A DNA stretch of 64,000 nt from positions 1-64,000 of the forward strand of contig NZ_VITY01000012.1 of assembly GCF_007993935.1 (NCBI RefSeq), given 5' to 3'. The DNA is from Bradyrhizobium macuxiense (lineage in GTDB: Bacteria > Pseudomonadota > Alphaproteobacteria > Rhizobiales > Xanthobacteraceae). Below, piece after piece: positions 1-64,000 of the stretch; within the stretch, counting starts at the first letter, position 1; every line of letters begins with the position of its first letter. The translations under genes and the position numbers were made by a program. The notes below the pieces were generated by a model. The model saw nothing but the letters and a program-made list of their open reading frames with translations. It did no database searches and was not told the origin of the DNA.

Positions 1-11
1 TCCGCCTCCAC

Positions 12-2051
12 CTATGCACGATCATCTCTATGAACAGCCGATCGACGATCGGGCGAGGCTCTGCGTTCTAATCCTTGACAGCGGACATCAGAGCGTTCGT
101 CCGCGGCCGTCGTGAGCGGACTGCCGGCCGGTTCGACATGATCGGGCAACGGATCATACCCGTGCCGCAGCATCAGCTCCGAATAGATCTCGACGCGGCG
201 CGTCGGCGTCGCAAAGCCCGCCGCGGTGCCGTCCTCGCGGGTGACGGCGTATTTCTCGTCGCGGAAGGCCTGCGGGAAGCGCCGTCCTTCGGGATGTTTA
301 CGCAGATCCTCGACACCGACGCCGAGCGGCGCCAGCTGATAATTCCAGCCGGCCTCGATGTCGCCACCGAAGAACAGGTCACCCATGCCGAGCTTGAGCG
401 CGAGCGCGGCGGCGATCTCGTAATCGGCCTTCACCGCGCCGATCGGCTCGACCATGCGCGGGCGAAACTGCACGGTCTCGACGGCTTGCTGCGTGATCTC
501 GAACCCGATCTTGAGCGCGTCGCGCTCCCATGGCGTGCTCGCAGGCAGAACGAAATCGGCGCTCTCCGCGGTCGGGTTCATGAACATGTCGATATGAACC
601 TGGAATTCCAGTGCGTTCAGCGCGGCCTTGTTGCGCTCGGAGTGGCCCTGCGAGACGACGAAGTTGGTACCGAAGGCGACCAGTGCGCGTACTTTGTAAG
701 GCTCGCCCTCCAACACGGCACGGCTGAAATCGCGCGCCGTGATCCAACCCTTCGCCGGCGGGCCGAGCGGCAATTCGGCAAGGCCCAGCGCTTTCGCCTG
801 CTGCTCCGGCGGCAGGATGTTGTAGTCATTGAGCGGACGTGTCGGCGGCGGCACCGGCCAGCGATTGCCGCCGGGCCGATCGCAGGCGCCGGTCAGCGCG
901 TAGAGCGACGCGATCGCGCGCTCAATCGAAGTTGCATTGGTGTGCTGCCCGACGCCGGTCCAGGAATGATAGGCAAGCCGAGGCCGCGTCGCGAGCAGCG
1001 CATAGAACGCCTCGATATCAGCGACATCAAGCCAGGTCAGCGCCGCCACCCGATCCGGTGTGTAAGGCGCAGCGCGCTCGGCGAGCAATTCGAACGCGGT
1101 TGCCGCCGAGATCATCCGGCCATCGCAGGCGCGGATCGACAGCGCGCCACGAAGCTGGCCGCCGCGCTCCGGCGCATAGCGCGTGTCGCAAGGCACCGGC
1201 GAGCCCGATGCATCGAGGCGAACGAAAGCATCCGGCGCGCCATCCGGCCACAGCGCATCGGCGCGCAGGAAGCGTCCGGTGGCGCGATCGACCAGCAGCG
1301 ATCCATTGGTCCACGCGTCGACGAAATCCGCATCGAAGCTGCCGGTCGCGATGAGATGGCGGATCGCGCCCATCGCGAGCGCGCCATCGGCGCCCGGACG
1401 GATGCGCAGCCAGAGATCGGCCTGCTGACCCGAACCGTTCGGCTTGGGATCGACAACAACGACCTTGGCGCCGCGCCGCCGCGCGTCGGCGATCCGCGTC
1501 GCTTGGGCGAGCCAGGTGCGCGCGGGGTTGTGGCCCCACAGGATGATCGCATCGGCATTGTCGTAATCGGGAAAGCCGATGCCGCGGCCGAAGGTCAGCG
1601 CGTGCGCAAAGTCCTTGTGCCAGCCGCAGATCTCGACTGCGTAGATCAAATTGGGGCTGCCAAAGCCGCGGATGAAGCGCTCGACCCATTCAAAGCTATC
1701 GACCATCGGCGTGCCGCTCGGCGTGGTGACACCGAACGCCACGGCCTCGGCGCCGCTCTCGGCGCGGATCGTGCGGAGCCGGTCGGCGATCTCGGTCAGC
1801 GCCTCGTCCCAGGACACCTCGACCCAGCCCGGATCGGCGGCGTCGCGCGGACGGGTTCGCTTGAGCGGGACGGTCAGACGGCGCGGGCTGGCGACGATTT
1901 CGGGGGCCGCCCGGCCCTTGGCGCACAGCGCGCCGCCGGTTGGATGGTTATTTAATACCTCTACGCCGACAAGGCGTCCGTCCTCGACGACGGTGACAGC
2001 ACCGCAACGCGAGCGACAAAGCGTGCAATAGCCGGGTAGCCGCTGTTTCAC
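12..2051 (-). CDS. Molybdopterin-dependent oxidoreductase (DMSO reductase family), C-terminally short
   Basis: A 679-residue protein of the Mo-bisMGD family. The N-terminus carries the 4Fe-4S pattern CTLCRSRC followed by CAKG near residue 45, then the long molybdopterin core (WGHNPARTWL, HSWTGVGQHTNA, FGTNFVVSQGHS, HIDMFMNPTAESADFVLPAS). The core runs to about residue 640 (RRVEIYSELMLRHGYDPLPD). There the C-terminal dinucleotide-binding domain should begin with a stretch like FPLVLTSAK, but the sequence turns into an Arg-rich tail and stops. A second frame near positions 75-100 reads ALMSAVK, which resembles the missing start of that domain, so a frameshift or deletion is likely. The substrate is unknown. 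It is divergent from the GntR regulator. The family assignment is firm; whether the protein works is doubtful. Confidence 0.85.
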   Translation of the reverse strand: MKQRLPGYCTLCRSRCGAVTVVEDGRLVGVEVLNNHPTGGALCAKGRAAPEIVASPRRLTVPLKRTRPRDAADPGWVEVSWDEALTEIADRLRTIRAESGAEAVAFGVTTPSGTPMVDSFEWVERFIRGFGSPNLIYAVEICGWHKDFAHALTFGRGIGFPDYDNADAIILWGHNPARTWLAQATRIADARRRGAKVVVVDPKPNGSGQQADLWLRIRPGADGALAMGAIRHLIATGSFDADFVDAWTNGSLLVDRATGRFLRADALWPDGAPDAFVRLDASGSPVPCDTRYAPERGGQLRGALSIRACDGRMISAATAFELLAERAAPYTPDRVAALTWLDVADIEAFYALLATRPRLAYHSWTGVGQHTNATSIERAIASLYALTGACDRPGGNRWPVPPPTRPLNDYNILPPEQQAKALGLAELPLGPPAKGWITARDFSRAVLEGEPYKVRALVAFGTNFVVSQGHSERNKAALNALEFQVHIDMFMNPTAESADFVLPASTPWERDALKIGFEITQQAVETVQFRPRMVEPIGAVKADYEIAAALALKLGMGDLFFGGDIEAGWNYQLAPLGVGVEDLRKHPEGRRFPQAFRDEKYAVTREDGTAAGFATPTRRVEIYSELMLRHGYDPLPDHVEPAGSPLTTAADERSDVRCQGLERRASPDRRSAVHRDDRA

Positions 2052-2091
2052 CGCCGTCTCACCGTCAAGTTAGCCCATGTGACGCATTTTG

Positions 2092-2103
2092 GTAATGCGT
2101 TAC
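2092..2103. promoter_or_regulatory. Inverted repeat GTAA-N4-TTAC between divergent genes
   Basis: The sequence gtaatgcgttac lies in the 141-bp gap between the oxidoreductase start (2051) and the GntR start (2193), in a locally A+T-rich stretch. A short dyad in a divergent intergenic region beside a GntR gene is a plausible operator. The arms are only 4 bp, so this is a suggestion. Confidence 0.3.
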
Positions 2104-2192
2104 ACATTTACGTCATACGCTACCGGTCTCGTCAAGCTAAGTAATAATCAGGGACGAATCGGAGTTCCGGCGAGAGGCGGCTGCGACCACCC

Positions 2193-2870
2193 ATGGACCA
2201 GAATTTGCGCGAACAGGTGCTGCAGCGGGTGCGCGCCGAGATCATTTCGGGGCAAAGCCTGCCCGGCACGATGTATTCGGTGCCGAGCCTCGCCGCGAGC
2301 CTCGGCGTCTCGTCGACGCCGGTACGCGAGGCGCTGCTCGAGCTCAGCCGCGGCGGACTGGTCGAGCCGATGCGCAACCGCGGTTTCAAGGTCGTCGAGC
2401 CGACGCTGACCGAGCTGCGCAATCTGTTCGACATGCGCGAGGTGCTGGAGCTGCACGCCGCCGTGCTGGTCGCCGCCAATCCGCCAAAGGATCTACCGGC
2501 CGTACGCGGCTGGGCCGATGAGATCGCGAGGGCTGTCGAGACCGACGACGTCCAGCTCTATCTGGAAGCCGACCGCGCCTATCATCGCGAGTTCATCGCC
2601 GCCGCCGGCAACGAGCTCTTGACCGAGATGGTGATGGGCTTGCGCGACAAGATGAGGCTCTATGGCATCAGCTCCCGCGCGGGTCACGAGCGGCAGCAGG
2701 CTTCGGTGCCCGAGCACTACCGGCTGATCGAACTCGCGCTCGCCGGCGAGACCGAAGCGCTGCCGACGCTGCTACGCAGCCACATCCGCTCCTGGGAGCC
2801 GATCTTCGTCGATGCGTTGATGCGCTCGAAGGAGCACGCGCGCGAGCCGCTGCGGCAGGCGCGTGGCTGA
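2193..2870 (+). CDS. GntR family transcriptional regulator (FadR/FCD type)
   Basis: A 225-residue protein with an N-terminal winged helix (LREQVLQRVRAEIISGQSLPG, then SVPSLAASLGVSSTPVREAL near residues 28-48) and an all-helical FCD effector domain (LRNLFDMREVLELHAAVL, with metal/ligand residues in ADRAYHREFIAAAGNELL and HYRLIELALAGE). These regulators sense small organic acids or acyl-CoAs. It is divergent from the oxidoreductase and convergent with the acyl-CoA dehydrogenase 41 bp downstream, so either neighbour could be its target. The length is normal for the family. Confidence 0.9.
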   Translation: MDQNLREQVLQRVRAEIISGQSLPGTMYSVPSLAASLGVSSTPVREALLELSRGGLVEPMRNRGFKVVEPTLTELRNLFDMREVLELHAAVLVAANPPKDLPAVRGWADEIARAVETDDVQLYLEADRAYHREFIAAAGNELLTEMVMGLRDKMRLYGISSRAGHERQQASVPEHYRLIELALAGETEALPTLLRSHIRSWEPIFVDALMRSKEHAREPLRQARG

Positions 2871-2911
2871 CGCGCGACCGGAGCTAAATCGTCTGCGGCC
2901 GCGGTAACCGG

Positions 2912-4075
2912 CTAGTCCAGAATGCTTTTATATTGCTCCGAGAAGACGTCGCGGCCGATGATGAGCCGCATCACTTCCGAGCTTCCCGCCAGGATCCGGT
3001 TGACGCGCGCGTCGGTGAACATCCGGCTGATCGGATACTCATCCATATAGCCTGCACCGCCGTGCAGCTGCACGCCGAGGTCAAGCATCTTCCACTCGAC
3101 TTCCGACGACATCATCTTGGCCTTGGCGCCCATGTTGCTGGTCAAGCGTCCCGCGTTGTGCTCGGCGACGCAGTGATCGACATAGACTTGCACGAGATCG
3201 ATTTCGGCATCCATCTCCGCCATGCGGAACTGGGTGTTCTGCTGCTCGGCGAGCGGCCTGCCGAACAGCTTGCGATCCATCACGTAAGCGCGCGTGATGT
3301 CGAACGCCTTGCGTCCGTTGGCGATCGATCCGACTGCGGAGATCAGCCGCTCTTCGGCAAGACCTTCCATGAGGTAGTAGAAGCCCCTGCCCGGTTCTCC
3401 CAGCACGTTGGCCTTGGGCACTTTCACATTCTGGAAGAACAGCTCGGCGGTGTCCTGCGCCGGCATGCCCATCTTCTTGAGATTGCGGCCGCGCTCAAAA
3501 CCTTCCATGCCGCGCTCGACGATCAAGAGCACCATGGCGTGCTTCTTCTCGGCGCCTGCGAGCTTGGCGGCCACGATCACCACATCCGAATTGATGCCGT
3601 TGGAGATGTAGGTCTTCGAGCCGTTGAGCTGGAAATGATCGCCCTTGTCTTCCGCGGTGGTCCGCATGCCGGCGAGGTCAGAGCCCGCGCCGGGCTCGGT
3701 CATCGCGATCGCCAGGATGGTCTCGCCGCTGACGCATTTGGGCAGGAAGCGGTCACGCTGCTCCTCGGTGCCGAAGCGCTTGAAGTAAGAGCCGACCAGC
3801 CGGCTGTGCAGCGTGTTGAACCAGCCCTTGCAGCCGGAGCGCGCGGTCTCCTCGATGATGATCTGCTCATAGCGGAAATCCTCATCGCCCATTCCGCCGT
3901 ATTTTTCCTCCGGCCAGATCATCAGGAAGCCGAGATCGCCGGCCTTCTTGAACGCGCTGCGGTCGACGATGCCGGCCTCCCGCCACTCCTCCATATGAGG
4001 CGCGATCTCGCTGGCAAGGAACTTGCGATAGGAGTCGCGGAAGATGACCTGGTCTTCGGTAAAGCTGCGCATCAT
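2912..4075 (-). CDS. Acyl-CoA dehydrogenase
   Basis: A 387-residue FAD enzyme that introduces the alpha-beta double bond into an acyl-CoA. Visible family marks are the FAD/substrate segment IAMTEPGAGSDLAGMRT, the TYISNGINSDV stretch, and the C-terminal YPISRMFTDARVNRILAG followed by SSEVMRLIIGRD, which holds the position of the catalytic Glu. It is the last gene of the beta-oxidation set. A 124-bp gap with a strong hairpin (4141-4179) separates it from the hydratase, so it may have its own promoter. The two leading Met codons leave the exact start open by one residue. Confidence 0.93.
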   Translation of the reverse strand: MMRSFTEDQVIFRDSYRKFLASEIAPHMEEWREAGIVDRSAFKKAGDLGFLMIWPEEKYGGMGDEDFRYEQIIIEETARSGCKGWFNTLHSRLVGSYFKRFGTEEQRDRFLPKCVSGETILAIAMTEPGAGSDLAGMRTTAEDKGDHFQLNGSKTYISNGINSDVVIVAAKLAGAEKKHAMVLLIVERGMEGFERGRNLKKMGMPAQDTAELFFQNVKVPKANVLGEPGRGFYYLMEGLAEERLISAVGSIANGRKAFDITRAYVMDRKLFGRPLAEQQNTQFRMAEMDAEIDLVQVYVDHCVAEHNAGRLTSNMGAKAKMMSSEVEWKMLDLGVQLHGGAGYMDEYPISRMFTDARVNRILAGSSEVMRLIIGRDVFSEQYKSILD

Positions 4076-4140
4076 TCACCTAATAGCGCTCTCAAGCGGC
4101 GCGGAAACTGGCCGGCGTGCGTCGGCTCGCACAGAACATT

Positions 4141-4179
4141 CGGAGCGCCGGTTCTGCTTCAATCAAAACCGGCGCTCCG
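4141..4179 (-). terminator. Hairpin between hydratase and acyl-CoA dehydrogenase genes
   Basis: Perfect 13-bp arms (CGGAGCGCCGGTT at 4141-4153 and its complement at 4167-4179) enclose a 13-nt loop, 20 bp after the hydratase stop. There is no clear U tract on the minus strand, so it may only attenuate transcription or protect an mRNA end. Confidence 0.5.
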
Positions 4180-4199
4180 TCGTCAAAGCAGTCGATGCC

Positions 4200-4967
4200 T
4201 TACTTGCCCTTCCAGTTCGGCGCGCGTTTTTCCGCGAAGGCAGCCGCGCCCTCACGGGCGTCCTCGGAGACGAAGATAGGAGCGACGATCTCCTGCTGCT
4301 TCTTCCACATCTGGTCTTCCGGCCAGAGCCTGGATTCGACGATCACCTGCTTGGATGCCTTGACGGCGAGCGGTCCGTTGGCGCCGATCGCGGCCGCAAG
4401 CTCGAGCGCGGCGTCGAGCGCCGGGCCGTCGGTCACGCGGTTGATGATGCCGAGTTGATAGGCGCGCTCTGCGCCGAAGAACTCTCCCGTCAATGCGAAC
4501 TCCATCGCCACACGGATCGGCATCTGGCGCGGCATGCGGATCAATCCGCCGGCCGCAGCGGCCAGCCCGCGCTTGACCTCGGGGATGCCGAACTTGGCGT
4601 TGCGGTTGGCGACGATCATGTCGCACGACAGCGCGATCTCCATCCCGCCGGCGAGCGCGTAGCCGTCAACTGCCGCAATCAGCGGCTTCTTCGGCGGCGC
4701 CTCGGTGAGGCCGGCGAAGCCGCGGCCAGGGATCGACGGCCGCTCGCCCTTCAGGAACCCCTTGAGGTCCATGCCGGAGCAGAACGTACCGCCGGCGCCG
4801 GTGATGATGCCGACGCTGAGCGCATCGTCGGCGTCGAGCCGGTCGATCGCCGCGGCCACGCCCTTGGAGAGGGCGAGGTTGGCGGCGTTCTTGGCCTCCG
4901 GCCGATTTAAGGTGATGATGAGGATCGGTCCGCGGACTTCAGTGAGGACCGGCGTTTCTTCGGACAT
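4200..4967 (-). CDS. Enoyl-CoA hydratase/isomerase (crotonase family)
   Basis: A 255-residue enzyme, using the ATG at 4967 because AGGAGAAAGCG precedes it; the longer frame to 5042 adds an unlikely 25-residue leader that runs into the SDR gene. Oxyanion-hole segments are seen in GGTFCSGMDLKGF and AAVDGYALAGGMEIALSCD. The Glu of GGMEIAL and the Glu of FGIPEVKRG match the two catalytic acids of enoyl-CoA hydratases. It would hydrate the enoyl-CoA made by the neighbouring dehydrogenase. It lies 28 bp after the SDR gene, so the two are probably co-transcribed. Confidence 0.92.
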   Translation of the reverse strand: MSEETPVLTEVRGPILIITLNRPEAKNAANLALSKGVAAAIDRLDADDALSVGIITGAGGTFCSGMDLKGFLKGERPSIPGRGFAGLTEAPPKKPLIAAVDGYALAGGMEIALSCDMIVANRNAKFGIPEVKRGLAAAAGGLIRMPRQMPIRVAMEFALTGEFFGAERAYQLGIINRVTDGPALDAALELAAAIGANGPLAVKASKQVIVESRLWPEDQMWKKQQEIVAPIFVSEDAREGAAAFAEKRAPNWKGK

Positions 4968-4995
4968 CGCTTTCTCCTGTAGCCGTGGCAAATGC

Positions 4996-5778
4996 CTAGC
5001 GCGGAGCCATACGGATGGCGCCGTCGAGACGGACGTCTTCACCGTTGAAGTAGCCGTTGGTGATCATCGTCAGCGCGAGCTGCGCATATTCCTCCGGCAT
5101 GCCGAGACGCTTCGGGAACGGCACCGACGCGCTGAGCGCGGCCTTGACGTTCTCTGGCGCACCCTGCAGCAGCGGCGTGTTGAAGATGCCCGGCAGGATG
5201 GTGTTGACGCGGATGCCCTCGGCCATCAGGTCGCGCGCGATCGGCAGGGTCATGCCGACGACGCCGGCCTTGGAGGCCGAATAAGCCGCCTGCCCCATCT
5301 GGCCGTCCTCGGCCGCGACCGACGCCGTGTTGACGACCGCGCCGCGCTCGCCATGCTCCAGCGGCGACAGCGACAGCATGCCCTGCGCCGACTTGGCGAT
5401 GCAGCGGAAGGTGCCGACGAGGTTGATCTGGATGATGCGGTTGAAGGCATCGATCGGGAAGTGCGTGGGTTCGCCGGTCTTCTTGTCGCGGCCGGCGGTC
5501 TTCACTGCGTTGCCGGTGCCTGCGCAGTTCACCAGGATGCGCTCCTGGCCGTGCGCCGCGCGGGCCTTGGCAAAGCCCGCGTCGACCTGCTCGTCGGAGG
5601 TGACATCGACCTTGCAGAACACGCCGCCGATTTCCTTGGCGATGGCTTCGCCCTTCTCTTCGTTGAAGTCGAAGATCGCGACCTTCACGCCTTGCGCAGC
5701 GAGCGCCCGCGAGGTGGCTGCGCCGAGGCCGGACGCGCCGCCGGTGACGACCGCGGCGACCGATGAATCGAGTTTCAT
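4996..5778 (-). CDS. SDR-type 3-hydroxyacyl-CoA dehydrogenase (HSD10-like)
   Basis: A 260-residue short-chain dehydrogenase with the cofactor motif TGGASGLG (residues 12-19), NCAG, Ser in NTASVAAEDG and the catalytic YSASK. The long insert and the ending PFPKRLGMPEEYAQLA resemble type-10 hydroxysteroid/3-hydroxyacyl-CoA dehydrogenases. Between a hydratase and a thiolase it most likely does the NAD-dependent third step of beta-oxidation in place of a FadB-type enzyme. It sits 18 bp downstream of the thiolase gene. The enzyme class is firm; the substrate is inferred from context. Confidence 0.92.
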   Translation of the reverse strand: MKLDSSVAAVVTGGASGLGAATSRALAAQGVKVAIFDFNEEKGEAIAKEIGGVFCKVDVTSDEQVDAGFAKARAAHGQERILVNCAGTGNAVKTAGRDKKTGEPTHFPIDAFNRIIQINLVGTFRCIAKSAQGMLSLSPLEHGERGAVVNTASVAAEDGQMGQAAYSASKAGVVGMTLPIARDLMAEGIRVNTILPGIFNTPLLQGAPENVKAALSASVPFPKRLGMPEEYAQLALTMITNGYFNGEDVRLDGAIRMAPR

Positions 5779-5796
5779 TGCGTTATCCTTTCGCGA

Positions 5797-7047
5797 TCAG
5801 AGGCGTTCGATGATGATGGCCGGCGCCATGCCGCCGGCGGCGCACATGGTGACCAGACCATAACGACCGCCGCTGCGCTCGAGCTCGTCGAGCGCGGTGC
5901 CGATCAGGATCGATCCGGTCGCGCCGATCGGGTGACCGAGCGCAATCGAGCCGCCATTGATATTGACCTTCTCGCGATCGAGCTCGAGGTCGCGGATGAA
6001 CTTCTCGGCGACGACGGCGAACGCCTCGTTGATCTCCCAGACGTCGATGTCGTTCTTGGTCAGGCCGGCCTTAGCGAGAACCTTCTTGGCCGCCGGAACC
6101 GGCGCGTTGAGCATCAGCGTCGGATCGTCACCCTGATTGGCATAGGCGACGATGCGGCCGCGCGGCTTGAGGCCGTGCTTCTCGGCATATTCCTTCGACG
6201 TGATCAGGACAGCGGCGGCGCCGTCCACCACGCCCGAGCTGTTGCCGGCATGATGCACGCCCTTCCACTCGAGGCCCGGGTAACGGCGCTGGATCTGCTT
6301 CTTGAAGGTCACGCCGTTGCCGAGATCGAAATCGGCAAGCTGCTCGAAGCTCGGCTTCAGCGAAGCGAGGCCTTCGGCGGTGGTCTCGGGGCGCGGGAAT
6401 TCTTCACGACCGAGCGCAACGCTGCCGTCGTCGTTGAGAACGGGGATCACCGACTTGGCGAAGCGGCCTTCATCGATCGCCCGCTTGGCACGCTGCTGGC
6501 TCGTCAGCGCCAGCGCATCGCAGGCCTCGCGGCTGATTCCCTCGCGCGTCGCGATGGCGTCGCCGCACACGCCCTGGTGCGACTGCGGGTGAATCTCGTC
6601 AAGCGCCGGATTGCCCGAACCCATCATCCGCGCCGGCTGGCCCGCCTTGGAGCGCTCGGCTGCGAGGGTCTGCTGGTAGCTCATCATCTCGGTGCCACCA
6701 GCGATGACGCAGTCTTCCATCCCCGACATGACGGAGGCTGCCGCGAGGTTCACCGAGGTGATGCCGCCGCCGCAGAAGCGATCCAGTGTCGTGCCACTGG
6801 CGTTGATGTCGTAGCCGGCCGCGAGCGCCGACATGCGTCCGAGATCGCCGCCCTGCTTGCCTTCCTGGGTCGAGGTCGACCAGATGATGTCGTCGACGGT
6901 CGACGTATCGAGCTTGTTGCGCGCCTTGAGCGCGGCGAGCACGGTTGCCGCCAGATGCTGCGGATGCAGGTGCGACAGCGCGCCCTTGCCCGGCTTGCCG
7001 ATGCCGCGCGGCGTGCGCACCGCGTCGATGATGTATGCTTCAGACAT
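5797..7047 (-). CDS. Acetyl-CoA acyltransferase (thiolase)
   Basis: A 416-residue thiolase. The acyl-accepting Cys is C92 in LDRFCGGGITSV, the His is in GGSIALGHPIGATG, and the second catalytic Cys is in VTMCAAGGMAPA near the C-terminus. It performs thiolytic cleavage in the last step of the cycle and is the first gene of the operon thiolase-SDR-hydratase. The 99 bp upstream separate it from the shortened IclR gene on the same strand, so the two could also be co-transcribed. Confidence 0.94.
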   Translation of the reverse strand: MSEAYIIDAVRTPRGIGKPGKGALSHLHPQHLAATVLAALKARNKLDTSTVDDIIWSTSTQEGKQGGDLGRMSALAAGYDINASGTTLDRFCGGGITSVNLAAASVMSGMEDCVIAGGTEMMSYQQTLAAERSKAGQPARMMGSGNPALDEIHPQSHQGVCGDAIATREGISREACDALALTSQQRAKRAIDEGRFAKSVIPVLNDDGSVALGREEFPRPETTAEGLASLKPSFEQLADFDLGNGVTFKKQIQRRYPGLEWKGVHHAGNSSGVVDGAAAVLITSKEYAEKHGLKPRGRIVAYANQGDDPTLMLNAPVPAAKKVLAKAGLTKNDIDVWEINEAFAVVAEKFIRDLELDREKVNINGGSIALGHPIGATGSILIGTALDELERSGGRYGLVTMCAAGGMAPAIIIERL

Positions 7048-7146
7048 GCGTTTCCCTCTGCTTTGGATGTTTCTTGACTGTGGGCTCGCGCCGATTGGGC
7101 CGGAGCGTTTCCGCTGAGCCTTTTACTCCGGGAACCGGCCGAGGCG

Positions 7147-7569
7147 TCAGCGGTGTGGCGTCACCGCAAGCGGCGCGGCAACCGGATTGCGCTGATCTTC
7201 GAAGTAGCGCGAGTTGATCAGCATGGACGGTTGCGCCGTCTCGCGCTCCCGCTCGTCGGCGCAGGCGGGCTTGTCGCACCCCTCCGCAAACAACGGGACG
7301 CTCGGCGCGGCGGCGTGCGGACCGAGAGCATATTTCTGCTCTTGCGGCAGGTAGATCAACTGGCCGATCTGGGTGAGGGTCAATGTGAGACGGGAGACCG
7401 TCGAGCGCGGAAGGCCGCAGCGGTCGGCGATTTCCCGATTGCCTAGGCGTATGCTTCGGCCTTCGAAGCAACGCACGATGTCGAATGCGCGCGACACCAC
7501 CTGGATCACGCGCCGGTTGTCCGTGCCGGCGGTCTCTTGCGCCATCAGTACCTCAGATCGACGTCCCAT
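7147..7569 (-). CDS. Truncated IclR family regulator (DNA-binding half only)
   Basis: A 140-residue frame. Residues 18-90 are a good IclR winged helix (VIQVVSRAFDIVRCF, REIADRCGLPRSTVSRLTLT, IYLPQEQKYALGP). A full IclR protein has about 250 residues with a C-terminal effector domain; here the sequence after about residue 92 has no resemblance to it and ends in a short Arg/Glu-rich tail. Only 99 bp remain before the thiolase, so the lost domain is not in another frame nearby. It is either a pseudogene or a stand-alone DNA binder that no longer senses a ligand. The 26 residues before VIQVV and the normal HTH suggest the 5' end is intact. Confidence 0.7.
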   Translation of the reverse strand: MGRRSEVLMAQETAGTDNRRVIQVVSRAFDIVRCFEGRSIRLGNREIADRCGLPRSTVSRLTLTLTQIGQLIYLPQEQKYALGPHAAAPSVPLFAEGCDKPACADERERETAQPSMLINSRYFEDQRNPVAAPLAVTPHR

Positions 7570-8165
7570 CGTTTACGCCTCACTCCTCATTTGCGTTCGG
7601 GTGAACGGAGCCATTCTGGTTCGGGCAGGACGCGCCGATCCGCGACAGCGTTGTCGCGCGCGAAACACCGCGCGGCGCTCGCGCGAGCGGACCTGCATAA
7701 AGGATCTGACCGCAGGCGCCCGGTCTTCCAGCCCAGCGAAGCCGCGACCGCGGGGCGAGCAGCTTCGGATATCGATGGCCGGCCGGCATCAGGTGGATTC
7801 TTTCCCTAGGGTTTCAGACCTTAATTAATTGATTAATTAGTCAGGTGATTAAAGTGGGCGCTCCCCCGTGTCAACTGTCGTTGCCGCAGGGCGCCCCGCG
7901 CGGATCGCACCACGCTCAAACCGTTCGAGCCAGTTCGTCGGAAATGGTAGTCGCCGCCACGTCGTGACGACCTTCAAGCCGTGATCGAGCGTAACGCGCC
8001 GACGGCGTCACCGGTCAGCGCGGCAATCGCCGGACGAGGCGAGCCGATGCGATCGCAAATCAGGAAATGTCACGAGACGCGAACCGAGGCAGCCGGATTG
8101 TCCGAATAGACGGGGCTGCCGGCCGGAATGACCGCTACGAGGGCTAAACCTAAGCTTTGAAAGCT
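7570..8165. other. 596-bp intergenic region upstream of the IclR gene
   Basis: No convincing gene on either strand; the open frames here lack family features. The stretch holds the A+T-rich palindrome at 7822-7839 and, beside the tRNA 3' end, a small palindrome AAGCTTT-G-AAAGCTT (8152-8166). The part between 7860 and 8140 shows nothing I can name. Confidence 0.5.
7822..7839. promoter_or_regulatory. Perfect A+T-only palindrome, operator candidate
   Basis: TAATTAAT-TG-ATTAATTA has 8-bp perfect arms and a 2-bp spacer, in a 40-bp A+T-rich island of an otherwise GC-rich region. It lies about 250 bp upstream of the IclR start on the minus strand. Such a dyad fits a dimeric regulator site and may control the beta-oxidation cluster. 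Which protein binds is unknown. Confidence 0.45.
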
Positions 8166-8241
<76 letters not shown>

Positions 8242-8357
8242 GGAACTTGTCCGGAAGTGACCCTCGCAAGAGAGGCCGTCGTTTAGCAAAGCGATTCCGC
8301 GATGTCCAGCAAGCTGGGACAAGTTTTCCCGACTTTTGCCAATCTCGCCGACAGGCG

Positions 8358-8384
8358 AAAGGCCGCCGGATTCCGGCGGCCTTT
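8358..8384 (-). terminator. Hairpin terminator of the LTXXQ gene
   Basis: Arms AAAGGCCGCCGG and CCGGCGGCCTTT (12 bp, perfect) flank a 3-nt loop, 34 bp after the stop of the 8418-8999 gene. The A/T ends of the stem give a short U run on either strand. Confidence 0.6.
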
Positions 8385-8417
8385 CAGCGGCTTGGCGAGG
8401 ACGCTCGCAGCGAGCGC

Positions 8418-8999
8418 TCAGAGCCGGCCCGAGCGCTCCTGATCCGGACCGCCATCGCGGTCGAAATGGTGGTCGCGGCCGCCGCGCTCCCAGCGGTCCA
8501 TGTCGCGCTCGAGGCGATGGCGGCGCCAGCCCTCGGCACCGAAGCCGCGGCCTTCCATGTGGGTGAGCATGGTCAACCGCCGCTTCTGGTTGTCGTCGAG
8601 CGTCTTGTAAAGCGGATCGGCGGCATCGGCGATCTTCTTCAGCGAGGTCGCGGTCGCCGCCATGTTGTCGGCACGCTCGCGCAGGCGCGTGACCGGATCA
8701 TCCGGCCTCTCGGCCTTGTCGGCATCGGTCTTCTCCGCGGCCATCCGCGCGTTGGCGCGATCGAGCCGCATCTTGGCGAAGTCGCGCACCGCAGCTTCGA
8801 CCGGCGGCCACAGCTTCTCCTGATCGGCGGTCAGCTTCAGCCCGGCGTGGACAGCGGCAATGCGCGCGTCGAGGAAGGCGGCGCGATCCTCGGGGCTCAT
8901 CTGCGTATGGCCATGGAACCAGGGGCGATGCTGGGCATACACCACGGTCGAACCGGCAATCGTGAGCGCCGCGACGCCGGCGAGCAGAACTTTTTTCAT
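8418..8999 (-). CDS. LTXXQ motif (Spy/CpxP-like) periplasmic protein
   Basis: A 193-residue protein starting at the ATG at 8999, which follows the strong ribosome site AAGGAGG with 5-nt spacing; the longer frame to 9053 adds 18 unsupported residues. A signal peptide (MKKVLLAGVAALTIAGSTVV, cleavage near AYAQ) is followed by a helical domain with DARIAAVHAGLKLTADQEKL, the LTxxQ motif of Spy/CpxP proteins, and a second repeat-like helix later. The C-terminus is rich in Arg, Asp and His (ERDMDRWERGGRDHHFDRDG). The family is linked to periplasmic chaperone or envelope-stress roles. No two-component system lies beside it. Confidence 0.85.
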   Translation of the reverse strand: MKKVLLAGVAALTIAGSTVVYAQHRPWFHGHTQMSPEDRAAFLDARIAAVHAGLKLTADQEKLWPPVEAAVRDFAKMRLDRANARMAAEKTDADKAERPDDPVTRLRERADNMAATATSLKKIADAADPLYKTLDDNQKRRLTMLTHMEGRGFGAEGWRRHRLERDMDRWERGGRDHHFDRDGGPDQERSGRL

Positions 9000-9120
9000 C
9001 AAAACCTCCTTTGAAGGTTGCTTGAAGATGATGCCGCCTGCCGCTGCCTTCAACTTACCGATTGGTCAGAGAGAGGTCTCTTACCAAGATGTAATCCGCT
9101 TCATTGCTCGCCAGAAACAT

Positions 9121-9144
9121 CCAAAGCGCGAGATCGCGCTTTGG
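9121..9144 (+). terminator. Strong hairpin followed by T-rich tract, plus orientation
   Basis: CCAAAGCGCGA-GA-TCGCGCTTTGG has 11-bp perfect arms and is followed on the plus strand by TTTTCC and later TTTTTTT. It looks like a Rho-independent terminator for rightward transcription, yet both flanking genes run leftward. It could block antisense transcription into the TRAP operon. Confidence 0.5.
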
Positions 9145-9167
9145 TTTTCCTGTTGTTTGCTTTTTTT

Positions 9168-9216
9168 GCGCATGATCCTGTCAGAAAACCGCGTCACACT
9201 TTTCTGGATCATGCGC
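9168..9216. repeat. Palindromic intergenic element just after the TRAP permease stop
   Basis: The outer arms GCGCATGATCC (9168-9178) and GGATCATGCGC (9206-9216) are perfect complements, with GAAAA and TTTTC inner arms. It begins 1 bp after the large permease stop and could serve as its 3' end. A diverged copy of the core appears at 29339-29371. Such elements are scattered in rhizobial genomes. Confidence 0.65.
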
Positions 9217-9217
9217 G

Positions 9218-10504
9218 CTAGATCATTCCGAGCAGCCGCGGCAGCCACAGCGAGATCTCCGGCACGTAGGTGATCAGGCCGAGGAACACCAGCATCGCGC
9301 ACAGCCACGGCAGCACCGAGATGGTGATCTCAGAGATGCCCATCTTGGCGATGCTGCTCGCGATGTAGAGGTTGAGGCCGACAGGCGGATGGCACAGCCC
9401 GACCTCGGTGTTGACGATCATCAGGATGCCGAGATGCACCGGGTGCACGCCGAGCTTGGTCGCCAGCGGAAACAGGATCGGCGCCATGATCAAGAGGATC
9501 GACGACGGATCCATCACGTTGCCGGCGAGCAGCAGGATGACGTTGACGACCAGCAGGAACATCCACACCGAGAAGTTCTTGTCGATGATCCAGGCCGCCA
9601 TCTCCTGCGGGATCTGCTCATGCGTCATCAGGAACGAGAACAGCACCGCGTTGGTGATGATGTAGAGCAGCATCGAGCTCATGCTCGCCGCCTGCAGCAG
9701 CACCTTTGGCACCTCGGAGAGCTTGAGCTCCTTGTAGACGAACACGGTGATGAAGAAGGCGTAGGTCGCGGCGACCGCGGCGGCTTCGGTCGGGGTGAAG
9801 ATGCCGCCATAGATGCCGCCGAGCACGATCGCGATCAGCAGCAGGCCCCAGATGCTTTCGCGGAACGCCTTGAACTGCTGGGCGATGGTTGCGCGCGGCA
9901 TCTTCGGATAGCCGTTGCGCTTCGCGACGAAGAAGGTCACCGCGGCCAGCATCAGCGCGAGCAGCACGCCCGGCACGATGCCGGCCATGAACAGCGCGCC
10001 GATCGAGGTGTTGGTGGAGACGCCGTACAGCACCAGGATGATCGAGGGCGGCACCAGGATGCCGAGCGCGCCCGAGGTCGAGATCACGCCGACGCCGAAA
10101 CGCTTCGGATAGCCGTGATCGACCATCGCCGGCATCATGATCGAGCCGATCGCGACCACGGTGGCGACGCTCGAGCCCGAGATCGCCGCGAACATCGCGC
10201 AGGCCGCGACGCCGGCAAGGCCAAGGCCGCCGGGCAAATGGCCGACCAATGAGGTCGTGAACGCGATCATGCGCCGCGCGACGCCGCCGCGGGTCAGGAA
10301 GGTGCCGGCCAGAATGAAGAACGGGATCGCCATGATGCCGAAATTGTCGAGGCCCGAAAACAGCTTCAGGCCGACGCTCTCGATCGGCACTTCGGTCATC
10401 GTGAACAGGAAGGTGAGCACGGTCAGGCCGAGCGAGATCGAGATCGGCATGCCCGTCAGCATCAGGGCAAACAGCAGTCCGAAAATAAGTGCGGCGCTCA
10501 TCAC
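9218..10504 (-). CDS. TRAP transporter large permease (DctM family)
   Basis: A 428-residue, highly hydrophobic protein with about 12 predicted membrane segments. It starts MMSAALIFGLLFALMLTGMPISISLGLTV and contains the family stretch FFILAGTFLTRGGVARRMI and the loop segment GISTSGALGILVPPSI-like (VGVISTSGALGILVPPSIIL). It drives sodium- or proton-coupled uptake of a carboxylate or related acid. Its start overlaps the small permease stop by 4 bp (ATGA), so the two are translationally coupled. Confidence 0.94.
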   Translation of the reverse strand: MMSAALIFGLLFALMLTGMPISISLGLTVLTFLFTMTEVPIESVGLKLFSGLDNFGIMAIPFFILAGTFLTRGGVARRMIAFTTSLVGHLPGGLGLAGVAACAMFAAISGSSVATVVAIGSIMMPAMVDHGYPKRFGVGVISTSGALGILVPPSIILVLYGVSTNTSIGALFMAGIVPGVLLALMLAAVTFFVAKRNGYPKMPRATIAQQFKAFRESIWGLLLIAIVLGGIYGGIFTPTEAAAVAATYAFFITVFVYKELKLSEVPKVLLQAASMSSMLLYIITNAVLFSFLMTHEQIPQEMAAWIIDKNFSVWMFLLVVNVILLLAGNVMDPSSILLIMAPILFPLATKLGVHPVHLGILMIVNTEVGLCHPPVGLNLYIASSIAKMGISEITISVLPWLCAMLVFLGLITYVPEISLWLPRLLGMI

Positions 10505-11073
10505 GCTTCTCCAAGCGCGACGGGCGCGGTCTTGCTGGTCTCGACGCCGTCGACATGGGAGGCGTCATGGTGCGGCAGCTCGCCGGTTCGCCAGTAGGTC
10601 CAGCACACCTGCAGGAAGCGGAAGCACATCAGATAGGAGCCGAGCGGGATGCAGGCGTAGACGATCCAGCTCGGGATCTCCATGTCGGGCGAGACCTGGT
10701 CGGTGTGCATCAGTTCGAACACGAACTTGGCGCCCATGGTGCCGACGATCGCGGTGAACAGCGCGCCGCCGAGCAGGCCGAAGGTGATGGTGCGCTTGCG
10801 CCAGTAGTCATTGAGGCGGTTGATCAGCACGTCGACGCCGACATGGATGCCGGTGCGCACGCCATAGGCAGCGCCGAACTTCGCCATCCAGATGAACATG
10901 TAGATGCAGAGTTCCTGCGACCAGGCGAGGTTGATGCCGAACAGATACGGATAGAGCACGGGAACGTCGACCAGGAAGCGGTGCACCACCGTGATGAAAG
11001 TCAGCAGGGTCGCGGCGCCCATCAGGCTCGCGATGATGATTTCCTCGAGCCGGTCCAGAATTTTCAGCAGCAT
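10501..11073 (-). CDS. TRAP transporter small permease (DctQ family)
   Basis: A 190-residue protein with four membrane helices (first at residues 10-30, LEEIIIASLMGAATLLTFITV). The middle shows the DctQ signature LAWSQELCIYMFIWMAKFGAA and GIHVGVDVLI. The tail after about 170 is polar. It joins the large permease in the membrane complex. It lies between the binding protein and the large permease genes in the usual P-Q-M order, 101 bp after the binding protein. Confidence 0.92.
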   Translation of the reverse strand: MLLKILDRLEEIIIASLMGAATLLTFITVVHRFLVDVPVLYPYLFGINLAWSQELCIYMFIWMAKFGAAYGVRTGIHVGVDVLINRLNDYWRKRTITFGLLGGALFTAIVGTMGAKFVFELMHTDQVSPDMEIPSWIVYACIPLGSYLMCFRFLQVCWTYWRTGELPHHDASHVDGVETSKTAPVALGEA

Positions 11074-11174
11074 TGATCTCCCCTGTCATGGCCTGATGCG
11101 GCAACCGGCCACGGCACCCAGGCCGCGGCCTCACATGGCCGCGGCGCTCGTTGTGATTGCGGTTTGGATCCGCC

Positions 11175-12179
11175 TTAGTTCATCGGGCTGCGGCCCGTTT
11201 CCTTGAGGAATTCGTCGATCAGCGGCTGGCCGACGCGCGAGGCGACGTCCTTGTAGACCGGCATCATGGCCTTGCGCATCGCCTCGTCCTGCTCCGGCGT
11301 CAGCGAGATGATCTCGGTCTTGCCGGCCTTCTTGATCTCGGCAAGCGCGTCGTCATTCTCCTTGGCGGACTGGTTGTTGCCGAACTCGGTGGCTTCCTTC
11401 ATCGCCTTGGTAAGCTGCTCGCGGATATCGGCCGGCAGACCGTCCCAGAACTTCTTGTTCACGACCACGACGTAACCGATGTAGCCATGGTTGGTGACGG
11501 TGGCGTACTTCTGCACCTCATGCATTTTCTGGGTGTAGATGTTCGACCAGGTGTTCTCCTGGCCGTCGACCACGCCGGTCTGCAGCGCCTGGTAGACGTC
11601 GGAGAACGCCATCACCTGCGGTATAGAACCGAGCGCGCGGAACTGGGCCTCCAGCACCTTCGACGACTGGATACGGAACTTGAGCCCCTTGTAATCGGCG
11701 GGCGCGATCAGCTTCTTGTTCGCGCTCATCTGCTTGAAGCCGTTGTCCCAATAAGCGAGACCGGTCATGCCCTTGGAATCCAGCTTCTTCAGCAGCTGGG
11801 CGCCGAGCGGACCGTCAGTCACCTTGCGCAGCGATTTCAGGTCGGGGAGGATGTAGGGCAGATCGAAGACTTCGAATTCCTTGATGCCGATCGGCCCGAA
11901 CTTCGAGTTCGACGGCGCCAGCATCTGCACCGCGCCGAGCTGCAGCGCCTCGAGTTCTTCCTTGTCCTTGTACAGCGTCGAGTTCGGATAGACCTCGACC
12001 TTCACCTTGCCGCCGGTGTACTTCTCGGCGAGCTCCTTGAACTTGTCGGCCGCCTTGCCCTTCGGCGTGTCCGAGGCCACCACGTGGCTGAATTTGAGGA
12101 CGATCGGCGACTGCGCCGCGGCCGGTCCGACAAAGGTCAAGGCCGCGATCGACGCCGCAGCCAGAATGAATTTACGCAT
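11175..12179 (-). CDS. TRAP transporter substrate-binding protein (DctP family)
   Basis: A 334-residue periplasmic protein. The ATG at 12179 is chosen because GGGAGGAAAC precedes it and a clean signal peptide follows (MRKFILAAASIAALTFVGPA, cleavage after AAAQ). DctP marks are LKFSHVVASDTPKGKAADKF, the carboxylate-binding Arg in LKFRIQSS, and QTGVVDGQENTWSNIY. The VVDGQENT segment suits an organic acid ligand. First gene of the TRAP operon. Confidence 0.93.
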   Translation of the reverse strand: MRKFILAAASIAALTFVGPAAAQSPIVLKFSHVVASDTPKGKAADKFKELAEKYTGGKVKVEVYPNSTLYKDKEELEALQLGAVQMLAPSNSKFGPIGIKEFEVFDLPYILPDLKSLRKVTDGPLGAQLLKKLDSKGMTGLAYWDNGFKQMSANKKLIAPADYKGLKFRIQSSKVLEAQFRALGSIPQVMAFSDVYQALQTGVVDGQENTWSNIYTQKMHEVQKYATVTNHGYIGYVVVVNKKFWDGLPADIREQLTKAMKEATEFGNNQSAKENDDALAEIKKAGKTEIISLTPEQDEAMRKAMMPVYKDVASRVGQPLIDEFLKETGRSPMN

Positions 12180-12725
12180 GTTTCCTCCCGCGTAATTGCG
12201 GAGCACGAATACCGGCCCCGAGACATCCGGTCGCACCATTACAGAGAAGCAACGATGATTGCCATTGCCCCTTTAGCAGGGGCTGATTGCGCCATTGCTG
12301 CACTGCAAAATCCGATGCGTGGTATCCCTTTCGGCTCTTGCGACCGTTCAATGACACCGCCCGTACGCTGTGCCCGGCCACGCCCGCATGGTCAATGCGA
12401 GGTTTGGCAATGGCGAGTTCGCCGTGCGCGAATGCTGCCCGTTTTCCCTGCCAGCGTAGGCAGCGCAGCTTTCACAGCGCCACAGCTGTCGTCCCTGCGA
12501 AAGCAGGGACCCATACTCCGCGGCGGGTGTTGCGAAAGGGACTCGTCGTTCCGACATCGCTCCCCAATCACCATTCGTGGTTATGGGTCCCTGCTTTCGC
12601 AGCGACGACACGGAATGTGGCGTGCCGCTTGTGGATCATACTTCCGCATTCTCGCGGCGCGATGCGCCCGAGGCTTGCTGCAATTCTCGCCAGCCTGAAG
12701 AACGAACAAGATGGTATGCGCGATC
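12180..12725. other. 546-bp intergenic region with a palindromic repeat
   Basis: It holds the promoter region of the TRAP operon at its left end and the inverted repeat 12488-12609. The reading frames that cross the repeat have no family features and I take none as a gene. Confidence 0.5.
12488..12609. repeat. Inverted-repeat intergenic element (REP/MITE-like)
   Basis: The left arm (12488-12515, GTCGTCCCTGCGAAAGCAGG then GACCCATA) and right arm (12582-12609) are near-perfect complements; inside the left arm CCCTGC-GAAA-GCAGGG is itself a hairpin. Total length is about 122 bp. No transposase frame lies inside. Elements of this type are frequent between genes in Bradyrhizobium. Confidence 0.75.
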
Positions 12726-13958
12726 TCAATGGCCGCTCAGCACCAGCGTCTTGACCGGCAGCAGCAAGGCCTGGATCCGCAGCAGGAGCGCGTGCACGAG
12801 CCCCGTCGCGTCGACGACGTGCAAGGCAAATCCCTTCAACGCGCCGGTTTTCGGATCGGCGATCACGTCGTGGTTGCTGGTGTAGGCGTTGACGATGCAA
12901 CTGGAGCCCGGTGTGACGCCTTCAAGCCCGCCCGCATAGAGCGGCTCCAGGAAAGTGAGGATCGAGCCCGGCTGGCGCAGGGCTTGCGGATCGATCAATT
13001 GCTCGCCGGAACGGAATTGACCGGCGGCGATGTAGTCCTGCACGCCGGTCACGACGAGCGGGATGATCACCCAGGGTTTTGAAATACAGGTCGCCTCCGC
13101 GATCATGCCGGGCTTCATGACCTGGGCCTCGATCTGGCCAAAGCCGGCCTGCAACACGCTGCGGCCCGCGCCTTCGGGGATCAATATGCCGGCCGGGCGC
13201 ATCATCTGGTTGACGACGTCGCCGGTGCGGAGCAAGAATTGCTCGACCCGTCCGTCGACGCCTGCACGAACGAAGGTCTTGTCGAGATCGACCTGCGCCT
13301 CGGCCAACGCTGCCTCCGCGCTCTCCTTCTCGGCGGGCAGCAGCGTGGAGACGCGCAAGCCCGCAGTCTCCCGCGCCGCGTTCGCGGCATCGATGCCGGC
13401 CTGTCTCTGATCGACGACGACCTGCAGCTTCTCGATGTCGCGCTGCGGCACGATGCCCGGATTGCGGCGCTGCAGTTCGCTCTTGGTATCCAGCTCGTCC
13501 TTGGCCTGCTGCCAGGACGCCTTGGCCTCGCCGACCTGGGCGTCCGCCTTGACCACATCGGCCCGCGCGCTGGTCAGCGACGCTTCCACCTCTGCGACTT
13601 TCCGCTTCGACGTCTCCAGCGCGGCCCGCTGCTTCGAATTGTCGAGCCTGAACAGCACATCGCCTTTCTTCACCGCAGCGCTGTAGCCCACATTCACCTC
13701 GGCAACGCGGCCGGCCACTTCGGGGAGGATCGGCACGGTGCGGAAGTAGATCGCCGCCGAGGTGGTGGAGGGATGGTAGTAGAAGATCATCGTGATCAGC
13801 GCGATCGTCAGCATCAGGCAGCCTGTGATGCCCCATCTGAGCTCGTGCCAGACCGAAAAGAACGTGATCTCCTTGCCGAAGCGCTTGCCCTGCCGGTAGC
13901 GACGGTAGAGATAGTCCGGGAGGATGGTAACGAGGGAGCACAGCAGGAGTTCAAGCAT
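12726..13958 (-). CDS. HlyD family membrane-fusion protein (YiaV/YibH-like)
   Basis: A 410-residue protein with the start at 13958, where the ATG overlaps the end of the upstream gene by 8 bp. One membrane helix at about residues 38-60 (WGITGCLMLTIALITMIFYY) is followed by a lipoyl/barrel half (EVAGRVAEVNVGYSAAVKKG), a coiled-coil hairpin (about residues 95-210) and a second barrel half. This is the periplasmic adaptor layout of tripartite or bipartite export systems. No outer-membrane or ABC/MFS partner is nearby; the only partner is the small membrane protein upstream, as in the E. coli yiaVW arrangement. Confidence 0.85.
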   Translation of the reverse strand: MLELLLCSLVTILPDYLYRRYRQGKRFGKEITFFSVWHELRWGITGCLMLTIALITMIFYYHPSTTSAAIYFRTVPILPEVAGRVAEVNVGYSAAVKKGDVLFRLDNSKQRAALETSKRKVAEVEASLTSARADVVKADAQVGEAKASWQQAKDELDTKSELQRRNPGIVPQRDIEKLQVVVDQRQAGIDAANAARETAGLRVSTLLPAEKESAEAALAEAQVDLDKTFVRAGVDGRVEQFLLRTGDVVNQMMRPAGILIPEGAGRSVLQAGFGQIEAQVMKPGMIAEATCISKPWVIIPLVVTGVQDYIAAGQFRSGEQLIDPQALRQPGSILTFLEPLYAGGLEGVTPGSSCIVNAYTSNHDVIADPKTGALKGFALHVVDATGLVHALLLRIQALLLPVKTLVLSGH

Positions 13959-14364
13959 GACCCTGTCCCTCCTCCGCCGCGGCGACTTCGTCCGGCTCCG
14001 GTGGCACGGGCCGCGGTGGCGTGGCATCGGCAATCCGCTCCACCGATCCCGCGATGGTGCGCAGCGGCGTGCTGAAGTCCGGCAGATCGATCATCGCGAG
14101 CAGCAGGCCCGCGATCCAGAAGATGTGCATGTGGGTGAACAGCGAGATCAGGCCGAGCACCGCGACGATCTCGAACTGCAGCTTCTGCGACTTGTGCGCC
14201 ATCCGCTCCGGCAGGCTGTGCAGCTTCCAATACAGCGTGCCCACGTACAGGACAGTCACGATCAGGAAGATCCCCATCACCACCATCAGGGTGTCGTCGC
14301 CATCGGGACCCGGAACGAAGAACGGCAGATGGTGAGGTGCTGCCGGGTGCATTTGTCCGTTCAC
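13951..14364 (-). CDS. Small inner-membrane protein, DUF3302/YiaW-like partner of the HlyD protein
   Basis: About 137 residues with the GTG at 14364, which follows GGAAGG with 6-nt spacing; an ATG at 14418 would add 18 residues without a ribosome site. Two membrane helices are seen (MVVMGIFLIVTVLYVGTLYW and VLGLISLFTHMHIFWIAGLL), separated by a basic loop LPERMAHKSQK. This layout, with SLFT-H after the basic loop, resembles DUF3302 proteins encoded next to HlyD-type adaptors. The similarity is by eye. The tail is Pro/Glu-rich. Confidence 0.6.
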   Translation of the reverse strand: MNGQMHPAAPHHLPFFVPGPDGDDTLMVVMGIFLIVTVLYVGTLYWKLHSLPERMAHKSQKLQFEIVAVLGLISLFTHMHIFWIAGLLLAMIDLPDFSTPLRTIAGSVERIADATPPRPVPPEPDEVAAAEEGQGHA

Positions 14365-14617
14365 GATCGTCCTTCCCGAAGAGCGAGGGCCATGCGTCGG
14401 CCCGCGGCGCGGAGCCATGGTTCCCTAATGCTGGAACTTTATCAAGGGCCGTAGTTACACGGGCAGGCCCGCTGCAATCTTGGGTTGGGTAACGTTACTG
14501 GCTGGCGTTAGCGCGGAGGCCTTGCGCTGTGTCTGTCAGTAAGAGACAAGGCGACGATAAAGGCGACATCGGGCAAGTGAGCAGTCAGCATCACGCGTGT
14601 TCAGGACACTGATTTGG

Positions 14618-15226
14618 CTACGTCCCGTGAGCAGGTCGATAGAGACTGGTCATAACATCAAGAAGCTCGCGCGATGATATGTTCAGCGGGAATGCGGCGA
14701 TCCATAGGCCACGATTGCCAAGAAGCCCGTTTGCCCTTCGCATGACCCGGGTTACAGGGCCTAGCCGCAGACTCGTCCTAAGGAAGTCAGGATCAACATC
14801 GACAACAATACCTTTCCCACGGTAATTCTTTAAAGACAGGATCGCGGACCATGGAATCCAATCGGCGCTGATCCGAATGTCTCTGAATCCGTCCCGCGTC
14901 ATGAAGAGGACTGGTCGGCGCGACCCCGACCACCTAACAGCGCCCTGAACGGCAGCTGATCCAAACATGATGATGCCGACAATCCCAATCAGCAATACCA
15001 GAACAGGTCCAACAAGCTCGCGAACCGTTGATCGAGGAGGACCAAGGAAGCCAAAGAGAACGCCGATACACGCTCCGGTCATGAACAGCGCACCGGCGGT
15101 CATAACAATGCCCATCGCAACGAAAATTGCGAGCCGAACGCGGGATTCGTAGATCTCCAAGCAGTCGTTCGCTTTGAGCGTGCCGGGCATATTGACGATC
15201 CAACTTGGTAATGCAATTAATTTCAA
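14618..15226 (-). CDS. Membrane protein of unknown function, STM3941-like
   Basis: A 202-residue protein with two membrane helices (about 34-60 and 72-94) followed by a soluble domain with TRDGFRDIRISADWIPWSAI, which resembles the PH-like fold of STM3941-family proteins (an arm, two helices, then GF-x-IPW-xxI). The function is not known. Its DNA is visibly less GC-rich than its neighbours and its codons include many A/T-ending ones, hinting at transfer. It stands alone, with about 200-350 bp of gene-free DNA on each side. Confidence 0.6.
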   Translation of the reverse strand: MKLIALPSWIVNMPGTLKANDCLEIYESRVRLAIFVAMGIVMTAGALFMTGACIGVLFGFLGPPRSTVRELVGPVLVLLIGIVGIIMFGSAAVQGAVRWSGSRRPVLFMTRDGFRDIRISADWIPWSAILSLKNYRGKGIVVDVDPDFLRTSLRLGPVTRVMRRANGLLGNRGLWIAAFPLNISSRELLDVMTSLYRPAHGT

Positions 15227-15579
15227 TCCGTAATTGTCAGCGTCAATCTACTCGCGTTCGCATCCATTAGGCAACTGGCCGATTCTCCGGGCACATTCTG
15301 TGTCTCGCGACCACACCACTGAAACTTAGGTACAGCTTCGTTACCTGAGTTGGCGGACACGAGCATTCGGCCAAAAGGCGGCGAGAGCCAACGTCGCCGG
15401 AAAAGGCCGCTTTGGTTCAATAGCCGGCATTAACCCGCGCCTCCGCAATATCAGCTCTGGGCCATCGGCGGCTGCGGCAGCCACCATCACAACTGCCACG
15501 ACAACACGCGCCGCATGGACGCAGCGAATTTTGCTGCGTCCCCCGAATGCCAATCGGCATGGCTGTGTGTCGCGTGTCC
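15227..15579. other. 353-bp gene-free stretch with a hairpin
   Basis: It contains a hairpin GACGCAGC-gaatttt-GCTGCGTC at 15518-15540, about 40 bp after the stop of the leftward binding-protein gene, which probably marks its transcript end. The rest shows no gene; the 65-codon frame across 15223-15420 has no supporting feature. Confidence 0.5.
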
Positions 15580-16791
15580 TCAGCGCGACGCCGTGCTGAT
15601 GTTCTCGCCGAAGAACTTCCAAGTCTTGCCGTCGAACTTGGCGAGCTTGAACGTGTCGAAGGTGGAATAATTGGTCGGTGACACCGAGACCGTGATGCCG
15701 GGAAGCAACAGCGGCAGCGATACCTTGCTCAGGTTGGTGGCCTGCTTCAGCAGATTCTCGCGTGTCAGCTCGTCGCCGCAGTTCTTCAGGATGATGGCGG
15801 TGAACTGCGCGGAGAGATAGCCGATCTGGTTGCTGCCATCGATCGGATTGCCCTCGGGATACCACTGCTTCATGAAGGCGAGATAGTCCTGCACGCCCCT
15901 GTCGGAATCCCAGGCCGGATCGCCCACCACCTTGGTGGCGAGCGCCGTCATCAGCCCGGTGGATGCTTCGAGGCCGGCGGGCTCGAGCACTCCGCCGATC
16001 GAGCTGGAGACCGACACGATGAAGTGCGTCGGCTTCCAACCGAGATCGGCAACCTTGCGGATCGCCTGCGCGCCGAATTTCGGCGTCGTGATCGTCATCA
16101 GCACGTCGGCGCCCGCGGCCTTCAGATTGACGATCTGGGAATCGATCGTGGGATCGGTCACCTCGTAGCTGAGCTCTTTCACGATGAGACCGGCCTTGTC
16201 GCCGAGCGCCTCCTTGAAACCCTTGAGATAGTCCTTGCCGAAGTCGTCATTCTGATAGATCACGCCGATCTTCGCGCTCGGCAATTCCTTGAGGATGTAC
16301 TTGCCGTAGATCTTCGCTTCCTGCGCATAGGGCGGATAGAACGGCGTGGTCCACGGAAACTCCTTCGGATCGTTCCACTTCGAGGCGCCGGTGGAGATCA
16401 GAAGATGCGGGATCTTCTTGCTGTTCAGATATTTTTGAATCGACGAATTGGTCGGCGTGCCGAGTGAACCGATATTGGCGAGGATCTCATCCTGCTCCAC
16501 GAGCTTGCGCGTCTGCTCCACCGTCTTCGGCGGGCTATAGCCGTCATCCATGCTCAGCAGCGTGATTTTGCGGCCGTTGATGCCGCCCTGGCTGTTGATC
16601 ATCTTCCAGTAGGCGGATTCGGCCCTGCCCTGCGTGCCATAGGCCGAGGCCGGACCACTGTAGGGCATGGTCTGCCCGATCTTGATTTCGGTATCGCTGG
16701 CGCCGGGATCGTATTTCTTGTCGGCACCAAGGACCGCCGACGTGGAAGCAAGGCTGAGCGCGGCGATCGCCGCGAGCGTGATGCAACGCAT
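15580..16791 (-). CDS. Branched-chain amino acid-type ABC substrate-binding protein (orphan)
   Basis: A 403-residue protein, start at 16791 because GGGAGAACAAG precedes the ATG and a signal peptide follows (MRCITLAAIAALSLASTSAV). It has the periplasmic-binding-protein type 1 features of LivK-like proteins: SDTEIKIGQTMPYSGPASAYG, INSQGGINGRKI, DDGYSPPKTVEQTRKLVEQD, and VIYQNDDFGKDYLKGF. Permease and ATPase genes are absent next to it; the liv operon at 39-44 kb has its own binding protein. The ligand cannot be read from the sequence. Confidence 0.9.
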   Translation of the reverse strand: MRCITLAAIAALSLASTSAVLGADKKYDPGASDTEIKIGQTMPYSGPASAYGTQGRAESAYWKMINSQGGINGRKITLLSMDDGYSPPKTVEQTRKLVEQDEILANIGSLGTPTNSSIQKYLNSKKIPHLLISTGASKWNDPKEFPWTTPFYPPYAQEAKIYGKYILKELPSAKIGVIYQNDDFGKDYLKGFKEALGDKAGLIVKELSYEVTDPTIDSQIVNLKAAGADVLMTITTPKFGAQAIRKVADLGWKPTHFIVSVSSSIGGVLEPAGLEASTGLMTALATKVVGDPAWDSDRGVQDYLAFMKQWYPEGNPIDGSNQIGYLSAQFTAIILKNCGDELTRENLLKQATNLSKVSLPLLLPGITVSVSPTNYSTFDTFKLAKFDGKTWKFFGENISTASR

Positions 16792-16906
16792 CTTGTTCTC
16801 CCCATTCGCGCCGCTGTTTGCCGCGACGTCCGGCGAGATAATGATCATGCCCGTGCGAGATGTCGACCCCTCATGCCGGGACACCAACCTGCGTTGGCGT
16901 CGAAGG

Positions 16907-17518
16907 TCACAGCCCGATCCAGCTCATCACCGCTCCGAACGATGCCCAGAGCGTCCATCCGAGCCCGAGCAGGCAAATCAGCGCCGCTGCCATCGCGACG
17001 GTGAGCAGCAGACCGTCCTCCTGCAGATAGGCGATCGCGATCAGCACGACCACCATTCCCGGAATCACGTTGACGAGCGGCAGCGGCCAGCCTGCCGAGA
17101 AGGCCAGCAGAAACACCACCAGACCGACGAGGCGGTCGATCACGTCACGACGCGCATCCCAGCGCGGCCGGCTGATGCGTTCGATCGCCTGCAGCATCGG
17201 GCGGACAAAGACGGTGAACCGCTTGAAGCGCTTGAAGTCGAATTGCCGCTTCGAGACGAATCGCGGAAACGCCGGCGCGCTGCGGCCGAGCATCATCTCG
17301 ACCGCCGGAAACAGCAGCGCCAGCGTCGCGATCGTCGCGACGCCGGGAATGATCACCAATAGCCCCAAAAGCAGCAGGAGCAGGCCGAACGACCGCTTGT
17401 CCAGGTTGCTGAGGAGCCATTCGAGATCGACGGGGCCGTCCGGTGCTTGAGCGACGAGTTCCTCAAGAAGCTGGGACGTGTGCGTGGGGGCCAATGGGGC
17501 TCCGGACGAGGGGGACAT
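16907..17518 (-). CDS. exoD: ExoD family exopolysaccharide synthesis protein
   Basis: A 203-residue membrane protein with the ExoD pattern: an N-terminal soluble part (LEELVAQAPDGPVDLEWLLSNLDKRSFG), then LLLLGLLVIIPGVATIATLALLFPAVEMMLGR, and a later helix pair (FLLAFSAGWPLPLVNVIPGM). ExoD affects exopolysaccharide production and invasion in rhizobia, but its chemistry is unknown. The start at 17518 precedes MSPSSGAPLAPTHTSQ. It is divergent from the small anchored protein at 17583. Confidence 0.88.
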   Translation of the reverse strand: MSPSSGAPLAPTHTSQLLEELVAQAPDGPVDLEWLLSNLDKRSFGLLLLLLGLLVIIPGVATIATLALLFPAVEMMLGRSAPAFPRFVSKRQFDFKRFKRFTVFVRPMLQAIERISRPRWDARRDVIDRLVGLVVFLLAFSAGWPLPLVNVIPGMVVVLIAIAYLQEDGLLLTVAMAAALICLLGLGWTLWASFGAVMSWIGL

Positions 17519-17582
17519 GCGTGCAAAGTGGTCAGACTCGGCGTCGATTGCAACCGCTGCCGAAGCAGACTAGGAAGCATAG

Positions 17583-18104
17583 GTGACCAACGATTCCGAT
17601 CAGGCATGGCACCGCCATGCGCCGACAAGCCCGATTCCTGCCGCTCGCCGCCGCTGGCCGTGGTTCCTGCTGGTGGTCGTCGTCGCCTGCGCGGGCGCCG
17701 GAGGCGTCTACGCCTGGCCCCAGATCGCACCACTGGTCCCGTCCCTCGGTAACGCCGCGGCCAGCGACAAGGCGGCCGCAGGCGACAAGGAAACATTGCC
17801 GGATCTGCTCGCGACCCAGCAGAAGCTCGAGGATGACATCGGCGCGCTGAGCAAATCGATGGCCGACCAGCAGGACCAGTTGAAGACCATCGTCGACCAG
17901 CTGGCGGCCCTGACCACGAAGGTCGACGCGCTGCAGCGCCCCGCTCCGGCTCCGATGCCGGCACCGGCGGTCGCCGAGCAACCGCATGCGCCGGTGGCGC
18001 AGGCGGCGGCGAAGCCGCGCAAGCCGCCGGTTCGGGCGCCCAAACCATCAGGTCCGATTTCGACCGGAGGCGCGCCGCTTAACGTCGCACCCAGCGATCG
18101 CTGA
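17583..18104 (+). CDS. Membrane-anchored coiled-coil protein, Pro/Ala-rich tail
   Basis: A 173-residue protein with a GTG start at 17583 preceded by AGGAAG. An N-terminal cytoplasmic stretch is followed by one membrane helix (WPWFLLVVVVACAGAGGVYA, residues 25-44). A helical segment comes next (LLATQQKLEDDIGALSKSMADQ to TTKVDALQ, about 73-117) with a heptad-like pattern, and the Pro/Ala/Lys-rich tail runs to residue 173. I do not recognise a family. The layout suggests a cell-envelope linker or scaffold. It is divergent from exoD with 64 bp between. Confidence 0.65.
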   Translation: MTNDSDQAWHRHAPTSPIPAARRRWPWFLLVVVVACAGAGGVYAWPQIAPLVPSLGNAAASDKAAAGDKETLPDLLATQQKLEDDIGALSKSMADQQDQLKTIVDQLAALTTKVDALQRPAPAPMPAPAVAEQPHAPVAQAAAKPRKPPVRAPKPSGPISTGGAPLNVAPSDR

Positions 18105-18175
18105 GTCGCAGCGGCGTCAGCGCGACGCCGTGCCGCAACGTTTCGACGGAGTCGCGGCCACGTTTGCGACGGCAA

Positions 18176-18880
18176 TTATCCGCGAGGCCGCTCCATGCCG
18201 GCCCGCCTGATGGCCGCCAGCAAGAGAGCGGTATCCGAGGAAAGGAAATCGATCAGGCGCCGGGCTGCTTCAGGCGCGGTGGAGTCGCTGACAACAGCGG
18301 CCGTGAAGGTTTGGACAAGCTGAAGATCCGGCGGCAGCAGACCCACGACGTCGATGCCGCTCTCCTGCACCAGCTCGCTGGTCGGCCCGATCGAGAGATT
18401 AGCCTTGCCCCCTCGCAGCGCTTCGGCCGCCTCGGTGCCGCGCGCCTCGAGGGTGAGCGTCACGGTGTCGGGCAGGTTCAGCTGCGGAAAGACCTTGTCG
18501 CGGACGAACTGTCCGCTGGTGCTGCTTGGCGCCACCACCTGCCCTGCGTCGATCAAGGCTTTCCTGAGCGCGGCAGCGTTGCCGATGTCAGGCTTGGGTG
18601 AGCCGGCCCGAACCGCGGCGGCGAGAGGCGCTGTCGCCAGGCCAGATTCGGATCCCGCATGAATCCGGCCGTCTTCGTGCAGCCCTCGAAGGCCCTCGCG
18701 CGACAGGATCACGACGTCCGCCTTGGCGCCATGCGCAAGCTGATGCCTGATGGTTTTCGGACCGGTGCCCTCCGACGCTCCGGATCCGGTTTCCACCTTG
18801 ATGCCGGTGCTGCGCTCGAATTCAGGCAGCACCTCACGGTAGACCGCAGCGAAGCCGCCCGAAATAATGACCTTGATCAT
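18176..18880 (-). CDS. ModA-like substrate-binding-fold protein without signal peptide
   Basis: A 234-residue protein beginning directly with the first strand of a type 2 binding-protein fold (MIKVIISGGFAAVYREVLPEFE). It continues with ADVVILSREGLRGL, a hinge region (VVAPSSTSGQFVRDKVF) and RLIDFLSSDTALLLAAI near the end, as in molybdate-binding-like proteins. No export signal is present, and only 17 bp separate the start from the upstream hydrolase stop, so none has been missed. No ABC permease is nearby. A cytoplasmic ligand sensor or an enzyme regulator are alternatives. Confidence 0.75.
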   Translation of the reverse strand: MIKVIISGGFAAVYREVLPEFERSTGIKVETGSGASEGTGPKTIRHQLAHGAKADVVILSREGLRGLHEDGRIHAGSESGLATAPLAAAVRAGSPKPDIGNAAALRKALIDAGQVVAPSSTSGQFVRDKVFPQLNLPDTVTLTLEARGTEAAEALRGGKANLSIGPTSELVQESGIDVVGLLPPDLQLVQTFTAAVVSDSTAPEAARRLIDFLSSDTALLLAAIRRAGMERPRG

Positions 18881-18897
18881 GCGGGCGGCCGGTCCGC

Positions 18898-19692
18898 TTA
18901 TTTCTTCAGGTTCGCGGCAAACAGCTTGGCTGCTTCGGCCTTCGATTCCTGATCGGCCTTGGCGTCGTATCGGAGCGGCAGGTTGAACTTCTTGCCAAGC
19001 TCGGTGGATTCGGGGTTCGTGAACGCGTGCACCGCGCCGGGATATTCGATGATCCGGTAATCGGCCTTCGCCGCGTCGAAATCCTTCTTGAGCGCGTCGT
19101 ACTGCTCGCGCTTCACGAACGGGTCGTCCGCGCCGTTCAGAATGAGGATCTTCGCCTTGACGGTGCCCGGCGCCGGTGCGGGAGTGTTGGGACCAAGTAA
19201 TGCGTGAAAGACGGCAACGGCGGCGAGATCGGCGCCGGTGCGCGCCATGTTCAGCACCACCGCGCCGCCGAAGCAGTAACCGGCGGCGCCGATCCGTTGC
19301 GGATTGACGGGAGGCTGCTTGGCGAGTTGCTCGCGCGCGGCGTTGAAGCGCTGCTCCATCACCTTCGCGTTCTTCATCACCGCCCCGGAGAGCGCGCCGG
19401 CATCCTTCGGGTTGTCGGCGGTCTTGCCGTCGCCGTACATGTCCGCGATGAAGGCGACATAGCCCTGCTCCGCGAACTTGCGCGCCTCACTATGCATATG
19501 CGGGGTGATGCCCCACCATTCGGGCACCATGACGATGCCGGGCCGCTTGGCCTGGGTGGCGTCGTCATAGACCACGAAGCCCTTCATCGTGGTCTCGCCG
19601 TCGGTATAGGTGACCGGCTCTTCCTTCACTGCCGCGTGCGCGCTCGCGACCATTGCGATGGCGCAAAGTGCTCCCACGATGATCGTTCGCAT
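18898..19692 (-). CDS. Exported dienelactone hydrolase family protein
   Basis: A 264-residue alpha/beta hydrolase with a signal peptide (MRTIIVGALCAIAMVASAHA). The nucleophile elbow GYCFGG carries Cys instead of Ser, as in dienelactone hydrolases. The acid lies in NGADDPF and the His in GAVHAF, completing a Cys-Asp-His triad. EWWGITPHM is the typical substrate-pocket loop. The periplasmic location is unusual for a classical dienelactone hydrolase, so the substrate may be another ester. The ModA-like gene follows 17 bp downstream. Confidence 0.88.
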   Translation of the reverse strand: MRTIIVGALCAIAMVASAHAAVKEEPVTYTDGETTMKGFVVYDDATQAKRPGIVMVPEWWGITPHMHSEARKFAEQGYVAFIADMYGDGKTADNPKDAGALSGAVMKNAKVMEQRFNAAREQLAKQPPVNPQRIGAAGYCFGGAVVLNMARTGADLAAVAVFHALLGPNTPAPAPGTVKAKILILNGADDPFVKREQYDALKKDFDAAKADYRIIEYPGAVHAFTNPESTELGKKFNLPLRYDAKADQESKAEAAKLFAANLKK

Positions 19693-19757
19693 GCTGACCT
19701 CCCGCAGTTTTGGCCGACCAAGACGGGTCGGGCGTATTCACATTCCGCCCCGGACGG

Positions 19758-22559
19758 CTATTCTGCCGCCGTCCGGATATCGATCTTCTCGGCGCGGACC
19801 GCGCAGAACTTGAACTCCGGAATCTTGCCGAACGGATCGAGCGCCGGGTTGGTCAGCAGGTTGGCGGCTGCCTCCGCGTAGCAGAACGGCATGAAGACCA
19901 TGTTCTCGGGCACGTCGCGGTCGGCGCGCACCTTGACCTCGACGGCGCCGCGGCGGGTCTCGAGCCGGATGAAGTCGCCGGGCACGAGCCCCTTCTTGCG
20001 CATGTCCTTCGGCGTCATGAACGCGACCGCTTCCGGCTCGATCTGGTCGAGCACCTGGGCGCGACGCGTCATCGAGCCGGTGTGCCAGTGTTCGAGCACG
20101 CGTCCGGTCGACAGCACCATCGGATATTCGTCGTCGGGCAGTTCGTCGGGCGGGATCACCTTTGCCGGCACGATCTTGCCGCGGCCGCTCTCGGTCGGGA
20201 AACCTGTCGTGAAGATGATCTCGTTGCCCGGCTTGTCGGGATCGTCGACCGGATAGGTCACCGCGCCCTCGCGCACCAGGCGCTCCCAGGTGATGTTCTT
20301 CAGCGACGGCATCAGCTCGGCCATCTCGGTGAAGACTTCGCCGGGCCCGGCATAATTCCACGGCAATCCCATCCGCTTGCCGATCTCCTGGATAATCCAG
20401 AGATCCTGCCGCGCATCGCCCGGCGGTTTGATCACCTCGCGCGCCAGCTGCACGCGGCGATCCGTGTTGGTGAAGGAGCCGGATTTCTCGGCGAACGCCG
20501 AGGCCGGCAGGATGACGTCGGCGTGGAACGCGGTCTCGGTGACGAACAGGTCCTGCACGACGAGGTGATCGAGCTTGGCCAGCGCCTCGCGCGCATGCTG
20601 CAAGTCCGGATCGGACATCGCGGGATTCTCGCCCTCGACATACATGCCGTGGATTTCGCCGGCGTGGATCGCGTTCATGATCTCGACCACGGTCAGCCCG
20701 CGCACCGGATCGAGCTCCTGCCCCCACAGCTTCTCGAAGGCGCCGCGCATGTCGTCGCGCCCGACCGGCTGATAGTCCGGCAGGAACATCGGGATCAGGC
20801 CGGCGTCGGAGGCGCCCTGCACGTTGTTCTGGCCGCGCAGCGGATGCAGCCCGGTGCCGGGGCGGCCGACCTGGCCGGTGATCAGCGCCAGCGCGATCAG
20901 GCAGCGCGCATTGTCGGTGCCGTGGACGTGCTGGCTGATGCCCATGCCCCAGAAGATGATCGACGATTTGGCGCCGGCGTAGGCGCGCGCGACCTCGCGC
21001 AGCGTCTCGGCGGGAATGCCGCAGATCGGCGACATGCGCTCCGGCGTGAATTCCTGGATCTTGGCCTTGAGGTCGTCATAGCCCTCAGTATAGCCGGCGA
21101 TGTACTGCTCGTCGGTGAGGCCTTCGGTGATGATGGTGTGGATCATCGCGTTCAGCATCGCGACGTCGCTGCCCGGCTTGAAGGCGAGGTGCTGCGTGGC
21201 ATGGCGCGACAGGGTCTGCCGGCGCGGGTCCATCACGTAGAGCTTGGTGCCGCGCTTGGCCGCGTTCTTGATGTAGGTCGCGGCGACCGGATGGTTCACG
21301 GTCGGATTGGCGCCGATCACCCAGATCACCTCGGCGTCGGCCGCGGCCGCGAACGGCGCCGACACCGCGCCGGAGCTCAGTCCCTCGAACAAGGCCGCCA
21401 CCGACGAGGCGTGGCACAGCCGCGTGCAGTGATCGACATTGTTGGAGCCGAAGCCGGTGCGCACCAGCTTCTGGAACAGATAGGCTTCCTCGTTCGACCC
21501 CTTGGCCGAGCCGAAGCCGGCGAGTGCCTTGGCGCCCTTTTCATCGCGGATTTTCGTCAGGCCCTTCGCGGCGAGATCGAGCGCCTCCTCCCACGTCGCT
21601 TCGCGGAAATGCGTGTAGGGATTGGCCGGATCGACCTGGTCGTTGGCATCCTTCTTGACACCGGGCAGCCGCACCAACGGCTTGGTCAACCGGTTGGGGT
21701 GATGGATGTAGTCGAAGCCGAAGCGGCCCTTGACGCAGAGCCGGTTGTGATTGGCGGGACCATCACGGCCTTCCGCGTAGATCACCTTCTCGTCCTTGAC
21801 CTCGTAGGTGACCTGACAGCCGACGCCGCAATACGGGCACAGCGAATCCACCTTCCGGTCGGGCCAGGTGACGCGGGTCTGCTTGTCGTCGAGCATCACG
21901 GCCGGCATCAGCGCGCCGGTCGGGCACGCCTGCACGCATTCGCCGCAAGCCACGCAAGTGGACTCGCCCATCGGATCGTCGAAATCGAACACGATTTTCG
22001 AACCGTGATTACGGTAAGCCATGCCGATCACGTCGTTGACCTGCACCTCGCGGCACGCCCGCACGCACAGGCCGCACTGGATGCAGGCGTCGAGATTGAC
22101 GCGCATCGCCGGGTGGCTGGTGTCGGCGTGCCAACGTTCGGCCGCCGGGAAGCGGCTTTCGGTGACGCCGGTCTTCTCGGCCCAATGCCAGAATTTCGAG
22201 TCCGGATCGTGCGACGTCTCGCGCGCCGGCTGGTCGGCGACGAGCAGCTCCATCACCATCTTCTGCGCCGCGACGGCACGCTGGCTGGCCGACTTCACCT
22301 TCATGCCGACCGTCGGCGTTCGCTTGCACGACGCCGCCAGCACGCGCTCGCCTTCGATCTCGACCATGCAGGCGCGGCAATTGCCGTCCGGCCGATAGTC
22401 CGGTGCGGGCGAATAGCAGAGATGCGGGATCTCGGTGCCCTGGCGCTTCGCGACCTGCCAGATGGTTTCGCCGGCCCGCGCCTCGACCTGCTGGCCGTCG
22501 AGCTCGAACTGGATGATCTGGCCCAGACCCTTCTGCGTAGAGTTCTGATTGTTGCTCAT
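19758..22559 (-). CDS. fdsA: NAD-dependent formate dehydrogenase, alpha (catalytic) subunit
   Basis: A 933-residue Mo/W-bisMGD enzyme oxidising formate to CO2. In order: a 2Fe-2S domain (residues 15-95, HLCYSP, GNCRACMVEI, ASC); His/Cys cluster region; two 4Fe-4S clusters (CIQCGLCVRAC, CVACGECVQAC); the Mo-domain cluster CPYCGVGC; the active-site Cys-His in HCTRLCHASS; LIALALITGQVGRPGTGLHPLRGQNNVQG; and a C-terminal dinucleotide-binding domain (VLSTGRVLEHWHTGSMTRR). Full length for the soluble Fds type. It follows the beta subunit gene by 36 bp and the two form the cytoplasmic complex. Confidence 0.96.
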   Translation of the reverse strand: MSNNQNSTQKGLGQIIQFELDGQQVEARAGETIWQVAKRQGTEIPHLCYSPAPDYRPDGNCRACMVEIEGERVLAASCKRTPTVGMKVKSASQRAVAAQKMVMELLVADQPARETSHDPDSKFWHWAEKTGVTESRFPAAERWHADTSHPAMRVNLDACIQCGLCVRACREVQVNDVIGMAYRNHGSKIVFDFDDPMGESTCVACGECVQACPTGALMPAVMLDDKQTRVTWPDRKVDSLCPYCGVGCQVTYEVKDEKVIYAEGRDGPANHNRLCVKGRFGFDYIHHPNRLTKPLVRLPGVKKDANDQVDPANPYTHFREATWEEALDLAAKGLTKIRDEKGAKALAGFGSAKGSNEEAYLFQKLVRTGFGSNNVDHCTRLCHASSVAALFEGLSSGAVSAPFAAAADAEVIWVIGANPTVNHPVAATYIKNAAKRGTKLYVMDPRRQTLSRHATQHLAFKPGSDVAMLNAMIHTIITEGLTDEQYIAGYTEGYDDLKAKIQEFTPERMSPICGIPAETLREVARAYAGAKSSIIFWGMGISQHVHGTDNARCLIALALITGQVGRPGTGLHPLRGQNNVQGASDAGLIPMFLPDYQPVGRDDMRGAFEKLWGQELDPVRGLTVVEIMNAIHAGEIHGMYVEGENPAMSDPDLQHAREALAKLDHLVVQDLFVTETAFHADVILPASAFAEKSGSFTNTDRRVQLAREVIKPPGDARQDLWIIQEIGKRMGLPWNYAGPGEVFTEMAELMPSLKNITWERLVREGAVTYPVDDPDKPGNEIIFTTGFPTESGRGKIVPAKVIPPDELPDDEYPMVLSTGRVLEHWHTGSMTRRAQVLDQIEPEAVAFMTPKDMRKKGLVPGDFIRLETRRGAVEVKVRADRDVPENMVFMPFCYAEAAANLLTNPALDPFGKIPEFKFCAVRAEKIDIRTAAE

Positions 22560-22595
22560 TCGAATCCTCGTCGAAATTCGTCCTGCCCGGCCCGC

Positions 22596-24308
22596 CTATT
22601 CGGCGGCTTGCTGCGGACGAAACCCGTCCGGAAAATATTTGATCACTGAGGTCAGCGGATTGGAGGCCGCCTGACCGAGGCCGCAGATCGACGCATCGCG
22701 CATCGCCTGGCTCAATTGGTCGAGCAGTTCCTTGTTCCAGACTGGCTGCTGCATCAGGAGCACCGCCTTCTCGGTTCCGGCGCGGCAGGGCGTGCATTGC
22801 CCGCAGCTCTCGTCCTCGAAGAACTTCATCAGGTTCAGCGCGGCCTCCCTGACATCGTCGGCCTGCGAGAGCACGACGACCGCGGCGGAGCCGATGAAGC
22901 AGCCGTATTTCTCCAGCGTGCCGAAATCGAGCGGGATGTCGTCCATCGAGGCCGGCAGGATGCCGCCGGATGCGCCGCCCGGCAGATAGGCCTGCAAGGT
23001 GTGCCCGTCGGCCATGCCGCCGCAGAACTCGTCGATCAGTTCGCGCAAGGTGATGCCGGCCGGCGCGAGCTTGACGCCGGGATTCTTGACGCGGCCCGAC
23101 ACCGAGAAGCTGCGCAGACCGTGGCGCTCGTTGCGGCCGTGGCTCTTCCACCAGTCGGCGCCCTTCTCGACGATGTCGCGCACCCACCACAACGTTTCGA
23201 TGTTGTTGATCAGCGTCGGCAGGCCGAACAGCCCGACCTGGAACGGATATGGCGGCTTGTGCCGCGGCAGGCCGCGCTTGCCCTCGAGCGATTCGAGCAG
23301 CGAGGATTCCTCGCCGCAGATATAAGCGCCGGCGCCGCGCCGCATGTGCAGCACAGGACCGCCCGGCGGCAGCTTCGCGATCTCGCGGTCGAGGATCTCG
23401 CGGCAGGCCGGGTACTCGTCACGGATGTAGATGTAGATTTCGGGCGCCTCGACCACGTGCGCGCCGATCAGCATGCCCTCGAGGAAGCGATGCGGATCGG
23501 TCTCGAGATAGTAGCGGTCCTTGAACGTGCCGGGCTCGCCCTCGTCGCCGTTGACAGCCATCAACCGCGGACCGGGTTCGCCGAGCACGGCGCGCCATTT
23601 GCGGCCGGTCGGGAAACCGGCGCCGCCGAGACCGCGCAGCGACGCATCGTCGAGCGCCTTCAGCAGGTCTTCGCGCGGCAGCTCGCCCGAGCGGAGCCGC
23701 GTCAACAATTTGTATCCGCCGCCGGCGACATAGGCGTCGTAGTCGACGTAAGACGGAAGATGCACATGGGTGTCGCCGCTCTTCGCCGCCGCGAGCACAT
23801 TGGTGACGGTCGCATGATCGACGAAGTTGTGGCCGACCTCAGCTGCGGGCGCGGTGTCGCAGCGGCCGACGCACGGCGCCCGCACCACGCGGATGCCGGG
23901 GCCGGCGCGGGACTGAAGGTCCTTCAAAAGCTTCTCGCCGCCGAGCATCGCGCAGGTCAGCGAATCGCACACCCGCACGGTGAGGGGCGCGATGTCAGGC
24001 TCGCCCTCCTTCACGATGTCGAAATGCGCGTAGAAGGTGGCGGTCTCGAACACTTCGGCGAAGGAGAGCTTCATCTCGTCGGCAAGCGCGGCAAGATGCG
24101 CCGCCGAGATCTGACGGTATGTGTCCTGGATCAGATGCAGGTACTCGATCAAGAGGTCGCGCCGCCGCGGCCGGTCGGCGAGCAGCGCCTCGATCTCATG
24201 CGCGGCCACGGGGTCGACCTGGCGTCCCTTGGGCGTGGCTTTCGCCCGCTTCCTGCCTGCTCCGGGATGCTCGAACGCGCGAACCTTGTGAACGTCGTCT
24301 CCGCTCAT
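22596..24308 (-). CDS. fdsB: Formate dehydrogenase, fused gamma-beta (NuoE-NuoF-like) subunit
   Basis: A 570-residue protein passing electrons from the alpha subunit to NAD. Residues 40-165 are a NuoE/FdsG-like thioredoxin-fold 2Fe-2S domain (Cys in CDSLTCAML and APCVGRCDTAP). From about residue 200 a NuoF/FdsB domain follows: LRGLGGAGFPTGRKW for NADH, NGDEGEPGTFKDR for FMN, and the 4Fe-4S ligands in ESCGQCTPCRAG with the late Cys in ASICGLGQAA. In Rhodobacter- or Cupriavidus-type fds operons FdsG and FdsB are separate; here they are one chain. It is the first gene of the pair. Confidence 0.95.
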   Translation of the reverse strand: MSGDDVHKVRAFEHPGAGRKRAKATPKGRQVDPVAAHEIEALLADRPRRRDLLIEYLHLIQDTYRQISAAHLAALADEMKLSFAEVFETATFYAHFDIVKEGEPDIAPLTVRVCDSLTCAMLGGEKLLKDLQSRAGPGIRVVRAPCVGRCDTAPAAEVGHNFVDHATVTNVLAAAKSGDTHVHLPSYVDYDAYVAGGGYKLLTRLRSGELPREDLLKALDDASLRGLGGAGFPTGRKWRAVLGEPGPRLMAVNGDEGEPGTFKDRYYLETDPHRFLEGMLIGAHVVEAPEIYIYIRDEYPACREILDREIAKLPPGGPVLHMRRGAGAYICGEESSLLESLEGKRGLPRHKPPYPFQVGLFGLPTLINNIETLWWVRDIVEKGADWWKSHGRNERHGLRSFSVSGRVKNPGVKLAPAGITLRELIDEFCGGMADGHTLQAYLPGGASGGILPASMDDIPLDFGTLEKYGCFIGSAAVVVLSQADDVREAALNLMKFFEDESCGQCTPCRAGTEKAVLLMQQPVWNKELLDQLSQAMRDASICGLGQAASNPLTSVIKYFPDGFRPQQAAE

Positions 24309-24515
24309 GAAACCCGCCTTGGAACCTCACTCTTGCGCAAATCGCGCTTGTTGAACCAACTCTATTCTCTGGCATGCCACAGGCAAGCATATTTAGAACG
24401 CCTCTAGGAGCGTCGGGTTGCCGCGCAGGTGGTTGTTAATGTTTGCCTATCGGGCGATCTGAATTTCAAATCGCGCGATCGTCCGACCCGCGCGATCTTC
24501 GACCGCGTCTCGGCG

Positions 24516-25769
24516 CTACAGCAGATCGGCGTAGCCGAGAAAGCCGACGGCATCGCCCGGCTCGACCTGCACGACGGTCTCGCCGAGTTCGACCAATCCA
24601 TCGGTTTCGACCAGCGAAGACAGCAGCCCGGCCCCTTCGCGGGGGAACTTGGTCGCCTCCAGCGCACCGTCCGCCGCCCGCCGCAGCGAGGCGCGGACAT
24701 ATTCGCGCCGGCCGCTCTTCTTCTTGTAACTGAAGGCCGCCCGCACCGGCATCGGCAGCAGCGGAGACGGCACAGCGCCCGAGAGCGCCAGCACGGTCGG
24801 CCGCACCACATGGACGAAGGTGACGAAGCTCGCCACAGGATTGCCGGGCAGGCCGATCAACGGCGTGCCGTCGATGATGCCCATCGCCACCGGCCGGCCC
24901 GGCTTGATCGCCATCCGCCACAGCACCAGCGAGCCGGCCTGCTCGATGCCGGCCTTGACGTGGTCCTCTTCGCCGGTCGAAACGCCGCCGGTGGTCAGGA
25001 TCAGGTCAAAGCTGCGTGCAACCTGCTTGAGCGCCGCGGCAAGCCCGGCGCGCTCGTCGCGCAGGATGCCGAGATCGCCAACCTCGCAGCCGAGCCTGCG
25101 CAACATCGCCATCAGCATGAAGCGATTGGAATCGAACAGCTGCGCCTCAGTGCGCGCGCTCCCCGGCGCGGCCAGCTCGTCGCCGGTGGAAAACACCCCG
25201 ACGCGAAGCCGCCGCACCACGTCGAGCGTCGTGAGTCCGAACGCCGCGGCGACGGCGATGTCCTGCGGGCGCAGCCGCCGGCCCGATGCCAGCGCGACAT
25301 GGCCCCGTGCAATGTCCTCGCCGGCCGGCCGCACATTGGCGCCGGGCTTCAGGCCGGGCGGCAGGATCACGTTGCCCGCATCGTCGATCCGCACGTCTTC
25401 CTGCATGAACACGGTGTCAGTACCGCCGGGCATCGGCGCACCGGTGAAGATCCGCACCGCCTGGCCGGGCAGCGCGGGCTGTGCCGGCGCACCCGCCTGC
25501 ACGCGTCCGGCGATAGGCAACGCGCGCTCGGCGCTTGCCGGCAGGTCCGTGGCCGACACCGCATAGCCGTCGACGGCGGAATTCATGAAGGGCGGCAGCG
25601 GCAGGGGCGCGGCCACGTCGCCGGCCAGGATGCGTCCGTCCGCGTCGACCAGCGCAACGGCCTCGGTCTCGCCGACCGGCTTGACGCGCGCGGCGATGAT
25701 CGCGACGGCCTCGTCGACCGACATCATCGGCCCGCCGAATGCGAAGCAGTCGTCCGAAAGCTGCGCCAT
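24516..25769 (-). CDS. moeA: Molybdopterin molybdotransferase MoeA
   Basis: A 417-residue enzyme that inserts molybdate into adenylated molybdopterin. MoeA features are PLPPFMNSAVDGYAV, FTGAPMPGGTDTVFMQED, RLRVGVFSTGDEL, LFDSNRFMLMAML, TTGGVSTGEEDHVK and GLPGNPVASFVTFVHVVRP, and a C-terminal domain IV with SYKKKSGRREYVRASL. It provides cofactor for the formate dehydrogenase whose genes end 207 bp downstream. It is divergent from fdhD. Confidence 0.95.
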   Translation of the reverse strand: MAQLSDDCFAFGGPMMSVDEAVAIIAARVKPVGETEAVALVDADGRILAGDVAAPLPLPPFMNSAVDGYAVSATDLPASAERALPIAGRVQAGAPAQPALPGQAVRIFTGAPMPGGTDTVFMQEDVRIDDAGNVILPPGLKPGANVRPAGEDIARGHVALASGRRLRPQDIAVAAAFGLTTLDVVRRLRVGVFSTGDELAAPGSARTEAQLFDSNRFMLMAMLRRLGCEVGDLGILRDERAGLAAALKQVARSFDLILTTGGVSTGEEDHVKAGIEQAGSLVLWRMAIKPGRPVAMGIIDGTPLIGLPGNPVASFVTFVHVVRPTVLALSGAVPSPLLPMPVRAAFSYKKKSGRREYVRASLRRAADGALEATKFPREGAGLLSSLVETDGLVELGETVVQVEPGDAVGFLGYADLL

Positions 25770-25953
25770 TGTCTCTCTCAGTGCTCGGCCATCGACAAGA
25801 TGTGTTCGATCCGGATCGCGAACTGCGGCGTTATCTCCAAAGCCGGACCATCCGTGGCAGTTCCGGCGAAGCGGCGGAGAGTGGCCAGTCCATCTCCGAT
25901 CGTGCTTATATCCCCAGCTCTATTGCCATGTGAACCCATCGGGACTGCGACCT

Positions 25954-26838
25954 GTGACCGCGAAAACCACCGCTCCCATCATTGTTCCAGACCCGGACGA
26001 TCCGCGGCTGACGGAGCGCGTGGTCGGCGTCGACCAGACCGGCGCGCAGACCGAGATCAAGGTGCCGGTCGAGCGGCCGTTGACGCTGTATCTCAACGCG
26101 CAGGAGATCGTCACGATGATGACGATCAACGACTATCCCGAATACCTCGCGCTCGGCTACCTGCTGAACCAGAACATGCTCAAATACGACGACGTCGTCA
26201 CCGAGGTCGAATATGACGACGATCTCGAGGTCGTCGTGGTCCGCACCGCGCACCACACCAATTTCGAGGCGAAGCTGAAGAAGCGCACGCAGACCTCGGG
26301 CTGCGCCCAGGGAACGGCGTTCGGCGACCTGCTCGAAGCGGTCGAGAAGGTCGCGCTGCCGAAGGCCGAACTGCGCACCTCCTGGCTCTACCAGATGACG
26401 CACACCATCAACACGATGCCGTCGCTCTATCTGGAAGCGGGCGCCATCCACGGCTGCGTGCTGTGCAAGGAAGCGACGCCGGTCTGCTACACCGAGGATG
26501 TCGGCCGCCACAACGCCGTCGACAAGATCGCGGGCTGGATCTACCGCCACAATGTCGATCCTGCCGACAAGATCCTCTACACCACCGGGCGGCTGACCTC
26601 CGAGATGGTGATCAAGACGGTGCGAATGGGCATCCCGATCCTGGTCTCCCGCTCCGGCTTCACCGCGTGGGGCGTCGACCTGGCGCGGCAGGTCGGACTG
26701 ACGCTGGTCGGGCGCGCGCGCGGCAAGCGCTTCATCGCGCTTTCGGGCAAGGAGCGGATCGTCTACGACCAGAACCTTGACTACGTCGAAGAGGAATCGA
26801 TGCGTCACAAGCGCAAGGGCGAGACCGACAATGACTGA
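25954..26838 (+). CDS. fdhD: FdhD, formate dehydrogenase accessory sulfurtransferase (variant motif)
   Basis: About 294 residues from the GTG at 25954; a GTG at 25930 is also in frame, and the frame continues further upstream antisense to moeA, which I reject. FdhD moves sulfur from IscS to the Mo cofactor before insertion into formate dehydrogenase. Recognisable parts are [59 protein letters not shown] and [13 protein letters not shown]. The usual CGxC loop reads SGCAQG here, so only the first Cys remains. A further Cys pair, GCVLC, sits in the TGxxH region. The stop overlaps the mobA start by 8 bp. Confidence 0.92.
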
Positions 26839-27448
26839 CATTCCCGGCGTGCTGCTGGCCGGCGGCCTCGCGCGGCGGATGGGTGGCGGCGACAAGCCGA
26901 TGCGCAAGATCGCCGGCCGCACCATCCTGCAGCGGGTGATCGACCGGCTCGCGCCGCAATGCTGCGGGCTGATCATCAACGCCAATGGCGATCCCGCGCG
27001 CTTCGCCGCGTTCGGCCTTCCCGTCGTCGCCGACGATGTCGCCGATTATCCGGGCCCGCTCGCCGGCATCCTGGCCGCGCTCGACTGGACCGCGGCCAAC
27101 CGGCCGGATGCAAAATGGGTGCTGAGCGCGGCGGGCGACTGTCCGTTCCTACCCCGCGATCTCGTCGCTCGCCTGGAGCAGGCGCGCGCGGCCGAGAATG
27201 CCGAACTCGCGGTCGCCTCGTCCGGCGGACAGACCCATCCGGTCATCGGCCTCTGGAGCGTGCGGCTTCGCGGCGAATTGCGCCATGCGCTCGTCGAGGA
27301 AGATATGCGCAAGATCGACCGCTGGACCGCGCGCTATCCGCTCGCGACGGTCGAATGGCCGACCGAGCCGCTGGATCCGTTCTTCAATGCCAATACCGTC
27401 GAAGACATCGCAGAAGCCGACCGCCTCGCCGCACTCGACGGCGGCTGA
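26831..27448 (+). CDS. mobA: Molybdenum cofactor guanylyltransferase MobA
   Basis: A 205-residue enzyme joining GMP to molybdopterin to form MGD, needed by the formate dehydrogenase. The nucleotide-binding signature [17 protein letters not shown] starts the protein, and later come [34 protein letters not shown] and [14 protein letters not shown]. The ATG at 26831 lies inside the fdhD stop region (ATGACTGA), implying translational coupling; the longer frame is discarded. Confidence 0.95.
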
Positions 27449-27563
27449 CGCGCCCGGCTGCATTTGAGCTCGCAGGCGCGACCGGCGACAGCCGATCGCG
27501 TCGAGCCGAGTCCAGCGAAGCCAGACCGAAGCAGCCAGCAGAGACTCCGCCGGCTGCAGGCAA

Positions 27564-29180
27564 TCAATGCCCCGCGGCGATCCTGGTCGGACCGCAGACG
27601 TCGTCGCCCTGGGCGTTGTCGTCGCCGTCGTGACCGCGACCATGATCCTTCATCTGACCATGATCGCCATCGCAATTGACCGGGGCGAACGACACGCCGC
27701 GATAGACCGTTCCGAACGCGGGCGGCACAACGACGTCAAACGCTTCATTCGCAGGCAGCTGCGTCGCCGCGACCTTGTCCGTGATGGCGACCACCTGATT
27801 CGGATCAGCGCCGGGCTCAACCGAGGTGCCCACGGTCGACGTCACCGCGAAGATCGTCGCGGTACCGTCGCGGTGGACGCGGCCGGTGATGTTGCGCAGG
27901 CCACCGGTTGCCGGATCCGTCGGATAGCCGTTGACGTGATAGGAGGTGCCGAGGTTCAGGCCCTTCTGCAGCGTGTAGGCCAGGGTCCAGGTGCCGTTGG
28001 CATAGACCCATTTCTGCAGGCCGGCCGTCGTCGATGCCGCCGCGTCCGCCAGCTTGCCGTCGCCTTCCTGAGCGACGTAAAGCGTCGTTGCATTGGCAAA
28101 CCAGATGCCGAACGGATAGAAGCCGGTCGCGCCCGAGTTCGCCGACGGATTGTTCGGGAAGCCCGGAAGAATGCTGAACGCCGTCGACGCGGCGGTATCG
28201 CGGGTCGGCAGAACGCCCGGCTGGCCAACCTGATAGACCGTGTTGATGCCGTTGCTGCCGCTGCCCTTGGTCACGTAGAGCGTGTTGCCGGAGATCGCGA
28301 GGCCGCGGAAATTGTCGTCCTTGCCGGACTTGTCGGCAGCAAAGCCGAGCTGAGTAACCGAGAAGCCGAACTGGAAGCCGCTCTTGCTGCCGGGCGTTCC
28401 CTGCTGCACGCCAACCACGGTGTCCGAACCATCGACCCCGGGCGTTGAGAGCTGCACGCCGGTGTCATTGACGACAAGCACCGGCGGGGTGCCACTGCCG
28501 TTGCCGGCATTGCCGACGGTGAAATACTGGTCGGCCGGGGTACCGTTGACCTTGTTGGCGCGGATCGCACTGCGGCCATTGTCACCGGTATAGACGTTGA
28601 CCTTGGTTCGGTGCAGCGAGCCGTCGAAATCCAGCTCCGCCACGACGCGCGCATGCACGCTGGTGTCCGGATTGGTGGGATCGACATGGTTCGGCGAATT
28701 GGAGTTGGAGATGTCGAGCGCGTTCACCGGAGCATCGTAGCCCATGAACGTCACGGCCTTGCCGTCGGGCGACAAATGCAGCGACAGTTCCGACTTCGAG
28801 CTGAAGCTCGTCACCGCCACGTCCGCCGGGACGGTCAGCGCGCCGATCTCGCGAAGGCGATGGCCTTCCAGATGAAACTTCTTGATCACGACCGGTGCGG
28901 TCACGCCGAAGTTCGAATCAACGGACACGTTGTTGAACACGCCCGGATAGCTGCCGTCGGCAACCGCCACGGCGCCGGTCGGCAGCGTCTGGCCCACGGT
29001 GACGGTCGACGGCTTGCCCGCATAGACAGCGGTGCTGACAAGCAATTCATGCGGATTGCCGACGGTCTGCGATAATGCCGGATGGACTGCAAACAGCACC
29101 GGTGAAAGCGCCGTCCCGGCGATCAGGCGCCGGACAATGGCGCGGCGAGTGGTTTGTGATGTGGCGATTGATTTGAACAT
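27564..29180 (-). CDS. Exported protein of unknown function, possible Tat signal, His/Asp-rich tail
   Basis: A 538-residue protein starting at 29180, where GGGGGGCTT precedes the ATG. The N-terminus (SQTTRRAIVRRLIAGTALSP) has a TRRxIVR pattern like a twin-arginine signal and ends near PALSQ. The body is beta-rich with NVSVDSNFGVTAPVVIKKF, LSPDGKAVTFMGYDAP, GLAISGNTLYVTKGSGSNGI and FGIWFANATTLYVAQEGDG, spaced like blades of a beta-propeller. The last 35 residues are His/Asp-rich and could bind metal. I do not recognise a characterised family. It is convergent with mobA. Confidence 0.7.
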   Translation of the reverse strand: MFKSIATSQTTRRAIVRRLIAGTALSPVLFAVHPALSQTVGNPHELLVSTAVYAGKPSTVTVGQTLPTGAVAVADGSYPGVFNNVSVDSNFGVTAPVVIKKFHLEGHRLREIGALTVPADVAVTSFSSKSELSLHLSPDGKAVTFMGYDAPVNALDISNSNSPNHVDPTNPDTSVHARVVAELDFDGSLHRTKVNVYTGDNGRSAIRANKVNGTPADQYFTVGNAGNGSGTPPVLVVNDTGVQLSTPGVDGSDTVVGVQQGTPGSKSGFQFGFSVTQLGFAADKSGKDDNFRGLAISGNTLYVTKGSGSNGINTVYQVGQPGVLPTRDTAASTAFSILPGFPNNPSANSGATGFYPFGIWFANATTLYVAQEGDGKLADAAASTTAGLQKWVYANGTWTLAYTLQKGLNLGTSYHVNGYPTDPATGGLRNITGRVHRDGTATIFAVTSTVGTSVEPGADPNQVVAITDKVAATQLPANEAFDVVVPPAFGTVYRGVSFAPVNCDGDHGQMKDHGRGHDGDDNAQGDDVCGPTRIAAGH

Positions 29181-29338
29181 AAGCCCCCCATTTTTGAAAA
29201 TTGGAATGGGCTCGTCATACGAGGCCGATCGCGACACCCTTGTGACAGATCGCCGCAGTCGTGTTCACGTTCCCGGAAATCTCGCACCGCGCCGTGGCTT
29301 GTGGGGATAATCTCGGCGCAAGCGTTTCGCGATTGTAA

Positions 29339-29371
29339 CGAAAGAAACCGCTTCACACTTTTGCGGATCAC
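29339..29371. repeat. Diverged copy of a palindromic intergenic element
   Basis: The stretch around gaaaccgcttcacacttttg (29343-29362) followed by cggatcac resembles the core of the element at 9168-9216 (gaaaaccgcgtcacactttt then ctggatca). The outer arms are lost. It lies just after the LysR gene stop. Confidence 0.45.
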
Positions 29372-29374
29372 ACT

Positions 29375-30352
29375 TTAGCCAACCCGCCCGACCCGGTCCG
29401 TTTCGACCGCGCGCAGATAGTCCAGCATCAGGCGGCCGGTTGCGGACAGATGCGCGGCATCGCGGACCACGATCTTCAGCTCGCGCCGTCCCCAATCGTC
29501 GCGCAACGGGATCGCACGCAGGCCCATGCCGGCGCCGACGACCGCGAAGGCGCGGTCGGGGATCAGGCCGAGGCCCATATTGGCCTGCACCATGCGGCAG
29601 ACCGCATCGAAGCCGGGCACGTTGATGCGCAGCCGCATCGTCTTGCCGGCTTGCGTCGCCGCATATTGCGAGCGCAGATAGATCGAGCTCGCTGTGTGCA
29701 GGCCGATATGGTCGAAATCGAGTGTCTCGGTGAACAGCAGCTTGTCGCGGCCGGCCAGCGGATGGTCCGGCCGCATCACGACCACCAGATTGTCGTAGCG
29801 GTAATGAAAGGCTTCGAGCGCGCGGCTGTCGGCCTCGGCCGCGCAGATGCCGATTTCGGCCGCGCCCTCCTCGATGCCGCGCACCACCTGCCCGCTCGGC
29901 CGCTCCTGCAGATCGACACGGAGCAGCTCATGTGCGGCGAAGAAGGCGGAGAGGTCCTCGGGTAAATACTGCACGATCGCCGAGAGATTGGCGAGCATTC
30001 GGACATGGCCGCGCACGCCTTGCGAATATTCCGACAGCTCGACCGCGATCTTCTCGACATTGAGCAGCGTGACCCGGGCGTGATGCAGCAGCGCCTCGCC
30101 GGCCGGCGTCAGCGCCATGCCCTTGGCGAGCCGCTTGAACAGCGTGACGCCGAACGCCAGCTCGAAATCGTTCATCCGCTTCGACACCGCCGAGGCCGCG
30201 ATCCCCTCGCGCTGCGCGGCGCGGGTGAGGTTCTGCTCGTCGCAGACGGCGACGAACAGGCGCAGCGTGGTGAGGTCGACGCGGCGCGTCAGCGCGGTCT
30301 CAGCCGGCGTCGCGGCGCGCGAAAGGTCTGTCACGATAGAGGAGATCGGCAT
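29375..30352 (-). CDS. LysR family transcriptional regulator
   Basis: A 325-residue regulator with a winged helix at about residues 25-85 (LTTLRLFVAVCDEQNLTRAA, GIAASAVSKRMNDFELAFGV, LFKRLAKGMALTPAGEALL) and a LysR substrate domain (GHVRMLANLSAIVQYLPEDL, VVMRPDHPLAGRDKL, VQANMGLGLIPDRAF). It is divergent from the FAD oxidoreductase at 30646, with 293 bp between, the classical arrangement of a LysR gene and its target. The N-terminal 20 residues before the HTH are somewhat long. Confidence 0.92.
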   Translation of the reverse strand: MPISSIVTDLSRAATPAETALTRRVDLTTLRLFVAVCDEQNLTRAAQREGIAASAVSKRMNDFELAFGVTLFKRLAKGMALTPAGEALLHHARVTLLNVEKIAVELSEYSQGVRGHVRMLANLSAIVQYLPEDLSAFFAAHELLRVDLQERPSGQVVRGIEEGAAEIGICAAEADSRALEAFHYRYDNLVVVMRPDHPLAGRDKLLFTETLDFDHIGLHTASSIYLRSQYAATQAGKTMRLRINVPGFDAVCRMVQANMGLGLIPDRAFAVVGAGMGLRAIPLRDDWGRRELKIVVRDAAHLSATGRLMLDYLRAVETDRVGRVG

Positions 30353-30645
30353 GGGCGGCGTCCTTGCGGGAAGAACGCTGACAGGCTAGCGCGGGCGATC
30401 CCGCAAAAAATCCCAAACCGATCCGGACGCGGCCGGGTTGTTGAGAAAAAATTCCAACAAAGACCTCCAAGCGCCAACTTTATTCCAATCGGCAGCCATT
30501 GTCCCGGCGCAGCCGCCGCCGATATCTGCTACGCTACGACCGTCGGTGCCCCGATTAGAGTCAGCAATTGACAGGGCCGAATTCCGACACGGACGCAGTT
30601 CGCCCATCGGGCAGCCCTGCTGATTCATTGGATCAGGAGAGGATC

Positions 30646-32028
30646 ATGCGTGACGAAGCCAAAATTAAACTACGTGAAAATTTGCGCGGTGCGGTCATTG
30701 CGCGCGGCGAAACCGATTACGACGAAGCTCGTGCACTTTATAACGGCATGATCGACAAGCGGCCATCGCTCATCGCACGATGTGTCGATGTCGCCGATGT
30801 CATCGCCGCGGTAAGATTCGGCGGCGAGTACGACCTGCGCATTGCAATCCGCGGCGGCGGTCATAATGGACCCGGTCTCGGCAGCGTGGATGACGGACTG
30901 GTCATCGACCTGTCTGCCATGAAGGGCGTGCGCGTCGATCCGGTTGCCCACACGGCGCGGGTCGGTGCGGGATGTACCCAAGGCGATGTCGACCATGCCA
31001 CCCACGTGTTCGGCCTCGCTGTCCCGGCAGGCATCATCTCGACCACCGGGATCGCCGGCCTGACATTGAGCGGCGGCCACGGCTATCTCACCCGCAAACA
31101 TGGCCTCACGATCGATAATCTGCTCGAGGCCGACGTCGTGCTCGCCGACGGCAGTTTTGCCGTTGCCAGCAAGGACGAGAACGCCGACCTGCTCTGGGCG
31201 CTGCGCGGCGGCGGCGGCAATTTCGGAATCGTCACGTCCTTCCTGTTCAGGCTCCATCCGGTCAATGCCGTATTTGCCGGGCCGATCGCCTGGGATCAGC
31301 AGCATGCGCGCACGATCATGCAGCATTATCGCGACTTCCTGCCGACCGCGCCGGAGGAGCTCAGCGTTTTCCTCGGGCTCAAGACGATCCCGTCAGGTCC
31401 GCCGTTTCCGCAGGAAAACTGGGGAAAGCGCATCTGCCTGTTGATGTGCTGCTACGACGGCGCCGAGGACAGCGGCAGAAAAGCACTGGCACCGCTGCTC
31501 GATGCCTTGCCGACGCCATTGTTCAACTGGATGGGGACGATGCCCTATCCTGCCGTGCAGAGCATGTTTGACGGGCTCTACCCGAAGGGCATGCAGTGGT
31601 ATTGGCGTGGCGACTTCGTCAAGACGTTGCCGGACGCCGCGATCGACGCCCATCTCGAGCAGGCCGCAAAGACCCCGAGCGAGTTGTCGCTCATGCATCT
31701 CTACCCGATCGACGGCGCCGTCCACCGCGTCGGCAGCGGCGAGACCGCGTGGAATTGCCGCGACGCAACCTGGTCGATGGTAATCGCCGGAATCGATCCG
31801 AATCCGCAAAAGGCGGGGCCGATCACACGATGGACCAAGGCCTATTGGGAGGCGGTTCACCCGTTCGACCTCGGCGGCGCCTACCCGAATTTCATGATGG
31901 ATGATGAGGGCGAAGCCCGTCTCAAGGCTGCTTACGGATCCAACTATGCGCGATTGGCTGAGGTGAAGCGCAAATATGATTCCGCGAATCTGTTCCGGGT
32001 CAACCAGAACATCAGGCCGGCCGCATGA
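30646..32028 (+). CDS. FAD-binding oxidoreductase (BBE/berberine-bridge type)
   Basis: A 460-residue flavoenzyme starting at 30646, preceded by AGGAGAGGATC. The FAD domain shows SLIARCVDVADVIAAVRF, RGGGHN (the His that can bind FAD covalently), GAGCTQGDVDHATH and GIAGLTLSGGHGYLTRKHGL. The second flavinylation site of bicovalent members is not a Cys here (PAGIIST), so attachment is probably through one bond. The C-terminus has the BBE segment YGSNYARLAEVKRKYDSANL followed by FRVNQNI. It oxidises an unknown alcohol or sugar-like substrate. Probably controlled by the divergent LysR protein. Confidence 0.9.
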   Translation: MRDEAKIKLRENLRGAVIARGETDYDEARALYNGMIDKRPSLIARCVDVADVIAAVRFGGEYDLRIAIRGGGHNGPGLGSVDDGLVIDLSAMKGVRVDPVAHTARVGAGCTQGDVDHATHVFGLAVPAGIISTTGIAGLTLSGGHGYLTRKHGLTIDNLLEADVVLADGSFAVASKDENADLLWALRGGGGNFGIVTSFLFRLHPVNAVFAGPIAWDQQHARTIMQHYRDFLPTAPEELSVFLGLKTIPSGPPFPQENWGKRICLLMCCYDGAEDSGRKALAPLLDALPTPLFNWMGTMPYPAVQSMFDGLYPKGMQWYWRGDFVKTLPDAAIDAHLEQAAKTPSELSLMHLYPIDGAVHRVGSGETAWNCRDATWSMVIAGIDPNPQKAGPITRWTKAYWEAVHPFDLGGAYPNFMMDDEGEARLKAAYGSNYARLAEVKRKYDSANLFRVNQNIRPAA

Positions 32029-32078
32029 CGCCAGCTCACGATGACGGCGCGCCAGGCGGTTCGCGCCTGGCAAATGAA

Positions 32079-32105
32079 AAACGCGGCGCCCAGGGCGCCG
32101 CGTTT
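32079..32105 (-). terminator. Bidirectional terminator between the FAD oxidoreductase and leuA
   Basis: Arms AAACGCGGCGCC and GGCGCCGCGTTT (12 bp, perfect) with loop CAG. On the minus strand the stem is followed by further T residues (TTTTTC), giving leuA a proper Rho-independent terminator 24 bp past its stop; it can also end the convergent oxidoreductase message. Confidence 0.75.
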
Positions 32106-32128
32106 CCAAACACGTAGATAAGCGAAGC

Positions 32129-33691
<1,563 letters not shown>

Positions 33692-33779
33692 GTCAGAAAT
33701 TCCTTTAAGCTTTGCGCCCGTCATGTTGCTCCTTGAGCAACTACCTGGGCGATATCAGGGTTCGGTGATCTCGTACAAA

Positions 33780-33861
33780 CCCCTGAGTGCCCAGGCGCAG
33801 ACGCCCAGCCGGCCCTCAGGGGCAGGTAAGAAGCAGGCCGCCAATAAGGAGGGCGGGCGTC
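33780..33861 (-). promoter_or_regulatory. Candidate transcription attenuator in the leuA leader
   Basis: On the minus strand an 8-bp stem CCCCTGAG / CTCAGGGG (33815-33822 and 33780-33787) encloses an inner GC-rich hairpin and is followed by GTTTG. Its 5' arm contains the TGA stop of the leucine-rich leader ORF. A competing pairing exists: GACGCCC inside the leader ORF (33855-33861) is perfectly complementary to GGGCGTC (33800-33806), which lies inside the stem loop. Two mutually exclusive structures around a run of Leu codons match ribosome-mediated attenuation. Folding was judged by eye. Confidence 0.55.
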
Positions 33862-33932
33862 ACGGCCGGGATCGTGGCGGTAGCCTCAGCCACCTCCTCC
33901 GAAATCCCATCGATTTGGCCGCGAATCAGCAT
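33816..33932 (-). CDS. Putative leucine-rich leader peptide of leuA (38 aa)
   Basis: A short frame not long enough for normal gene calling. From the ATG at 33932, with AGGG 7 nt upstream, it encodes 38 residues ending PALLIGGLLLTCP; an in-frame ATG at 33974 would give 52. Five of the eight codons at 33828-33851 are Leu (CTC CTT ATT GGC GGC CTG CTT CTT). The peptide also carries many Ala, Ile, Thr and Val residues. The stop lies in the first arm of the hairpin and the leuA start is 125 bp further. This is the layout of an attenuation leader; translation is unproven. Confidence 0.5.
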   Translation of the reverse strand: MLIRGQIDGISEEVAEATATIPAVTPALLIGGLLLTCP

Positions 33933-34019
33933 TGCCAGACCCTGTTGAGCGCCAAAACCCTCGGTCAAAACCATTGACGGTTGGTTGCCGGGACGCGCTT
34001 TGCGTCGTCGTTCTAGACG

Positions 34020-34047
34020 ATTATGGCGAGCCGCCGCAATGGGTAAA
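34020..34047 (-). promoter_or_regulatory. Candidate sigma-70 promoter for the leuA leader
   Basis: On the minus strand TTTACC (34042-34047), a 16-bp spacer and CATAAT (34020-34025) match a housekeeping promoter in 4/6 and 5/6 positions. Transcription would begin near 34013, about 80 nt before the leader ORF start at 33932. Confidence 0.45.
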
Positions 34048-34090
34048 GATGGTCAGGGGGGTTGACCTAACGTGACGAGACAGCTTGGCG

Positions 34091-34135
34091 CATCAGGGAC
34101 GCACAAGCAGTGGGGTCTCCTCCCCCTTGCGCGAC
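34091..34135. repeat. Remnant of the 200-bp palindromic repeat family
   Basis: The stretch agggacgcacaagcagtggg (from about 34095) followed by gtctcctcccccttgcg matches the left end of the repeats at 35532 and 38204 (agggacgcacc/gcagcagg, then gttccctcccccttgcg). The rest of the element is missing. The remaining DNA from 34136 to 34366 shows no gene. Confidence 0.45.
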
Positions 34136-34366
34136 TGCCTCAGCCGCGCGCGGCCAAATATCGCAAAACAACCCCATGCAAAGGAGCTGGCGGCTGCCGG
34201 CGTTCGACAGGGCACCTTGACGTGTCGGGCAACTCAGGAATATATTTCCAATATTCCGAAATCATTCAAGCGCCTCGCGTCGGACCCGGCAAGGGGAAGC
34301 GAGCCCGACCAATGGGCGCACCTCGCATCGGCTGGCGACGCAGCTACCTCGCCCACGTTCGAACCC

Positions 34367-34936
34367 TCACCTGCGGCCGCGCGACGACGCGCGGAGACTC
34401 GACGGCGAGCGGCCGTAGAGGGCGGCGAAGGCGGCGTTGAAGCGGCGGACGCTGCCGAAGCCGGCGCGGAAGGCGATCTCGGTCATCGCATCGTCTGTCG
34501 TGTCGATCAGGCGCTTGGCGCGCTGGACGCGTCGGGTGGTCGCGACCTGTTGCGGGCTGGCGCCGACATGGCGCTCGAACAGCCGCCCGAGATGGCGCGA
34601 GGTGATGCCGAGCCGGTCGGCCAACGCGGCAACCGAGCCGCGCTCGAGCGCGCCGCCATCGATCAGCTTCAGCGCGCGCGCAACCGTGGAGCGGGTGCCG
34701 TTCCACGCCGGGCAGAACGGCGCGGTTTCGGGACGGCAGCGCAGGCACGGCCGATAGCCCGCCGCCTCGGCCGCGGCGGCGGTCGGGTAGTAAGTGACGT
34801 TGCGCGGCAGCGGGTGCTTCACCGGACAGACCGGACGGCAATAGATCCGCGTGGTCTTCACCGCGGTGAAGAAGCGGCCGTCATAGCGCGCGTCACGCCG
34901 CAACCGCGCCGCGTTGCAGACCTCGAAGCTGAGCAT
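34367..34936 (-). CDS. Ada-type methylphosphotriester-DNA repair protein / AraC-type regulator (AdaA-like)
   Basis: A 189-residue protein. Residues 10-80 are an Ada N-terminal zinc domain with four Cys (RIYCRPVCPVKHP and YRPCLRCRPE); the first accepts methyl groups from DNA phosphotriesters. Residues 85-185 are an AraC HTH (LADRLGITSRHLGRLFERHV, QRAKRLIDTTDDAMTEIAFR). There is no alkyltransferase or AlkA domain, so it resembles B. subtilis AdaA in size and order. It is likely to activate alkylation-repair genes once methylated. It is divergent from the NTF2-like gene. Confidence 0.88.
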   Translation of the reverse strand: MLSFEVCNAARLRRDARYDGRFFTAVKTTRIYCRPVCPVKHPLPRNVTYYPTAAAAEAAGYRPCLRCRPETAPFCPAWNGTRSTVARALKLIDGGALERGSVAALADRLGITSRHLGRLFERHVGASPQQVATTRRVQRAKRLIDTTDDAMTEIAFRAGFGSVRRFNAAFAALYGRSPSSLRASSRGRR

Positions 34937-35061
34937 GGCCGGACACTAGCGCATCGCGCGATCGAAGAAAGGGGCCGGCGGTGATGAGGTCCGATTCCGG
35001 CCAGCACGTCCCGCCGCGCCGGCCTAGATCGAGCCGATCGATCAACCCCGGAGACACCGCA

Positions 35062-35487
35062 ATGACCAGCCCGACCAACAAGGACATCGTCCTCAACGCC
35101 TGGCAGACGTTCAGGACCCGCGACGCCAAGCTGATTGCCGCCGCGTTCGCGCCGGATGCCGAATGGATCGCGCCGGCCCGCAACGCCACGGCGGTCGCGC
35201 TCGATCACACCGATCACATGATCGGCGCGGAGGCGATCGCCCGCTTCATCTCGACCGAGATGCATCGCCTGTTCACCGAGATCGACATCGCTTTCCGCGC
35301 CGTTCACGCCGACGGCGACAGCGTGATTGTCGAGGAACGCATGCGCGCGACGCTGCCGGGCGGCCGGTCCTACGACAATGATTATTGCTTCGTGTTCGTG
35401 GTCGAAGCAGGCCGCATCAAGCAGGTGCGCGAATACATGGACACGCGCAAGGGCTGGCAGATGGTGTTCGGAGAAGCTGCGGCGTGA
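35062..35487 (+). CDS. NTF2-like (SnoaL/ketosteroid-isomerase-type) protein
   Basis: A 141-residue protein with the cone-shaped NTF2 fold: NKDIVLNAWQTFRTRDAKLIAAAFAPDAEWIAP, IGAEAIARFISTEM, VEERMRATLPGGRSYDNDY and GRIKQVREYMDTRKGWQMVF. The start at 35062 is preceded by GGAG. The family covers small enzymes and binding proteins; no specific activity can be assigned. It is divergent from the Ada-type gene with 125 bp between. Confidence 0.85.
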   Translation: MTSPTNKDIVLNAWQTFRTRDAKLIAAAFAPDAEWIAPARNATAVALDHTDHMIGAEAIARFISTEMHRLFTEIDIAFRAVHADGDSVIVEERMRATLPGGRSYDNDYCFVFVVEAGRIKQVREYMDTRKGWQMVFGEAAA

Positions 35488-35965
35488 CGAGTGCGCGCGG
35501 CGCCGGCGCTCCGGCGCAGTTACGCACTCATGTAAGGGACGCACCAACGGAAGGGTTCCCTCCCCCCTTGCGGGGCAGGGTTAGGGAGAGGGGTGGCCAC
35601 ACGACGTGGTCTATCGATGCGTCTCGGTAACCGCGATTGCTGCGCTCGCGACTGTGATTTCGCCCGGGGCTCGCCCCTCTCCCCACCCTCCCCCGCAAGG
35701 GGGGAGGGAGCCGCCGAGGGTGCTCACCTCACGTCTGCTCTCGCCATCCCGATCGAACCTTACATCGACAATCGATGCTCGGGATCACAGCCAAGATGCG
35801 AGCACACCGAAACCCTTCCTACACCATGACATCAGGCATGATCTCGGCCGCCGACAACCATCGCGCGTGCGCGGCCGCCGAAGTCAATCTTTGCTCAACA
35901 GGTTGCATCTAGGGTGCCGGCGGCGGCCGGGTGTTGAGGGCGCGACCTTGTTTGGTTAAGGAGAT
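35488..35965. other. 478-bp gene-free region
   Basis: Holds the palindromic repeat at 35532-35733. From 35734 to 35957 I see no gene or clear promoter; it ends with the ribosome site AAGGAG (35958-35963) of the following gene. Confidence 0.5.
35532..35733. repeat. About 200-bp palindromic repeat, copy A
   Basis: It starts GTAAGGGACGCACCAAC and has outer arms TTCCCTCCCCCCTTGCGGGG... (35556-35594) and their complement (35673-35710), ending GGTGCTCACCTCACG. A second copy, same orientation and layout, lies at 38204-38420 on the other side of the membrane protein gene. No transposase is present. Confidence 0.75.
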
Positions 35966-38191
35966 ATGGCGATCATGCCCGCGACGAACACGGTCGAAGG
36001 ACCCAATCAGCGACAAGCCGGCTTCAATCTCTTCCTCGTCGGATTCCTGATCCTGTTCCTCGAACTGGCCTGCATCCGCTGGTTCTCGGCCAAGGTCGTC
36101 TTCCTGCAATTCTTCACCAACATCGTGCTGCTGGCGGCCTTCCTCGGCATGTCCTGCGGCTGCCTTGCCGCGCGGCGGAGCACCAACTGGCTTGCGCTGT
36201 TTCCCGGGCTCGCGCTCGTGACCTTCGCGGCGGTCGCCACGATCATGGTGCTGTATTTCCAATGGGGCGAGTTCGCCGTCGACGTCGGCCATCAGGCCTC
36301 ACCGCAGGAGGTGTTCTTCGGCACCGAATATCGCAACCCGGATCTCGCCAAATTCGTCGTGCCGATCGAGGCGATCGCCGGGCTGTTCTTCGTGCTGATC
36401 GCACTGATGTTCGTCGGCCTCGGCCAGACGCTCGGCCGCGCCTTCGACGCCTACCCGAACCGCGTCGCCGGCTATTCGCTGAATATCGGCGGCAGCCTCG
36501 CCGGCATCGTGGGGTTCTCGCTGCTGTCGTTCGCGCAGGCGCCGCCGGTGGTCTGGTTCGGCATCAGCTGCGCCGGCATCGCCTATCTCCTCTACCAGGA
36601 CAAGGCGCTGTCGATCCTGCGCCTCGTGACGATCATCTTCGTGGTGGGCTTCACCGAGTTCTACAGCGATCGGTCCGGCAACCATGACATCCGCTGGTCG
36701 CCCTATTACGCCGTCGACCTCAACAAGAAGAGCGGCGAGATCACCGTCAACAGCATCGGCCATCAGGAAATGATGCCGTTCAGCGAACGCGGCTCGTCCT
36801 ATTCGCTGATCCATTTGCTGCAGAAGCACAGCGGCGGCGCGCCGTTCAAGGACGTCATGATCATCGGCGCGGGCTCCGGCAACGATCTCGCGCACGCATT
36901 GCGCTTCGGCGTGGAGCGCGTCGATGCGGTCGAGATCGATCCCGCGATCCAGGACATCGGCATCCACAACCATCCCGACAAGCCCTATCAGGATCCACGG
37001 GTGGTGCCGCATCTCGACGACGGCCGGCATTTCCTGCGCACCACCGACCGCAAATACGATCTCGTGGTGTATGCGCTGGTCGACTCGCTGATCCTGCACA
37101 GCGGCTACGCCAATATCCGTCTCGAAAGCTATCTGTTCACCGAACAGGCATTCCAGGATGTCCGCCGCGTGCTGAAGCAGGACGGCATCTTCGTGATGTA
37201 CAATTACTACCGCCAGGGCTGGATCGTGCAGCGCGTCGCCGAGATGGCCAAGCAGGTGTTCGGCTGCGATCCGCTGGTGCTGCCGCTGCCCTACAAGGAG
37301 ACGCTGACGTCGTCCGAGGCGGTCGGCTTCACCACCATCATCGCGGGCTGCAATCCGCGCATCTCCACCGCATTCCGCGACCGCGGCCAGTTCTGGCTGA
37401 ACAGCCTTCCGCCGGAGAACCTTTCGGTCAACGGCTTCGACAAGCCGCAGGAAAAAGCGCAAGACAAGCAGGACAAGGCTGCGCCCCAGCGCGGCGACTG
37501 GGTGCCGCTGGCGCCGGCGAAGCTGGTGGCCGACAATGAAGGCGCCAGGCAATCGACCAGCGATGACTGGCCGTTTCTCTATGTCAGCGGCAGGCTGATC
37601 CCCGACCTCACCGTTCGCTCGATGATCCTGCTCGGCGTGCTCGGGCTCGGCCTCGTCTACCTGTTCAAGCCGAAGGGCGCCTGGCGGCCCAACAACCGGA
37701 TGTTCTTCCTCGGCGCCGCCTTCATGCTGCTCGAGACCAAGGCGGTCGTGCAGATGGCGCTGCTGTTCGGCAGCACGTGGCTGGTCAACTCGGCGGTGTT
37801 CTTCACCGCGCTGCTGCTGATCCTCGCCGCCAATCTCTATGTGATCAAGGTGCCGTCGACCCGGCTGGTGCGCCATTATGCCGGGCTGCTGGCGCTGCTG
37901 GCGGTCTCGGTGCTGGTGCCGCTCGACACGTTCCTGGCCGGCGGCATCGTCTGGCGTTACGTGATCCCCTGCGCGCTGGCGCTCGGCCCGATGTTCTTCG
38001 CCGGCGTGATCTTCGCCCGCTCGTTCCGCGATGAAGCCAATCCCGATCATGCGTTCGGATCCAACATCGCGGGCTCCGTCATCGGCGGCCTCGCCGAGTC
38101 TTGCTCGACCCTGCTCGGCTTCCGCTATCTGCTCATCGTCGCAATCGGCTTCTACCTGCTGTCCGCCTGGATGCCGTCACGCAAGAGCTAG
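35966..38191 (+). CDS. Membrane-embedded spermidine-synthase-like protein
   Basis: A 741-residue protein. About six membrane helices fill residues 20-235 (from FNLFLVGFLILFLELACIRW), then a SAM/dcSAM-binding Rossmann domain (residues 290-450: VMIIGAGSGNDLAHALRFGV, VDAVEIDPAIQD, DPRVVPHLDDGRHFLR, YDLVVYALVDS, ESYLFTEQAFQDVRRVLK), a charged linker and about five more helices (from 550). Soluble spermidine synthases have about 290 residues; this is the membrane type of unknown substrate. AAGGAG is only 2 nt from the first ATG and 11 nt from the ATG at 35975, so the start is uncertain by three codons. Confidence 0.85.
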   Translation: MAIMPATNTVEGPNQRQAGFNLFLVGFLILFLELACIRWFSAKVVFLQFFTNIVLLAAFLGMSCGCLAARRSTNWLALFPGLALVTFAAVATIMVLYFQWGEFAVDVGHQASPQEVFFGTEYRNPDLAKFVVPIEAIAGLFFVLIALMFVGLGQTLGRAFDAYPNRVAGYSLNIGGSLAGIVGFSLLSFAQAPPVVWFGISCAGIAYLLYQDKALSILRLVTIIFVVGFTEFYSDRSGNHDIRWSPYYAVDLNKKSGEITVNSIGHQEMMPFSERGSSYSLIHLLQKHSGGAPFKDVMIIGAGSGNDLAHALRFGVERVDAVEIDPAIQDIGIHNHPDKPYQDPRVVPHLDDGRHFLRTTDRKYDLVVYALVDSLILHSGYANIRLESYLFTEQAFQDVRRVLKQDGIFVMYNYYRQGWIVQRVAEMAKQVFGCDPLVLPLPYKETLTSSEAVGFTTIIAGCNPRISTAFRDRGQFWLNSLPPENLSVNGFDKPQEKAQDKQDKAAPQRGDWVPLAPAKLVADNEGARQSTSDDWPFLYVSGRLIPDLTVRSMILLGVLGLGLVYLFKPKGAWRPNNRMFFLGAAFMLLETKAVVQMALLFGSTWLVNSAVFFTALLLILAANLYVIKVPSTRLVRHYAGLLALLAVSVLVPLDTFLAGGIVWRYVIPCALALGPMFFAGVIFARSFRDEANPDHAFGSNIAGSVIGGLAESCSTLLGFRYLLIVAIGFYLLSAWMPSRKS

Positions 38192-38203
38192 CAGCGGGGG
38201 TGA

Positions 38204-38420
38204 GTAAGGGACGCAGCAGCAGGAGGGTTCCCTCCCCCCTTGCGGGGGAGGGTTAGGGAGAGGGGTACCACACGGGGACTCTCTCGACTTTGTGCGACGA
38301 CGCGTGATCAAGATTGAGAGGGCTACGCTTCTCCTTGATTGTCTCGCCCGGGGCTTACCCCTCTCCCCACCCTCCCCCGCAAGGGGGGAGGGAGCCGGAC
38401 GAGCGTGCTCACCTTACGCA
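38204..38420. repeat. About 200-bp palindromic repeat, copy B
   Basis: Begins GTAAGGGACGCAGCAGC 13 bp after the membrane protein stop; outer arms TTCCCTCCCCCCTTGCGGGG... and complement up to about 38395; ends GTGCTCACCTTACGC. It has the same order and direction as copy A at 35532. The strong stem probably ends the membrane-protein message. Confidence 0.75.
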
Positions 38421-38462
38421 GTCAGGCACGAACCTCAGACAACGCGCCGCCACTTTTCACGC

Positions 38463-39419
38463 CTACTTCTTCGCGGCCTCCTTCTTCGCCGCATTCTTCT
38501 CCGCCGCGCCGCCCTTGCCTTCCGCTTCCAGCGCCGCGCGAACGCGCTTGAATTCGCTGAGGTCGGCCTTGTCGACCTCGGGGAATTTCAGGTCAAGCCT
38601 GTCGAACGCATTGACGATGGTCGAACCGATCACGACGCGGGCGAACCATTTGTGATCGGCCGGCACGATGTGCCAGGGCGCGTCCTTGGTCGCGGTGTGG
38701 TGAATCATGTCCTGATAGGCCGCCTGGTACTTGGCCCACAGCTGCCGCTCGGAAATGTCGGCCATCGAGAACTTCCAGTTCTTGGCCGGCTCCTCCAGCC
38801 GGTCGAGGAAGCGCTGGCGCTGCTCCTCCTTGGAGACGTGCAGGAAGAATTTCAGGATCACGGTGCCGTTGCGCGACAGATAGCGCTCGATCGCGGAGAT
38901 GTCCTCGAAGCGCTCGCGCCAGATGTTCTTGGTCACCAGCTTCTTCGGGATCTTCTGCTTGTCCAGCACCTCGGGATGCACCCGCACCACGAGGCACTCC
39001 TCGTAATAGGATCGGTTGAAGATGCCGATGCGGCCGCGCTCCGGCAGCGCGATCATGGCGCGCCACATGAAGTCGTGATCGAGCTCCCGCGACGATGGCT
39101 GCTTGAAGGAGGAGACCTCGCAGCCCTGCGGATTGACGCCCTCGAACACGCTTTTGATCGCGCTGTCCTTGCCGGCGGCGTCCATGCCCTGGAAGATCAG
39201 GAGCAGCGACCAGCGATCCTGGGCGTAGAGCTTCTCCTGGAAGTCGTTCAGCCGCTTGCGGTTGGCCTCGATGATCTTGCTGCCGGCGTCCTTGTCGATG
39301 CCGCCCTTCTCGGCGGTCGGGTACGACTTGAGGTGAAACTCACCACTCCCGTCGAATCGGAACGGCGCGACGTAGGGTTTCAGTTCATCGGCGAGCGATG
39401 GGGACGGTTTGCTGCTCAT
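38463..39419 (-). CDS. ppk2: Polyphosphate kinase 2 family protein
   Basis: A 318-residue PPK2 enzyme transferring phosphate from polyphosphate to nucleotides. Walker A is in LLLIFQGMDAAGKDSAIKSV, Walker B/lid residues in IGIFNRSYYEECLVVRVHP, and later come IWRERFEDISAIERYL, KFFLHVSKEEQRQRFLDRLE and PWHIVPADHKWFARVVI. It ends in an Ala/Lys-rich tail (EKNAAKKEAAKK). Its first 35 bp overlap the end of livM in another frame, so it may be read from the liv transcript. Confidence 0.92.
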   Translation of the reverse strand: MSSKPSPSLADELKPYVAPFRFDGSGEFHLKSYPTAEKGGIDKDAGSKIIEANRKRLNDFQEKLYAQDRWSLLLIFQGMDAAGKDSAIKSVFEGVNPQGCEVSSFKQPSSRELDHDFMWRAMIALPERGRIGIFNRSYYEECLVVRVHPEVLDKQKIPKKLVTKNIWRERFEDISAIERYLSRNGTVILKFFLHVSKEEQRQRFLDRLEEPAKNWKFSMADISERQLWAKYQAAYQDMIHHTATKDAPWHIVPADHKWFARVVIGSTIVNAFDRLDLKFPEVDKADLSEFKRVRAALEAEGKGGAAEKNAAKKEAAKK

Positions 39420-40395
39420 GGCCTCTCGACGGCTTGCGTGGCGATTTGATCCGGTCGATCACGCTACCAAGAATGCCCTTGGGCAGGAAGATGATGAAGA
39501 GCACCAGCAATATGCCATAGACCAGATTGTCCCAGCCGACCGCCTTCGTGCCGAAGGAGATACGCAGCACCTCCGCCAGCACGATGGTGATGACGGCGCC
39601 GACGGTCGGCCCCAGCGCGACATAGACGCCGCCGACGATCGCCGCAAACACCATCTGCAGCGAGACCGCGATGCCGCTCACGGTGTCCGGCGAGATGAAC
39701 ATCTGGTACTGGCAGTACAGCGCGCCTGACAGTGCCGTCATCAGCGCGCTGATCAGGGTGATCTTGAGCTTCTCGGCGGTGACGTTGACGCCGGCGGCGG
39801 CCGCGGCGTCCTCATCCTCCGAGATCGCCTCCATGGCGTGGCGGATCATGCTGCGGTCGATCGCGCGCCAGATCACGAGGCCTGCGACCCACACCGCAAG
39901 CGCGATCAGATACCAGGTGGTCTTGTCATCGAATTGCAGCGCGAACAGCCCCTTGCCGCTTTGGGCACGCTGCGGCGTGTAGCCGAGCGAGCCGCCGGTG
40001 TAATCGCGGGTCGCGGTGATGACCTGAAGCACGATGCCGGACAGCGCCAAGGTCACCAGCACGAAATAGTGCCCGGTAATGCGGAAGCGGAAGCAGGGAT
40101 AGGCCACGACCAGCGCGAGCACGCCCGCGGTCGCCATGCTCAGGGGAATGCCGATCCAGGGCGAGACGCCGAGGTGATTCCACAAGAGCGCGGTGACATA
40201 GGCGCCGATGCCCATGAAGCCGCCATGGCCGAGCGAGACCAGGCCGAAGCGGCCCATGATCGACCACGATGTATAGGCAAACGACCAGATCAGGATCAGC
40301 ACCAGCACGTGCAGATGATAGGGATCGCGATGCACGAAGGGCAGCGCGACGAGCGCGAGCAACGCAATGATCCAAAAGGCAACCTGCCTGTTCAC
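39385..40395 (-). CDS. livM: Branched-chain amino acid ABC transporter permease LivM
   Basis: A 336-residue permease with about ten helices, starting at the GTG at 40395 that overlaps the livH stop (GTGA); the frame to 40473 is not needed. Family marks are SIMGRFGLVSLGHGGFMGIGAY, RFRITGHYFVLVTLALSG, MEAISEDEDAAAAAGVN and GGVYVALGPTVGAVI. The extreme C-terminus is basic and overlaps the ppk2 start. Partner of LivH in the membrane. Confidence 0.92.
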   Translation of the reverse strand: MNRQVAFWIIALLALVALPFVHRDPYHLHVLVLILIWSFAYTSWSIMGRFGLVSLGHGGFMGIGAYVTALLWNHLGVSPWIGIPLSMATAGVLALVVAYPCFRFRITGHYFVLVTLALSGIVLQVITATRDYTGGSLGYTPQRAQSGKGLFALQFDDKTTWYLIALAVWVAGLVIWRAIDRSMIRHAMEAISEDEDAAAAAGVNVTAEKLKITLISALMTALSGALYCQYQMFISPDTVSGIAVSLQMVFAAIVGGVYVALGPTVGAVITIVLAEVLRISFGTKAVGWDNLVYGILLVLFIIFLPKGILGSVIDRIKSPRKPSRGHEQQTVPIARR

Positions 40396-41273
40396 GAGCG
40401 CCTCGCCAGGAGGCCCGCGGGCCGGATGAACATCATGACGATGAAGAAAGCGAACGCCAGCACGTAGCCCCATTCGAGATCGGAAAACAGGCCGCCGAGC
40501 GAGATGATCTCGGCGAACACGAAGGCGGCGATGAAGCCGCCGATGAAATTGCCGAGGCCGCCGAGCACGCAGATCAGGAAGGTGATCGGCCCGAACGACA
40601 GGCCGACGAACGGATGCACGTCATATTGCAGCACCAGCAGGCAGGCGGCGAGGCCGGCGAGCCCGCCGCCGATCGCCGAGGTGACGAGATAGATGCGCTT
40701 GGGATCGACGCCCATCAGCGGCATGATCTGGCGGTCCTGCGCAATGGCCCGGATCGCGGTGCCGGTGAAGGTGCGGGTCAGGAACAGATAGACGCCGACC
40801 ATGCCGACCAGCGCGGCCGCGAACGACAGCAATCGTGCGTAACTGAAATTCATCTCGCCGAGCGCCAGCACCGGCAGGCGGATGCCGAGATTGCGGAAAT
40901 CGATACCGAAGGCGACGGTGGCAAAGCTCTGCAGGATGAACAGCACGCCGCCAGTGGCGAGCAGCTGGTTGATCGGCGGTGCGGTCAGCAAGGGCGCGAT
41001 GACGAAGAAGTGCAGCGCGGCACCCAGCAGCGCCACCAGCAGGATGACCAGCGGCGCGGCCGCCCAATACGGCAGATGGAAGACCTGCACCAGATAGTAC
41101 ATGCCGTACATGCCGATCATCACGAGCTCGGCGTAGCAGATCCAGGTGACGTCGATGACGCCGAAGATCAGATTGAGCCCGAGCGCCAAGAGCGCCAGCA
41201 CGCCGCCGAGCAGGATGCCGTTGATGACGGCCTCCAGCAGGTAGATGTCGAAGATGTCGAGGAAGGATTGCAT
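40392..41273 (-). CDS. livH: Branched-chain amino acid ABC transporter permease LivH
   Basis: A 293-residue permease (about eight helices). LivH marks are LEAVINGILLGGVLALLALG, FGVIDVTWICYAELVMIGMY, AIRAIAQDRQIMPLMGVDP and ITFLICVLGGLGNFIGGFIA. It follows livF after a 186-bp gap filled by a palindromic element, then couples directly to livM. Confidence 0.93.
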   Translation of the reverse strand: MQSFLDIFDIYLLEAVINGILLGGVLALLALGLNLIFGVIDVTWICYAELVMIGMYGMYYLVQVFHLPYWAAAPLVILLVALLGAALHFFVIAPLLTAPPINQLLATGGVLFILQSFATVAFGIDFRNLGIRLPVLALGEMNFSYARLLSFAAALVGMVGVYLFLTRTFTGTAIRAIAQDRQIMPLMGVDPKRIYLVTSAIGGGLAGLAACLLVLQYDVHPFVGLSFGPITFLICVLGGLGNFIGGFIAAFVFAEIISLGGLFSDLEWGYVLAFAFFIVMMFIRPAGLLARRS

Positions 41274-41288
41274 GGCTGCCTCTTTCTT

Positions 41289-41417
41289 ACCTCTCCCCGC
41301 CGGGGAGAGGTCGGCGCGCAGCGCCGGGTGAGGGGAACAGGTCCCACGAGAGAGCGTAACCCCTCACCCGGATCGCATCTGGCGATGCGATCCGACCTCT
41401 CCCACAAGGGGAGAGGT
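41289..41417. repeat. Palindromic element inside the liv operon
   Basis: The arms ACCTCTCCCCGCCGGGGAGA (from 41289) and CCTCTCCCACAAGGGGAGAG (to 41416) frame inner arms CCGGGTGAGGGG and CCCCTCACCCGG. It sits between livF and livH and could end or stabilise part of the operon message. Confidence 0.7.
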
Positions 41418-41459
41418 GAACCGCCGATGCCGCAATCCTTTCCGATATCGTCATCATCC

Positions 41460-42169
<710 letters not shown>

Positions 42170-42173
<4 letters not shown>

Positions 42174-42943
42174 GCCCCGATCCGGCGGCGCGCTTGCGCC
42201 GCGGCCGCCGCCGCAAGGCTCGCGTCCGCATCGGTGCCGAGGTAGACCTCGATCACCCTGGCATCGCCGGCGACATCCGCCGGCAAGCCCTCGGCGATCT
42301 TCTCGCCGTGATCCAGCACCATCACGCGGTCGACCACGCGCATCAAGACCCCCATGATGTGCTCGACCCAGATGATCGTGATACCGAGCTCGTCGCGGAT
42401 CCGGCGCAACATGTCGGCGGCCTGGTCCATCTCGGCCTCGTCGAGCCCGCCGAGGCTTTCATCGGCGAGCAGGAGTTTCGGTCCGGTCGCGAGCGCCTTC
42501 GCCAATTCGAGTTTCTTCAGGCCGGCGGCGCCCAGACCCTCGACGTTGGCATGGCGATCGGTCGGTAGCCCAACCATCGCCAGCGCCCGCTCGGCGGCCT
42601 CCTCGGCCTTGCTGCGGCTGTGGCGGCCCTGGCCATAGAAGCCGGCGAGCACGACATTCTCGAAAATGCTGAGGCGATGGAACGGCCGCGGAATCTGGAA
42701 GGTGCGCCCAATGCCACCGACGATAATGCGGTGCGGGGCGAGGCCCGCGATCTCGCGGCCGTCGAACAGGATCGAGCCCTCGGTCGGCGGCAAGGTGCCG
42801 GAGAGCATGTTGAAGATCGTGCTCTTGCCCGAGCCGTTCGGGCCGATCAGACCGAGGATCTCGCCCTGCTCGACGCGGAACGACACGTTGTTGACGGCGC
42901 GAAAGCCGCCAAACCGCTTGACCAGGCCTTCTACGGCGAGCAC
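42170..42943 (-). CDS. livG: Branched-chain amino acid ABC transporter ATPase LivG (variant signature)
   Basis: About 257 residues from the GTG at 42943, which follows AAGGG with 6-nt spacing; the frame to 43045 would run into the binding-protein gene. Walker A GPNGSGKST, the LivG insert IGRTFQIPRPFHRLSIFENV, Walker B LLLADESLGGLDEAEM and the switch His in IIWVEHIMGVLM are present. The ABC signature, normally LSxGQ, reads LGAAGLKKLELAKAL. Nucleotide binding to the dimer may rely more on LivF, or this is a subfamily trait. Confidence 0.92.
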
Positions 42944-42965
42944 GGCGGTCCCTTTCGCGAGCAAG

Positions 42966-44276
42966 CTATTTGTAGCTGTAGGTGGTACCGGCCGGCAGCG
43001 GTAGCTCGGTCTCGCGCTGCATCTGGCTCTTCGGCCACACCACATAGGATTTGTCGTCGATATATTGCAGCACCACCGGGAACGAACGTGCGTTCTGCCC
43101 GGCGTACTGCTCGCCCTCGCCGTAGAACTTCACGCCGTAACCGAGCATGGTGCCGCCCTCGGGAATGTCGGTGTCGAGCGCCGCCTTGCGCAGCGCGTCC
43201 GGATCGACGCCGCCATACTTCTTGATCGCGCGCGGCAGCACGTCGTCGAGGAACACATAGGCGTTGGCCGCGCCGATGCCGACATGGGCGGAGCGGATCG
43301 GCACGCCCGGCTTCAGCTTGTCGAACTCCTCGCCGACCATCTTGATGACCGGCGGCAGCTTCGGGTCCATGGTCTTCTGATTGGCGAGCCAGATCGAGAT
43401 CGGGTCGGTGTTGAAGAGATAGTTGGCATCGGCCCCGAGGCCTTCCTTCAGCTTCTCGTAGACGCCGTAGCCGGCGCCGTGACCGACGATGGCGCCGAAC
43501 TTCAGGCCCTGCTCGCGGGCCTGGCGGAATAACAGGGTGATGTCCGGATTGTAGCCGGTGTGGAAGATCACGTCGGGCTTGGCGCGCTTCAGCTTGGTCA
43601 CCAGCGCCGACAGATCGGGCGCGGTCGCCGAATAGCCTTCCTTGAGCACGATGTTGAAGCCGGCCTTCTTGGCGCCGGCCTCGTTGCCCTTGGCGACGTC
43701 GACGCCATAGGCGCCGTCCTCATGGATGATCGCAACCCGCAGGTCCTTCGGCTCCTTGCCGAACTTGGACAGCGAATATTGCGCGATGAAGTCGGTCGTC
43801 ATCATGCCGTACTGGTTGCCGGCGGCCTGCGGGCGGAACACATATTTGTAGTTCTTGCCGTCGAACACGCCGGAGGAGATGCAGGTCGTGATCCACATGA
43901 ACTTCTTCATCTGGTCGACCCGGGCCGCCACCGGCACGCATTGTGCCGAGGAGAAGAAGCCCATCACCATGTCGACCTTCTCCTGCTCGAGCAGGCGGAC
44001 GGCCTCGTTGATGGCGATATCGGGCTTGCTCTGCGCGTCGGCGTAGACCGCCTCGACCTTGTACCCCTCGACGCCGGTCTTGGCGTAATGATCGAGCATG
44101 ATCTTGACGCCGGTGTATTGCAGCTCGGAGCCGCCGCCGGCCAATGGCCCGGTCAAATCGAAGATCACGCCGATCTTGATCTTCTTGTCCTGCGCCTGCG
44201 TGGCACCAGCCACGCCGAGCGCCGCGAGCGCGACAGACAGACCCGCGAGCCAGCGGATGGCCCTCCAGACCGGCAT
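42966..44276 (-). CDS. ABC transporter substrate-binding protein (LivK-like) of the liv operon
   Basis: A 436-residue periplasmic protein; the ATG at 44276 follows GGGAGGG and opens a signal peptide (MPVWRAIRWLAGLSVALAAL, cleavage near ATQAQ). Type 1 binding-protein features are KIGVIFDLTGPLAGGGSELQ, DAQSKPDIAINEAVRLLEQE, FFSSAQCVPVAARVDQM, and AIIHEDGAYGVDVAKGNEAG. First gene of the liv cluster K-G-F-H-M. The large size and the gap between ligand residues make amides, aromatic acids or other ligands as likely as leucine. Confidence 0.92.
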   Translation of the reverse strand: MPVWRAIRWLAGLSVALAALGVAGATQAQDKKIKIGVIFDLTGPLAGGGSELQYTGVKIMLDHYAKTGVEGYKVEAVYADAQSKPDIAINEAVRLLEQEKVDMVMGFFSSAQCVPVAARVDQMKKFMWITTCISSGVFDGKNYKYVFRPQAAGNQYGMMTTDFIAQYSLSKFGKEPKDLRVAIIHEDGAYGVDVAKGNEAGAKKAGFNIVLKEGYSATAPDLSALVTKLKRAKPDVIFHTGYNPDITLLFRQAREQGLKFGAIVGHGAGYGVYEKLKEGLGADANYLFNTDPISIWLANQKTMDPKLPPVIKMVGEEFDKLKPGVPIRSAHVGIGAANAYVFLDDVLPRAIKKYGGVDPDALRKAALDTDIPEGGTMLGYGVKFYGEGEQYAGQNARSFPVVLQYIDDKSYVVWPKSQMQRETELPLPAGTTYSYK

Positions 44277-44507
44277 GAATCCCTCCCCAGAGATTGTGCA
44301 CTGCATTTTTTGTTGTCGTGCCGCCCTATCACAGGGGGAGCGGCCGATGATGTCAAGCGCGATGGCTGCGTCCGCACGGCGCAGGCTTGCGCAAAGTTTC
44401 GGCGGAACAGTGCCGACGACTTTTCAGACCGGAGAACTACGGAAGGCAGCTTTGCTGCTTCTGCCTTATCCTGAGGGCTGCGAAGTAATTGTCATTGGAG
44501 GCGACAC

Positions 44508-45074
44508 ATGAATCACATGCTTTGCAGAGCGAGACTCATTTCGTGGTTGGGTGCGTGCGCGCTTGGATTGGGCGCGTGGATTGCTGCTCCGTCGGGTGCG
44601 GTGGCGCAGAATTCACCGTCCGCCGAGGCCAGGCTGAAGGAGTTGAACATCACGCTACCGCCCGTTCCGACACCGGTCGCCAATTACGTCGATGCGGTCC
44701 GGGTCGGCAATCTGCTCTTCCTCGCAGGGAACACTCCGGCCGCGGACTGGAAATACAAAGGCAAGGTGGGCAAGGACCTCACCGTGCAGGAAGGCTATGA
44801 CACGGCCCGCCAGGTCGGCCTGATCATGTTGGCGAAGGTACGCGTCGCACTTGGAAGCCTCGATCGCGTCAAGCGCGTGGTGAAGGTGTTCGGGATGGTC
44901 AATTCGGCCGACGGCCTTGGAGATCAGCCGAAAGTGATAAACGGCTTTTCCGATCTGATGGTGGAGGTCTTCGGCGAGGCAGCCGGCAAACACGCGCGAT
45001 CTGCTGTCGGGATGGCTGGTCTTCCCTTCAACAACGCCGTGGAGGTCGAGATGGTCGTTGAAGTGGCCGAATGA
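44508..45074 (+). CDS. Exported RidA (YjgF/YER057c) family protein
   Basis: A 188-residue protein whose first 34 residues form a signal peptide (WLGACALGLGAWIAAPSGAV, cleavage near AQN); GGAGG precedes the ATG at 44508. The mature part is a RidA domain: VPTPVANYVDAVRVGNLLFLAGNTP, EGYDTARQVGLIMLAKVRVA, DRVKRVVKVFGMVNSADG, and HARSAVGMAGLPFNNAVEVEMVVEV. The Arg of ARSAVG matches the family Arg that holds carboxylates. RidA deaminates reactive enamines in the cytoplasm; an exported version must do something else or act on periplasmic imines. Confidence 0.88.
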   Translation: MNHMLCRARLISWLGACALGLGAWIAAPSGAVAQNSPSAEARLKELNITLPPVPTPVANYVDAVRVGNLLFLAGNTPAADWKYKGKVGKDLTVQEGYDTARQVGLIMLAKVRVALGSLDRVKRVVKVFGMVNSADGLGDQPKVINGFSDLMVEVFGEAAGKHARSAVGMAGLPFNNAVEVEMVVEVAE

Positions 45075-45102
45075 CCCGCCGTTACTCCGGCAGCTACATT
45101 TC

Positions 45103-45176
45103 GGATGCCGGCGAGTTCGGGATTTTGCTGGCAGGCAAGGTCGCCGCAGCAATCCGACGGCTTGAGCCCGGTCTCC
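45103..45176 (-). pseudogene. NUDIX gene fragment (decayed, internally deleted)
   Basis: Two blocks match the intact NUDIX gene at 46354-47055. Positions 45141-45176 match 46577-46612 with one mismatch in 36, and 45103-45139 resemble 46437-46475, starting with a 16-bp identity. The roughly 100 bp that separate these blocks in the intact gene are missing. On the minus strand the fragment still encodes ETGLKPSDCCGD joined to PELAGI. It is therefore a leftover of a second NUDIX copy, lying between the RidA and MipZ-like genes. Confidence 0.65.
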
Positions 45177-45213
45177 AATGGCCGCGCCACCAAGGATGGC
45201 AAGACTTGCAGTC

Positions 45214-46158
45214 TCACGGAGAGTGTGCCGGCTCCGGTGGATCGGCAATTTCATCAGCCAGCAGGTCCCCGGTATCAAGCGGCGTATGCGCCGACACGAA
45301 CCACTCCGCGCGCGCCGCGGCCCTCCGGCGTGCGCGCTCGCTGATCGGCAGCCTTAGCAGCTCGATGAGACGAGACATCTCCTGTTGAGCCAATCGGTGC
45401 GACCGATCCGGCCGCTCACCGAGGATTGCTTCGTCCAGTGCATCAAGGACGGTGAGCCCGGAAGCGGAGAACTGGCGATATACGTTTCGCTCGGAACAAC
45501 CTCCGAGATGCCTGAACGCCAGCCTTGTCCCTGCTTCGGCAAGACTCCGCCGCACCAGCCGGCGCGCCGACGAGCGGTTGTGGATGACGACCCAATCGGT
45601 ATGGCTCCGGTCAAATTGGAGACGTCGCCTGCGGGCGTCGCAGACCAACTCCGCATAGTGACCGGTTCCCGTCACTTCGTGCGTGATGGGATCGGTCGAG
45701 GCCAGCGTGCCGAGGTCAAGGAAGCTGTCGGTGACGGGCGTTAGCAGCGTATCCGCCACGAGGTGGGCGAGACGCATCAGGTAAGTATCCGTTGAAGGAG
45801 TATCGATCACCAGGAAATCGAGAGATCCCTTGAGGCTGGTGACCGCCTCCCCGAAAGCCGCCAATTCGGCAGCCTCATTGTCGTCCAGCTTTGCGCCTTC
45901 AGCACGCCGGACACAACGATGCAGCGGAATTTCGAGTTTGATCCGCCGGTGGTTGGCCCAGATGCGCCGGTTTTCGATGTAGCGCGTTAGAGCTCTTTGA
46001 TTGCTGTCCAGATCGATGGTGCCGACCCGCTGCCCCTGCTTCAGAAGCGCGACAGCCAGATGCATCGCGATCGTCGTCTTTCCTGAGCCACCCTTCTCAT
46101 TCCCGATGACGATCACGTGTGGCGCCCCCGGCACTGCGATCGGTGCCGTGTACAGCAT
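45214..46158 (-). CDS. ParA/MinD-type ATPase, MipZ-like
   Basis: A 314-residue P-loop protein. The deviant Walker A GNEKGGSGKTTIAMHLAVAL near residue 20, TIDLDSNQRALTRYIENR, and DFLVIDTPSTDTYLMRLAHL are those of MipZ, which positions the division plane in alphaproteobacteria by binding ParB near the poles. The C-terminal part (YRQFSASGLTVLDALDEAIL) also fits. It is more diverged than the usual genomic mipZ would be expected to be, so it may be a second copy; the ATG at 46158 (AGG upstream) is favoured over GTG at 46161. Neighbours have no link to cell division. Confidence 0.8.
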   Translation of the reverse strand: MLYTAPIAVPGAPHVIVIGNEKGGSGKTTIAMHLAVALLKQGQRVGTIDLDSNQRALTRYIENRRIWANHRRIKLEIPLHRCVRRAEGAKLDDNEAAELAAFGEAVTSLKGSLDFLVIDTPSTDTYLMRLAHLVADTLLTPVTDSFLDLGTLASTDPITHEVTGTGHYAELVCDARRRRLQFDRSHTDWVVIHNRSSARRLVRRSLAEAGTRLAFRHLGGCSERNVYRQFSASGLTVLDALDEAILGERPDRSHRLAQQEMSRLIELLRLPISERARRRAAARAEWFVSAHTPLDTGDLLADEIADPPEPAHSP

Positions 46159-46353
46159 CACGAGCCTGGCAAGTCCACAATTACCACTGAGAAATGAATG
46201 CGATAAACGGCGCTCCGTTCCAATGGCGCCGTGGCAAAAATTCCGAAATCGCGTCCGGACAGGTTCGAACTCGTGATCCAGTTCGTCTGGCTCAGGTCAT
46301 TTGCGTCGATTGGGACGCGATATTCGGCCTGCCTCCAGCAGCGGATGCCAAAG

Positions 46354-47055
46354 CTACGTCGGCAGTTGCGTCTCGATGAATGCGGTGACGAAGCGCGGCA
46401 TGGCAGGGGTGAGGTCCGCGCGGCTGCGCACCAGATGGATGCCGGCGAGTTCCGGTTGCTCCTGTTGCGCGAGGTTGGCCTCGATCCGCGCCCGCAGCGC
46501 GTCAGCTTGCATATCGACGCGCAGGATCTGCATCATCGCGAGCGCAACCCCGGTGTAGATGCAGTGCCAGTCGGCATCGCCGCGGCAATCCGACGGCTTG
46601 AGCCCGGTCTCCTCCTCGAGCTCGCGCATCACGCTGCCGGCGATGTCGACCGTGTCGCCCCTGATGTCGTCGAGATCGGGCGTCCCGGAGGGAAAATAGA
46701 TCCGTCCGGCATTCGCGGTCTGCTCGCCCATCACACCGCACACGAAGGCGCCGTCGCTTGAGAGCAGCGCGCCCATGCCGAAGCCGTTGAAGACCTCCTT
46801 GTCCGGAAAGCCCCAATCACGCCAGGCCAGGAAGCTTGCGAAATCGGTCTCGAAATAGCTCGCACTGAGCCGCGCATCGGCAAAGACGGGATCGCGCCCG
46901 AGCAGGACGCGGCCGTTCCACAGATTCGGGTTCAGCCGCTGCTGCTCGGCGAAATGCGCGTCGATCTCGGCGCGCCGCTCGTCGGCGAACGGCCAGGGAC
47001 GCCGCGCCAATGCGAGGTCGAGCGCGGTGACGCGGCAAATGAGTGGAGACTCCAT
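46354..47055 (-). CDS. NUDIX hydrolase
   Basis: A 233-residue protein with a NUDIX motif centred on MRELEEETGLKPSDC (residues 143-157). The upstream Gly and acidic positions are present in relaxed form (SGTPDLDDIRGD), so the motif is slightly off the consensus. The N-terminal 85 residues (LNPNLWNGRVLLGRDP, FETDFASFLAWRDWGFPD) resemble the leader domain of large NUDIX proteins. It would cleave a nucleoside diphosphate linked to another group; the substrate is unknown. A binding-protein gene ends 15 bp before its start on the same strand. Confidence 0.88.
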   Translation of the reverse strand: MESPLICRVTALDLALARRPWPFADERRAEIDAHFAEQQRLNPNLWNGRVLLGRDPVFADARLSASYFETDFASFLAWRDWGFPDKEVFNGFGMGALLSSDGAFVCGVMGEQTANAGRIYFPSGTPDLDDIRGDTVDIAGSVMRELEEETGLKPSDCRGDADWHCIYTGVALAMMQILRVDMQADALRARIEANLAQQEQPELAGIHLVRSRADLTPAMPRFVTAFIETQLPT

Positions 47056-47070
47056 GTCGTCCGTGCGCGT

Positions 47071-48096
47071 TTACTTTGCGTTTCCGGTCGTCTTCTTGAC
47101 CTGATCGACGAACTTGTTGGTGTAGGTCTTGGTGACATCGATGCCGGCCTTCGCGACATCAGGCGAGCCCTCGCTGAACACCGCGAGCACGGCTTCGGCG
47201 CCCTTGGGATCCATCTTGCCGGTTTCCGAGTACATCGGGATCGTGTTCTTCAGCGCGGCGAGATATTGCTCCTTGTTCTTGCCGACGAGGTCTTCCGGCA
47301 TCTTGGCCATGATGTCTTCGGCGGAATGCGAATGGATCCAGGCGAGCGTCGCCATGATCGCATTGGTCAGCGCCTGCACCTCCTTCTCGTGGCCATTGAC
47401 CCAGGCCGTGGTCGAATAAAGGGCGCCGCCCGGATATTCGCCGCCGAACACCGCGAGCGTGTCGTGCTGGGTGCGGGTGTCGCTGAGGATCTTGAGGTCC
47501 TTGTGGCTGCCTTGCAGCACGGTGACGGACGGATCGAGCATCACGGCGGCATCGATCTGGCCCTGCTCCATCGCGGCCACCGCGGTGGCGCCAAGGCCGA
47601 CGCCGATCACGGCGGTGCCGACCGGATCGAGGCCGTTCTTCTTCAAGAGATATTTCAGGAAGAAATCGGTCGAGGAGCCGGGCGCGCTGACGCCGACCTT
47701 CTTGCCGGCGAGATCCTTGACCGAGTTGATCTCGCCGGTGTGCTTCGGCGAGACCACCAGCACGAGGCCGGGATAGCGGTCATAGACCACGAAGGCCTGC
47801 ATCTCCTGCTTCTTGGCGGCGATATTGACGCAATGGTCGAAATAGCCGGAGACGACATCGGCGCTGCCGCCGAGCACGGCCTTGAGCGCGTCCGAGCCGC
47901 CCTTGAGGTCGACCAGTTCGACCGCAAGCCCGGCCTTGTCATATTCACCGAGCTGCTTGGCCAGCACGGTGGGCAGATAGCACAGGCAGGCGCCGCCTCC
48001 GACCGCGATGGTGATCTTGCTCTGCGCCGCGGCAAGGCCCGTGGACAGGGTCAGCGCCAGCAGCGTTCCGGCAAGCTTGCCAAGCCATTTGTTCAT
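47071..48096 (-). CDS. NMT1/SsuA-type ABC substrate-binding protein (orphan)
   Basis: A 341-residue periplasmic protein; the ATG at 48096 follows GGAGG and opens a signal peptide (KLAGTLLALTLSTGLAAAQ). The fold is that of nitrate/sulfonate/thiamine-precursor binding proteins: KITIAVGGGACLCYLPTVLA, GEYDKAGLAVELVDLKGGSD, VKDLAGKKVGVSAPGSSTDF and MLDPSVTVLQGSHKDLKIL. No permease or ATPase is adjacent. The NMT1-type ATPase/permease pair at 53012-54612 lacks a binding protein and is the obvious candidate partner. Confidence 0.9.
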   Translation of the reverse strand: MNKWLGKLAGTLLALTLSTGLAAAQSKITIAVGGGACLCYLPTVLAKQLGEYDKAGLAVELVDLKGGSDALKAVLGGSADVVSGYFDHCVNIAAKKQEMQAFVVYDRYPGLVLVVSPKHTGEINSVKDLAGKKVGVSAPGSSTDFFLKYLLKKNGLDPVGTAVIGVGLGATAVAAMEQGQIDAAVMLDPSVTVLQGSHKDLKILSDTRTQHDTLAVFGGEYPGGALYSTTAWVNGHEKEVQALTNAIMATLAWIHSHSAEDIMAKMPEDLVGKNKEQYLAALKNTIPMYSETGKMDPKGAEAVLAVFSEGSPDVAKAGIDVTKTYTNKFVDQVKKTTGNAK

Positions 48097-48278
48097 GACG
48101 TCCTCCGTTCGACTGGCCGGCAAGATAGAGGAGCAGGCCTGCCTTGAGAAGGCGACTTTCCGGTAACTGGTCAAGCCTGCGGCCACGGCATAGCATCGTG
48201 GATGCAGGAAACCGCCGAACAAGCACCAAGAATAGAGCCATCAAGAATACTTCAAAGCAAACATCAAGGGAGGTCTTC

Positions 48279-48728
48279 ATGAGAAGTATTGCAACCGCGC
48301 TGTCGCTCGCCGCCGCCTTCGCCGCCGGCTGTGGCGCCACCCATTTGCTGCGGCCGGCGCTCGCGGCCGAGAGCATCACCGCGCAAATCATCCACGCCGG
48401 TGAGATGGAGGGCGACAAGCTCGGCGACGCCAGCAAGACCGGATTCCGCTCCAAGACGTTCGTCGCCGCCGACGGCGCCACGGTCTCGATCCAGGACGGC
48501 AACGTGCCGAAGCACATGCACCCCAACACCAACGAGATGCAGTTCATCCTCGAGGGCACCGGCACGGTGTGGCTCGGCGACAAGGAAGTGCCGGTGAAGC
48601 CGGGCGACCTGATCGTGATCCCGAAGGGCACGCCGCATGGCGGCACCAAGCCGAACGGCCGCCCGTTCAAGGCGATCGCAATCAAGACGCCGCCACAGGC
48701 GCCCGACGATACCAAGCTGCTGGATTGA
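48279..48728 (+). CDS. Exported cupin-domain protein
   Basis: A 149-residue protein starting at 48279, after GGGAGG, with a signal peptide (MRSIATALSLAAAFAAGCGA, mature from about ESITAQ). The single cupin has the metal-binding residues in VPKHMHPNTNEMQFILEG and GDLIVIPKGTPHGGTK (His, His, Glu, His). It could bind a metal and a small ligand in the periplasm. It is divergent from the binding-protein gene, with 182 bp between the start codons. Confidence 0.85.
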   Translation: MRSIATALSLAAAFAAGCGATHLLRPALAAESITAQIIHAGEMEGDKLGDASKTGFRSKTFVAADGATVSIQDGNVPKHMHPNTNEMQFILEGTGTVWLGDKEVPVKPGDLIVIPKGTPHGGTKPNGRPFKAIAIKTPPQAPDDTKLLD

Positions 48729-48740
48729 TAATCCTCTCAA

Positions 48741-48823
48741 CGTCATTGCGAGGAGCGATAGCGACGAAGCAATCCATCGGTCCGCATATGCCGAGGGTTG
48801 GATTGCTTCGCGGAGCCTGTCAT
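48741..48823. repeat. Intergenic palindromic element (REP-like), copy 1
   Basis: It begins CGTCATTGCGAGGAGCGATA and includes the perfect arms CGAAGCAATCCA (48765-48776) and TGGATTGCTTCG (48799-48810). A closely related copy lies at 52921-53005. It follows the cupin gene and may end its message. Confidence 0.8.
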
Positions 48824-48919
48824 CCAGCGGCGCTTCGCGCCTCCCTGCCCTCGTCTCCAATCGGCAGAGCGGGCCGCGCGCGCTCGGTTCCATTACATGA
48901 CGATTGACAGATAATTCAC

Positions 48920-48948
48920 TTGCCTCACGACGAGCCGCTCCATAATAT
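48920..48948 (+). promoter_or_regulatory. Candidate sigma-70 promoter of the 4Fe-4S/SCP2 gene
   Basis: TTGCCT (48920-48925), a 17-bp spacer and TAATAT (48943-48948) lie 31 bp before the ATG at 48979. A TTGACA hexamer at 48904 is another possible -35 element but has no matching -10 hexamer at 17 bp. Confidence 0.5.
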
Positions 48949-48978
48949 TACGGTCGTCATTTCATGGAGATCAGGACC

Positions 48979-50304
48979 ATGAGCCTGGATGATCATCCCA
49001 CGGTCAGGGCCGTGCGGGCACGCAGCAGCCAGCACGTCCGCGACGTCCCGGTGTCATCGGAACTGCTCAAGCGGATTGCGCGGGAGTGCGGCGCCGACGA
49101 CGTCGGCATCATCGAGTTCGACCGCGCCGCCATCGCGCCGCAACGCGATTTCATCCGGAAAGTCTACGGCCGGACGCGTTCCCTGCTCGCGATCGCCTGC
49201 CACATGAACCGCGAGCCGGTGCGCTCGCCGTCGCGCTCCGTCGCCAACGAGGAATTCCACGGCACCTACGACCACGTCAACGAGACCGCCCGCGCCATCG
49301 TTCGCGCGCTCGACGAGCACGGCATCCCGGCCTGCAATTCGGTCGCCGCCTTCCCGATGGAGATGGACCTGCCCAGGATCATGATGGTCCAGCACAAGCC
49401 GATTGCAGTCGAAGCCGGGCTCGGCCGGATGGGAATCCATCGCAGCGTGATCCACCCGAAATTCGGCAGCTTCGTTCTGCTCGGCACCGTGCTGCTCGGC
49501 TGCGAAGTGGACGCCCATGACCACCCGATCGACTACAATCCCTGCCTGGAATGCAAACTGTGCGTCGCCGCCTGCCCGGTCGGCGCCATCAAGCCGGACG
49601 GCGGCTTCGATTTCCTGTCCTGCCACACCCACAATTATCACGACTTCCTCGGCAACTTCACCCAGTGGGTGGAGAAGGTTGCGGATTCGAAGGACGCCAG
49701 GGATTATCGCGCCCGCGTTCCCCGCACCGAGACGCTGAACATCTGGCAATCGCTGTCGTTCAAGCCGGGCTACAAGGCGGCCTATTGCATCTCGGCGTGC
49801 CCGGCCGGCGAAGACGTGATCGGGCCCTTTCTGCGAGATCGCGACGCGCATTTCGCCGAGGTGGTGCAGCCGCTGATCGACAAGGACGAGTTCGTCTATG
49901 TGCTCCCGGATACCGACGCCGAGGACACGGTGACGCGGCGCTTTCCGCACAAGAAGATGCAGCATGTCACGTCCGGCCGGCATACCGGCAGCATCCAGGC
50001 CTACATCTTCTCGCTCTCGCTCGGATTCCAGCGCGGCCGGGCGCGCGGTCTGGATTTCGTCACGCATCTGCGTTTCACCGGAGCGAGCGCGCTGGACATG
50101 ACGGTCGCGATCAAGGGCCGGGATTTGCAGGTGGTGCCGGGGCGTCATGTCGGAGAGGCGGCCCTGACCATCACCGCCGACACCCAGGCCTGGCTGCGCG
50201 TGCAGAATCGCGATCTCGACCTTGCCGATGCGATCGCCTCGGAGCTGGTGAGCCATAGCGACGAAAAACTGTTCGCGGCCTACATGCGGTGCTTCCCGCT
50301 CTGA
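48979..50304 (+). CDS. 4Fe-4S reductase-like protein fused to an SCP2-type lipid-binding domain
   Basis: About 441 residues from the ATG at 48979, which has GGAG 9 nt upstream; the ATG at 48964 has none. Residues 25-330 resemble epoxyqueuosine-reductase / reductive-dehalogenase-like proteins: ARECGADDVGIIEFDR, EAGLGRMGIHRSVIHPKFGS, then the cluster ligands NPCLECKLCVAACPVGAI, LSCHTHN and YCISACPAGED. The last 110 residues (FVTHLRFTGASALDMTVAIK, GEAALTITADTQAW) look like an SCP2 sterol-carrier domain. The combination suggests reduction of a hydrophobic substrate held by the SCP2 part. The substrate is unknown. Confidence 0.8.
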   Translation: MSLDDHPTVRAVRARSSQHVRDVPVSSELLKRIARECGADDVGIIEFDRAAIAPQRDFIRKVYGRTRSLLAIACHMNREPVRSPSRSVANEEFHGTYDHVNETARAIVRALDEHGIPACNSVAAFPMEMDLPRIMMVQHKPIAVEAGLGRMGIHRSVIHPKFGSFVLLGTVLLGCEVDAHDHPIDYNPCLECKLCVAACPVGAIKPDGGFDFLSCHTHNYHDFLGNFTQWVEKVADSKDARDYRARVPRTETLNIWQSLSFKPGYKAAYCISACPAGEDVIGPFLRDRDAHFAEVVQPLIDKDEFVYVLPDTDAEDTVTRRFPHKKMQHVTSGRHTGSIQAYIFSLSLGFQRGRARGLDFVTHLRFTGASALDMTVAIKGRDLQVVPGRHVGEAALTITADTQAWLRVQNRDLDLADAIASELVSHSDEKLFAAYMRCFPL

Positions 50305-50310
50305 GCCTAC

Positions 50311-51039
50311 TCACACCAACAGGCCGCCGCCATCCACCGCAAGACTCTGCCCGGTGACGTAGCTGTTCAGCATGAGATAGATATAGGCCGTGGCCGCCTC
50401 ATCAGGCGATGCGGCGCGCGGCAACGGCAGGCCTGCCACATAGCCGCGCACCCTCTCCTGCGGCATCTGCCTGACGCGTTCGGTGAGGATGAGTCCCGGG
50501 CACACCGCATTGACGCGGACCGGCGCGAGATCGACGGCAAGGCCGCGCGCCAGGCTCTCCATCGCGCCCGCCGCCGCGGTCACGAACGGCATGCCCTTTT
50601 GCGGGCGATGCGCCAGCAGGCCGCCGGTCAGCGTGATCGATCCGTTCGGCGCGATCGCGCGGCTGCCGTGCTTGACCGCCGCGAGCGAGCCCCAGAAGCG
50701 GAGGGTGAGCGCTTCGCGCGCGGCGGCAAGATCGAGATCGCGCACCGCGCCGAACGCAGGGAGGCCCTGATCGCCAGCGGTGATCGCGAGGTGATCGAAG
50801 CCGCCGACCTGGTCGAAGAAGCGCGACACGCCGACTTCATCGCGCAGATCGACGGTGCGGCCCGACGATCCCGGCAGCCGCGCAACGGCGGCATCGACAT
50901 TGGCCGCGTTGCTGGAGGCGATCACCACGTCAGCGCCGCGCTCCTGCGCGAGCGCCGCGACGGCAAAGCCGATCCCCGACGATCCCCCGATTGCGATCAC
51001 GCGCTTGCCGGCGAGCGACATCATGGCGTCTGTCATCAT
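50311..51039 (-). CDS. Short-chain dehydrogenase/reductase
   Basis: A 242-residue SDR starting at 51039, with GGAG upstream; the longer frame overlaps the upstream gene. The cofactor motif is GGSSGIG, but the NAG segment reads ITAGDQG, and the Tyr of the YxxxK site is replaced: the expected position reads FVTAAAGAMESLARGL. The catalytic Tyr and Lys are thus missing and the enzyme may bind a nucleotide without classical catalysis. The C-terminal SYVTGQSLAVDGGGLL is normal. It lies 16 bp after the epimerase-like gene, in one operon. Confidence 0.85.
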   Translation of the reverse strand: MMTDAMMSLAGKRVIAIGGSSGIGFAVAALAQERGADVVIASSNAANVDAAVARLPGSSGRTVDLRDEVGVSRFFDQVGGFDHLAITAGDQGLPAFGAVRDLDLAAAREALTLRFWGSLAAVKHGSRAIAPNGSITLTGGLLAHRPQKGMPFVTAAAGAMESLARGLAVDLAPVRVNAVCPGLILTERVRQMPQERVRGYVAGLPLPRAASPDEAATAYIYLMLNSYVTGQSLAVDGGGLLV

Positions 51040-51055
51040 CGTGCTCCGCCGCGCC

Positions 51056-51946
51056 TTACACGAAATAAGTGGGGTGATCGATGTCGGCGAGCAGCCCGGG
51101 CTGTTGCGGCTGCCAATCGAGCCGCGACCGCGTCCGCGCGCTCGAGGTCGGCACATCGAAGGCGACGAACCGGCCGAACATGCCGAAATGCTCCGCCGCC
51201 TCCTCCGGAGACTTCGACACCAGCGGAACGTCGAGCCGGCGCGCGATGACCTCGGCAATCGCCTTGAACGGCACGCCCTCATCGGCGACGGCATGGAACG
51301 GCCCGCCCTCGACGCCGCGCTCGAGCGCCAGCCGGTAGACCCGCGCCGCATCCAGCCGGTGTACGCCGGGCCAGCGGTTCTGTCCCTCGCCGATATAGGC
51401 AGAGACGCCCTTCTCACGCGCAAAGGCTATGAGGCGCGGCACGAAACCGTGGTCGCCAAGACCATGCACGGAGGGCGGCAGCCGCACGACGGCGGCACGC
51501 ACGCCGCGCGCCGCCACCGCCATCGTGGTCGCCTCGGACGCACGCGGATAGGCCTCGGAGACTGGAATCGGCGGATCCTCTTCAGTCGCGACGCGCCCCT
51601 GCGCCACCCGTGCGACGCCCGACGTGGTGATCAGCGGACGCTTCGAGCCTTCGAGCACGGCGCCCAATGTCTCGATCGCGCGCCGGTCGTCCGCGCAGTT
51701 CTGCGCAAACCTCGAAAAGTCGTGGTTGAAGGCGCAGTGGATAACCGCATCGGACTGCGCGGCGCCGCTCTTCAAGCTGTCGAGATCTTCGAGCGTTCCG
51801 TAGTGAACTTCGGCGCCGGCAGCGGCGAGCGCTTTGGCGCCCTTGTCGGAACGGGTCATGCCGAGCACCTGATGGCCGGCGGCAATCAGATCATTGGTAA
51901 CGGCCGAGCCGACCCAGCCGGTGGCTCCAGTGACAAACACGCGCAT
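51056..51946 (-). CDS. NAD(P)-dependent epimerase/reductase (extended/atypical SDR)
   Basis: A 296-residue protein from the ATG at 51946 with GGAGA upstream. The N-terminal [20 protein letters not shown] is the TGxxGxxG cofactor motif, followed by [13 protein letters not shown] and a Ser/Thr region [11 protein letters not shown]. The place of the usual YxxxK reads [10 protein letters not shown], so the Lys is not conserved. [18 protein letters not shown] is shared with nucleoside-diphosphate-sugar-epimerase-like reductases. First gene of a two-reductase operon, divergent from the XRE regulator, which is likely to control it. Confidence 0.88.
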
Positions 51947-51952
51947 CAGCAA

Positions 51953-51974
51953 GTCTCCAGGTTTTGCTGGAGAC
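51953..51974. promoter_or_regulatory. Palindrome GTCTCCAG-N6-CTGGAGAC, operator candidate
   Basis: Perfect 8-bp arms (51953-51960 and 51967-51974) lie in the 80-bp gap between the divergent epimerase-like gene and the XRE regulator. The site overlaps the ribosome-binding region of the epimerase-like gene, so it could be a repressor site or an RNA hairpin that hides the translation start. Confidence 0.5.
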
Positions 51975-52026
51975 AAATCTGGGCCGCCGCGCTATCCTGG
52001 TAAAGTAGTGACCTTATCATGGTATA

Positions 52027-52881
52027 ATGGCTAACAGGATGAGCGAACCGCTCGCGCATGAGAACCTGCTCGGCGCCTACCTGAAGGACCGCCGCAGCAA
52101 GCTCGATCCGGCGACGTTCGGTTTTCCGCCGGAGCGACGGCGCACCCCGGGCCTGCGCCGCGAGGAAGTGGCGCAGCGCGCCAATATCAGCGCGACCTGG
52201 TACACTTGGCTCGAACAGGGCCGCGGCGGCGCGCCGTCGGCCGACGTGCTCGACCGCATCGCGCGGGCGCTGATGCTGACCGATGTCGAGCGCGAGCATC
52301 TGTTCCTGCTCGGCCTCGGCCGCACGCCCGAGGCGCGCTACCAAAAAAGCGAAGGCGTGACGCCGCGACTGCAACGCGTGCTCGACGCGCTGGAGCCGCG
52401 CCCCGCGGTGGTCAGAACCGCGACCTGGGACATCGTCGCCTGGAATCGGGCGGCGACCGTGATGCTGACGGATTACGGATCGCTGCCGCCGCGCGAGCGC
52501 AACGTGCTGCGCTTCATGTTCCTCGATCCGCGCGTCCGCGCTGCGCAACACGACTGGGCCAGCGTGGCGCGCTTCGTCGTCGGCGCCTTCAGGGTGGATG
52601 CGATGCGCGCTGGCGCGGCCGCGGAGGTGCAACCCTTCGTCGATGAGCTCTGTCGGCTGAGCCCGGAATTCGCGGCACTGTGGCGCGACAACGACGTGCG
52701 CACCCATGGCGAGGGCGTCAAGCAGCTCCGGCACCCGATCCTCGGCCCGGTCAAGTTCGAATATTCGGCCTTCGCAGTCGACGGCCGCTCCGACCTCAGC
52801 ATGATCGTCTACAATCCGATCGACCCCAAGGTGACGGAGAAGATCCGCGGGCTGATGGAGACCGCGCCCAAAGGAGTTTGA
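52027..52881 (+). CDS. XRE family regulator with MmyB-like ligand domain
   Basis: A 284-residue regulator. Residues 12-85 are an HTH (LGAYLKDRRSKLDPATFGF, RTPGLRREEVAQRANISATW, YTWLEQGRG, VLDRIARALMLTDVEREHLF). From about 105 a MmyB-like PAS-type domain follows (LDALEPRPAVVRTATWDIVAWNRAA, RNVLRFMFLDPR, FEYSAFAVDGRSDLSMIVYNP). These proteins commonly repress an adjacent divergent oxidoreductase gene, as here. The start may also be the ATG at 52039, which has CAGG just upstream. Confidence 0.9.
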   Translation: MANRMSEPLAHENLLGAYLKDRRSKLDPATFGFPPERRRTPGLRREEVAQRANISATWYTWLEQGRGGAPSADVLDRIARALMLTDVEREHLFLLGLGRTPEARYQKSEGVTPRLQRVLDALEPRPAVVRTATWDIVAWNRAATVMLTDYGSLPPRERNVLRFMFLDPRVRAAQHDWASVARFVVGAFRVDAMRAGAAAEVQPFVDELCRLSPEFAALWRDNDVRTHGEGVKQLRHPILGPVKFEYSAFAVDGRSDLSMIVYNPIDPKVTEKIRGLMETAPKGV

Positions 52882-52920
52882 TTTCTGCCGCCCACGTCGG
52901 GGCCGGCTCCACGGGTTCCT

Positions 52921-53005
52921 CGTCATTGCGAGGAGCGACAGCGACGAAGCAATCCATACGTCCACAAGCGGCGGGATGGATTGCTTCGCTTCGCTCGCAA
53001 TGACG
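52921..53005. repeat. Intergenic palindromic element (REP-like), copy 2
   Basis: The left arm CGTCATTGCGAGGAGCGACA... (52921-52956) and right arm TGGATTGCTTCGCTTCGCTC... (52977-53005) are long near-complements. It is the same family as 48741-48823 but keeps a more complete right arm. It lies between convergent genes and may end both messages. Confidence 0.85.
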
Positions 53006-53011
53006 ATCAGC

Positions 53012-53797
53012 CTAATCCCGCGCTGCCGGCGTCGGCCGCCACACCAGCAGCCGCTTCTCCACGACCGTCACCGCCATATCGATCAGGATGACGAAGGCCG
53101 ACAGCACGAACATGCCGGCGAACACGCCGGCGACGTCGAACACGCCTTCGGCCTGCTGGATCAGGTAGCCAAGGCCGGCCGCGGAGCCCAGATATTCGCC
53201 GACCACCGCGCCGACCACGGCGAAGCCGACCGAGGTGTGCAGCGAGGAGAACATCCAGGACAGCGCCGACGGCCAATAGACGTGCCGCATCAGCTGCCGC
53301 TCGTTCATGCCGAGCATGCGGCCGTTGTCGAGCACCGTGGTCGGCACTTCCTTGACGCCCTGATAGACGTTGAAGAACACGATGAAGAACACCAGCGTCA
53401 CGCCGAGCGCGACCTTGGACCAGACGCCGAGCCCGAACCACAGCGCGAAGATTGGCGCCAGCACCACGCGCGGCAGCGCGTTGACCATCTTCACATAGGG
53501 ATCGAACACCGCGGCGACGCGCGGCTGCCGCGCGAACCAGAAGCCGACCAGGATGCCGCCGGCCGAGCCGATCACGAAGGCGAGGATCGATTCCCACAGC
53601 GTGATCGCAAGATGCTTCCAGATCACCCCGGTCGAGAACCACTTTACAATCTGGCTGAAGACGTCGACCGGGTTGGAGAAGAAGAACGGCGGCAGCAGCA
53701 CCTTGCCGAAAACCGGCACGGTGGAAAAGACCTGCCACAGGGCCAGCGTGACGACGGCGACCAGGACCTGCAGGGCCAGCAATGTGACGCGCGACAT
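53012..53797 (-). CDS. ABC transporter permease (NMT1/SsuC type)
   Basis: A 261-residue permease with about six helices; the ATG at 53797 overlaps the ATPase stop by one base (TGATG). The EAA-type loop NVYQGVKEVPTTVLDNGRML GMN region, GFWFARQPRVAAVFDPYVKM and EYLGSAAGLGYLIQQAEGVF are typical of nitrate/sulfonate/thiamine-precursor permeases. No binding protein gene is adjacent. Confidence 0.92.
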   Translation of the reverse strand: MSRVTLLALQVLVAVVTLALWQVFSTVPVFGKVLLPPFFFSNPVDVFSQIVKWFSTGVIWKHLAITLWESILAFVIGSAGGILVGFWFARQPRVAAVFDPYVKMVNALPRVVLAPIFALWFGLGVWSKVALGVTLVFFIVFFNVYQGVKEVPTTVLDNGRMLGMNERQLMRHVYWPSALSWMFSSLHTSVGFAVVGAVVGEYLGSAAGLGYLIQQAEGVFDVAGVFAGMFVLSAFVILIDMAVTVVEKRLLVWRPTPAARD

Positions 53798-54612
53798 CAG
53801 GCGGCCCCCGCCTGCGTCGATTGCACATAGCCCTTCATCACCTCGTCCTTCAGCACGCCCCAGATCTCGCGGTGCAGTGCGTGGAAATCCTTCTCCATCC
53901 TGATCTCGGCGATGTCGCGCGGCCGCGGCAGCGTGATGCGCCAGTCGCCGATGATGCGCGCGGAGGGGCCGGCCGACATGATCACGACGCGGTCGGCCAG
54001 TGCGATCGCCTCCTCGAGATCGTGGGTGACGAACAGCACCGCCTTGCGGTCGGCGGTCCACAATTCGAGCAGCAGATTGCCCATGATCTGCCGGGTCTGG
54101 GCATCGAGCGGGCCGAACGGCTCGTCCATCAAGAGGATCTTCGGATCGCGGATCAGGACCTGCGCGAGGGCGACGCGCTTGCGCTGACCGCCGGATAGCA
54201 TGTGGGGGTAGCGACCAGCGAAGGCGCCGAGCCCGACCGAGGTCAGCCACCTCTCCGCCCGCGCGAGCGCATCACTGCGCGGCGTGCCCCGGATCTCGAG
54301 CCCGATCGCGACATTGTCGATCGCGGTCTTCCAGGGGAACAACGCATCGGCCTGGAACAGATAGCCGGCGTCGCGGTTGAGGCCGTTCAGCGGCTTGTCG
54401 AAGATCCGCGCCGTTCCTGCGGCAGGCTTCAACAGCCCCGCGGTGACGTTGAGCAGCGTCGACTTTCCGCATCCGGTCGGCCCGACAATGGCGACGAACT
54501 CGCCATGATCGACCGCAAGATTGGCTTGCTCGACCGCGGTATAGACGCGACCGTCCGCCAACCGAAACGCCACCGTCGCACCGTCAAGCGCGACCGCCGT
54601 CGGCTCCGTCAT
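53797..54612 (-). CDS. ABC transporter ATPase (NMT1/SsuB type)
   Basis: A 271-residue ATPase from the ATG at 54612 (GGAGG 10 nt upstream). Walker A GPTGCGKST, Q-loop region YLFQADALFPWKTAIDNV, signature MLSGGQRKRVALAQVLIRDP, Walker B ILLMDEPFGPLD and switch His FVTHDLEEAIALADRV are all intact. It powers the permease encoded just downstream and is coupled to it by the TGATG junction. Confidence 0.93.
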   Translation of the reverse strand: MTEPTAVALDGATVAFRLADGRVYTAVEQANLAVDHGEFVAIVGPTGCGKSTLLNVTAGLLKPAAGTARIFDKPLNGLNRDAGYLFQADALFPWKTAIDNVAIGLEIRGTPRSDALARAERWLTSVGLGAFAGRYPHMLSGGQRKRVALAQVLIRDPKILLMDEPFGPLDAQTRQIMGNLLLELWTADRKAVLFVTHDLEEAIALADRVVIMSAGPSARIIGDWRITLPRPRDIAEIRMEKDFHALHREIWGVLKDEVMKGYVQSTQAGAA

Positions 54613-54780
54613 CGCCACGATTCCTCCCGAAATTTTCGGAGATGGCTTACCGGTTCGGGCCGGCAAGTTCAACGCATGAAGATGGCGCAGGCCGTGGTCA
54701 CGCGGTTTTCAGGCAAATCGGGTTGCGCATTGCAACAACATCGTCGAGGCTGTGGGCCAACGCGGTAGAAGGAGATCATC

Positions 54781-55704
54781 ATGCGGATCGCAGTGGTAGG
54801 TGCCGGAGGTGTCGGGGGCGGCTTTGGTGCGGCCCTCGCGCATGCCGGCGCCGACGTCACCTTTATCGCGCGCGGCGCCCATCTCGCCGCCATGCGCAGC
54901 GAAGGCCTGAAGGTACAGGGCGGCCGCGGCGAAAGTCATCTGGTCCCGACCCAGGCGACCGACGACCCCGCAAGCGTCGGCCCGGTCGATATCGTGCTGT
55001 TCTGCGTCAAGCTATGGGACGTCGAGAGCGCAGGCGAGCATATCAAGTCGATGGTCGGTCCTGATACTGCGGTGATCCCGCTGCAGAACGGCATCGACGC
55101 GCCCGACCGGCTGATCCCGATCCTGGGCCGCAACGCCGTGATGGGCGGCGTGGCGCAGATCTCGGCCTCGATCATCAAGCCCGGCGTGATCAACCAGGTC
55201 GGCACCTTCATGCGGATGATCTTCGGCGAGCTCGACGGCCGCATCACGCCGCGCGGCACGGCGCTGCTCGAGCTCTGCCTGAAGGCCGGGTTCGATGCGA
55301 CGCTGAGCGAGCAGATCAACACCGAGCTCTGGATGAAGTTCGTAGGCCTCGCCACCAATGCCGGCATGACCGCGGTCACGCGGCAGCCGATCGGCAGGCT
55401 GCGCGACGATCCCGATCTGCGCCCGCTGTTCGTATCGGCTTGCGAGGAGATCATCGCCATCGCCAATACCAGCGGCATCAAGCTGCCGCCGGACCCGCTT
55501 GCGAAAGTGCTCGACTTCATCGGACACGCGCCGCCGGCGATGAAGGCATCGATGGCGCTCGATCTCGAGCGCGGCAACCGGCTCGAACTGCCCTGGCTGA
55601 ACGGCAAGGTGGTCGAGCTCGGCCGCAAGCTCGGCGTGCCGACCCCGACGCACGATTTCCTTTATGCGGTGCTGAAGCCCTATGCGATGGGCACGCCTGC
55701 GTAG
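54781..55704 (+). CDS. panE: 2-dehydropantoate 2-reductase family protein
   Basis: A 307-residue NADPH-dependent reductase of the ketopantoate-reductase family (pantothenate pathway). The Rossmann motif GAGGVGGGFGAAL opens the protein. The substrate-domain stretch NTELWMKFVGLATNAGMTAV contains the catalytic Lys, and the C-terminal RGNRLELPWLNGKVVELGRK is typical. Several paralogues with other 2-keto substrates exist in soil bacteria, so the exact role is uncertain. It is convergent with the calpain-like gene, 33 bp away. Confidence 0.88.
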   Translation: MRIAVVGAGGVGGGFGAALAHAGADVTFIARGAHLAAMRSEGLKVQGGRGESHLVPTQATDDPASVGPVDIVLFCVKLWDVESAGEHIKSMVGPDTAVIPLQNGIDAPDRLIPILGRNAVMGGVAQISASIIKPGVINQVGTFMRMIFGELDGRITPRGTALLELCLKAGFDATLSEQINTELWMKFVGLATNAGMTAVTRQPIGRLRDDPDLRPLFVSACEEIIAIANTSGIKLPPDPLAKVLDFIGHAPPAMKASMALDLERGNRLELPWLNGKVVELGRKLGVPTPTHDFLYAVLKPYAMGTPA

Positions 55705-55737
55705 GCAGGCGACCGCGACTTGCAGCCGCAGCCCTGC

Positions 55738-58700
55738 TCACGCATGTTGCGGCGGGGCGAGCGTTGCGACCTGATCGGGATGCACCGTCATGGCCGTGCC
55801 GCCATGTCCATCGCTCGCGGCGACGAAGGTGGATGCCATGTAGTTTCCGAGCAAGGCGATGCTGGCGGCGTGGACGCCGTCCGAGACCGTGACCGATCCG
55901 CCTGCGCTGTTGCCGGCAAAGCCCACGGTCTGCCCGGCCGCAAAATCGATATTGGCGAAATCGATCGCGTCGGCTCCCGTCATGCCGGCGACGGTGCCGG
56001 AGAAGCTGGCGGGATCGTCGAGCCTGAGCGTCCCGGAGTCCGATACAAAGGAGATTTGCGCCGAGCTAGCTGATGGAAGCTCGAGGGTCTGTCCGGCTGC
56101 AATGATCGAGGGATCGCTGATTGTGAAAGCGCTGGACCAGGCACCCCAGACGGTCCCGTCATTGGCCTTGATCCAGAGCGTGTCGGTACCCGATCCGACA
56201 TGATAGGCAAGCTGGGAGAGCTGCGCGGCCGAGACGATGTTGTCCTGGTTTGCTCCAAGGGCAACGCCGTTCAGCGTGAAGTAGCCGTTCCCTCCGCCGC
56301 TGTTCCAGACATCATACGATGTCGCCGCGCTGCCGAACGGATCCGAATAGCTGAAGAGCGAGGACACCGCGAACGTCTGGCCTTGAACGGACAGCGTGCT
56401 CGCATGGGTCGGAGTCAGAACGGGACCCGTGTCGACCGGCGCAGTCACAGTGAACGCACTTGACCATGCTCCCCAGACGGTGCCGTCGTTGGCGCGGACC
56501 CACAGCGTGTCCGCGCCAGAGCCGGATTGATAGGTCAGCGACGCCAACTGGGATGCCGTGACGTAATTGTCCTGGTTGGCCAACAGCGTCACTCCGTTCA
56601 GAATGAAGTGCCCTCCACCTGTGCCCGTGTCCCAGACGTCATATTGGACCGCAGCGCTGTTGAACGGATCGCTGTAGGTGAACAGCGACGAGGCCGCAAA
56701 GCTCTGGCCGTGAGCCGCAACAATGTTCGACACCGTCTCGACGGGGCCGCTGTCAACCGGAGCGTTGACGGTGAAGGCGCTCGACCACGCCCCCCACACC
56801 GTGCCGTCATTGGCCCGGATCCAGAGCGTGTCGATGCCGGAGCCGGATTGATAGCTCAGCGACGCGAGCTGCGCGGCCGTGACGTAGTTGTCCTGGTTGG
56901 CCAGCAGCGCCACTCCGTTCAGCACGAAGTGTCCGCCGACGGTGCCGCTGTCCCAGACATCGTACTCGACGGCCGGGCTGTTGAACGGATCGCTGTAGGT
57001 GAACAGCGACGAGGCCGCATAGCTCTGGCCGTGAGGCGCGATGATGTTGGATACCGTCTCAACAGGCCCGCTGTCGACCGGAGCGTTGACGGTGAAGGCG
57101 CTCGACCACGCTCCCCACACCGTGCCGTCATTGGCTCGGATCCAGAGCGTGTCGATGCCGGAGCCGGATTGGTAACTGAGCGAAGCCAGTTGAGCAGCCG
57201 TGATGTAATTGTCCTGATTGGCCGACAACACCACTCCGTTCAGAACGAAGTGTCCGCCGACGGTGCCGCTATCCCAGACATCGTACTCGACGGCCGGGCT
57301 GTTGAACGGATCGCTGTAGGTGAACAGCGACGAGGCCGCATAGCTCTGGCCGTGAGGCGCGATGATGTTCGACACCGCCTCGACAGGCCCGCTGTCGACC
57401 GGAGCGCTGACGGTGAAGGGGCTGGACCACGCGCCCCACAACGTGCCGTCATTGGCGCGGATCCAGAGTGTGTCGGTGCCGGAGCCGGATTGATAGCTCA
57501 GCGACGCCAGCTGGGCGGGCGTGATGTAGTTGTCCTGGTTGGCCGACAGCGCCACCCCGTTCAGGACGAAGTGTCCGCCGCCTGTTCCCTTGTCCCAGAC
57601 GTCATACAGCGTTGCCGGACTGCTGAACGGGTCGTAATAGGTGAACAGGGACGTGGCCGCATAACTCTGGCCGTGAGCCGCGACGATGTTCGACACCATC
57701 GCGACGGGACCGCTGTCGACCGGAGCAGTGACGGTAAAGGCGTTCGACCACTGCCCCCACACCGTCGAGTCGTTGGCCCTGATCCAGAGCGTGTCTGCGC
57801 CCGAGCCCGATTGATAGGTCAACGACGACAGCTGCGCGGCCGTGATGTAGTTGTCCTGGTTGGCGGCAAGCGCCACCCCGTTCAGAACGAAGTGACCACC
57901 GCCGGTGCCGGCGTCCCAGACATCGTATTGGGTGGCTGCGAGGCCGAACGGGTCGTAGTAGGTGAACATCGACGACACGGCAAAGCTCTGGCCGTGCGAT
58001 GCCGTCATGTTTGCGACCGTCTCGACGGGCCCTTCCGGAGTTGCCGTGAATTGGCTCCATGCGCTCCAGAGTACCCCATTGAACGCCCGCACCCACAGCT
58101 GGTCGCTCGCGGGACCGAACTGATAGGCAATGTTGGACCACTGTGAGGCCGCGACGTCGATCTCGACCCCGTTCGCCTGCGCCACACCGCCCACGGTGAA
58201 GTGGCCGTTTCCGGTGGAGTCCCAGAGCGCATACTCGGTCACCGGCAGGGTGCCGCTCGTCACATAGAAGATGGACGATGCTGCAAGCGAGGTTTGCACG
58301 CGGCCGGTGATGTTGGATACGACCACCGTCGGCGCGACGTCGACGGCGGCGGAATTGTCGATCACGAAGTCGCCGCCCTCGCTGGCGATCTGGGTAAGCG
58401 ATACTTCGAATTGCACATCCCAGTTTTGGCCGGGATAGCTGTTGCCCCATGGATTGCGAACGATGAAATTGCCGGTGGCGCTGTCGTAGCCGACGACCCC
58501 GAAAGCGTGATCCGGGACCAGCTGGATATTTCCGGCGCTGTCATACGTGTAGGGAGACGTTGACGGGATTTCGAGGATGACATCGTCGCCGCTCGAGAGC
58601 GCCGCGATATAGACAGACTTGTTGCTATACCAATTGGACGCGCTACTCATGTAATAGGTGACGCTCGTCGCGTCGGTCAGGTTCTCCAGGACGTTGGTCG

Positions 58701-59505
58701 GAGGATCCGCGGAGATGTTGTTGTAGCTGTTGACCGCGGGGTGCCCGATCTGCCCCGTTGCGCTGAGCTGTGCGTACGCCTTCTCCACCAAGGCAACCCA
58801 CATTGCAGTAGGCTGCTCATTGTAGTTGTGGCCATAGTCGAGTTCGGTCCCATTGACTGTCGGAAACACGTCGTTGACGGTTTCCCAGGTCTCCTGCCCA
58901 CCGACATAGAAGCGCACGCCATAGGTGCCGTTTCCATTGTCGACGAACATCGAGCTCATGACCTGAGGATGAAAGACGACGACGTCGATCAATCCCGACA
59001 TCAGCTCGCAATCGCCGTCCGCTCCCTGACAGATGTCATTGACGGTGGCTGCGCCCGCCGAAGAATACAGCGGCCCGACAACCGTGCTGTAGCCCTGCAA
59101 TTTCCAGCCGTTCGCATCCGGCGGCAAGGTCGGATCCGGAAGATCGGTTCCCAAGAACCACTTTCCGATCAGCTCGGACATCTGCGTCGACGTCGTGCCG
59201 ACCTGCAGATTGCCCAACGTGACATGTACCGTGCTCCCCCCCGTCCAGGTGGCGTTCGCCGGATTGCCGTCAACGAGCTGGAGGAAAAGATGGGAGACAT
59301 AGTCCGATGTGGAAAGACCGCTGTTCAGATTGGCCGCAATCACCTGCAGCGAGTTCAACTCATTCGCGGTCACGCTGCCGCGATTGGCGACATCGGCCAG
59401 CACGTCGTAGGCTTCGGCGTAAGTGAAAACCCCGTCCGCAGCAAAGTTGAGCATGTCGGACTTGATGCCGCTGTCGACCAGGGAATAGACCCAGCTTGCA
59501 GTCAT
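55738..59505 (-). CDS. Calpain-family cysteine protease with C-terminal tandem 107-residue repeats
   Basis: A 1255-residue protein from the ATG at 59505 (AAGGA upstream). Residues 1-110 are a helical region without a Sec signal. About 120-375 is a calpain-like domain: Cys166 in GADGDCELMSG, GVRFYVGGQETWETVNDVFP, His333 in VPDHAFGVVGY and Asn351 in VRNPWGNSYPGQNW, a complete C-H-N triad. Then come seven repeats, one degenerate and six strong, with GQSYAASSLFTY, YDVWDSGT, GHFVLNGV, ANQDNYIT, SLSYQSGSGIDTLWIRANDG and WGAWSSAFTV. The last 120 residues (LRLDDPASFSGTVAGMTGAD, DGHGGTAMTV) match a C-terminal module of large secreted rhizobial proteins, probably type 1 secreted. No transporter is adjacent. 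Confidence 0.85.
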   Translation of the reverse strand: MTASWVYSLVDSGIKSDMLNFAADGVFTYAEAYDVLADVANRGSVTANELNSLQVIAANLNSGLSTSDYVSHLFLQLVDGNPANATWTGGSTVHVTLGNLQVGTTSTQMSELIGKWFLGTDLPDPTLPPDANGWKLQGYSTVVGPLYSSAGAATVNDICQGADGDCELMSGLIDVVVFHPQVMSSMFVDNGNGTYGVRFYVGGQETWETVNDVFPTVNGTELDYGHNYNEQPTAMWVALVEKAYAQLSATGQIGHPAVNSYNNISADPPTNVLENLTDATSVTYYMSSASNWYSNKSVYIAALSSGDDVILEIPSTSPYTYDSAGNIQLVPDHAFGVVGYDSATGNFIVRNPWGNSYPGQNWDVQFEVSLTQIASEGGDFVIDNSAAVDVAPTVVVSNITGRVQTSLAASSIFYVTSGTLPVTEYALWDSTGNGHFTVGGVAQANGVEIDVAASQWSNIAYQFGPASDQLWVRAFNGVLWSAWSQFTATPEGPVETVANMTASHGQSFAVSSMFTYYDPFGLAATQYDVWDAGTGGGHFVLNGVALAANQDNYITAAQLSSLTYQSGSGADTLWIRANDSTVWGQWSNAFTVTAPVDSGPVAMVSNIVAAHGQSYAATSLFTYYDPFSSPATLYDVWDKGTGGGHFVLNGVALSANQDNYITPAQLASLSYQSGSGTDTLWIRANDGTLWGAWSSPFTVSAPVDSGPVEAVSNIIAPHGQSYAASSLFTYSDPFNSPAVEYDVWDSGTVGGHFVLNGVVLSANQDNYITAAQLASLSYQSGSGIDTLWIRANDGTVWGAWSSAFTVNAPVDSGPVETVSNIIAPHGQSYAASSLFTYSDPFNSPAVEYDVWDSGTVGGHFVLNGVALLANQDNYVTAAQLASLSYQSGSGIDTLWIRANDGTVWGAWSSAFTVNAPVDSGPVETVSNIVAAHGQSFAASSLFTYSDPFNSAAVQYDVWDTGTGGGHFILNGVTLLANQDNYVTASQLASLTYQSGSGADTLWVRANDGTVWGAWSSAFTVTAPVDTGPVLTPTHASTLSVQGQTFAVSSLFSYSDPFGSAATSYDVWNSGGGNGYFTLNGVALGANQDNIVSAAQLSQLAYHVGSGTDTLWIKANDGTVWGAWSSAFTISDPSIIAAGQTLELPSASSAQISFVSDSGTLRLDDPASFSGTVAGMTGADAIDFANIDFAAGQTVGFAGNSAGGSVTVSDGVHAASIALLGNYMASTFVAASDGHGGTAMTVHPDQVATLAPPQHA
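56110..58035 (-). repeat. Six tandem 321-bp coding repeats in the calpain-like gene
   Basis: The period is exactly 321 bp (107 codons). Boundaries fall near 56430, 56751, 57072, 57393 and 57714. The middle units (about 56752-57393) are nearly identical in protein and DNA, while the outer ones are more diverged. A seventh, degenerate unit precedes them at about 58036-58350. Confidence 0.85.
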
Positions 59506-59811
59506 GGAATTCCTTCGCAAGTCTTGACGCGATCTGATTGCTGCCGACCAGGCCGATCCTGGCGAGGGTGCATGCGTCCCGTCGAGACGAATCCAGCAAT
59601 GAAATATGTAACTATCGCGTTAGTTGTCGCCGAATTCGAGGCGTGTGTCGATCTTGCCGAACGCGGCCGTCAACCAAGGGAACCCGCATTATCGTGAAGA
59701 TTCGTTAATGTCTGCCTGATACCGCGCCCGCGGCCGGGGATCGCGGCCGGGTGCAGCTTCCCCGAGGCGCAGGCCTTGCGGCTGGCGTTCGATGTGCGGG
59801 GCGGCGCCGTG
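59506..59811. other. 306-bp intergenic region upstream of the calpain-like gene
   Basis: It includes the promoter region of the protease gene on the minus strand and the downstream part of the first DUF3551 gene. I see no gene, repeat or convincing promoter hexamers. Confidence 0.4.
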
Positions 59812-60081
59812 TCAGCGCGCGTGATGCCGGCCGCGGTGCGCCCGGCGTTGCGCGGGCGGCGGCGGCGCGAAAAAGGGATTCTCCGAGCAGACCGCGCCGC
59901 GGCCTGAAGCGGAGGCCTGGCACTGCGGGATCGAGGTAAAACTGCAATCGATGTAGCTCCCGCCGTATTTGCCCTGATAGACGTGAATGCACACCGGATA
60001 GTTCGGATCGTAGGCCTGCCCGGCGGCAGGCCCGGCCAGGGCGACCGCTGCTGTGGCGATCGCGAACAGTTTCAGGCGCAT
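59812..60081 (-). CDS. DUF3551 family small exported protein, copy 1
   Basis: An 89-residue protein with a signal peptide (MRLKLFAIATAAVALAGPAA), then the DUF3551 core: YDPNYPVCIHVYQGKYGGSY, IDCSFTSIPQCQASASGR and CSENPFF. The Cys residues suggest disulfides in the periplasm. AGGAGAG precedes the ATG. The Pro- and Arg-rich end is not conserved. Function unknown; the family is common in Bradyrhizobium. A paralogue lies just upstream on the same strand. Confidence 0.88.
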   Translation of the reverse strand: MRLKLFAIATAAVALAGPAAGQAYDPNYPVCIHVYQGKYGGSYIDCSFTSIPQCQASASGRGAVCSENPFFAPPPPAQRRAHRGRHHAR

Positions 60082-60200
60082 CGGTCTCTCCTTGTCGTGG
60101 CGGGAGGTTCCTCACAACTGCCGGAGTTAGTCAACATCACGGGCGGCGCGCCGGCCCTGCAGACCATTATACGCTGACGACCCGCCGATGCGCGAGCGTG

Positions 60201-60473
60201 CTAGTTGGTCGGTTGGCGGTGTCGCTTGCCCCGCTCCCTCGGCTGCGTTCTCGGGCCCTTGTAGAAGGGATTGACCGAGCATGTCGCCGATCGTCCCGAG
60301 GCCGTTGCCTGGCATTGCGGGAGCGACGTGAAGCTGCAATCGATGTATTCGGGCGTCAGCCGGCCGCCATAGACTTCCATGCACACCGGATAATTCGGAT
60401 CGTACATTTGCGCGGCGGCGGGCCCGGCGATGCCAACGCCGATGGCGGCGAGCATGGTGAGTTTCAAGCGCAT
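60201..60473 (-). CDS. DUF3551 family small exported protein, copy 2
   Basis: A 90-residue protein from the ATG at 60473 (GGAGG upstream), with a signal peptide (MRLKLTMLAAIGVGIAGPAA) and the core YDPNYPVCMEVYGGRLTPEY, IDCSFTSLPQCQATASGR, CSVNPFY. It shares all Cys positions and most residues with the gene at 59812-60081, so the pair arose by tandem duplication. The tail is basic. Confidence 0.88.
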   Translation of the reverse strand: MRLKLTMLAAIGVGIAGPAAAQMYDPNYPVCMEVYGGRLTPEYIDCSFTSLPQCQATASGRSATCSVNPFYKGPRTQPRERGKRHRQPTN

Positions 60474-60513
60474 CGCGTGCTCCTCCAGCTTGGTGCGGAC
60501 CGCGCGGGCCCGG

Positions 60514-61185
60514 CTATCGCTGTTCGCCGGCCGGCTTGCCGTCGTCTTCACCCAGACAGCGGATCATGAACGCCGTCGTGTCCCGCGGCAGGACCTGCGC
60601 GGCACGCGCCTTGAGCCGGCATTCGAGCTGCGCGATCTGACGCGCCCGCTGCCGCTCCGACGGCAGCGTCGATTGCCGCAACCGGCGCAGGGTCATCGGC
60701 GAGCCGTCCGACTCGAAGCTGAGATCGTATTTCCTGCCGTTCTGGTCGGTGGCAGCGCAGGTGATGGTCGACACCTGCCGCGTGACGAAGCTTCCGACCT
60801 GGCGGCAGGAGCCTGTCGACATCTCGACCAGCGGCACCGGCAGTCCGTCGACCCGCGGACGGTCGCTCGACTTCAGCAACATGCGGTCGACCGCAAGCTC
60901 GAACAGATTGTCCTGGGTGCGCTCGGTGCTCTCGCCGGAGAACGAGACGATGTGGCTCTTGTCGGCGGGATCGTCGAGCACCACGGTGAATTCGGAACGG
61001 CCGCGCAGGGTGTGGAAATAGGCCACCGCCTTGCAGCTATAGTTGCGGCCGGCGACGGTGACGTTGCGGCAGGTGCCGGACATCAATGCATACAGGTCGA
61101 CGTCGTAGACCGGGCCGGCGGCCACCGCGAGCGCAGGCCAGCAGACGACGGCAACCGCAGTCAATTGAGCGAAACGGGAGATCAT
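60514..61185 (-). CDS. Exported protein of unknown function
   Basis: About 223 residues from the ATG at 61185, chosen because it opens a clean signal peptide (MISRFAQLTAVAVVCWPALA, cleavage near AVAAG); ATG 61224 is an alternative 13 codons longer. The mature part has two similar halves, GTCRNVTVAGRNYSCKAVAY and GSCRQVGSFVTRQVSTITC, each with paired Cys, and a helical end with LECRLKARAAQVLPRDTTAF. I do not recognise a named family. Its stop is 40 bp before the second DUF3551 gene. Confidence 0.7.
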   Translation of the reverse strand: MISRFAQLTAVAVVCWPALAVAAGPVYDVDLYALMSGTCRNVTVAGRNYSCKAVAYFHTLRGRSEFTVVLDDPADKSHIVSFSGESTERTQDNLFELAVDRMLLKSSDRPRVDGLPVPLVEMSTGSCRQVGSFVTRQVSTITCAATDQNGRKYDLSFESDGSPMTLRRLRQSTLPSERQRARQIAQLECRLKARAAQVLPRDTTAFMIRCLGEDDGKPAGEQR

Positions 61186-61349
61186 GCTGAAACGGTCGAG
61201 AACACGGTCGTTGGAGAGGTCCATGGCGCAAGGTCGCCGATTTCCACGGACTGTGCAACGAAGAAGCAGGCCTAAATGTGGAAGCACCGCAATCGACCGG
61301 GGGACGCAGGGCAAGCCGTGCCGAAAGGCCGCGGCCCTCGCGCCTTGCG

Positions 61350-62186
61350 TCAGATTTGCGGGCCGGACAGAGTGACCTCGCGCTCCGCACGGAACACGTT
61401 GCTGTAGAGGTTCGCAATCCACTGACGGCCGCTTGCCGTCATGTTCAGGCAGTTGATGGCGCCCTGGATGTGCGGCGCAACCATATTCCAGTAGAATTGC
61501 GGATAGCGGTCGACGATATCCGCCGGCGATTCATAGCCGAGCTGGCGGTTGATGCCGACCTCCTCGAACTCGTGATAGAGCGCGTTGGCTTTCCTGATGT
61601 AGTTGGGATCGCCGAGTTGCCCGATGAAATCGGCCGCCCGCACGATCGCCGCCTCGTCGTCATATTGCTGGCCTTCGGGGGACGGAAACCGCGTGCCCTC
61701 GATGTTGCGCGCGACGCGCTCGCGATCGAGCGGCAGCACCGCCTCGAGCCTGTCCAGCACATAGAGCTTCGAGCGGTCGACGTGATACGGCATCAGGCCG
61801 GCATCCGACGAGCCGCGCGGCAGCACGACCTTCTTGCCGGAAGCATCGATGACGTAGCCATCCGGTCCATCGCCCTTCAGCAGGCCGCGCACATAGCCGA
61901 TGTCGTGCGTCAGGCAGGCGATGATGGTGTGGGTGTAATCCTCCGCGGTGACATGGGTGTGCAGCGCGCGGCCACGGATGATGTCATGCCCGGCCAGCGT
62001 GACCAGCATCGTGTGCTCGACATTGTGGTAGAGCGCATCGCTGTTGCCGATGCATTCCAGCGCGATGCGTGCGGCAGCCGGCAACAGTTCGCCGAACCGG
62101 GCCTGCGAGGCCCCGAAAGTGCGGCTGACATGGGTGGCGAGAAACTTCTCCAAAGCACCTGCCGCCAACTCAGGTAACGTCATCAT
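61350..62186 (-). CDS. HD-domain phosphohydrolase-like protein
   Basis: About 278 residues from the ATG at 62186; the upstream frame would need a TTG start. Metal ligands of the HD superfamily are in LYHNVEHTMLVTLAG (His) and ACLTHDIGYVRG (His-Asp), with a later Asp in AAIVRAADFIGQLGD. The size and H...HD...D order resemble bacterial metal-dependent phosphohydrolases, some of which act on cyclic nucleotides. The substrate is not known. Confidence 0.82.
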   Translation of the reverse strand: MMTLPELAAGALEKFLATHVSRTFGASQARFGELLPAAARIALECIGNSDALYHNVEHTMLVTLAGHDIIRGRALHTHVTAEDYTHTIIACLTHDIGYVRGLLKGDGPDGYVIDASGKKVVLPRGSSDAGLMPYHVDRSKLYVLDRLEAVLPLDRERVARNIEGTRFPSPEGQQYDDEAAIVRAADFIGQLGDPNYIRKANALYHEFEEVGINRQLGYESPADIVDRYPQFYWNMVAPHIQGAINCLNMTASGRQWIANLYSNVFRAEREVTLSGPQI

Positions 62187-62414
62187 CGATGCAGCCCCCG
62201 ACCGCGCAACGTTCCTCACTCGCCCCGATCTCTCGTCGTAGTTGGGGAGCAATTATAGCGTATCTACGGGCGTGCGGCTACGCGCTGGCGGGCGTGCGAT
62301 TCGTTCAGCCGTACTATCCCGGTCTTGCCGGCTGTGACACCAAAGTCGCTGATAATGGCATGAACCGTGCATGATTCGGTTCAGACCGGGTTAATCCTAC
62401 GGATAAACACCATC

Positions 62415-62630
62415 ATGCTCGTTACGCTCGTCGCCATCCTCTGCAATGCTCAGCTCTGCATGGAAAAGGTCGTCACCAACAGCGACCAATCCGGCATCAC
62501 CATGGGCGCCTGCGCCGTGAGTGCCCAAATCGGCATCGCCGACTGGCTCGCCAAGGGGCCGTATCACGATTGGCGCTTGCAAAGCTATAAGTGCATCATG
62601 GGCAAATACGTACCCAAGAACGAAGTGTGA
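62415..62630 (+). CDS. Small exported or membrane-attached protein of unknown function
   Basis: A 71-residue protein from the ATG at 62415; the ATG at 62367 would add 16 residues. The start MLVTLVAILCNAQLCMEKVV is hydrophobic, and four Cys follow in total (LCN, LCME, GACAV, KCIM). The final KCIMGKYVPKNEV is basic. Similar short proteins occur in Bradyrhizobium but I know no function. The ribosome site is weak. Confidence 0.55.
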   Translation: MLVTLVAILCNAQLCMEKVVTNSDQSGITMGACAVSAQIGIADWLAKGPYHDWRLQSYKCIMGKYVPKNEV

Positions 62631-62791
62631 TGTGTGCTCACAGCCCCCGAAGGGGCTGACCCGCTTCGTCTGCCCAACTGGGACGGCCTGCGAAACCGCG
62701 TGATGCAGGCGCGTGCAGCTCAAGTCAAAGTCCATTTTATGGGCTATCACTGTCGTTCACGATGGTGAGGTCGCCCAGGAATGGCCAGAGA

Positions 62792-63576
<785 letters not shown>

Positions 63577-63580
<4 letters not shown>

Positions 63581-64000
63581 GCGATCCACGCTGGAGCGAG
63601 GCGCTTGCGCATCTGCCCGACTATCTCGGCAATCATGTCCGGGTCAGCGTCGCCGCGCTGGCGCTCGGGCTTCTGATCAGCCTGCCGCTTGCGATCATCG
63701 CCCGCAACCGGCCGGTGCTGCGCGGCGCGCTGCTCGGGCTTGCCAGCATCGTGCAGACCGTGCCCGGTCTCGCTTTGCTCGCGCTGTTCTATCCGCTGCT
63801 GCTGGCGCTCGCCGCCGTGACTGCGGCCTGGCTCGGCTTCAGCTTCTCCGCCTTCGGCTTCCTGCCGGCCGTGCTGGCGCTCGCGCTCTATTCGATGCTG
63901 CCGGTGTTGCGCAACACCATCACCGGCCTGTCGGGCGTCGATCCGGCGGTGCTGGAGGCCGCCGAGGGCGTCGGTATGACGCCGCGGCAATCGCTCACCA
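63577..64000 (+). CDS. Osmoprotectant ABC transporter permease (partial, runs off the window)
   Basis: An open frame of 141 codons to the window end, starting at the ATG at 63577 inside the ATPase stop. It shows permease features of the OpuCB/OsmW type: LPDYLGNHVRVSVAALALGL, IVQTVPGLALLALFYPLL, FLPAVLALALYSMLPVLRNT and the EAA-like LEAAEGVGMTPRQSL. Whether a binding domain is fused at the C-terminus lies outside the window. Confidence 0.9.

Follow-up and report, generated by a model that had tools for sequence, protein, structure and literature searches.

A leucine-codon leader ending in a stop-holding hairpin upstream of leuA, conserved through much of the Alphaproteobacteria

The window considered here is a stretch of 64,000 nucleotides from Bradyrhizobium macuxiense (contig NZ_VITY01000012.1), and it carries leuA on its minus strand, behind a short ORF rich in leucine codons and a GC hairpin. 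The LeuA protein scores over the NCBIfam cut-offs for NF002087 (869 bits, against a cutoff of 729), NF002086 and TIGR00973, and contains the Pfam domains HMGL-like, LeuA_dimer and HCS_D2. An in-frame ATG at 33724, upstream of the conserved start, is found in only part of the window's subclade. The features are as follows.

32129..33691, minus strand: leuA, 2-isopropylmalate synthase, 520 aa (NCBIfam and Pfam matches)
33691-33689, minus strand: conserved leuA start ATG (kept in the alignment)
33701..33706, minus strand: leuA Shine-Dalgarno (SD) sequence AAAGGA (from sequence; conserved in the genus)
33715..33751, minus strand: hairpin C, just upstream of the leuA SD, CGCCC (33751-33747)/GGGCG (33719-33715) (read by eye)
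33755..33762, minus strand: AACCCTGA, a possible partner of the hairpin A 3' arm in an alternative hairpin (paired in the window's minimum-energy fold)
33780..33822, minus strand: main hairpin A, CCCCTGAG...CTCAGGGG, with a stop codon in its 5' arm (covariation and class-wide conservation)
33816..33932, minus strand: leader ORF, 38 codons, with the end GGLLLTCP-stop (ORF list and alignments)
33828..33851, minus strand: Leu-codon run, five of eight codons Leu (sequence and relatives)
33940..33943, minus strand: probable SD of the leader ORF, AGGG (sequence; conserved in the genus alignment)
34011..34039, minus strand: conserved promoter-like boxes TTGCGG (34039-34034) and CTAGAA (34016-34011), 17 nt apart (alignments of 30 and 28 loci)

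A preliminary description of this region had placed a promoter-like pair at 34020-34047. The pair is recovered by a consensus scan (34047-34020, TTTACC-16-CATAAT; one found against 0.1 expected in shuffles), but in alignments CATAAT is confined to the subclade L001-L008 and was rejected as a conserved -10 box. The boxes listed above are those that the alignments keep, the upstream one with the consensus TTGCRG. Just upstream of them, at 34051-34068 on the minus strand, lies a palindrome, AGGTCA-N7-TGACC, which is kept in most aligned genus loci and some family loci and is likely an operator for a regulator of leuA. Between the promoter-like boxes and the leader ORF there is a small conserved inverted repeat, AACCGTCAATGGTT (33969-33982, minus strand), with some paired exchanges seen by eye.

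The leader ORF, its hairpin and their spread among relatives

The leader ORF has the coordinates and codons first ascribed to it, with 38 codons upstream of leuA and five of eight Leu. It runs from an ATG at 33932 to a TGA stop at 33818-33816, with the C-terminal end ALLIGGLLLTCP-stop; codons 33851-33828 read CTC CTT ATT GGC GGC CTG CTT CTT, so that the last Leu codon is a CTT, the fourth codon before the stop. A frame broken in relatives that keep leuA had been named as evidence against a leader, and no such case was seen: of the 108 family and genus loci whose upstream DNA is readable, 105 have an ATG-started ORF ending at the hairpin stop, and in the remaining three (L067-L069) the frame is open from a GTG or TTG start. 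Across non-redundant loci, 130 of 130 have an open frame with a start. The leader is 38-49 codons long in 76 distinct ORFs from the genus and near kin that share one common start motif. These ORFs were picked for an open frame, and the substitution pattern alone is therefore independent coding evidence. Synonymous changes, proposed in the preliminary description as a check in aligned relatives, are in excess: among single-base changes the synonymous fraction is 0.42 in the N-terminal part of the leader, against 0.29 expected by uniform mutation, and 0.50 against 0.30 in the last 14 columns. The pattern points to a mild coding signal at the N-terminus of the peptide, for which NCBIfam and Pfam hold no family model.

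Codon choice in the leader is distinctive. Of 469 leader Leu codons, 261 are CTT; the codon accounts for 5 of 136 in two other ORFs of the window and for none of 32 in leuA itself. At the fourth codon before the stop, 282 of 285 loci have CTT and three CTA, a count to be read with the fact that 118 of all loci came from a pattern requiring CTT and that inclusion needed two Leu in eight codons. Among 83 loci found by a covariance model the same position holds CTT in 78 and CTA in four, L153 not being counted.

The stop codon of the leader lies, as had been noted, within the first arm of an 8-bp GC stem, CCCCTGAG (33822-33815)/CTCAGGGG (33787-33780); the full span of hairpin A, 33822-33780, is CCCCUGAG/CUCAGGGG. 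In 82 of 83 fetched model-match loci the 5' arm holds the stop codon and a Leu codon stands four codons ahead of it; the exception, L153, has UGG at the stop position. The covarying stems that the preliminary description suggested looking for are present class-wide: in an alignment of 83 sequences, 97.9% of cells are paired (29-56% in slid controls), and both sides have changed in 11 of 16 pairs, with 0 of 500 shuffles as good. This alignment was taken at E<=8e-5, leaving out the weakest forward matches (L163-L168), and since it was fitted to the model it leans towards the model. Some exchanges can be read directly, for instance CCUCUGAG/CUCAGAGG in L157 and L161, and the stop changes to UAG or UAA with matching partner changes in L149, L156 and L160. 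Within 34 family sequences covariation is nearly nil, because the stem hardly varies there. Folding of the whole leader is modestly better than that of shuffles (z -2.27, with 5 of 200 as good).

The interior of the hairpin, GGCCGnCyGGGC...GCCTGGGC, is nearly constant in the best matches of the order. This is beyond what pairing needs and could indicate a protein bound to hairpin A, a proposal made for the actinobacterial LEU element, with the leader peptide secondary; but in more distant matches the interior varies freely while the Leu codons, the stop position and the outer stem are kept, and the rare CTT codons argue for decoding, which leaves protein binding very improbable.

The spread of the leader was followed at several depths. 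DNA upstream of leuA at 110 family and genus loci shows the hairpin pattern in 107, the three misses being L058, in which one base of an arm differs, the second leuA copy L078 and the 177-base fragment L082. A covariance model of the Leu-codon end and hairpin, R1, was built from 34 family hairpins; at E<=1 it matches 167 of 199 genomes in the order and 66 of 190 in the class. A wider model of 83 sequences, R2, matches 87 of 289 genomes in the class and 48 of 299 in the phylum at E<=0.05, and one of the phylum matches falls outside the class (G801, E 0.023). In a search of the window's whole genome with the model, the place described here was the single match, save for a weak match to its own reverse strand. 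Among the 83 fetched loci, which are the best matches, leuA lies 30-250 nt downstream on the same strand in 81; in the other two, L157 and L186, a 118-codon ORF comes first and then leuA. Further, a gene-blind pattern scan of named genomes gave at least 118 stretches. Of the matches listed, 113 are followed immediately by leuA, four break off after fewer than 100 bases, and in one, L298, an extra ORF comes before leuA. The scan pattern fixed CTTA, CCCCTGAGCG and CTCAGGGG and is thus uninformative on variation at those bases. Among the matches listed, 80 titles are alphaproteobacterial or 'Proteobacteria' MAGs.

A few loci depart from the common arrangement. The ORF between leader and leuA in L298 has about 199 codons. 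The 118-codon ORF between hairpin and leuA in L157 and L186 is presumably cupin-like, and in L157 its SD, GAUUAGGA, is complementary to the leader's UCCUAAUC. The L157 helix UCCUAAUC/GAUUAGGA was rejected as a leuA pairing, its partner being the SD of the 118-codon ORF, and L157 is outside the SD-pairing statistics given below. In L118, L125-L128 and L235 the leader precedes a far more distant type of LeuA, at 27-30% identity, which would fit an exchange of the gene type with retention of the leader. In the f24 family, all ten genomes tested (G235, G280, G315, G345, G372, G394, G688, G731, G808 and G819) were without a LeuA of this type at E<=1e-100, in a search run without a positive control; none of 13 f24 genomes in the R2 search has the leader at E<=0.05, and G315 gave a weak match (E 0.21) in the R1 search.

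Since it is conserved across relatives, the leader is more than a chance occurrence, and we regard it as almost certainly a real leader of leuA. By these model and pattern matches it is conserved through much of the Alphaproteobacteria. What the comparison of sequences shows is a Leu run that ends at a fixed distance before a strong predicted hairpin holding the stop codon, upstream of leuA. That the leader senses Leu-tRNA is very probable on this evidence, and the signal would then be the supply of leucyl-tRNA.

Predicted pairing with the leuA Shine-Dalgarno sequence and the output of the leader

Class-wide, the Leu run tends to be complementary to the SD of its own leuA. The duplex test covered 127 loci in which a start and a hairpin could be located automatically, and 32 of the 317 loci were left out; the start finder used ATG 33724 for L001, and the folding by genus used the conserved start. 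The mean energy of the Leu run with its own SD is -10.85 kcal/mol against -9.72 for non-cognate partners (z -4.96, 0 of 1000 permutations). With lineage-matched partners z is -5.5 and -4.3, and with GC-matched partners -4.2 and -5.0 (0 of 2000 each). Controls for the Leu run gave z -0.4 with leuA coding DNA, -1.3 with the first 25 nt of the spacer and -1.7 with mid spacer. Leader segment -80..-58 gave -0.9 with the SD and -1.5 with coding DNA; segment -58..-36 with the SD gave -3.6. Scanned along the leader, pairing with the SD is strongest at the Leu run (z -5.5). It peaks again some 50 nt ahead of the hairpin (z -4.8, or -2.7 and -3.7 with lineage-matched partners), and there is nothing from -72 on. 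Examples of Leu-run:SD helices include UCCUUUCGCU/AGCGAAAGGA in L164, CCUGCUCCU/AGGAGCAGG in L188 and UCCUUCGA/UCGAAGGA in L159. The second SD-complementary stretch of the leader ORF, present in some lineages, lies about 54-26 nt before the hairpin and is strong in L212, L166 and L035. Its presence means that the Leu run is not the sole candidate, and some of the signal may arise elsewhere.

A ribosome placed in silico on the Leu run lowers the mean cost of opening the leuA SD from 4.92 to 3.67-3.86 kcal/mol over the 127 loci. The gain is 1.1-1.3 kcal/mol, against 0.0 and 0.4 for control masks (opening costs of 4.92 and 4.50). A ribosome at the stop codon gives a mean cost of 4.05, near the stalled values. 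The SD is then almost as accessible as under a stall, and the model therefore requires rapid release. From the class-wide covariation of the two sequences we infer that the Leu codons serve as an anti-SD of leuA.

The best explanation, to which we give a probability of about 0.55, is a cis-acting leucine leader of leuA that works by ribosome-mediated translational attenuation and not by transcription termination. When leucine is plentiful, the RNA of the leader ORF, chiefly its Leu codons, would act as an anti-SD that masks the leuA ribosome-binding site. With charged tRNA-Leu in short supply, the ribosome would stall on the Leu codons, and its front edge would lie at the base of the hairpin; most of these codons are CUU, which is seldom used in those window ORFs that were counted. 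The stalled ribosome would remove the masking strand, and leuA would be translated. The leader probably switches leuA on when leucine is short. For the translational output across the class as a separate matter, we see the chances as evenly balanced. The preliminary description had offered a translational variant as a fallback, and it fits the class-wide data better, given the SD pairing and the in silico stall; in the window's genus it is not borne out.

There, the window and 12 relatives (11 of the genus), folded singly, have a leuA SD that costs only about 0.9-2.8 kcal/mol to open. A stall changes this by <1 kcal/mol in most, in either direction, with +3.0 at one stall position in L104. As the SD already folds open there and a stall does little, we hold the translational reading to be the best model for the class as a whole only. 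The genus of the window does have the sensor half; on these folds, it is rather doubtful that the output there would be the translational one of the class.

Rival readings of the output step

In Bradyrhizobium and near kin a local switch might operate, in which pairing of CCC(U/C)..AGCGCC with the hairpin A 3' arm competes with hairpin C, and the position of the ribosome on the leader chooses between them. Hairpin C, in the genus otherwise GCGYY/RRCGC, is found in 81 of 108 family and genus loci and 57 of 68 genus loci, as GCGCC/GGCGC in 65 and GCGCT/AGCGC in eight; the subclade L001-L008 fails the pattern and carries CGCCC/GGGCG by eye. Its position 20-25 nt ahead of the leuA start codon in 76 of the 81 loci that have it, the exchange of GCGCC/GGCGC for GCGCT/AGCGC, and the conservation of CGAGATCACC..CCC..AGCGCC between indel-rich stretches all favor such a switch. 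However, the SD is unpaired in consensus folds of two genus sets, statistical support for the alternative of the 3' arm is weak, and there is neither a U-tract nor clear blocking of the SD, and we consider the local switch unlikely.

Also unlikely is Rho-dependent attenuation, in which the untranslated spacer after the leader stop would let Rho halt transcription before leuA when leucine is plentiful, the ribosome's position deciding. A U-tract is lacking here as well, and the spacers are C-rich and T-poor (over 130 loci, C 0.316, G 0.268 and T 0.139); a comparable idea has been raised for actinobacterial cys leaders in the available text of PMC1262725. Yet C exceeds G by little, some spacers are no more than 26 nt long, which leaves Rho little room for loading, and an upstream stall would expose more untranslated RNA, not less.

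Classical transcription attenuation, with hairpin A or a downstream hairpin as intrinsic terminator and an alternative pairing as antiterminator, is less probable still. It would account for a Leu-run leader followed by a strong GC hairpin and, in the window, by TTT. T is a little enriched in the 8 nt behind the hairpin relative to the remaining spacer (0.198 vs 0.131), and terminator-like sites occur at 9 of 130 loci, above all five shuffles (0-7). But the region in the window contains no terminator-like site, as the earlier remark on the missing strong U run anticipated; only 11 of 130 loci have at least four T in those 8 nt, and spacers are 13.9% T. The intrinsic-terminator reading fails because there is no U-tract, and the idea that the 8-bp stem is the terminator of a transcription attenuator is not supported, U-tract terminators being absent from the window and, with few exceptions, class-wide. 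Further, the leader stop codon lies inside the putative terminator stem, which a ribosome finishing the leader would therefore melt. The 3' arm of hairpin A pairs with 33762-33755 in the window's minimum-energy fold, and class-wide its pairing with the spacer is slightly better than in shuffles (mean z -0.41 +/- 0.11; cognate vs non-cognate 0.022), which as a class-wide switch is not convincing. The preliminary description had a 7-bp pairing of leader codons with the stem loop compete with the stem. Such pairing exists in the window, at best 8 bp (33870-33863 with 33811-33804, and 33861-33854 with 33807-33800), and a shorter GCCCA/TGGGC match recurs within the genus; but by eye the pairing codons vary between relatives, and the proposed competition is not convincing and gives no evidence of an antiterminator.

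Comparison with known systems

If translational attenuation by the Leu run is true, it would provide a specific leucine switch for a large class that includes nitrogen-fixing symbionts and Caulobacter, and one that the RNA and protein libraries searched have missed. A literature search, mostly of papers open without subscription, found no report of an alphaproteobacterial leuA leader, and an earlier mention is possible; the available text of PMC10117765, PMC1273637, PMC4117421 and PMC4842269 does not mention one. Searched with Rfam 15, the window has no leader family at gathering score and 33680-34060 none at E<=10; a known Rfam leader, including Leu_leader RF00512, was set aside, there being no covariance-model match.

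As in classical attenuators, a control-codon leader ORF, predicted to be translated, stands before a biosynthetic gene. The attenuator of the enterobacterial leu operon, leuL (Rfam Leu_leader RF00512), has a leader peptide with Leu codons of rare types. The alphaproteobacterial leader shares with it the Leu codons, their rarity and a gene of the same pathway; unlike leuL, it has no U-tract terminator and no Rfam match, and its stop codon lies inside the main stem. In translational attenuation of the erm type, a ribosome stalled on the leader uncovers a ribosome-binding site further downstream that is otherwise masked. Here the signal would be uncharged tRNA instead of an antibiotic, and the masking strand would be the control codons themselves; freeing of the SD in the erm manner is predicted in silico on average over the 127 loci, but not in the window or the 12 relatives. 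Vitreschak and colleagues are said to have described, in 2004, attenuation at an ilvIH leader in Alphaproteobacteria. That leader and the Caulobacter ilv leader (PMC4117421) resemble the present one in that a ribosome senses a branched-chain amino acid in the same class; they differ in the gene controlled and are described as transcription attenuation.

The nearest relative in logic is the actinobacterial LEU element, although we do not claim membership. As far as the available text of Seliverstov et al. (2005; PMC1262725) describes it, an upstream ORF with a Leu run precedes leuA and its Leu codons pair with the leuA SD. The authors cite mutations in the leader Leu codons as inconsistent with classical attenuation and favored a regulatory protein (PMC1262725). 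The two systems agree in the Leu-run ORF before leuA, and no terminator is described for LEU. They differ in phylum, and LEU has a proposed pseudoknot where the constant part here is the stop-holding hairpin; the base stem of Leu codons with the SD in LEU may have its counterpart here in a class-wide statistical signal, and the Leu codon:SD stem is weak in the window's genus. We put forward tentatively, at somewhat less than even odds, an RNA family spread across the Alphaproteobacteria in which Leu control codons would double as the anti-SD, the stop codon would be buried in a hairpin and tRNA supply would be read out as translation initiation, convergent with the LEU element. If this is true, it would be a second, independent case of control codons masking the ribosome-binding site of leuA, and the actinobacterial element would become testable in easier hosts.
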